Part shown: piece after piece, positions 1 to 22,463 of the stretch
How positions within the stretch are numbered: position 1 is the stretch's first letter
Layout of the letters: every line of letters begins with the position of its first letter
Origin: a virus
DNA length: 22,463 nucleotides
Reading direction: 5' to 3' (one strand)
Virus record (IMG/VR): IMGVR_UViG_3300047318_000318
Span: 1-22,463 of that record
The notes under the pieces: model-generated
What the model was told of the DNA's origin: nothing
Databases searched by the model: none
Seen by the model: the letters and a program-made list of their open reading frames with translations, nothing else
Made by a program: the position numbers and the translations under genes

Positions 1-627
1 CTGTTCACGCGTCAGCATGACCAGCTCAGTGCGGCGCATTGCCGTGTCGGCCGCAAGTTCGATAATGATCGGCAGCTCTCTATTAATCGCCCCGGCCGCC
101 TCATATATCTTTTTGAGTTCGTTGGTAGTCGGGCGGCGGTCCCGCTCTTGGCTACCCTTCGGCAATCTAATATTAGTGCAGGGATTGACCAGCCCGGCCA
201 TATGCCACTCTTTCGCCGCGATGGTGTAGAGGTGGCTGATGATTGCAAGTTCCAGGCGAATAGTTGCGGAGGATACTTTCTCCTTACTCCTGGCGTCCCG
301 ATACTCGGCAAGGTCAGACGATGTAATAGCGGAGAGGTTTTTCTCAGCGAGGGGATGAAGTAACCAGCGCGCGATTCTAGTCGCCTCTTGCTTCTTGCCC
401 TTTTTGTGTTCGCTGATTTCGGTCAAGTATCTATTGAGCGCTTTGGTCAACGTAGTGCGATCAGCCTCCCGGCCATCGACAAAACGTGAGCGGGACATAT
501 CGCCTTCTAGCTCCGTCGCCCAGCGTTGCGCCTCGGCCTTCGTGTCGAAGGTAGCGGTGAGGGTTGGGTAGCCTTTGCGCCGGATCAGTGCCCGCCAAGC
601 GGTGCCGCGTTTTTGATAGGTAGCCAT
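1..627 (-). CDS. int: Tyrosine-family integrase, N-terminal 209 residues (cut by window edge)
   Basis: This is a phage site-specific recombinase that would join attP to a host tRNA-Ser gene. The frame runs open from an ATG at 627 to the first base of the window, so the C-terminal catalytic half is missing. Residues 1-50 (ATYQKRGTAWRALIRRKG, then FDTKAEAQRWA) look like an AP2-like arm-binding domain. Residues about 58-150 look like the SAM-like core-binding domain. The segment ADTAMRRTELVML (193-205) matches the box carrying the first catalytic Arg, probably R198, with Ala where Gly is usual (TGMRRGE). No strong ribosome binding site precedes the ATG. An inverted repeat and an attP arm lie just upstream. 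The gene reads away from the tRNA fragment, which is common for tRNA-targeting integrases. The family call is firm, although the catalytic R-H-R-Y set cannot be checked in full. Confidence 0.93.
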   Translation of the reverse strand, partial: MATYQKRGTAWRALIRRKGYPTLTATFDTKAEAQRWATELEGDMSRSRFVDGREADRTTLTKALNRYLTEISEHKKGKKQEATRIARWLLHPLAEKNLSAITSSDLAEYRDARSKEKVSSATIRLELAIISHLYTIAAKEWHMAGLVNPCTNIRLPKGSQERDRRPTTNELKKIYEAAGAINRELPIIIELAADTAMRRTELVMLTREQ

Positions 628-639
628 TTGAAGGTGCCC

Positions 640-659
640 GTTTCCAGATGGTTGGAAAC
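640..659. repeat. Inverted repeat upstream of int
   Basis: GTTTCCA and TGGAAAC form a perfect 7-bp inverted repeat around a 6-nt centre, 12 nt before the int start codon. It could be an operator for a directionality factor or repressor, or an mRNA hairpin near the weak int ribosome binding region. The repeat is directly visible. Its role is inferred. Confidence 0.5.
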
Positions 660-675
660 AGGAGGATAGCCCGGT

Positions 676-704
676 TTTAAACCGATGTACCAAATTTGTA
701 CCAA
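676..704 (-). promoter_or_regulatory. Candidate int promoter overlapping the attP arm
   Basis: On the minus strand TTGGTA (699-704) and TTTAAA (676-681) are separated by 17 nt, a 4/6 + 4/6 match to sigma-70 boxes. The -35 box lies inside an integrase arm-type repeat, so Int binding would cover it. A perfect palindrome, CGGTTT-T-AAACCG (672-684), overlaps the -10 box and could be an operator. The match is modest and the call is inferred. Confidence 0.35.
686..703. repeat. Left attP arm: two TGTACCA repeats
   Basis: TGTACCA occurs at 686-692 and again at 697-703, exactly 11 bp apart, so both copies lie on the same face of the helix. The same double motif recurs at 916-933 on the other side of the tRNA-derived core; the shared block extends over 682-703 and 912-933. 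Repeats of this kind flanking a core are typical arm-type binding sites of tyrosine integrases. Function is inferred from position. Confidence 0.6.
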
Positions 705-707
705 AAG

Positions 708-741
708 CAAAAAGGCCCAGCGGGGGTAAGCCGCTAAGCCT
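708..741 (-). terminator. Rho-independent terminator directly after the tRNA-Ser 3' end
   Basis: On the minus strand AGGCTTAGCGG and CCGCTGGGCCT pair over 11 bp (two G-U pairs) around a 7-nt loop and are followed by TTTTT. The hairpin starts 8 nt after the CCA of the tRNA fragment. After integration it would end the transcript of the reconstituted tRNA-Ser gene and shield int from it. The plus-strand side is followed by TTTGATTTT, so weak bidirectional action is possible. Confidence 0.65.
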
Positions 742-748
742 TTGATTT

Positions 749-809
749 TGGCGGAGAGATAGGGATTCGAACCCTAGGAAATGTCGCCACTTCAACGGAT
801 TTCGAATCC
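749..809 (-). other. attP core: 3' fragment of a tRNA-Ser(CGA) gene
   Basis: Read on the minus strand, this holds the anticodon loop TTCGAAA, the 3' anticodon stem TCCGT, a long variable arm (GAAGTG pairing CATTTC around GCGA), the T arm GGGTTCGAATCCC, the acceptor strand, a G discriminator and an encoded CCA. The 5' half is absent: upstream of GGA the anticodon stem no longer pairs. It is therefore not a functional tRNA but the segment that restores a host tRNA-Ser gene on integration. The long variable arm fixes the serine class and the loop indicates CGA. Confidence 0.85.
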
Positions 810-903
810 AATTTTGCTCGTTGATTTACTTCACTTTTTCACGTCAAGGTATTGAATTCATTGTGTAAGCATTCATCACCATGCAGCTTGATAAAGCATG
901 ATT

Positions 904-933
904 TGGTACACCCGATGTACCAAATTTGTACCA
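904..933. repeat. Right attP arm: TGTACCA repeats
   Basis: Three copies are seen: an inverted TGGTACA at 904-910 and direct TGTACCA at 916-922 and 927-933, again 11 bp apart. Weaker matches follow at 975-981 (CGTACCA) and 1041-1047 (inverted, CGGTACA). With the left arm these bracket the tRNA-derived core, the arrangement expected of a full attP. Apart from these repeats I see no gene in 834-1120. Confidence 0.58.
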
Positions 934-1020
934 TCGTTGCACCATCGCGACCGGCCCCGTACCCTACCGACCGACGTACCAGACGCATCGGCCTGGACGC
1001 GAAAAAAATAACCTACGGTA

Positions 1021-1049
1021 TTGACGCCTCCGCCGATGGACGGTACACA
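1021..1049 (+). promoter_or_regulatory. Weak candidate promoter for the plus-strand operon
   Basis: TTGACG (1021-1026, 5/6 match to a -35 box) is followed 17 nt later by TACACA (1044-1049, a poor -10 match). It lies 72 nt upstream of the first gene of the operon and overlaps a TGTACC-like site. It is offered only because no better candidate is visible. Confidence 0.25.
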
Positions 1050-1120
1050 TACGACAACAAATTCGCGTCGGCACACCACCGCACACGATCCAGGGAAACA
1101 AGGACCGTAGGAGTAACAGC

Positions 1121-1795
1121 ATGGCTTTAAATTCAAGTTTAGGGTTTGCCCAGTTCGCCCACCGTGAACACCTGCTCCATGATTTTCTGTCCACCGCTGA
1201 GCCACCACCTGCACCGCCCACACTTCAAGAGCTGCGAGCACAGCGCAAAGCGAAGAAGAGACAACTTCGAGAGTTGCAGTCACTCAGCCCCGATCAAATA
1301 GAATTCAACACCCCAGCGATATCGCGCCAGACCGAAGACCTCAGGACACTTGAGGAACAAATGCGCGAAGCACTTGGGATAGATAAGCCGGCCCCGCAAG
1401 AGCGGCCGGAATTATTGCTTGCGTCTTTCGAGTTCCAATCAAGACCCTCAGTCACACCGCCGCCGCCCGGTATTGAACAGGCCAGCGAAACAGCCAAGCG
1501 GCAAGCCGCACTTGAGAAAGAGCTGCGCGCTACTCTTGGTGTTCCTGCCCCCGCCATCGAACCCCCACATAGACCGTCCGGCCCCCGCACTTTTGTGAAG
1601 CGTCGCCAGGAGATAATGCTCCAGGTTCGCCGCCGCGATGGTTCGGAAATACCGTTCTTTCACCTGGACACCTGCAACAGTTCTCTAGAGGCGGAAATCA
1701 ACGCGGCCAAGAAGGCGCGCAGCTTTGGCCTGACAGTTTTGAAGACCATCAGCGCCACCATTAAAGAAGTTGAATGCACAGTGGGAGCGGCCTAG
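1121..1795 (+). CDS. Hypothetical protein, 224 aa, charged and proline-rich
   Basis: I do not recognise this protein. The ATG is preceded by AGGAG with a 7-nt gap, a strong site that fixes the start. Residues 25-50 are rich in Arg, Lys and Leu (LRAQRKAKKRQLREL) and probably helical. Two similar blocks follow: LEEQMREALGIDKPAPQ and LEKELRATLGVPAPAIE, each a short helix ending in a LG(I/V) turn and a proline stretch, which suggests an internal duplication. Residues about 155-224 form a compact-looking end (QEIMLQVRRRDGSEIPFF ... EINAAKKARSFGLTVLKTISATIKEVECTV). No signal peptide or membrane segment is seen. It is the first gene of an operon with three small paralogues and an MvaT-like protein, next to attP and opposite in strand to the late genes, so expression in the lysogen is plausible. 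Confidence 0.75.
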   Translation: MALNSSLGFAQFAHREHLLHDFLSTAEPPPAPPTLQELRAQRKAKKRQLRELQSLSPDQIEFNTPAISRQTEDLRTLEEQMREALGIDKPAPQERPELLLASFEFQSRPSVTPPPPGIEQASETAKRQAALEKELRATLGVPAPAIEPPHRPSGPRTFVKRRQEIMLQVRRRDGSEIPFFHLDTCNSSLEAEINAAKKARSFGLTVLKTISATIKEVECTVGAA

Positions 1796-1996
1796 ATGAA
1801 CAGGGACCACGCATACCTCTATGTGATCCGGCAGCACATCGAATTGTTGGCCGAGGACGAGCGAATCAAAGTCATGCGGCTGGTCGATCGGTTGCAAGCG
1901 TCGGTTGATGCGGCGGGCGATAAGGCCGTCGCATCGATGGCACTCACTTTAGTGTGTGCGAGAAACTTGATTGACATTACGAGCGGGGAGGAATGA
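1796..1996 (+). CDS. Small hypothetical protein, 66 aa (tandem paralogue 1)
   Basis: The ATG directly follows the TAG of the upstream gene, with GGGAG 8 nt before it. The protein is mostly helical in appearance: YLYVIRQHIELLAEDERIKVMRLVDRLQASVDAAGDKAVASMALTLVCARNLI in overlapping pieces (HIELLAEDER, LQASVDAAGD, ALTLVCARNLI). The same pattern of an IELL helix, charged turn, V/I-D-x-AG-(D/N) turn and A-x-x-LV-x-A helix recurs in the next gene and, more loosely, in the one after. I do not know the family. The stop overlaps the next start (ATGATGA), so translation is probably coupled. A small regulatory or adaptor protein acting in the cytoplasm is possible, but nothing shows it. Confidence 0.7.
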   Translation: MNRDHAYLYVIRQHIELLAEDERIKVMRLVDRLQASVDAAGDKAVASMALTLVCARNLIDITSGEE

Positions 1997-2196
1997 TGAC
2001 GCGAAACGAATTCAAGCTCCAGCGCTTGTTAGGCGACATCGAATTGCTAGAGCAACCCAGGCGCGCATTCGTTGAGAGACATGCGGATTCAATCCGCAAA
2101 ATGATAAATGATGCTGGCAATGACCGGCATCTTGTGTTTGTCGCGCTGGCACTTGTCAGCGCTGAACAGATGGTCAGCTATGGCGGGACACAATGA
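1993..2196 (+). CDS. Small hypothetical protein, 67 aa (tandem paralogue 2)
   Basis: Two adjacent ATG codons (1993 and 1996) can start this gene. GGAGG ends 1 nt before the first and 4 nt before the second, so the second may be the one used. The protein follows the layout of its left neighbour: GDIELLEQPRR against QHIELLAEDER, RKMINDAGND against QASVDAAGDK, and ALALVSAEQMV against ALTLVCARNLI. The stop overlaps the next start again through ATGATGA. No family is recognised and no membrane segment is seen. The conserved layout and repeated junction sequence suggest it arose by tandem duplication. Confidence 0.7.
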   Translation: MMTRNEFKLQRLLGDIELLEQPRRAFVERHADSIRKMINDAGNDRHLVFVALALVSAEQMVSYGGTQ

Positions 2197-2426
2197 TGAG
2201 TACAGAGGCGCAGAACCTAGCCCTGGATAAAATAATTAGCCACTTCGCATGGCTAACAATGGAGCAGCGCGACGAGGTGAAGGACCTATTGCAACAGATT
2301 GATGACGTAATCCATTCAGCGAGCGACGTGAGTGTCGCGGCGGCGGTGCTCCGAATTATCGGCGCGATCACTGTTGCCTCTTCGACTCACCCAAAATTGG
2401 CTGACAAATCCAAACAATCCAACTAA
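2193..2426 (+). CDS. Small hypothetical protein, 77 aa (tandem paralogue 3, divergent)
   Basis: The gene starts within the same ATGATGA junction motif as its predecessor, with GGGA shortly upstream. The sequence is the most divergent of the three but keeps the plan: ISHFAWLTMEQRDEV, then IDDVIHSASDV, then a small-residue hydrophobic helix (VAAAVLRIIGAITVAS, residues about 48-63). That last helix could sit at a membrane but is short and more likely packs inside a helical bundle. The tail (THPKLADKSKQSN) has no counterpart in the other two. Function is unknown. The MvaT-like gene follows after a 27-nt gap. Confidence 0.65.
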   Translation: MMSTEAQNLALDKIISHFAWLTMEQRDEVKDLLQQIDDVIHSASDVSVAAAVLRIIGAITVASSTHPKLADKSKQSN

Positions 2427-2453
2427 ACCAAACCCAACAGGGACGGCACCACT

Positions 2454-2906
2454 ATGGCAACAATCGCTGACTTCAAGGCCGCTGAGCGCGCGCTGGCAAT
2501 TCAATTCACCGCCTTCGAAGAAATGAAACAGAACCCGGAACTTAGGAAGTTGCTAGAGCTTGATGCTGCGCTTGAGGCATTTTGTATTGAGCATAAGACT
2601 TCGCGTGCGGCGCTCTATGAATTGCTGGCCCTGGACATCGAGCCGCAAAAGAAGCAGGTCAAGAAACCGGCAGCCACTCCCGCCAAGCCGGCAGCATCAA
2701 AGCCAGCATCGAAGCCAGCCGGCAAGCAGGCGGCTCCTATTATGAAAATACGGGTTTTCGCAAACCCGCATACCGGCGAAGAGCTAACCGTGCGTGGCAA
2801 TCGCGACGGCAAGTTCAATCAATGGAACGCAGAGTATGGCGCTGATGTGGTCCGGTCCTGGAAAATTCGTGAATACGACGCGCCACCGAAAACCAAAGCC
2901 GCCTAA
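2454..2906 (+). CDS. MvaT/H-NS-like nucleoid protein, 150 aa
   Basis: Three parts are visible. Residues 5-65 form a charged amphipathic helical region (ADFKAAERALAIQF ... ALYELLALDIEPQKK), as in the oligomerisation domain of MvaT and H-NS. Residues 66-95 are a Lys/Ala/Pro linker. Residues 98-138 resemble the MvaT DNA-binding end: NPHTGE (104-109), RGN (114-116), W124, then AEYGADVVRSW. In MvaT a Gly-Asn pair in the loop enters the minor groove of AT-rich DNA; the G115-N116 pair fits this. The known role of the family is silencing of AT-rich foreign genes. A phage copy may protect lysogeny, silence other phages, or modify host MvaT filaments by mixed oligomers. It is the last gene of its operon and ends just before a bidirectional terminator. 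Length is slightly above the roughly 120 residues of MvaT because of the linker. The fold call is good; the role is inferred. Confidence 0.8.
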   Translation: MATIADFKAAERALAIQFTAFEEMKQNPELRKLLELDAALEAFCIEHKTSRAALYELLALDIEPQKKQVKKPAATPAKPAASKPASKPAGKQAAPIMKIRVFANPHTGEELTVRGNRDGKFNQWNAEYGADVVRSWKIREYDAPPKTKAA

Positions 2907-2909
2907 AAA

Positions 2910-2940
2910 TAAACCCGGTCTTGTGCCGGGTTTATTGTTT
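2910..2940. terminator. Bidirectional terminator between converging operons
   Basis: TAAACCCGG and CCGGGTTTA form a perfect 9-bp stem around a 7-nt loop (2910-2934). T-rich sequence follows on both strands: TTGTTT on the plus side and TTTTTA on the minus side. It lies 4 nt after the MvaT-like gene and below the last tail gene, so it can end both transcripts. Confidence 0.85.
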
Positions 2941-3018
2941 ATTGAGTGCCACTACTGGAACCCATGTGTTGTAACCGACGGTATTAGCACTGCTCATAGT
3001 CATGCCCGTGAGGTCCAT
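2932..3018 (-). CDS. Possible 28-aa ORF after the tail fibre gene
   Basis: Ten bases after the fibre stop codon an ATG opens a 29-codon frame (MDLTGMTMSSANTVG then YNTWVPVVALNKQ). It ends inside the bidirectional terminator. A second ATG lies at residue 6 and a third at residue 8. GAGGG lies too close to the first ATG to be an ideal ribosome binding site. The end resembles short strand motifs of tail fibre tips, so it could also be a relic of a longer fibre. It may equally be chance. Confidence 0.25.
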   Translation of the reverse strand: MDLTGMTMSSANTVGYNTWVPVVALNKQ

Positions 3019-3027
3019 CCCTCGCAA

Positions 3028-3708
3028 TTAGCCGAGCTGCCCGTAAAGAGTCCAAATGTCCGACGCGGTTCGCTTGAGCGTAACGACACCGTACTGAGCG
3101 ACAATCACGTTCGTTGCCGTGCTCAAGCGGTTGACCGTTACGCCGCCCCCAGCGCTGATCGTGACCGCCCCGGCACCGCCTTGCTGAATACGCAGTTCGG
3201 TATCAGCCGTCCATGCCACGCTACTTTGAGGCGGGACGGTGATAGCCACCGCCGATCCTGAAGTCGTCCGCAAGTATTTCCCCGCATCGGTTAGCGCCAG
3301 CGTTATCGACGTGCCCGCGTTATCGACAACGGCCGGATAAAGTGCCGCCCAGGCGGAACCACTCCAGACATAAAACGCATTGTCGGTCTTGCTCCAGACA
3401 CGAAGCCCCTCATGCCGCGCGCCCATCGTGATCGGCGTCCCGCTCGAATCATTGCCCGGCACGAACACCCAGGCCGTCCCGAAATAACCAGCGAGGCAGT
3501 TCGCCCGGCCTGCCCACGCGCCGGTCGGACTGGCGCCGAGAATGTATGTGTCACCCTGCGCGGGGGAGCCGGGCGGAGTATTGAGCGCGACGCTGATAAC
3601 ACCGGTCTGCAAAATCTGAATCTGGTTGAGCGCGGTGTTGTGTGTGATTTCCGGTTGCGCTTGCTGGCCGGCAATGTAGCTGATACCGAGGTCGGCAGAT
3701 GTGCTCAT
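3028..3708 (-). CDS. DUF2793-type tail fibre protein, 226 aa
   Basis: This is the last gene of the tail operon and probably a distal tail or receptor-facing fibre component. The N-terminal half has the DUF2793 pattern: a helix-like QQAQPEITHNTALNQI (residues about 15-30), then GDTYILG, GAWAGRANCLAGYFGTAWVFV and GLRVWSKTDNAFYVWSGSAW, with repeated aromatic strands. The C-terminal half is rich in Ser, Thr, Gly and Val (AITVPP, GAVTISAGGGVTVNR, WTLYGQ), typical of a beta-rich trimerising fibre end. GAGGA lies 4 nt before the ATG. The stop of the tail-tip gene is 7 bp upstream. It is short for a full fibre, so a larger fibre or a specificity partner may be encoded elsewhere. The exact receptor role is inferred. 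Confidence 0.75.
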   Translation of the reverse strand: MSTSADLGISYIAGQQAQPEITHNTALNQIQILQTGVISVALNTPPGSPAQGDTYILGASPTGAWAGRANCLAGYFGTAWVFVPGNDSSGTPITMGARHEGLRVWSKTDNAFYVWSGSAWAALYPAVVDNAGTSITLALTDAGKYLRTTSGSAVAITVPPQSSVAWTADTELRIQQGGAGAVTISAGGGVTVNRLSTATNVIVAQYGVVTLKRTASDIWTLYGQLG

Positions 3709-3715
3709 AAGTTCC

Positions 3716-6055
3716 TCACACGGTCGCGACGGCGGGGAAGCCCCGGCCGCGAACGTCGCTCAGTTGATAAATGCGAAGGGTGACCGGGTTGCCAGGGGTT
3801 AGCCCGTCAGCGGTTTGCTCGGCGGCGGTGTAGCTAGCGGCGGGCGTGGTCGCGGTGATCGTTCGGACGACGCTGGCACCGCTATAGATGTCAATCGAAT
3901 ACGCCTCGGTCAGCTCGCCCAGAGGCACGGGGCCGAGCCCCAGGCCGGGCACTTGCAGACGGGACCGGCGCACCCAGGACAGCGCCAGATTGTTCGATCC
4001 ATCGCGCACACCCGCAACGTGAACCGGTGACTTCGGCATTTTGCCCACGCCGTTGTTGGTGAACGCCTGCGCGGCCGTATCGACTTCGTTGGTCAGGACG
4101 CTGACCGGTTTGAACAGCCGCGAGTAATACCAGTCAGCCGGGCCGAATTCGCTACGCCCCAGCGTGGCCGTTCTCAGCAGAACAAAGACTTCGTTCGTGC
4201 CGTGCGTGGTGTTCGCCTCGGTGCCCAGGCGGCCGCGCAGCAGGTTGCTCAACGTGTACTGCCCAGGGCCGACCAGGGTCGCCGTTGCGAACTGAATCAC
4301 TTCGCCCCCCTGGCCGGTCGCTGGACCCAACCACGCCGCATTGTAGCCAGCGATAACGAGGTCTTCGCTGACGCTCTCCAGGGTCGACCCGGCATAGTCC
4401 AGCGTCACGGTTAGCGTGTTGCCGCGATCCCAAAAGTCAGTCGGGCCGACCGGCAGCGCGACCGGGACATCACCGATCACAGAGCGGACGCCCACTTTGC
4501 TCATGCTCGAATAGGACGAGCCGCCATCAATCGAGCGGCGCACATCAGCACCGCGCCAGCCAGCCGACTCGCCAGTGACCACCCAGTAAAACCCCGTGTC
4601 ATCGTTACCATCCTGGACGATGGGCATGTCCATCAGTACCAGACGCGTTACGCCAGGGAACTTGACCACGTTGCTTGGCAGGTTGCCGTCCGTGCCCAGC
4701 GCGGTCGAGGTATAGACCTCGGGGTCATCACGCTGCGCCTCATAGGTAGACACCCCGTTATCACCGCGCGAAATGCGGACCACTTTATAGGGGATGATCT
4801 GGCCGTCCACGAGCACGCCCAGCACATCACCCGACGCGCGGCGAACCCACTTATCGGTCAGGGAAAACGACACGCTACGGCGCGCGGTCCAGGCTTCCCA
4901 TAACGTGCGGTCTGCGATCCGGCGCGCGTCATCGACACCCAGCGTCAGCGGCAAATCGACGCTGATAATATTCGCCGCGTTGCCCAGGTCTTTGAAGGCG
5001 CGCTGACTGTTGAGCTGATAATCCAGCTCCGGGTCGAGGTGCGTGAGCGATACCGTTTTGGGCATCTCCAGTGCCGTCACCGCTTTGAAGCGTGCCGGCT
5101 CGGTCGCATTGTCTGCCCCCTGGACGGCACCCATGTCGCCCACCGGGACAACGCCCTTCATGCCAGCGCCCCGCTTCACGCAACGCACTTGCCCGGCCTG
5201 CTCTGCCAAGTCGAAATTGAACGCGACGGCGAGCGGGGTCAGCGCCCCGCTTGCCTGGACCGACCGCGCGATCACCAGACCGCGCAGCTCATCGGTCAGC
5301 CCAGTGACCGAAATGTCATCCACGCCGACACGCCGGGCGATGTCTTGCACCACCGCCGCCACGTTGGTGACTGCACTCCCGGCGATTTCCACCTCGATGT
5401 TCGGGAGCCGGTTTCCAAAATCCGCCAGTTGCATGTCTTTGAAAACGATGTAAGCGACGTTTCTATATGCCGGCGTGCTCGCGGAATACGACTGAATCCA
5501 CGGGTCGGGCACCTGCACCTTCGAGCCCGGCCAGAAGTGCATTTCCTCCATGACCGCGTGAGCGCCCATCGCCTTGGTGACGACCTGTCCGTTCACTGGA
5601 TCGACAGCCGGCAGCGTGAGCCCGGTCGAGTCATAGATCAGTTTCGAGTTTGCCCAGATACGCTTCACACCGACCATCGTGCCGGCACCCATCGCCAGGG
5701 CAAAGCTCATGCGGTAGCTGTAGGTCGTCGTCGTCGCGCCACCGCCGCCACCCTTGCCGCCGCCTGACTCCTCTTCCTCGGCGGTTTCAATCAGACCGGT
5801 CGACCAGATGACGTTGCCGCTACACCGGTTCTCCGCGCCATAAATCAGCGGGATCGCGTTACCGTATGTGGACACAATGATTTGTTTGTCTTGCAGGCGC
5901 GGCCCTTCCAGTTGCGGGCCGTCTGGCGGGTCGATAATCCCGCCGACCGTCATGCCGATTTGCGCGCCATAGATCGCGCCAGCCGGACCACCGCCGACGA
6001 AGAACCCGATGACGGCACCGGCCGCACCGCCGACAACTTGCCCGACGCTACTCAT
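3716..6055 (-). CDS. Tail-tip / central tail protein, 779 aa
   Basis: This is the large tail-tip protein that follows the NlpC/P60 peptidase, equivalent in position to lambda J and the gene transfer agent tip protein. Residues 1-45 form a glycine-rich hydrophobic stretch (VGGAAGAVIGFFVGGGPAGAIYG), likely buried or membrane-inserting. A Gly-run loop (GGGKGGGGGATTTT) lies near residue 100. The middle (MAFNFDLAEQ-like segment, KTVSLTHLDPELDYQLNSQRA, RIADRTLWEAWTARRSVSFSL) matches the phage-tail_3 type domain that interlocks hub subunits. The end (about 690-779) has fibronectin-like strands (LSWVRRSRLQVPG, YSIDIYSGASVVRTI). It is shorter than the roughly 1200-1300 residues of gene transfer agent and J-type proteins, and I see no TIM-barrel-like part at the N-terminus. 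The start overlaps the peptidase stop as ATGA. Confidence 0.85.
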   Translation of the reverse strand: MSSVGQVVGGAAGAVIGFFVGGGPAGAIYGAQIGMTVGGIIDPPDGPQLEGPRLQDKQIIVSTYGNAIPLIYGAENRCSGNVIWSTGLIETAEEEESGGGKGGGGGATTTTYSYRMSFALAMGAGTMVGVKRIWANSKLIYDSTGLTLPAVDPVNGQVVTKAMGAHAVMEEMHFWPGSKVQVPDPWIQSYSASTPAYRNVAYIVFKDMQLADFGNRLPNIEVEIAGSAVTNVAAVVQDIARRVGVDDISVTGLTDELRGLVIARSVQASGALTPLAVAFNFDLAEQAGQVRCVKRGAGMKGVVPVGDMGAVQGADNATEPARFKAVTALEMPKTVSLTHLDPELDYQLNSQRAFKDLGNAANIISVDLPLTLGVDDARRIADRTLWEAWTARRSVSFSLTDKWVRRASGDVLGVLVDGQIIPYKVVRISRGDNGVSTYEAQRDDPEVYTSTALGTDGNLPSNVVKFPGVTRLVLMDMPIVQDGNDDTGFYWVVTGESAGWRGADVRRSIDGGSSYSSMSKVGVRSVIGDVPVALPVGPTDFWDRGNTLTVTLDYAGSTLESVSEDLVIAGYNAAWLGPATGQGGEVIQFATATLVGPGQYTLSNLLRGRLGTEANTTHGTNEVFVLLRTATLGRSEFGPADWYYSRLFKPVSVLTNEVDTAAQAFTNNGVGKMPKSPVHVAGVRDGSNNLALSWVRRSRLQVPGLGLGPVPLGELTEAYSIDIYSGASVVRTITATTPAASYTAAEQTADGLTPGNPVTLRIYQLSDVRGRGFPAVATV

Positions 6056-6498
6056 GCTTTGTCCTCAAGGTCGGGATACCGCCACCAGGAATGTACACGC
6101 GCCAACCACAGTGGCGTCAGGCCGTGCTCCACTACACCGCCCGCCTCGCTATAGGAATGAATCAGGGTCGCCCCACCGCGCGGGTCAGCGGCGAGGATGG
6201 CGAGGTGCATAGGTAAATCCTCACGCCAGTGCAGCCACGCGATGTCACCGGCTTGTGGTTCAAAGTCCATCGGGCGCAGAAACAGCCGCATCCCTTCGCC
6301 CATTCGGTTAGGGTTCGGCACCCGGCTGTAACCACCAAACCGCGCCCACGCCTCGGCGTCCTCAGGCAGCACGCCGGTCGCATGACCGACGCCACGGATC
6401 AACCCGACACAATCCACGCCGACACCACAGAGAGACGCCTGATGGTGGTACGGCGTGCCGATCCAGCGCCGGGCCTCGCTGACAATTCGCTCGCGCAT
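6052..6498 (-). CDS. Tail-associated NlpC/P60 cysteine peptidase, 148 aa
   Basis: This is a phage NlpC/P60 enzyme expected to cut peptide cross-links of the cell wall during DNA entry, or to process tail-tip parts. The N-terminus has the hallmark ARRWIGTPYHHQ followed by GVDCVGL, with catalytic Cys at C30. The histidine is H98 in PMHLAIL, and H114 in LIHSYSEAG is the likely third residue. GDIAWLHWR (84-92) is the expected strand before the His. All key residues are present and the length of about 148 matches the phage NlpC family. It lies between the DUF2163 hub gene and the tip gene, the usual order in gene transfer agents and related siphophages. No signal peptide is present, so it is delivered with the virion. 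Confidence 0.92.
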   Translation of the reverse strand: MRERIVSEARRWIGTPYHHQASLCGVGVDCVGLIRGVGHATGVLPEDAEAWARFGGYSRVPNPNRMGEGMRLFLRPMDFEPQAGDIAWLHWREDLPMHLAILAADPRGGATLIHSYSEAGGVVEHGLTPLWLARVHSWWRYPDLEDKA

Positions 6499-6500
6499 AG

Positions 6501-8237
6501 TTACCCCTTGGCGTCTGGAAACTGGTTAATGGCATCACTACCTGGCACGTCAGGGAACCCGCCGTAATCGACCATATCTGCGTTGAAGCGCATGTGATCG
6601 GACGGGGATTTATTGCAGCCAGGGGTCGCGCTGTATGTGTCACCGACTTCAATCGGAAACAGCAGCGGCGACCACAGCACGAACACACCGCCTTCGAACC
6701 GTTTGATTTCGCTCGATGCCCCGGCGTTGGCCCCAGTGGTGAACGTCACAATGCCGAGGTCGAAGTGGCCGGCCGCCTCAGCGCGCGTGGTGTCGATCAG
6801 AATCCGCCGCGTTGCGGTATTGCTCGCGGCCGGCACCGCCGTCGACGTGGCCGAACCGGTGACGGTAATCGCTGCCAAGTTGACCGGACACCGCGCGTCA
6901 AGCGTCGATCCGAAACCGTACCGGCACGACGCTGTAAAGTTTTCCATCAGCCCGCGTTGGCGCAAATTGGCCGAGCCGGTTAGCACCTCGAAGCTGAAGC
7001 CCTCGGTGCCGTGGCTCATGGTGCCGGTGGTGCCAGCCATGAGGCGGAATGGTGTCTCGCCCCCATGATTGAGCCAAGGGACCATCCAGACTTCAAACTT
7101 CGCAAAATCAAACAGGCCGTTGTACAGCTCCTGTTCACTGATGCCGGCGTCGGAAATAATCCCGATTAGTTCCATATTCCCGTTCGCGCCGATAGTCGTC
7201 GACTGCTCGGTAGCTGTAGCGCTCAGGCTATTGCATGGGCTATGCACAACACCCCGGAACGTCAGCGGCCGGTCGAGCGAGGTGAAGGCGAACACCTGCC
7301 CATCGGTGCGCGTGATTGTCCAGGTCTGCGCCCATTGCGTGTTACACGGAATGAGGTCAGCCAGGACCAGCGCGGTCATTTGCGTGATCGGTGTATCGGC
7401 GTGGAATTCCACCAGCGGCAACGCAGCGTATTGCGTTACACGCATTGGCGGATTAGGCGCATACATCACCAGCGCGGCGAATTGCGTCTCCCGAATAATC
7501 GGCAACGTCCCGCCCAACACGAGCGCCTCATATTGCGTGGAGCGCATTCCCGTACCGGCACCGAGAACCAGCATCATGTCTTGGGTATTGTTCACAGCGG
7601 CCGAGGTCGGGAACACAGCCGTGTCGCCATTAGTGCCCACGGCAACATCGTCGAAGTCTTGCGTCCCTGTCGCGGCAGCGTTACCAATCCCGACCCAGCC
7701 GACGCCGGTTATGTTGGTATCGGTAGTGTCGACGTTCCACGTCGCCGGCTCGGCGTCAATTTGGCTATTCCATACCCGCGCCTTAATCGACGTTCCATTG
7801 ACGCGAAACCGCATACCCAAAAAGACCGCGCCGACAAAGGTAAAATTGAAGGTCGCGATAGTGGTCAGCGTGCCGGCCGACAGGCGCGAGACACGAAACT
7901 GCGTGTTGGAGAGGTTATAGAAAACATAACCAGTTTCAGACCCCGCGCTCCCCGAGCCGCGCAGAATCAACCACATCTGATCGGCCGAGGAATAGCTACT
8001 AGTCCGCGCCCTTACAAATATTTCGCTGTTGTCCCGATTCGCGTCGGCGTCTACATCATTCCACGACAGCAGCCGTTTGAACGTGGTGGTGCGTGTGTGC
8101 TGTAGATATTTGCCTTGCGTTGTCCCAGCGGTGGCTTGCACCAGCCACGTTGAGCCAGTCGTAGTCCAGCGCTGTGTCCAGTTCGCCGGAGCTGCCCCGG
8201 TGGTGTCGGAGCCAAAGCTGGTTGCATAGACTGTCAT
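6501..8237 (-). CDS. Tail hub protein (DUF2163/BR0599) with lectin-like N-terminal extension, 578 aa
   Basis: The C-terminal 290 residues or so match the DUF2163 plus BR0599 tail protein family, which forms part of the hub below the tape measure. Signs are WTITRTDGQVFAFTSLDRPL (about 306-325), the DFAKFEVWMVPW segment, CRYGFGSTLDARCPV and the closing CNKSPSDHMRFN ... GFPDVPGSD pattern. Residues 1-205 form a beta-rich, concanavalin/LamG-like domain (TDEAW-free, with WLILRGSGS, GYVFYNLSNTQFRVS, GMRFRVNGTSIKARVW, DFDDVAV). Between them, residues about 217-303 hold six short repeats, each with a TQ pair and often ALVL. Plain DUF2163 proteins are about 290 residues, so the front half is an added, possibly glycan-binding part. 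The start overlaps the previous stop as ATGA. Confidence 0.85.
   Translation of the reverse strand: MTVYATSFGSDTTGAAPANWTQRWTTTGSTWLVQATAGTTQGKYLQHTRTTTFKRLLSWNDVDADANRDNSEIFVRARTSSYSSADQMWLILRGSGSAGSETGYVFYNLSNTQFRVSRLSAGTLTTIATFNFTFVGAVFLGMRFRVNGTSIKARVWNSQIDAEPATWNVDTTDTNITGVGWVGIGNAAATGTQDFDDVAVGTNGDTAVFPTSAAVNNTQDMMLVLGAGTGMRSTQYEALVLGGTLPIIRETQFAALVMYAPNPPMRVTQYAALPLVEFHADTPITQMTALVLADLIPCNTQWAQTWTITRTDGQVFAFTSLDRPLTFRGVVHSPCNSLSATATEQSTTIGANGNMELIGIISDAGISEQELYNGLFDFAKFEVWMVPWLNHGGETPFRLMAGTTGTMSHGTEGFSFEVLTGSANLRQRGLMENFTASCRYGFGSTLDARCPVNLAAITVTGSATSTAVPAASNTATRRILIDTTRAEAAGHFDLGIVTFTTGANAGASSEIKRFEGGVFVLWSPLLFPIEVGDTYSATPGCNKSPSDHMRFNADMVDYGGFPDVPGSDAINQFPDAKG
7332..7589 (-). repeat. 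Six degenerate ~17-residue repeats within the hub gene
   Basis: TQ pairs occur at residues 218, 234, 251, 268, 285 and 300 of the hub protein, a period of 15-17 residues. Most copies continue with x(2-3)-ALVL (TQYEALVLGG, TQFAALVMYA, TQYAALPLVE, TQMTALVLAD). They join the lectin-like domain to the DUF2163 domain. Confidence 0.7.
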
Positions 8238-9301
8238 GCGGTGCGCTCGACCTTGAATTGGAGGGCGTCAACGTTGGCCGGAGTAAACGGTGCTGCGCTG
8301 GCCGGGTCGGTTTGGAACACGTCCTGGCGATAGGTGTAAACCTCGGTTAGCGGTTTGTCCGCCCCCGCCGTGTTCGAAGCCCCGGACACGATAGAGACTT
8401 TTGTGTTCGCTGTACCGGCCTCGGTCTTGCGCGCACGCTCGACCATGACCACAGCATTGACCACCGAAATTCCGGACGGCAAATTCTGCAAACCGAATTG
8501 AGAAACGAGGCCCACGGTAGCGGCGGTGATGTAATCGGTGTCGTCGTTCGGGGCCGCCTCGTCGATGCACAAATACCCGGAAGCAGCACCAACAGCGGTC
8601 CAATCGGCGGTCGCCGTGTTGGCATCAGGGAACAGGGTTAAGACACGGCGGTCGCCTATGAACGTGTTGTTGTAACTGCTCGTGTTGTCGTAGCAAAACA
8701 CGTCGTCGATATAGGTGGTCTGGTTGGTTTGCGTCCCAATCGCCGCACCCCCGATAAAAACTTGACTGCATTCGGTTAGCGCGGTGTTGCAGGTATCAAC
8801 CCCGCTAATGCTCAAGACGGTTACACCGTTCACCCGAACTTCGACCGTCCCGACGGTTTGCGAAAAGAACACAACCGCCTCGATATGTTGATACGCGTTG
8901 GCAACCACGACCGGACTCGCCGTCACCCCGAGCGACGTACCGGTGCCGGGAGTGCCACGCCACGCCTCGATAGTCCCGGTCGACTGAATAACAAGGGCTA
9001 GCTGTAGAACGTTTGTTGCATCGTTGTAACCAAAAATGCGTTGGCAGTTGTTCCCCGTCGGCAAGGCTAATAAATAAAACGCCGCGCCCATGCCGACGGT
9101 GGTTTTCGCGCCACCCAAGACGCGGCGGAGAAAGGACTGTGCTTGAGAGCCGCCGCCACCAATACGAATGTGATTCGCACCCGTGCGTGGGTTGGTCGTC
9201 GAGATGGACACGTCCCCGCCAATCTCGGCATAAACCCCGTCCAGCATTTTCGTTGTCGAAGTTCCGTAGTGGTCGAAACCATCACACCAAAGCAAAGCCA
9301 T
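8234..9301 (-). CDS. Lectin-like (LamG/concanavalin-type) tail protein, 355 aa
   Basis: The N-terminal 220 residues have the layout of a LamG/concanavalin jelly-roll: LLWCDGFDHYGT at the start, then GANHIRIGG, GMGAAFYLLALP, LALVIQSTGTIEAWRG, QHIEAVVFFSQTVGTVEVRVNG and TTYIDDVFCYD. The last motif (ID-DVFCYD) is the usual closing strand. The C-terminal part (GDRRVLTLFPDANTATADW, then NDDTDYITA and VVMVERARKTEAGTA) is a second beta-rich domain whose family I cannot name. GAGGTGATCT precedes the ATG. The gene lies between the DUF2460 and hub genes, where gene transfer agents have none, so it is an accessory adsorption protein, perhaps a glycan-binding decoration of the tail tip. The fold is inferred from sequence pattern; binding is not shown. 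Confidence 0.75.
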   Translation of the reverse strand: MALLWCDGFDHYGTSTTKMLDGVYAEIGGDVSISTTNPRTGANHIRIGGGGSQAQSFLRRVLGGAKTTVGMGAAFYLLALPTGNNCQRIFGYNDATNVLQLALVIQSTGTIEAWRGTPGTGTSLGVTASPVVVANAYQHIEAVVFFSQTVGTVEVRVNGVTVLSISGVDTCNTALTECSQVFIGGAAIGTQTNQTTYIDDVFCYDNTSSYNNTFIGDRRVLTLFPDANTATADWTAVGAASGYLCIDEAAPNDDTDYITAATVGLVSQFGLQNLPSGISVVNAVVMVERARKTEAGTANTKVSIVSGASNTAGADKPLTEVYTYRQDVFQTDPASAAPFTPANVDALQFKVERTA

Positions 9302-9316
9302 AGATCACCTCAAGAT

Positions 9317-9994
9317 TTAGCAAGGACGGATTTCGATCAGTACCAAGTCGGCAAAACCGGACACGCCGTAGTCTTGCAACAGGCCATCAAAGGACTCGTC
9401 GGATTCAAAGCGGACCTCAACGTCGTACAGATACCCGGCGCGCACTACGGCCCCCGGCGCGGGCGGACCGCTAAAGGTCACGACGCCGGTTAAGCGGTCG
9501 ACGGTCCAGGTCAGTGGGACCAGGGGGAAAACCCACGTTGTGGGATCGGTGTTGTTGATCGAAACCTTGACGGTCGAAACCACCGGATGGACGACGTTGC
9601 GCGTGTAGGTTTCCGCGCCTCGCGTGTAGGTCTTCACGAGTTGAAACGCCACCGTGATTCCGTCGCCCGTGCCCAACACCTGATCGCTGAAGGTGATCGT
9701 CGGCACAAAGTTCGGGCGGCCCAGCGCACGCGACGCAAAATCCAACGGATCGCGAAACGGAAAGCTGCGCAGCGGACCGCGCACGATTAACCAGTGATCG
9801 CGTACCGCCTCATAGACATCGTGGTCACGGATCGCTTGCGGCAGCGTGTAGCGGTGTAACGGATGTTCCCAGCGCTGGTTCGCCTGCTCGCTGCCCGAAT
9901 CTGAATGAGTGATTGAGGTCGACCAGCGCGGCGATGACATGCACGGATAGCCAGGAACGCAACGGTCCAGGTACAGGTCCAGGAATCGGCTCAT
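9317..9994 (-). CDS. DUF2460 distal tail protein, 225 aa
   Basis: This belongs to the DUF2460 family, the distal-tail (Dit-like) protein of gene transfer agents and similar siphophages, which forms the ring between the tail tube and the hub. Matching segments are RYTLPQAIRDHDVYEAVRDHW (residues about 48-68), LIVRGPLRSFPFRDPLDF and LGTGDGITVAFQLVKTYTRG (about 109-128), followed by PVVSTVKVSIN, VDRLTGVVTFSGPPAPGAVV and the terminal FDVPVRF-like strand here written VEVRFESD. Length is normal for the family at about 210-225 residues. The start overlaps the tape measure stop as ATGA, so translation is coupled. Its place directly after the tape measure supports the role. Confidence 0.88.
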   Translation of the reverse strand: MSRFLDLYLDRCVPGYPCMSSPRWSTSITHSDSGSEQANQRWEHPLHRYTLPQAIRDHDVYEAVRDHWLIVRGPLRSFPFRDPLDFASRALGRPNFVPTITFSDQVLGTGDGITVAFQLVKTYTRGAETYTRNVVHPVVSTVKVSINNTDPTTWVFPLVPLTWTVDRLTGVVTFSGPPAPGAVVRAGYLYDVEVRFESDESFDGLLQDYGVSGFADLVLIEIRPC

Positions 9995-12033
9995 GTGATA
10001 CTCATTTGCTGTTTGGCGCGGCGGGCTATTTGCCGCTGGGAGGCGCGAAACGAATTCGCGTCAGGCGTGTTGATGTTAAAAATTTGCGTGCTACGGTCGC
10101 CGGCCATGCCCTGCGGCTTGATGCTCCCGCTGTTGCCGGGAATCATGTACTGACGCCCGTTGCTCATGAACATTTCAGGCGCGTTGTTTTCCCCGACCTC
10201 ATAGATATTGCCGGCCTGCACCGGGCCGCCGACCGCCTTGCCGCCAGCGAATCCGAAAAAATCACCAGCGGCCTTGAACCCGGTAGCCAACAGCCCGCCG
10301 CCACGGCTCCCGGTATCCTTGCTCACTGCGCCGAACACGCTGTCCATGATTTGCGCAGCGGCAGCCTCGGCAATCATCCGTTGTATGACCTTGCCGAAAT
10401 TGGCCGCCATGCCGTCCACACCATCCGCGAACGGATCAAAGAGGAAGTCGGCAAACGCGCCTTGCATATTGCGCGCGGCCTCATCAGCAAACACGCTCAT
10501 CACGTCCTTGGTTTCCGACAATTTGTCCTGCGCCTTCGACAATCCAGTATCGAGCCCGTCCATTACATGGTCGTACTGCGCCTGATTTATGTCGCCCGCA
10601 TTCAGCGACTTGCGCAGCGTCTCGACCTTTGTTTGATAGTCGTCTAAAAGCTTCTGGCCGTCGGTAAACGTCGACTCTTGTACGGCGTTGAACGCGGTGA
10701 CGCGCTCGGTGTGATCCTTGATTGCCTTTTGGCTTTTGTCGTAGGCGTCGACAATCGCGAGGGCGGCGGCGGCGCTTTCCAATTGGGCTTTGGTCGCACC
10801 GTCCTGAGCGAGTTTGTAAAGCGTGGTTTGCGTGGTGGTCATGCCCACCGTCGCGGCCTGCTCTTGCAGCGACGCGACTTGTTTGTCGATGGCCGCCGCC
10901 GCCTTCGCCGTCGCTTTTGCCGCCGCCGCTGCGGCGGCGGCGGCCTCGGCGTTCTGGCGCTCTAGCGTCTTTGTATATTGGTGCGCAACCGCCGCCGCCT
11001 CCTGCGCTTTTTTCGCATAGGTGCCGTCGAACAGTTTGTCGATGCGCTCCGCGCCTTTCGCCTCGGCCGCGTCCATATCGGCCTTCATGGATTTCAGCGT
11101 GTCAGCAGCGATTGCAAAATCACCGCTCCCCGCCTGCACCGCCGCCGCTGCGAACCCGGCGAGGCTGATAGCCTCGGTTTGCAACTCAGTGCCGAGCGCG
11201 AGAGCAATTGCGGTCACGGTCTTGAGCACAGTGCCCAGACCCGAGGTTTTGTCGGCGGCGGTGTCCGAGTTATCCGCGAGGTCGAGCATCAGCCCAACAA
11301 TGTCGTTCAGCGCCGGCAACAGTTCAGTGGCGAGATTGTTCGCCATGCCCCGGCTCACGCCGGCCAGGACGGTCAAATTGTCATTGAACGAATCGGCAGA
11401 GGCGGCGGCCTCGGCGCTCATCACCAGCCCCAGGCGCTGCGCCTGCGTCGTCAGGTCGGTGATGCCTTGCTTGCCGCTATTGAGTAGCGGGATCAGCTTC
11501 GCGCCGGACTTGCCGAACAGGTCTTGTGCCAAGGCGGTCTTGTTCGCCCCGTCGGTGTAGCCCTGGAACTTGTCGGCCACTTCCAACAGCAACCCATCAG
11601 CGGTTTTTAAATTGCCGTTCGCGTCTCGGACACTGACACCGATGTCAGCAAATGCCGCCGCTTGCTTCTTGCCACCGGCCGCCGCCTGCGAAATGGTCTT
11701 GTTGAACTTGGTCAGCGCACCGGTCAACCCTTCTTGCTCAACGCCGGCAGTCGATGCCGCGAACGACAAACCTTGATATGCCTCGATGCTGATGCCGATA
11801 GCCTGCGCCGTCTCCGCCGCTGCGTCGGCCGCGTCAATGCTCTCTTTAATCCAGCCGGCAAAAGCGCCAGTGGCAAAGGTAGCGATGGCTCCACCGATAA
11901 GTTTGCCAATGCGCGCGTAACGGCGCTTCTGATCCTCCGCGAATTTTTCCGAAAGTCGGTTGGCTTTGCCGAGGTCGGATTCAAGCCGCGCAAGATTGGC
12001 GGCAATGTCGATTGTCAGCGTGCCGAGCGACAT
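9991..12033 (-). CDS. Tail tape measure protein, 680 aa
   Basis: This sets tail length and is ejected ahead of the DNA. It is the largest Ala-rich helical protein of the late operon and directly follows the G/G-T chaperones. Residues 1-40 are a helical start common to phage tape measures (LARLESDLGKANRLSEKFAEDQ). A hydrophobic segment lies at 45-62 and another region of low charge around 265-300. An alanine-rich coiled coil (runs of 9 Ala) lies at about 350-385. Near the end, YEVGENNAPEMFMSNGRQYMIPG (written in two parts: YEVGENNAPEMF, residues 611-622; NGRQYMIPG) is the well-known tape measure C-terminal motif. By the usual rule of about 0.15 nm per residue the tail should be near 100 nm. 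AGG lies a few bases before the ATG. Confidence 0.93.
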   Translation of the reverse strand: MSLGTLTIDIAANLARLESDLGKANRLSEKFAEDQKRRYARIGKLIGGAIATFATGAFAGWIKESIDAADAAAETAQAIGISIEAYQGLSFAASTAGVEQEGLTGALTKFNKTISQAAAGGKKQAAAFADIGVSVRDANGNLKTADGLLLEVADKFQGYTDGANKTALAQDLFGKSGAKLIPLLNSGKQGITDLTTQAQRLGLVMSAEAAASADSFNDNLTVLAGVSRGMANNLATELLPALNDIVGLMLDLADNSDTAADKTSGLGTVLKTVTAIALALGTELQTEAISLAGFAAAAVQAGSGDFAIAADTLKSMKADMDAAEAKGAERIDKLFDGTYAKKAQEAAAVAHQYTKTLERQNAEAAAAAAAAAKATAKAAAAIDKQVASLQEQAATVGMTTTQTTLYKLAQDGATKAQLESAAAALAIVDAYDKSQKAIKDHTERVTAFNAVQESTFTDGQKLLDDYQTKVETLRKSLNAGDINQAQYDHVMDGLDTGLSKAQDKLSETKDVMSVFADEAARNMQGAFADFLFDPFADGVDGMAANFGKVIQRMIAEAAAAQIMDSVFGAVSKDTGSRGGGLLATGFKAAGDFFGFAGGKAVGGPVQAGNIYEVGENNAPEMFMSNGRQYMIPGNSGSIKPQGMAGDRSTQIFNINTPDANSFRASQRQIARRAKQQMSIT

Positions 12034-12045
12034 GGTGATACCTCG

Positions 12046-12261
12046 TCAAAAGAGTGCGTCGATGGCGGCCGAGTGCTCAGCCGGGTCGTCGAATTCAAGC
12101 GGGGGGAGAGTGTTTGTTTGGATTTCGTAATCGACTTGATAGAACGCCATCCAGTCGACCAGTTGCGGACTGCTCATTTGCCGCGCCAGAGCGTCCACAT
12201 CCCACACGCCCAGGTCGCGGGCGAGTTTGAAAAGGAAGTAACGCTCGGGGCGGCCCCTCAG
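12046..12261 (-). CDS. Frameshifted C-terminal part of tail chaperone G-T (T region)
   Basis: This frame has no start codon of its own at its upstream end and opens exactly at the slippery site in the end of gene G. Joined by a -1 slip it adds 71 residues: LRGRPERYFLFKLARDLG, then VWDVDALARQMSSPQLVDWM, AFYQVDYE and PPLEFDD. The ARQMSSPQLVDWMAFYQ segment is typical of the DUF4035/T-type part of phage tail assembly proteins. The fused G-T product (12638-12046) is expected in small amounts and recruits the tape measure for tail tube assembly. The stop lies 13 nt before the tape measure start. No other product can explain this coding-like frame. Confidence 0.85.
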   Translation of the reverse strand: MRGRPERYFLFKLARDLGVWDVDALARQMSSPQLVDWMAFYQVDYEIQTNTLPPLEFDDPAEHSAAIDALF

Positions 12262-12638
12262 TTTTTTGCTGCGTCCTCTGTCGCGCTGACAAAGAACTTG
12301 TTCAGCGTGATAGCAGCGTCGGAAATGACGCCGATAGCCTCAGAGGATTTCGTCGCCAGCGCGACCACATCGTCAGCACTGAACACCGGCACACCGTCTG
12401 CGTCGGTGATCGACAGCGCGACGAGACGCAGCTTGATGTCCAGCATTGCGCCGACTGTATCGCCGCCCTCCTTCTGCACGTTGCCCAGGCGTGCCCATTC
12501 GCCAAGCACGACGCTGCGATCCCGCACAGAGAGAGCGGTGATGAGCACGTCACCGCCCCATTCGGGAATGGTGATGGTTTGTTGGGCGCGGTCTTTCGCG
12601 CCCAGGATCTGTTCGCGATTAAGCACCGGCCACCTCAT
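12258..12638 (-). CDS. Tail assembly chaperone G, 126 aa
   Basis: The gene lies between the tail tube and tape measure genes, the fixed place of lambda G-like chaperones. The protein coats the tape measure during tail assembly and is absent from the virion. Segments such as ILGAKDRAQQTITIPEWGGDVLI and VRDRSVVLGEWARLG (about residues 10-50) match the tail assembly chaperone family. The frame ends in GCA AAA AAC TGA, which holds the heptamer A-AAA-AAC for a -1 slip into the T frame. The ATG at 12638 overlaps the end of the tail tube gene by 20 bp. A GTG four codons in, with AGG upstream, is an alternative start. Confidence 0.88.
   Translation of the reverse strand: MRWPVLNREQILGAKDRAQQTITIPEWGGDVLITALSVRDRSVVLGEWARLGNVQKEGGDTVGAMLDIKLRLVALSITDADGVPVFSADDVVALATKSSEAIGVISDAAITLNKFFVSATEDAAKN
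12261..12267 (-). promoter_or_regulatory. Programmed -1 ribosomal frameshift site A-AAA-AAC
   Basis: The heptamer A-AAA-AAC is in phase with gene G and directly precedes its TGA. After a slip both tRNAs can re-pair with AAA, and reading continues as CTG AGG GGC into the T frame. A short GGGG-CCG-CCCC hairpin follows 3 nt after the heptamer and might help. The site is at the place where tail chaperone genes commonly use it. Confidence 0.9.
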
Positions 12639-13278
12639 ACACGTCGCCTGTGATGGTTACGGCCATCGTGCCGGCGTTGGTCCCATCGACTGCGCCGGAA
12701 TCACTGACCGACCGCACATAGCCTTCGAAAATTTTGATGTAGTTATTTTTCTTGACCAGTTTGAACCAGCGCGGCAGGCCGGCACGCTTGGCGACTTTGG
12801 CCTCTACCTGGAACGGATCGTCCTCAACGTAATGAATGTCCGTCGACATGCCGCCAAAATCTTGCAGGCCGAGGACTTTTTCCTTCGCGGTCGAGCACAG
12901 CGTGGTCGTGTCGATTTCCGACGCCTGCCCATCGAAGCCCGAATAGGACTTGTGTTGGCACGTCTCAATAAATTGCACCAGACCGGCAGTACCGGCCGAG
13001 CCATAGGTGGTGAACCCGGTCGAGTCGATGTTCTCCAGGGTCACGGTGGTGGCGGTCTTCGCGCTGACGATACCGTCCAGGCCGTTCATTTCGGTCATGC
13101 CGACCACAGCAGCAAAGGTCAGCACATCACCCACGACATAGGTATGCGAGGCGAATGTGACCACGGCCTTCGCCGCCTTGGAAATACCAGTGATCGCAGT
13201 CGTCACCAGCGTGGCACCTGCGTTCTCAATATAGAAGTGAGTGCCCTGCGAAGACACAGCGCGGGATTTCGTAGTCAT
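12619..13278 (-). CDS. Major tail (tube) protein, 219 aa
   Basis: The place, just upstream of G/G-T and the tape measure, is that of the tail tube protein. GGAG lies 7 nt before the ATG at 13278 (TTGGAGAAAATC), so this start is preferred over an upstream in-frame TTG that is part of the ribosome binding site. The sequence is strand-rich: GTHFYIENAG, AAKAVVTFASHTYVVGDVLTF, ATTVTLENIDSTGF, then a charged region (AEKEVLGLQDFGG-like KEKVLGLQDFGGMSTDIHY) and the end KKNNYIKIFEGYVRSVSDS ... TMAVTITGDVYEV, typical of siphophage tube subunits. A strong terminator and leader precede it, as for the capsid gene, which fits a product needed in many copies. Confidence 0.88.
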   Translation of the reverse strand: MTTKSRAVSSQGTHFYIENAGATLVTTAITGISKAAKAVVTFASHTYVVGDVLTFAAVVGMTEMNGLDGIVSAKTATTVTLENIDSTGFTTYGSAGTAGLVQFIETCQHKSYSGFDGQASEIDTTTLCSTAKEKVLGLQDFGGMSTDIHYVEDDPFQVEAKVAKRAGLPRWFKLVKKNNYIKIFEGYVRSVSDSGAVDGTNAGTMAVTITGDVYEVAGA

Positions 13279-13288
13279 GATTTTCTCC

Positions 13289-13325
13289 AAATAAAAAACC
13301 CCACGAGCGTGACGCTAATGGGGTT
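13289..13325 (-). terminator. Terminator upstream of the major tail protein gene
   Basis: On the minus strand AACCCCA and TGGGGTT pair, with an inner AGCG/CGCT stem and a TGA-complement loop, followed by TTTTTTATT. It ends 10 nt before the start codon region of the tail tube gene. On the plus strand there is no T run, so it does not act for the moron promoter side. Confidence 0.8.
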
Positions 13326-13362
13326 ATCCGTGACGGTTGGGGGGTTTTGGCGTGGCTGTGTT

Positions 13363-13391
13363 TTGTTGGGCGAAAACTTTTGTTATATGAT
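13363..13391 (+). promoter_or_regulatory. Putative moron promoter (sigma-70 type)
   Basis: TTGTTG (13363-13368) and TATGAT (13386-13391, 5/6) are spaced 17 nt apart, 36 nt upstream of the methyltransferase-like ORF. The region is more AT-rich than its surroundings. An own promoter is expected for a gene pair inserted against the direction of the late operon. Confidence 0.5.
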
Positions 13392-13427
13392 TGCCGGCCT
13401 ACCATCGCCGCCAATACAGGTCCAGTT

Positions 13428-14102
13428 ATGAACCCTTCGATTCTGAGAGTCAGCCAGGGCGCACAAAACACACTCGACGCCGATGCCCTGGACAACGGTG
13501 TTCTGCGCGTGGTGCCGATGGACTATTACGCGCAGTTCTCACAAACCGACCTGTCCGGCTTTTGCCTGCGTCACGGCCTGTATTGTCTGCCCACGGTTGA
13601 GTTGCTCGATAAGATCAACGAGTTGATTCTAGAGGCGAGCCCGACCCGATCCGCTATTGAGATCGGCAGCGGCAACGGTGTACTCGGCAAGGCGCTCGGC
13701 ATTCCCTGCACCGATAGCCATATGCAAGAAGACCCGGCCGTGATTGCCCTGTATCGAACGATGGGCCAGCCGGTTATCACCTATGGCCCGCACGTCGAAC
13801 GCCTGGACGCCGAGGCAGCGGTTGCCCGGTACAAGCCAGAGGTGGTGGTCGCCGCGTGGGTCACGCACAAATACAACGAAGCCGAACACCATCGGGCCGG
13901 CAACGTGTACGGCGTGGACGAGGTGGCGCTACTCGGCCAAATCAAACGATACATTCTTGTCGGCAACCTTTCAGTTCACCAACACAAACCACTGTTAGTC
14001 CTGCCCTACATCGTCCACGAGAGCGACGCGATTTTTTCTCGCTCGCTCAAGCCAGAGGGTAACGGCGTGGTCGTGTGGGATAACCCGGAGTGGAAACCAT
14101 GA
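13428..14102 (+). CDS. SAM-dependent methyltransferase-like protein, 224 aa (moron)
   Basis: The ATG at 13428 follows AGG with a 7-nt gap. Upstream in-frame codons run into the promoter and terminator and are not likely used. Residues 75-90 (SAIEIGSGNGVLGKAL) match motif I of class I methyltransferases, with the E-x-GxGxG signature. CTDSHMQ (94-100) may supply the acidic motif II position (D96), and PEVVVAAWVTHKYN (137-150) fits the motif IV strand. The later strands RYILVGNLSVH and GVVVWDNPEW complete a Rossmann-like order. The substrate is unknown. No DNA-methyltransferase DPPY or NPPY box is seen, so a DNA target is not favoured. The gene stands alone with its partner on the plus strand inside the minus-strand late operon and ends overlapping its partner as ATGA, the pattern of a moron expressed in the lysogen. 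Confidence 0.75.
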   Translation: MNPSILRVSQGAQNTLDADALDNGVLRVVPMDYYAQFSQTDLSGFCLRHGLYCLPTVELLDKINELILEASPTRSAIEIGSGNGVLGKALGIPCTDSHMQEDPAVIALYRTMGQPVITYGPHVERLDAEAAVARYKPEVVVAAWVTHKYNEAEHHRAGNVYGVDEVALLGQIKRYILVGNLSVHQHKPLLVLPYIVHESDAIFSRSLKPEGNGVVVWDNPEWKP

Positions 14103-14437
14103 ACAAAGATAAGCGGCCGAACTCAGTCGGGCTCGGGATATCCGAGGAAGACGTAATAGAAATGGGCTACCAATACGCGCGCCAGCTAGACGACGGCACA
14201 TGGTTGGCGGTCGCAAAAATGTTCACCAACGGCCGGCTCTATTTCAATCTGGACTACCACGGGTCTGAGTGTTGCTACTGCTATAAGTCCGTGGCCGAGG
14301 CGGTCGCGGCCATGATGGCATTCGATCCAGCGCGCGACGAGGAACCGCAAGGCTGGCACAAAGACCCGGTGAACAATCGCATTCGCCCCAATGGTGATGC
14401 CTCTAAGGAAACCATCGGTTATCCGCCCGTGACCTAA
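14099..14437 (+). CDS. Hypothetical protein, 112 aa (moron partner)
   Basis: I do not recognise this protein. It starts at ATG 14099 inside the stop of the methyltransferase-like gene (ATGA), with GGAG 8 nt upstream, so translation is coupled and the two probably act together. Residues about 28-60 look like a small beta sheet with a Cys cluster (GTWLAVAKMFTNGRLYFNLD, then ECCYCY at about 58-63). A helix follows (SVAEAVAAMMAFD). The C-terminal 35 residues (GWHKDPVNNRIRPNG) look loop-like. A metal site through the Cys cluster is possible. The stop overlaps the stop of the DUF3168 gene on the other strand by a few bases, leaving no room for a separate terminator. Confidence 0.65.
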   Translation: MNKDKRPNSVGLGISEEDVIEMGYQYARQLDDGTWLAVAKMFTNGRLYFNLDYHGSECCYCYKSVAEAVAAMMAFDPARDEEPQGWHKDPVNNRIRPNGDASKETIGYPPVT

Positions 14438-14802
14438 GCGGTCAACTGCCAGACCGAATAATCGAGCACCATGTAAAACAGATTCGTCTCGGGGTCGTAT
14501 AAATCCTGATCGCTGAGGAACACCACCTCGAACAGCGCGCTGGCCTCAATGGCGGTTTGCACGGCCAGAGCGATCTGCTTGGCCTCGCCGTAGTTTTGCG
14601 ACCAGCAATTGACCTGCATACGGGCGTGCCGCATCAGCCCCGAATCGGTCAGCGATGGGACGCGCTCGCCCGCGACCAGTGAATACGTCACGTATGGGCG
14701 CACCTCGCCCTCTGGCAAAACCCCGGCCGCGATCCGTTGGCCGACCAGCGCGGTGACGGCGGAGGCGGCGAGCATTGCCGCACGCAAGTCGATTTCAATC
14801 AT
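14434..14802 (-). CDS. DUF3168 tail terminator/completion protein, 122 aa
   Basis: The protein matches the DUF3168 family, which caps the tail tube and binds the head connector (lambda gpU / SPP1 gp17 position). Signs are MIEIDLRAAMLAASAVTALVGQRI at the start (written in the family as a helix followed by ALVG-x-RI), GEVRPYVTYSLVAGERV (about 32-48), RMQVNCWSQNYGEAKQIA (about 61-78) and the final FYMVLDYSVWQ strand. Length is normal. The start overlaps the gp10-like stop as ATGA. The moron pair follows on the opposite strand, so the late transcript must cross about 1 kb of antisense before reaching the tail tube gene. Confidence 0.87.
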   Translation of the reverse strand: MIEIDLRAAMLAASAVTALVGQRIAAGVLPEGEVRPYVTYSLVAGERVPSLTDSGLMRHARMQVNCWSQNYGEAKQIALAVQTAIEASALFEVVFLSDQDLYDPETNLFYMVLDYSVWQLTA

Positions 14803-15305
14803 GCGGCTTTACTCCCCTGCTCACGCGCCAGCTTTTCAGCCTCACGCGCAATGCGACGTTTCGCGAATTCCTCAAACCGGCGCAGCGCTGCGAACTTCTG
14901 CGCCTCGAATGCCGGGCGCAGGAACGGATGGGCCGGCATGTTGGCCGTTCCGAATTCGAGGAAGTGCCAGTACCAGGGGTCGTCGGGATTGTAGGCCGCG
15001 TTCTTCTTCGCCTTGCCGCCTTTGAACTCTTTAATCTTTTTGGCGCTCAATCCTTTGACGGTCAGGTACACGCCGAATTTATCCCGCTTGGAGCGCTTGA
15101 TGGTGATGGCACTTCTCACGGTGCCGGGCTTGCGCCCATACGCTGGCTTCTTCAGGACCGGCGCGCGCGCTTGTGCGTCCTTGCGGATGACTTGAGCGCC
15201 CGCGCGCAACGCTGCACGCAAGACTTTTTCACCCAGCCGGGCCGGCAATTTTTCCAGGGTCGCTTTGATTTCGCGCAGCCCCAGGACATTTATCTCATCG
15301 GCCAT
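14799..15305 (-). CDS. HK97 gp10-like head-tail/minor tail protein, 168 aa
   Basis: This belongs to the HK97 gp10 family of neck or tail completion proteins. It shows the usual start (NVLGLREIKATLEKLPARLGEKVLRAALRAGAQVIRKDAQARAP in overlapping order: LREIKATLEKLP, KVLRAALRAGAQVI, DAQARAPV), the GTVRSAITIKRSK strand and the hallmark YWHFLEFGTANMPAHPFLRPAFE near residues 113-135 (read as YWHFLEFGT and MPAHPFLRPAF). The last 30 residues are a charged helix. Length is typical. It overlaps the head-closure gene by 11 bp and the DUF3168 gene by 4 bp, so the three are tightly coupled. Confidence 0.92.
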   Translation of the reverse strand: MADEINVLGLREIKATLEKLPARLGEKVLRAALRAGAQVIRKDAQARAPVLKKPAYGRKPGTVRSAITIKRSKRDKFGVYLTVKGLSAKKIKEFKGGKAKKNAAYNPDDPWYWHFLEFGTANMPAHPFLRPAFEAQKFAALRRFEEFAKRRIAREAEKLAREQGSKAA

Positions 15306-15624
15306 CGCTCAGCCCCTCGGTCGCCAGGATTTCAAGCGACGCGCCAATTTCCATTGCGTTGATAATCGACTTCAAGTCAAAGCCACGGCTGTCGAAAAGC
15401 ATTCGATCAGCCGCCTCAAGTCCAGGCAAATACCGGCAGCGTATACGGTGCGTCAATTCGGCCTGGACCTGTTGCGCGGACAGCAGCTCGCGGCCACTGA
15501 TCGGCTCGACGGACGCCCACACTGTCGCGATGTCATCCCACCCTTCGAGGGGTTGCCCGTATGAATCGCGCCCAGTCTTGCGCGACTGAAAAGTCACGCG
15601 ATGGCGGAGCGGTCCCAGTCTCAT
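15295..15624 (-). CDS. Phage head closure (head-tail joining) protein, 109 aa
   Basis: The family is the SPP1 gp16 / HK97 gp7-like head-tail joining proteins, which seal the connector after DNA packaging. Signs are GPLRHRVTFQSRKTGRDSYGQ at the start (family pattern LR.RV.lq....t.D.yG), W-x-D-IATVWASVEPISGRE (about 29-45) and the RIRCRYLPGLEAADRM segment, followed by LEILATEG. Length of about 109 is normal. The ATG overlaps the connector stop as ATGA. No oddities are seen. Confidence 0.9.
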   Translation of the reverse strand: MRLGPLRHRVTFQSRKTGRDSYGQPLEGWDDIATVWASVEPISGRELLSAQQVQAELTHRIRCRYLPGLEAADRMLFDSRGFDLKSIINAMEIGASLEILATEGLSDGR

Positions 15625-16196
15625 GCAACCCCCGGAATCACATACGGGGCCAGGAGCGAATCAACGCTCATTGGCAGGGCGGAGGTTATGCTGCCAATGA
15701 TTACCGGCTCGCGGTTTTGGTCCCAGTGCGCTATCAGTAGCATCAGCGCCGACACCAGATCGGCCGGCACCGAAGCGGCAGCTCCATAGCCCGCTGTGAA
15801 CTTGACGCGGACTGACATCGGTTGGTCGCGTGTGGTCGGCCATTGCACTTGATAGGCGCGGTGAACCAGACCAATCATGCCGGCCTTGTCGACGACGTAT
15901 TGATTGGACGCCAGGGTCTGCGTCGCGCCGGCCGTATCGACATAGGTGATTTCGTCCACCGATTGCAGCGGCGGCAGTGGCAGGGAAATCGACCCGCACG
16001 GAAACCGGTCGAGCACCAGCGTCCAGGTCTGTGTCACGAACGCGCGGCGACACACCGTCTCAGCGTGTCGGGTAGCGGCGGCAATCAACCGCGTTACCCC
16101 CGCGTCATCCACCGAGCTGTCAATGCGGAGGCGCGTCTTCACCTCGGCCAGCGTGACGGGTTCAGTCGTGGGAGCCGTGACTAGTTCCAGGCGCAT
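15621..16196 (-). CDS. HK97 gp6-like head-tail connector, 191 aa
   Basis: The protein fits the gp6-like connector family that forms a ring under the portal. The start region is diagnostic: EPVTLAEVKTRLRIDSS (residues about 12-28), then VTRLIAAATRHAETVCRRAF (about 34-53) and TQTWTLVLDRFP. A strand-rich middle (SISLPLPPLQSVDEITYVD, QTLASNQYVVD) and a helical end (PADLVSALMLLIAHWDQNREP) complete the pattern. Length is in the normal range of 100-200 for this family. It starts a few bases after the 60-aa gene upstream. Confidence 0.9.
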   Translation of the reverse strand: MRLELVTAPTTEPVTLAEVKTRLRIDSSVDDAGVTRLIAAATRHAETVCRRAFVTQTWTLVLDRFPCGSISLPLPPLQSVDEITYVDTAGATQTLASNQYVVDKAGMIGLVHRAYQVQWPTTRDQPMSVRVKFTAGYGAAASVPADLVSALMLLIAHWDQNREPVIIGSITSALPMSVDSLLAPYVIPGVA

Positions 16197-16199
16197 AGG

Positions 16200-16382
16200 T
16201 CAGGCCTCGGCGGTTTGCAGGCAGTAGGCGACAGCCGCCTTGTCATCGTCGACAAGACCGTCAGCCTTCAGGGCGGCGATTGCCAGCGTCGGCAACTCGA
16301 CCACTTGATTCGGTTTGTATTCGGTTTGCTCGTACCAGAACGTCACCAGGACGCGGGCACAAATGGTTTTAACTACGGCCAT
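16200..16382 (-). CDS. Hypothetical protein, 60 aa, between capsid and connector
   Basis: A small protein preceded by GAGGTGGAAAA before its ATG, an adequate ribosome binding site. It shows a strand (KTICARVLVTFWYEQTEYKPNQVVELP), a helix (LAIAALKADGLVDDDKAAVAYCLQ) and no membrane segment. Small ORFs with the pattern Y-x-x-G/N-x-V-x-L/V-x ... A-x-x-L-x-x-x-G-x-V occur in this place in many HK97-like phages. They have been linked to head-tail joining or capsid accessory roles, but no function can be given here. It lies just after the capsid terminator, so its mRNA must arise by read-through or from a local promoter. Confidence 0.7.
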   Translation of the reverse strand: MAVVKTICARVLVTFWYEQTEYKPNQVVELPTLAIAALKADGLVDDDKAAVAYCLQTAEA

Positions 16383-16400
16383 TTTTCCACCTCGACAAAG

Positions 16401-16433
16401 TAAAAAAACGGGGCGAGCCGAAGCCCGCCCCGT
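16401..16433 (-). terminator. Terminator after the major capsid gene (UUCG loop)
   Basis: On the minus strand ACGGGGCGGGC and GCTCGCCCCGT pair over 11 bp (one G-U) around a TTCG tetraloop closed by C-G, followed by TTTTTTTA. It begins 6 nt after the capsid stop codon. This is the strongest terminator in the window. Confidence 0.92.
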
Positions 16434-16438
16434 GGGGC

Positions 16439-17644
16439 TTACGTCGCGGAGTGCGCGTAGTACTTCACAGCGGCGGTGTCCATCAGGTTGCCACCCGAGC
16501 GAATGAACGCCAGGAAGCCGACCTGCCCTTTGGAGGCATACGCGGAATCATCGAAGCGCATCAGCGACACAGCCATCGCGTCGCGCACAATGTACTTCTT
16601 GAAATCCCCGTAAATGATGGACTTCGCGTTCGCGGCTGGCACTGCCATGTCGTTGTTAATCACAACCGACTTCCCGAGCAGCAGGTCAGGAGCGCCGGCA
16701 GTAATGCCCGCCTCATAGCCTGGAGTCCAGATCGGACGGCCAGCGGTGTCCTTCAGTTTGCGCAGCACGCCGCGCACCGTCTGGTTGAACATGAACATGC
16801 AAGTACCGCCGAGCTGGTACGCCTCGTTCACCGATTCGAGCAGGTCGACCAGATCGTCATAAATGACGGTCAGAGTCTGGCCGGTCGTGCCCACCTTGCC
16901 GGCCGACGCGCCGGTCACGATACCGCGCGGCTGGCCGGTGCCGGTGCCGGTGGTGAAGTGCTGGTTCTCGATGCGGCCGATTCGCTCAATGATGCGGCGG
17001 CGCACGAACGCCTCGATGTCCACCGAGCTGTCCTGGAGCAGCTCAATAGGGACCGCGATGATTTTGGAGCTGTACTTGAACACGTTCAGACCCACGGTCC
17101 CGAACGATGGGTCGAGCGCAGCGGCGGCCGTGTTCTCTGCGAGCAGCTCGCCCACCTCAGCAGTGCCGTCAGTCGACGGATAGCTCAGCGGGTTGCCCTG
17201 CGCAGTGGTCAGTTGGTCGGCCACCGCACGCACACCGCCGTATGCCTTGAGCGATTCGATCAGCTCAGACGCTACCGCCGACGGCACGGTGTAACCACCC
17301 TCGGAACCGGTGGTGGTAGACATGGTGTTGTACAGCTTGGACGCCTGCTCAGCGCTCAAACCTTTTTCACCGCGACGCATCCAGGCGTCAAAAATTTTGA
17401 TGTCCGACAGCGGGTCGTCATTCTTGGCAGTCGGGTCGCGGTGCTGAATGCGTTCCTCGGCCGCGAGGTCGAGCAACTTCTGCTCGCGCTCAATGCGCGA
17501 ATCGATGTCCAGGATTTCGCCGGTCAGGCCGTCATACTTGGTCTGGTTCTCGGCGGTCCATTTGCTGTCCTTGGATTCGTCCAGCAATTTGCGCGCCTCG
17601 ATGGCAAGACCACTGCGGCGCTCGCGCATAGCTTGAATAGTCAT
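16439..17644 (-). CDS. HK97-family major capsid protein, 401 aa
   Basis: The N-terminal 75 residues are a charged coiled coil (MRERRSGLAIEARKLLDE, EILDIDSRIEREQKLLDLAAEE), the delta/scaffold domain that is usually cut off by the prohead protease. The mature part starts around the MSTTTGSEGGYTVPSAVASELIE segment (read as TGSEGGYTVP, VASELIESL), a hallmark of the family, and continues with FKYSSKIIAVPIELLQDSSVDIE, RIGRIENQHFTTGTG and the GSSV-like end GDFKKYIVRDAMAVSLMR and GFLAFIRSGG. The ATG at 17644 has GGAG with 8 nt spacing; longer in-frame starts run through a terminator and are rejected. It is bracketed by terminators on both sides, which sets it apart as a separately controlled gene. 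Protease upstream supports maturation by cleavage. Confidence 0.95.
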   Translation of the reverse strand: MTIQAMRERRSGLAIEARKLLDESKDSKWTAENQTKYDGLTGEILDIDSRIEREQKLLDLAAEERIQHRDPTAKNDDPLSDIKIFDAWMRRGEKGLSAEQASKLYNTMSTTTGSEGGYTVPSAVASELIESLKAYGGVRAVADQLTTAQGNPLSYPSTDGTAEVGELLAENTAAAALDPSFGTVGLNVFKYSSKIIAVPIELLQDSSVDIEAFVRRRIIERIGRIENQHFTTGTGTGQPRGIVTGASAGKVGTTGQTLTVIYDDLVDLLESVNEAYQLGGTCMFMFNQTVRGVLRKLKDTAGRPIWTPGYEAGITAGAPDLLLGKSVVINNDMAVPAANAKSIIYGDFKKYIVRDAMAVSLMRFDDSAYASKGQVGFLAFIRSGGNLMDTAAVKYYAHSAT

Positions 17645-17662
17645 TTCATTTTCTCCAGGCAT

Positions 17663-17686
17663 AAAAAAACCCGCCGATGGCGGGTT
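17663..17686 (-). terminator. Terminator upstream of the major capsid gene
   Basis: On the minus strand AACCCGCC and GGCGGGTT form a perfect 8-bp stem with a 3-nt loop, followed by seven T bases in all. It lies between the protease stop and the capsid ribosome binding site. Confidence 0.88.
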
Positions 17687-17708
17687 GGGGTTCGCGATGG
17701 CGCGAGGC

Positions 17709-18416
17709 CTATGGCGCGATGGTTTCGAGCAGCGACAACCGGCGCTCAAGAGCGGCGCGGTCGAACACTGGTTCAGTTTCAGGGGGGTCAGTCAGAGCGG
17801 CGGGCGCATTGCCGTAGGCCGCCAAATTCCATTGGTTGCGTGCGGCCTTCTGGCCCGCTGCGATCCGGTCGACAAAGCCATTGGCTACCGCTTCCTCAGC
17901 GGTGAACCAAGTCGTGGCCGCCATCATGGCCGCCAGCTCATCGGCCGGCTTGCCGGTCTTGCGCTGGTAATCGGCAACGATACTGGCGTCCACTTTGCGC
18001 AGCAGCTCGGCGGTTTGTACGAACTCGTCCGCGTTGCCAATGCCGATTGTCCAGGCGTTGTGAATCATAAAAAAACCGCCCTCGGCAATCTCCACCTCAT
18101 CGGCCGCCAGGGCGACGTAGGTCGCAGCGCTGGCCGCTTGGCCGTCGATGTGGGCGATGACACGGGCCGGATGTTGGGCCAGCGCGGTCGCGATGGTGCG
18201 GCCGTCGAACACATCGCCACCGGGCGAGTTGATGCGAAGGTGAATTACGTCCACGTCCAGGGCCACCAGTTGCGGGACAAAATCCCGCGCACCGACACCA
18301 CCCCAGTCGCCGCCAATAATGTCGTAAATGTAGACGGTCGCCTCGCGGCCGGCCTGCTCAATACGGGCCGAACGTGGGGCCGCTTGATTGCTTAGGAAGA
18401 GCTGCATCAGCTTCAT
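17709..18416 (-). CDS. ClpP-type prohead protease, 235 aa
   Basis: A serine protease of the ClpP/S14 class that matures the capsid. The start at 18416 overlaps the portal stop as TAATG, with AGGGG 8 nt upstream. A longer in-frame start at 18635 lies inside the portal gene and is not credible. The catalytic Ser is S96 in GQAASAATYVALAADEVEI (read GQAASAATY) and the His is H119 in FFMIHNAW. The SPGGDVFDG loop (64-72) forms the oxyanion region. The S-to-H distance of 23 matches ClpP (25). The third residue of the triad cannot be assigned: AATTWFTAEEAVANGFVD has no acidic residue at the usual distance. The C-terminal 40 residues (NAPAALTDPPETEPVFDRAALERRLSLLE in part) are a flexible or coiled addition. 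Confidence 0.92.
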   Translation of the reverse strand: MKLMQLFLSNQAAPRSARIEQAGREATVYIYDIIGGDWGGVGARDFVPQLVALDVDVIHLRINSPGGDVFDGRTIATALAQHPARVIAHIDGQAASAATYVALAADEVEIAEGGFFMIHNAWTIGIGNADEFVQTAELLRKVDASIVADYQRKTGKPADELAAMMAATTWFTAEEAVANGFVDRIAAGQKAARNQWNLAAYGNAPAALTDPPETEPVFDRAALERRLSLLETIAP

Positions 18417-19654
18417 TAGCTGGCCCCTTGTGGTGTGGTGGTGGTGATGTACAGCACGTCGCCACCCGGCACGGGCGGCAGGTTCTTTAGGCGGCGCGCT
18501 TCGTTGACGGTGCGCCAGCCTTGTGCCCCAGGACCGCCGAGCGACTTCGCGATGACTTCCGATTCGGTAATGCTGTCGCCGGCCAGCAATCCGTCGCGAT
18601 TGAACTCGACGAAATAGCGCGGCGAACGGGGCCACAGCTTGCGGTTCAATTCCTGCTCAATGCGACGCAGATGCGGGCCGAGCGTGTAGCGGACAAACCC
18701 AATACTCATTTGCTCGATGCCACTGCCCCAGCTCGTGGACGAACTCGTCTCTCCGATCATGTGGGGAGGCACACCGAAGGCGCGCGCGATCTCGATCACC
18801 TGGAACTTCCGGGTTTCCAGTAGCTGCGCGTCCTCGGCCGACAGGCTGATTGATTCGACCTTGCCGCCGTTCACCAGGAGCAGAGGCTTGTGACGATTGC
18901 CCTGGCCGGTATAGCGCTCGGTGAATTGCTCGCGCAAATGGTTCTGTTGATTCTCAGTTGGGGCCACGCCTTGCGGATAGGACAGGGCAATCGATGGCGA
19001 CGCCCCATTGGCGAAGAATTCGCCCGCGTAATCATCCGCCGCCAAGGCGGTGCCGACCGCTTGCCGGGCCGCGAATCGGATCACCGATTCACCGTGACAG
19101 CCATCAAAACCGAAGCCGGGAAAATGCAAAACGTCGTCAGCAAACAGGCCGTAATTCGACACGCCGTCGCTGACGAAATACACCAGCCGGCCTTCGCGCA
19201 ATTCGATGTCCACACACTGGCGCGGCAGCGGCATGAACCCGGTGACGTTGCCATTTCGGTCGCGCAAAATTTGGGCGATACCATCGCCGCGCATCAGCGA
19301 AGACGCCAGCATCCACTCCCAAAAACTGCACGCGGTCAGCGTGGGATAGGGCGACTCGTTCAGCATCCACCACACCGGATGGTCGACAGCCTTGCGCCCA
19401 CCGTCTGGGGTCCGCTCATATACAGGCAGCGGCAGCAGGGCCACGGCCCCCGCGATCAGCCGCACGCACGAGTAAACCGCCGCGCTTCGCTTGCTCGATT
19501 CCACTGTCACCGCGACGCCTGACGACGCCGGCTTCACACCGAAAAATTCGGCCAATTCCTCGGGCGTTGTACCCCAACCGGTTAGCGCTTTGACCTCCGC
19601 GCGGAGCGCGTCGACCTCCTGCTCCAGCTTCTTGCGCTTGCCGAAATTGAACAT
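18416..19654 (-). CDS. HK97-type portal protein, 412 aa
   Basis: This is the dodecameric ring at the packaging vertex. The N-terminus has a short coiled coil (KLEQEVDALRAEVKAL). Family segments follow: SSKRSAAVYSCVRLIAGAVALLPLPVYER (read SAAVYSCVRLIAGAVALLPLP), HPVWWMLNESPYPTLTACSFWEWML, GDGIAQILRDRNGNVTGFMPL, DDVLHFPGFG, YAGEFFANGASPSIAL, then KFQVIEIARAFGVPPHMIGE and SSSTSWGSGIEQMSIGFVRYTLGPHLRRIEQELNR (read WGSGIEQMSIGFV). These are the standard HK97 portal signatures in the standard order. Length of 412 is typical. The start overlaps the terminase stop as TGATG. Confidence 0.96.
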   Translation of the reverse strand: MFNFGKRKKLEQEVDALRAEVKALTGWGTTPEELAEFFGVKPASSGVAVTVESSKRSAAVYSCVRLIAGAVALLPLPVYERTPDGGRKAVDHPVWWMLNESPYPTLTACSFWEWMLASSLMRGDGIAQILRDRNGNVTGFMPLPRQCVDIELREGRLVYFVSDGVSNYGLFADDVLHFPGFGFDGCHGESVIRFAARQAVGTALAADDYAGEFFANGASPSIALSYPQGVAPTENQQNHLREQFTERYTGQGNRHKPLLLVNGGKVESISLSAEDAQLLETRKFQVIEIARAFGVPPHMIGETSSSTSWGSGIEQMSIGFVRYTLGPHLRRIEQELNRKLWPRSPRYFVEFNRDGLLAGDSITESEVIAKSLGGPGAQGWRTVNEARRLKNLPPVPGGDVLYITTTTPQGAS

Positions 19655-21168
19655 CAGAGCACCATAAATAGTTCGTGGTTGGGGGCGTCTTCAATCGGTT
19701 CGCCTTGCGCCCCGACCGCCATCGCGAGCGCGACCATTCCGTCGATCCGTCCGGTCGCTTTCGATTTCGTGAACTTGCGGTTCCCCGCCTCGTCGTTGAC
19801 GGTGATGGCGTTGGCGGCGCACATCGTCAGCACCGGATGGTTGCCGTGACGCAGCCCCTTGGCGAGCAGCCGCGCTTCAAGTTCGCGCAGCGCGGGCGAC
19901 ATCGAAACCCACCCCTGGCCGAACCCCTTGAACCGCGTCAATTCTTCTTCTGTAAACCCCGCCTCCACCAGCCAGGAGGTCAGGAACCGCATGTTGTAAC
20001 GGTCGAATGCCAGCACCTGGACGTCGCATTCGTCGAATAATTCGCGCAGCCAGCGGGCAACAAAGCGGTATTCGATAGCGCGTCCTGGCGTGAGCTGAAG
20101 CTTTCCTTCGCGCGCCCACACGTCATACGGCACGCGGTCGTTGCGACTTTTCTCTTTGATGCCGTCCTCGGGTAGCCAGAACGTCGGATGGACATCGCCG
20201 TCCTCGGTCACTACCACCAGCGCGGTCAGGTCGGACACGCTCGAAAGGTCCAGGCCGGCCCAGACTTTTTGCCCGCGTAACGGCTCGGGCACAGCACTGT
20301 TTTCTTCCCACACTGCCCAGCTCACGAACGGCGCTTTCGCCGCCACCCGCTGGTTCAAAATCAGGTTGCGATAGGCCGCCTCGCGGGCCGGTAAACGCTT
20401 CGCGTCGGACGCCTGACGCCTGACTTCTTCCTTGTTCATAAAGTCGTCGTAATGCGGGTTCGCTGCGCGTATCGCCTTCAGGCTGAACGGGTCCAGGTCG
20501 ACCGGCGCCGTGCAGAGTTCTATTTTGTTGCGCGGGTCTGCGCCGGTCAGTGCGTCGTCAATGAGCAGGCTCAGCAGGTCCGCACTGTTCGGCGCTTGCG
20601 TACTAATGATGATTGACATCGGCTGGTCTTGCGCAGCGCTCGCGGTTTCAAGCGCCTCATATAGCTGCGATCTGGGGCCGACTACCTGCCCAAGTTCGTC
20701 ATGGATTACTAGCGCCGGGCTCAGCCCGAACTTGGTTGAGGCGTCGGCGGACAGCGCCTTGAAGAACGTCCCCAGTTCGCCGCACAGCAGCTCCTTGGCG
20801 GTGTCCCGAATGTTCACATAATACGAAAGCTCGCGGCTCAATCTGACGACTTTGGCCGCCAGCTCGAACAGGATCGCCGCTTGGTCACGCGATTGTGCAG
20901 CGCTGTAGAGCTGACTGTTCGGCCGCGCCTCGGGACCGCACAAATGGAGCAGGACGATGAACGCAGAGAATGCGGTCTTCGCATTCTTGCGCGCCATGCT
21001 CAAAATGAAAACGCGGGTCGGTGAATCGTAAATCCGTTTGATCCAACGGCGTTGATGCCGGGTCATCTTGACCGGCTGGCCGACCATTCGGCCCTCAGGG
21101 ATACAGCAGTGCCCCTCGATCCAAGCGATATTGCGCTCGCCGCGCGTCAGTCGTTTTCGATCTGCCAC
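19654..21168 (-). CDS. terL: Terminase large subunit, 504 aa
   Basis: This is the packaging motor and nuclease. The ATPase half has a variant Walker A at residues 58-65 (MARKNAKT), a common phage form with Lys at K64, and Walker B LVIHDE (153-158) with the catalytic Glu E158. The STQAP segment (189-193) is the coupling motif. The nuclease half has GLDLSSVSD with D307, AFDRYN with D389 and GRIDGMVAL with D476, the acidic triad of RNase H-like terminase nucleases. Length is normal for HK97-like terminases. It overlaps the small subunit region by several bases and the portal by one base. With the HNH gene upstream it suggests a cos-type packaging phage. Confidence 0.96.
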   Translation of the reverse strand: MADRKRLTRGERNIAWIEGHCCIPEGRMVGQPVKMTRHQRRWIKRIYDSPTRVFILSMARKNAKTAFSAFIVLLHLCGPEARPNSQLYSAAQSRDQAAILFELAAKVVRLSRELSYYVNIRDTAKELLCGELGTFFKALSADASTKFGLSPALVIHDELGQVVGPRSQLYEALETASAAQDQPMSIIISTQAPNSADLLSLLIDDALTGADPRNKIELCTAPVDLDPFSLKAIRAANPHYDDFMNKEEVRRQASDAKRLPAREAAYRNLILNQRVAAKAPFVSWAVWEENSAVPEPLRGQKVWAGLDLSSVSDLTALVVVTEDGDVHPTFWLPEDGIKEKSRNDRVPYDVWAREGKLQLTPGRAIEYRFVARWLRELFDECDVQVLAFDRYNMRFLTSWLVEAGFTEEELTRFKGFGQGWVSMSPALRELEARLLAKGLRHGNHPVLTMCAANAITVNDEAGNRKFTKSKATGRIDGMVALAMAVGAQGEPIEDAPNHELFMVL

Positions 21169-21575
21169 GGTTTGCGTCCTTTCCCTTGGTTGCCCACGGC
21201 CTTATCGGCGCGGATTAGGCTCTGTTGCGTGAGGCGCATCGAGCGAAGTAGCGCGTTCATCGCGCGGGTTTCGCGCTCCATACAGGCGGCCAGGATGGCG
21301 AATCGCTTCAACCCCTCGTCATCGGTCAGCCACGCGGGGTCAAATGCCTCCTGTTGCTGCGCGATCAGGTCAGCCGTGACCTTGTGCCGGCAGTATTGCG
21401 CCAGCATTGGCCCGTGCTCGTCACCGAACCACTCAGCTGGTTTCGAATTGACGACCGATACCCAACACGCCTTTTGCGCGCCGGTTAAATTGGCGGGCGG
21501 TGCGAGCCGGTTCGATAGTGAGGCGGGGGAAGCGACCACCAGCGACGCCGCCGACTTTCGTCCACGGTCTGCCAT
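21147..21575 (-). CDS. terS: Terminase small subunit, 142 aa
   Basis: The start at 21575 is preferred because AGGA lies about 8 nt upstream, and because the longer frame upstream runs into the HNH gene. The protein is helical with an N-terminal basic tail (MADRGRKSAASL), a hallmark segment of the family (LTGAQKACWVSVVNSKPAEWFGDEHGPMLAQYCRH, read AQKACWVSVV and HGPMLAQYCRHKVTADLIAQ) and a C-terminal helical oligomer part (AACMERETRAMNALLRSMRLTQQS, read RETRAMNALLRSMRLTQQS). The segment P-x-x-F-G-x-x-x-x-x-L-x-x-Y-C is typical of HK97-like small terminases. It recognises the cos site and presents it to TerL. The stop lies within the start region of terL. Confidence 0.88.
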   Translation of the reverse strand: MADRGRKSAASLVVASPASLSNRLAPPANLTGAQKACWVSVVNSKPAEWFGDEHGPMLAQYCRHKVTADLIAQQQEAFDPAWLTDDEGLKRFAILAACMERETRAMNALLRSMRLTQQSLIRADKAVGNQGKGRKPWQIEND

Positions 21576-21664
21576 AGCGGTTTTCCTAAAAAAATACGAA
21601 TTTATGAACGCCCTGTGCAGGGATCGGTATTCAGTCGAACACCCCCACACTTTTCTCCACCCCC
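21576..21664. other. Non-coding gap between HNH and terS genes (candidate cos region)
   Basis: This 89-bp gap is the only sizeable one in the packaging region. It has an AT-rich part ahead of the terS ribosome binding site, a short dyad CCCTG-TG-CAGGG (21611-21622) and a pyrimidine-rich end on the plus strand. In HK97-like phages the cos site lies close to the HNH and small terminase genes. No direct proof is visible here. Confidence 0.3.
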
Positions 21665-21976
21665 CTACCTCCGCCAGTGGTGCCCAGGGTCCAGCGGACG
21701 CCCATCCAGGCCGCACCCAGGCAGCACGCCGGAAAGCTCCAGGGTCTTCTTCACCGCATCGTGGCAGGGCTGACAGAGGCTCTGTAGGTTGGCCGGATCA
21801 TGGAACAGCTCGGTGTCGCCCTTGTGCGCCTTGATGTGGTCGACCACATTGGCCGACGTATCACGACCCGCCGCGAGGCAGTACACGCACAGCGGATAGG
21901 CACGGAGCTGGCTCAGGCGCAATTCTTTCCATCGTCTGGTGTTGTAGAGGTGGTGCCAATCAGCCTTCGTTCTCAT
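21665..21976 (-). CDS. HNH endonuclease next to terminase, 103 aa
   Basis: The ATG at 21976 is chosen because the protein then begins with a typical MRTKADWHHLYNTRRWKELR; the longer frame would lie inside the DUF1353 gene. Two Cys pairs, CVYC and CQPC, form the zinc site. The core is NVVDHIKAHKGD (DHI giving the first His), DPANLQSLCQPCHDAVKK (N and the last H). All HNH residues are present. Phage HNH proteins in this place bind TerL and help cut cos in HK97-like phages, so a packaging role is likely. It is not a homing endonuclease by context. The gene overlaps its upstream neighbour by 17 bp. Confidence 0.92.
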   Translation of the reverse strand: MRTKADWHHLYNTRRWKELRLSQLRAYPLCVYCLAAGRDTSANVVDHIKAHKGDTELFHDPANLQSLCQPCHDAVKKTLELSGVLPGCGLDGRPLDPGHHWRR

Positions 21977-22373
21977 CGAGGTCTTCGTCCTGGACGAAAT
22001 CGTCGTGACTGATCCCATCGCCCCGTTTGTTCCAGTACATCCAACCACCAGACCGGACACCGAGGTACATGCTCCAGCGGGTTGCCCATCCCACACCCAC
22101 CGCCTCCAATGCCTCCAGGAGCAGGGCATCTGCCTCGGCGCGTGTGGTGTAGTGCATACAGTAGAGAAAGTCGTGCAGCACAGCAGGCGCGCGGCTCAGG
22201 CCATTGATATCGAATAGCGCACGCAAGAGGCGCGGAATGCTGGCGAGATCAGTGATGAACCCACGCGGCGCGACGTAGCGCGTGCCGCTCTTCGCCATGT
22301 AGATCAGCGCCAGCAATAGCACCCATTCATCAGGCTTATAGGCCCGCAAGTCCAGGGGGGTTAGGAATGCCAC
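21960..22373 (-). CDS. DUF1353 phage protein, 137 aa
   Basis: The start is GTG at 22373, with GAGG upstream in the end of the previous ORF. The family pattern of DUF1353 is clear: GFITDLASIPRLLRALFD (residues about 38-55), then APAVLHDFLYCMHYTTRAEADALLLEAL (about 62-89) and RWSMYLGVRSGGWMYW (about 98-113). The histidine and aspartate of LHDFLY are conserved in the family. DUF1353 proteins often lie near lysis or packaging genes of phages, and no activity is established to my knowledge. The acidic tail (DEDLDENEG) is notable. It sits directly upstream of the HNH gene, with which it overlaps. Confidence 0.88.
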   Translation of the reverse strand: MAFLTPLDLRAYKPDEWVLLLALIYMAKSGTRYVAPRGFITDLASIPRLLRALFDINGLSRAPAVLHDFLYCMHYTTRAEADALLLEALEAVGVGWATRWSMYLGVRSGGWMYWNKRGDGISHDDFVQDEDLDENEG

Positions 22374-22463
22374 AGCGCCACCTCATAACCGATCAGATAG
22401 AAACCAGCCATCGTGGTGCTCAGTAGCCACACCAGGACACACACCAGGGCGTCACCCGTCATC
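22361..22463 (-). CDS. Small membrane ORF, possibly the end of a larger gene (window edge)
   Basis: An ATG at 22462 opens a 33-residue frame (MTGDALVCVLVWLLSTTMAG then FYLIGYEVALWHS) that overlaps the DUF1353 start. It has one hydrophobic segment, residues about 5-27, fit for a single membrane span. Only one base lies upstream in the window, so it may be the C-terminus of a longer gene. A holin or other lysis membrane protein would suit the place but is not shown. Confidence 0.45.
   Translation of the reverse strand, partial: MTGDALVCVLVWLLSTTMAGFYLIGYEVALWHS

Follow-up and report, generated by a model that had tools for sequence, protein, structure and literature searches.

The operon described here raises the question what five closely spaced genes beside the attachment site of a Pseudomonas phage do, and whether they act together. 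The window, i.e. the whole stretch of DNA analysed, is a 22.5-kb viral contig from a Pseudomonas phage, its integrase and terminase having their nearest matches in Pseudomonas phages of the PAJU2 group. A sequence-only reading had described a five-gene operon at 1121-2906 between attP and the tail genes and had suggested one joint system, possibly for superinfection exclusion or anti-phage regulation. We confirm the operon as described and at these coordinates; of the proposed function the regulation part survives, the exclusion or defence part being without support. Our preferred reading, which we regard as quite possible though short of probable, is that the operon serves the prophage carrying it as a silencing (chromatin) module.

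The operon adjoins an integration region with the following features:

1-627, minus strand: tyrosine integrase, N-terminal 209 aa, cut by the window start (PHROG integrase, E 1.8e-33)
682-703, no strand: attP arm-type repeat CCGATGTACCAAATTTGTACCA, copy 1, a 22-nt direct repeat kept with changes in relatives
749-774, no strand: attP core, identical to the 3' end of tRNA-Ser(CGA), the same 26 bases being present in prophage loci
912-933, no strand: attP arm-type repeat, copy 2, identical to copy 1 at 682

The integrase shares 67% DNA identity with that of Tr60_Ab31 and 66% with that of PAJU2, and many Pseudomonas genomes hold relatives of it. The attP named in the sequence-only reading was borne out: the 3' end of tRNA-Ser(CGA) lies between the two identical 22-nt repeats, its 26 bases are identical in the Pseudomonas prophage loci L053, L057, L075 and L079, and tRNA-Ser(CGA) stands at the integration place of related Pseudomonas prophages in all six loci scanned, including L057. 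An Rfam match at 752-803 (plastid UTR family) stays below the gathering score and was rejected as a by-product of the tRNA-Ser-like core. Two related contigs, L018 and L019, carry another tRNA-like attP core (GTGCCCCGAGGGAGACTCGAACTCCC) with the operon unchanged; since a different core lies beside the same operon, the integration site has been exchanged in these phages.

Downstream of attP, five plus-strand ORFs run towards the convergent minus-strand tail genes:

1021-1049, plus strand: probable operon promoter, TTGACG-N17-TACACA, with a TTGAC and TA.ACA core
1121-1795, plus strand: gene A, 224 aa, helical N-terminal half, fused member of the K family (see below)
1796-1996, plus strand: gene B, 66 aa, small helical paralogue
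1993-2196, plus strand: gene C, 67 aa, small helical paralogue
2193-2426, plus strand: gene D, 77 aa, small helical paralogue
2454-2906, plus strand: gene E, 150 aa, divergent MvaT-family protein (Pfam MvaT_DBD match)
2908-2936, plus strand: intrinsic terminator, hairpin and T-run

Gene B begins directly after the stop of A, and C and D each overlap the preceding gene by 4 nt. The promoter implied near 1021 by the earlier reading does not pass a simple sigma-70 consensus scan, but all 11 aligned relatives, among them some whose A proteins are only about 53% identical, retain its TTGAC-N17-TAcACA core; the closing terminator, also proposed earlier, is kept in nine of ten. All five genes show dN clearly below dS in nearly all sufficiently diverged pairs, i.e. 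purifying selection. The GC content is 54.4% in the operon and 49.3% in the AT-rich attP region compared to 60.5% in the late genes. The reading as cargo next to attP, expressed as an operon from a conserved promoter and closed by a conserved terminator, is supported, and the nearest named phages have a conversion-type gene in this slot (see below). A role as lysogenic conversion cargo would suit the position and the separate promoter. Elsewhere in the window, at 13347-14437, two plus-strand ORFs of 251 and 115 aa lie within the minus-strand tail module as a possible second cargo insertion; neither has a match in Pfam.

The protein encoded by gene E is built of N-terminal oligomerisation helices, an Ala/Pro/Lys linker and a C-terminal DNA-binding domain, and reaches 31.6 bits against Pfam MvaT_DBD (PF22055; cut-off 27), a threshold passed in 10 of 14 related contigs. 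The E family profile matches the MvaT DNA-binding structure 2mxe (E 2e-8) and, at positions 1-59, the MvaT oligomerisation structures 5b52 (E 4.5e-7) and 8h8h (E 6e-7). Against the MvaT/MvaU equivalogue model NCBIfam NF041859 it scores 59.7 bits, below the cut-off of 75. In the ungapped alignment with 2mxe at the AT-pincer R-G-N, Met97 of E stands at Arg80 and the Gly-Asn lies one position off; Arg100 of E is invariant and occupies the position of Lys83 (MvaT numbering). The score below the equivalogue cut-off and the one AT-pincer residue not conserved at the aligned place make E a divergent family member and not an MvaT/MvaU orthologue, and they leave its DNA preference uncertain, the position aligned without gaps to Arg80 holding no Arg. 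The relatives in contigs L013 and L021 have another type of DNA-binding domain and fall below the Pfam cut-off. Among 50,697 phage records, a good MvaT-like match was found in only two unannotated faecal contigs. The faecal 'Bacteriophage sp.' MT835634.1 encodes at 17774-18133 an MvaT-like protein 73% identical to the copy of an integrative element described below; this record may not be a phage.

In the product of gene A, the first of the operon, the unit (L)E-x-x-(M/L)-R-x-(A/T)-LG(I/V) occurs twice, accompanied by proline-rich linkers and a C-terminal domain predicted as beta-beta-alpha-beta (residues 156-221, block pLDDT 84-95 over most). The internal helix-LG(I/V)-proline duplication seen in the sequence-only reading is real, its copies being LEEQMREALGIDKP and LEKELRATLGVPAP; in the relatives from L020 and L021 the first unit has ALF in place of ALG. 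A profile search found gene A in 14 IMG/VR contigs, all of the same phage group, and no deep homologues in the 50,697 phage records or in genome_contigs. The fold search with the C-terminal domain returned Z scores up to 6.8, the bulk of the list being domains of ribosomal chains; this range may mean only a common arrangement and is therefore not evidence of function.

In Pseudomonas genomes the A profile gave only weak C-terminal matches, and these led to a family of about 115-aa Pseudomonas proteins, here called the K family, with an N-terminal E-x-x-M-R-x-A-L helix, a proline-rich/basic linker and, at the C-terminus, a domain alignable with the predicted beta-beta-alpha-beta domain of A. 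No Pfam or NCBIfam model covers this family. Profile-profile comparison of A and K (A1 vs A4) gave E 4e-8 at a probability of 95%, and the E-x-x-M-R-x-A-L motif alone (A6 vs A4) gave E 9e-7, the best of the column-shuffled controls (n=60, run with A5) reaching a probability of 3.3%. A thus shares with K the motif helix, the linker and the C-terminal domain; it differs from the stand-alone K proteins, which have one motif and mostly occur alone, in being twice as long at 224 aa, in having two motif units and in an extra helical N-terminus. As judged from these alignments, A is a fused or expanded relative of the K family. In three near-complete phage contigs, gene A is the sole match of the K-family profile.

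The K family is widely distributed in Pseudomonas, being present in 89 of 249 sampled species with up to five matches per genome, and on 34 plasmids. Its genes occur in mixed contexts, i.e. on plasmids, on chromosomes and in one integrative element. In the lineage of this element, a K gene and an mvaT-like gene share a strand, K lying upstream at a distance of about 70 bp, and the gene order is relaxase-like, K, mvaT-like, ArdC-like (flanking genes named by eye); genome G075 has two copies and G310 has one. The element-type loci are L154, L158 and G310:C1:2236234-2237185, two copies in one Pseudomonas genome being 91% identical. K and MvaT-family genes are at most 5 kb apart in 6 of 73 cases compared to 0.5 expected (33 genomes), an enrichment that is only suggestive because both families reside on islands and plasmids and the comparison is confounded. 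Outside phages the K-MvaT pair comes from the one element lineage, K genes elsewhere being mostly solitary, and no K gene adjoins the mvaT-like genes of L200-L207, which are related to the integrative-element copy. A 180-kb Pseudomonas plasmid (NZ_CP139142.1; G049:C2) has four genes of the K family along with five MvaT-like matches, and on the Pseudomonas plasmids L195, L191 and L197 a K gene lies near a tyrosine recombinase gene and toxin-antitoxin genes.

The three small proteins were described earlier as paralogues, and this holds with a qualification: the relatedness of B to C and of B to D exceeds that of 5,000 shuffled decoys, and C and D are related only via single-gene variants, the single-copy variants matching all three groups. 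Their number varies from none (L021) through one (L018, L019, L020, L028) and three (the window and most others) to four (L016, profile-checked). No relatives were found in the phage records at useful E-values or in 348 Pseudomonas genomes, the latter being a weak result from a set without positive control. A fold search with a small-protein model (pLDDT 71) gave no match, and the PHROG families phrog_9105/9106 were rejected as weak (E about 0.002) and having no function attached.

A comparison of the locus across relatives shows which genes belong together. The pairing set comprises 13 contigs with an E relative, one E being cut by the contig end; the fourteenth contig with A ends inside A. 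E follows A in every related contig with sufficient downstream flank, and L021 keeps both without any small gene. Independent loss and gain, which the sequence-only reading had named as refuting a joint system, is seen for B-D only and not for A and E, so that the joint system proposed earlier stands for the pair and is weakened for the small genes. The pair itself is mosaic. Between the window and L014, the identity of the A proteins drops from 89% in the N-terminal part to 51% in the C-terminal domain, and the DNA-binding domain of E occurs as two types, L013 and L021 sharing 67% there compared to 53% in the N-terminal part. As read from these identities, the C-terminal domain of A and the DNA-binding domain of E are exchanged as modules. 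We considered whether the type of C-terminal domain in A goes with the type of DNA-binding domain in E; this proved inconsistent, L013 and L021 being the exceptions. With zero to four small paralogues and exchanged domains, the locus is therefore a fixed A-E pair with exchangeable parts and not a set of five fixed genes.

The silencer being always paired with a K-family protein, the operon probably helps the dormant phage to control silenced DNA and is not a known defence system. We suggest a model according to which the promoter beside attP would drive transcription of the operon in the lysogen. E would oligomerise via its N-terminal helices and use its C-terminal domain to bind AT-rich DNA. 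Both on host islands and at the prophage end that holds int, attP and the operon, itself AT-rich, it would build filaments or bridges, perhaps together with host MvaT/MvaU. A would act as an obligate partner, presumably in physical contact with E; its repeated E-x-x-M-R-x-A-L helices may bind a common ligand, i.e. E, host MvaT or another transcription component, and its C-terminal domain may bind DNA or the DNA-binding region of E. The small proteins, predicted as three-helix paralogues, could be add-on modulators of assembly, resembling Hha in its action with H-NS in role and not in ancestry. The net outcome would be stable lysogeny at low fitness cost. There are precedents for this: host MvaT/MvaU repress prophage Pf4 via repression of xisF4 (PMC7379572), the phage protein CgpS of the Lsr2 type silences its own prophage CGP3 (PMC7074111), and phage Lsr2 genes show a temperate bias (PMC8612146). 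Genes resembling a helix-turn-helix repressor and Cro, as judged by eye, are present separately in a related phage contig, so that a role of the operon as the lysis-lysogeny switch is unlikely.

The main rival to this silencing model is counter-silencing: host MvaT/MvaU would be bound by A, by the small proteins or by both, E would mimic MvaT or compete with it, and phage promoters would thereby be freed once the phage has entered the cell. LUZ24 gp4 (Mip) provides the example, binding MvaT residues 1-80 and blocking DNA binding (PMC4635203). In the window, B and D are small and acidic (pI 5.2 and 5.4; E has a pI of 9.4), and variable copy number and domain swapping are what an arms race against variable host silencers might produce. 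Such an activity needs no complete MvaT-like protein with a DNA-binding domain, however, and the operon lies away from the early genes under its own promoter beside attP, so that we regard counter-silencing as unlikely. Slightly less likely still is the absence of any joint function, the five being unrelated accessory genes that share a promoter and a terminator. The mosaic make-up, the coming and going of the small genes and the mostly solitary K genes elsewhere agree with it, but A and E stay paired in all informative contigs despite A being only about 53% identical, and the integrative element holds a separate K-mvaT pair.

We consider a superinfection exclusion or anti-phage defence operon very unlikely. 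Its position beside attP and opposite to the late genes and its make-up as a small multigene operon would suit such a role, and an O-antigen acetylase gene, which is of the conversion type, occupies this slot in the nearest named phages, PAJU2 and Tr60_Ab31. None of the five proteins matches a PADLOC model at E values up to 1, E is a DNA-binding protein of the silencer type, and the A family extends to plasmids, chromosomes and the integrative element in mixed contexts, all of which argues against defence. An anti-defence locus (e.g. anti-CRISPR-like), in which the small paralogues would inhibit host defence and E or A would be an autoregulator, draws on 65-80-aa proteins of variable number and no known fold in a Pseudomonas phage, but is highly improbable given that no HTH anti-CRISPR-associated gene was seen, that the small copies are mutually related where anti-CRISPR-type loci usually mix unrelated inhibitors, and that L021 keeps A and E without small genes.

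Returning to the silencing module, several known systems resemble it in part. Pmr of plasmid pCAR1 and other mobile-element MvaT/MvaU homologues are likewise MvaT-family proteins on mobile elements, expected to mix with host MvaT-like proteins (PMC6936261, PMC7074111); E differs from Pmr in being encoded on a tailed phage, in its strong divergence below the equivalogue cut-off and in sharing an operon with A and small paralogues. CgpS of CGP3, mycobacteriophage Lsr2 and H-NS of EPV1 are phage-borne xenogeneic silencers in a temperate context as well, whereas E is of the MvaT family and is co-encoded with a putative obligate partner, A; the phage section of a 2020 review holds no MvaT case (PMC7074111). 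LUZ24 gp4 (Mip) and other phage inhibitors of H-NS-type proteins also act on the MvaT system (PMC4635203), but Mip-type proteins inhibit host MvaT and here the phage itself encodes an MvaT-like protein. Hha/YmoA are, like B-D, small all-helical proteins encoded with an H-NS-type silencer, a likeness that would be one of role only, B-D showing no sequence match to Hha and none of 23 small-protein members matching the Pfam Hha/YmoA family. Phage H-NS and Lsr2 silencers being known, an MvaT-type phage silencer with dedicated partners appears new.

A bolder reading, which we hold to be doubtful, sees in A and the K family, with their short E-x-x-M-R-x-A-L helix and beta-beta-alpha-beta domain, a new class of proteins dedicated to partnering MvaT-type silencers. 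This class would extend over phages, integrative elements, plasmids and chromosomes of Pseudomonas, and mobile DNA would steer host chromatin by means of it, the small paralogues lending specificity as exchangeable subunits. The A-E pair and the variable small proteins are short enough for direct testing. The phage operon is tied to an unnamed family found in about a third of the sampled Pseudomonas species, often in multiple copies and on plasmids, and the K family thereby gains a first role open to testing, that of partnering or modulating MvaT-type chromatin.
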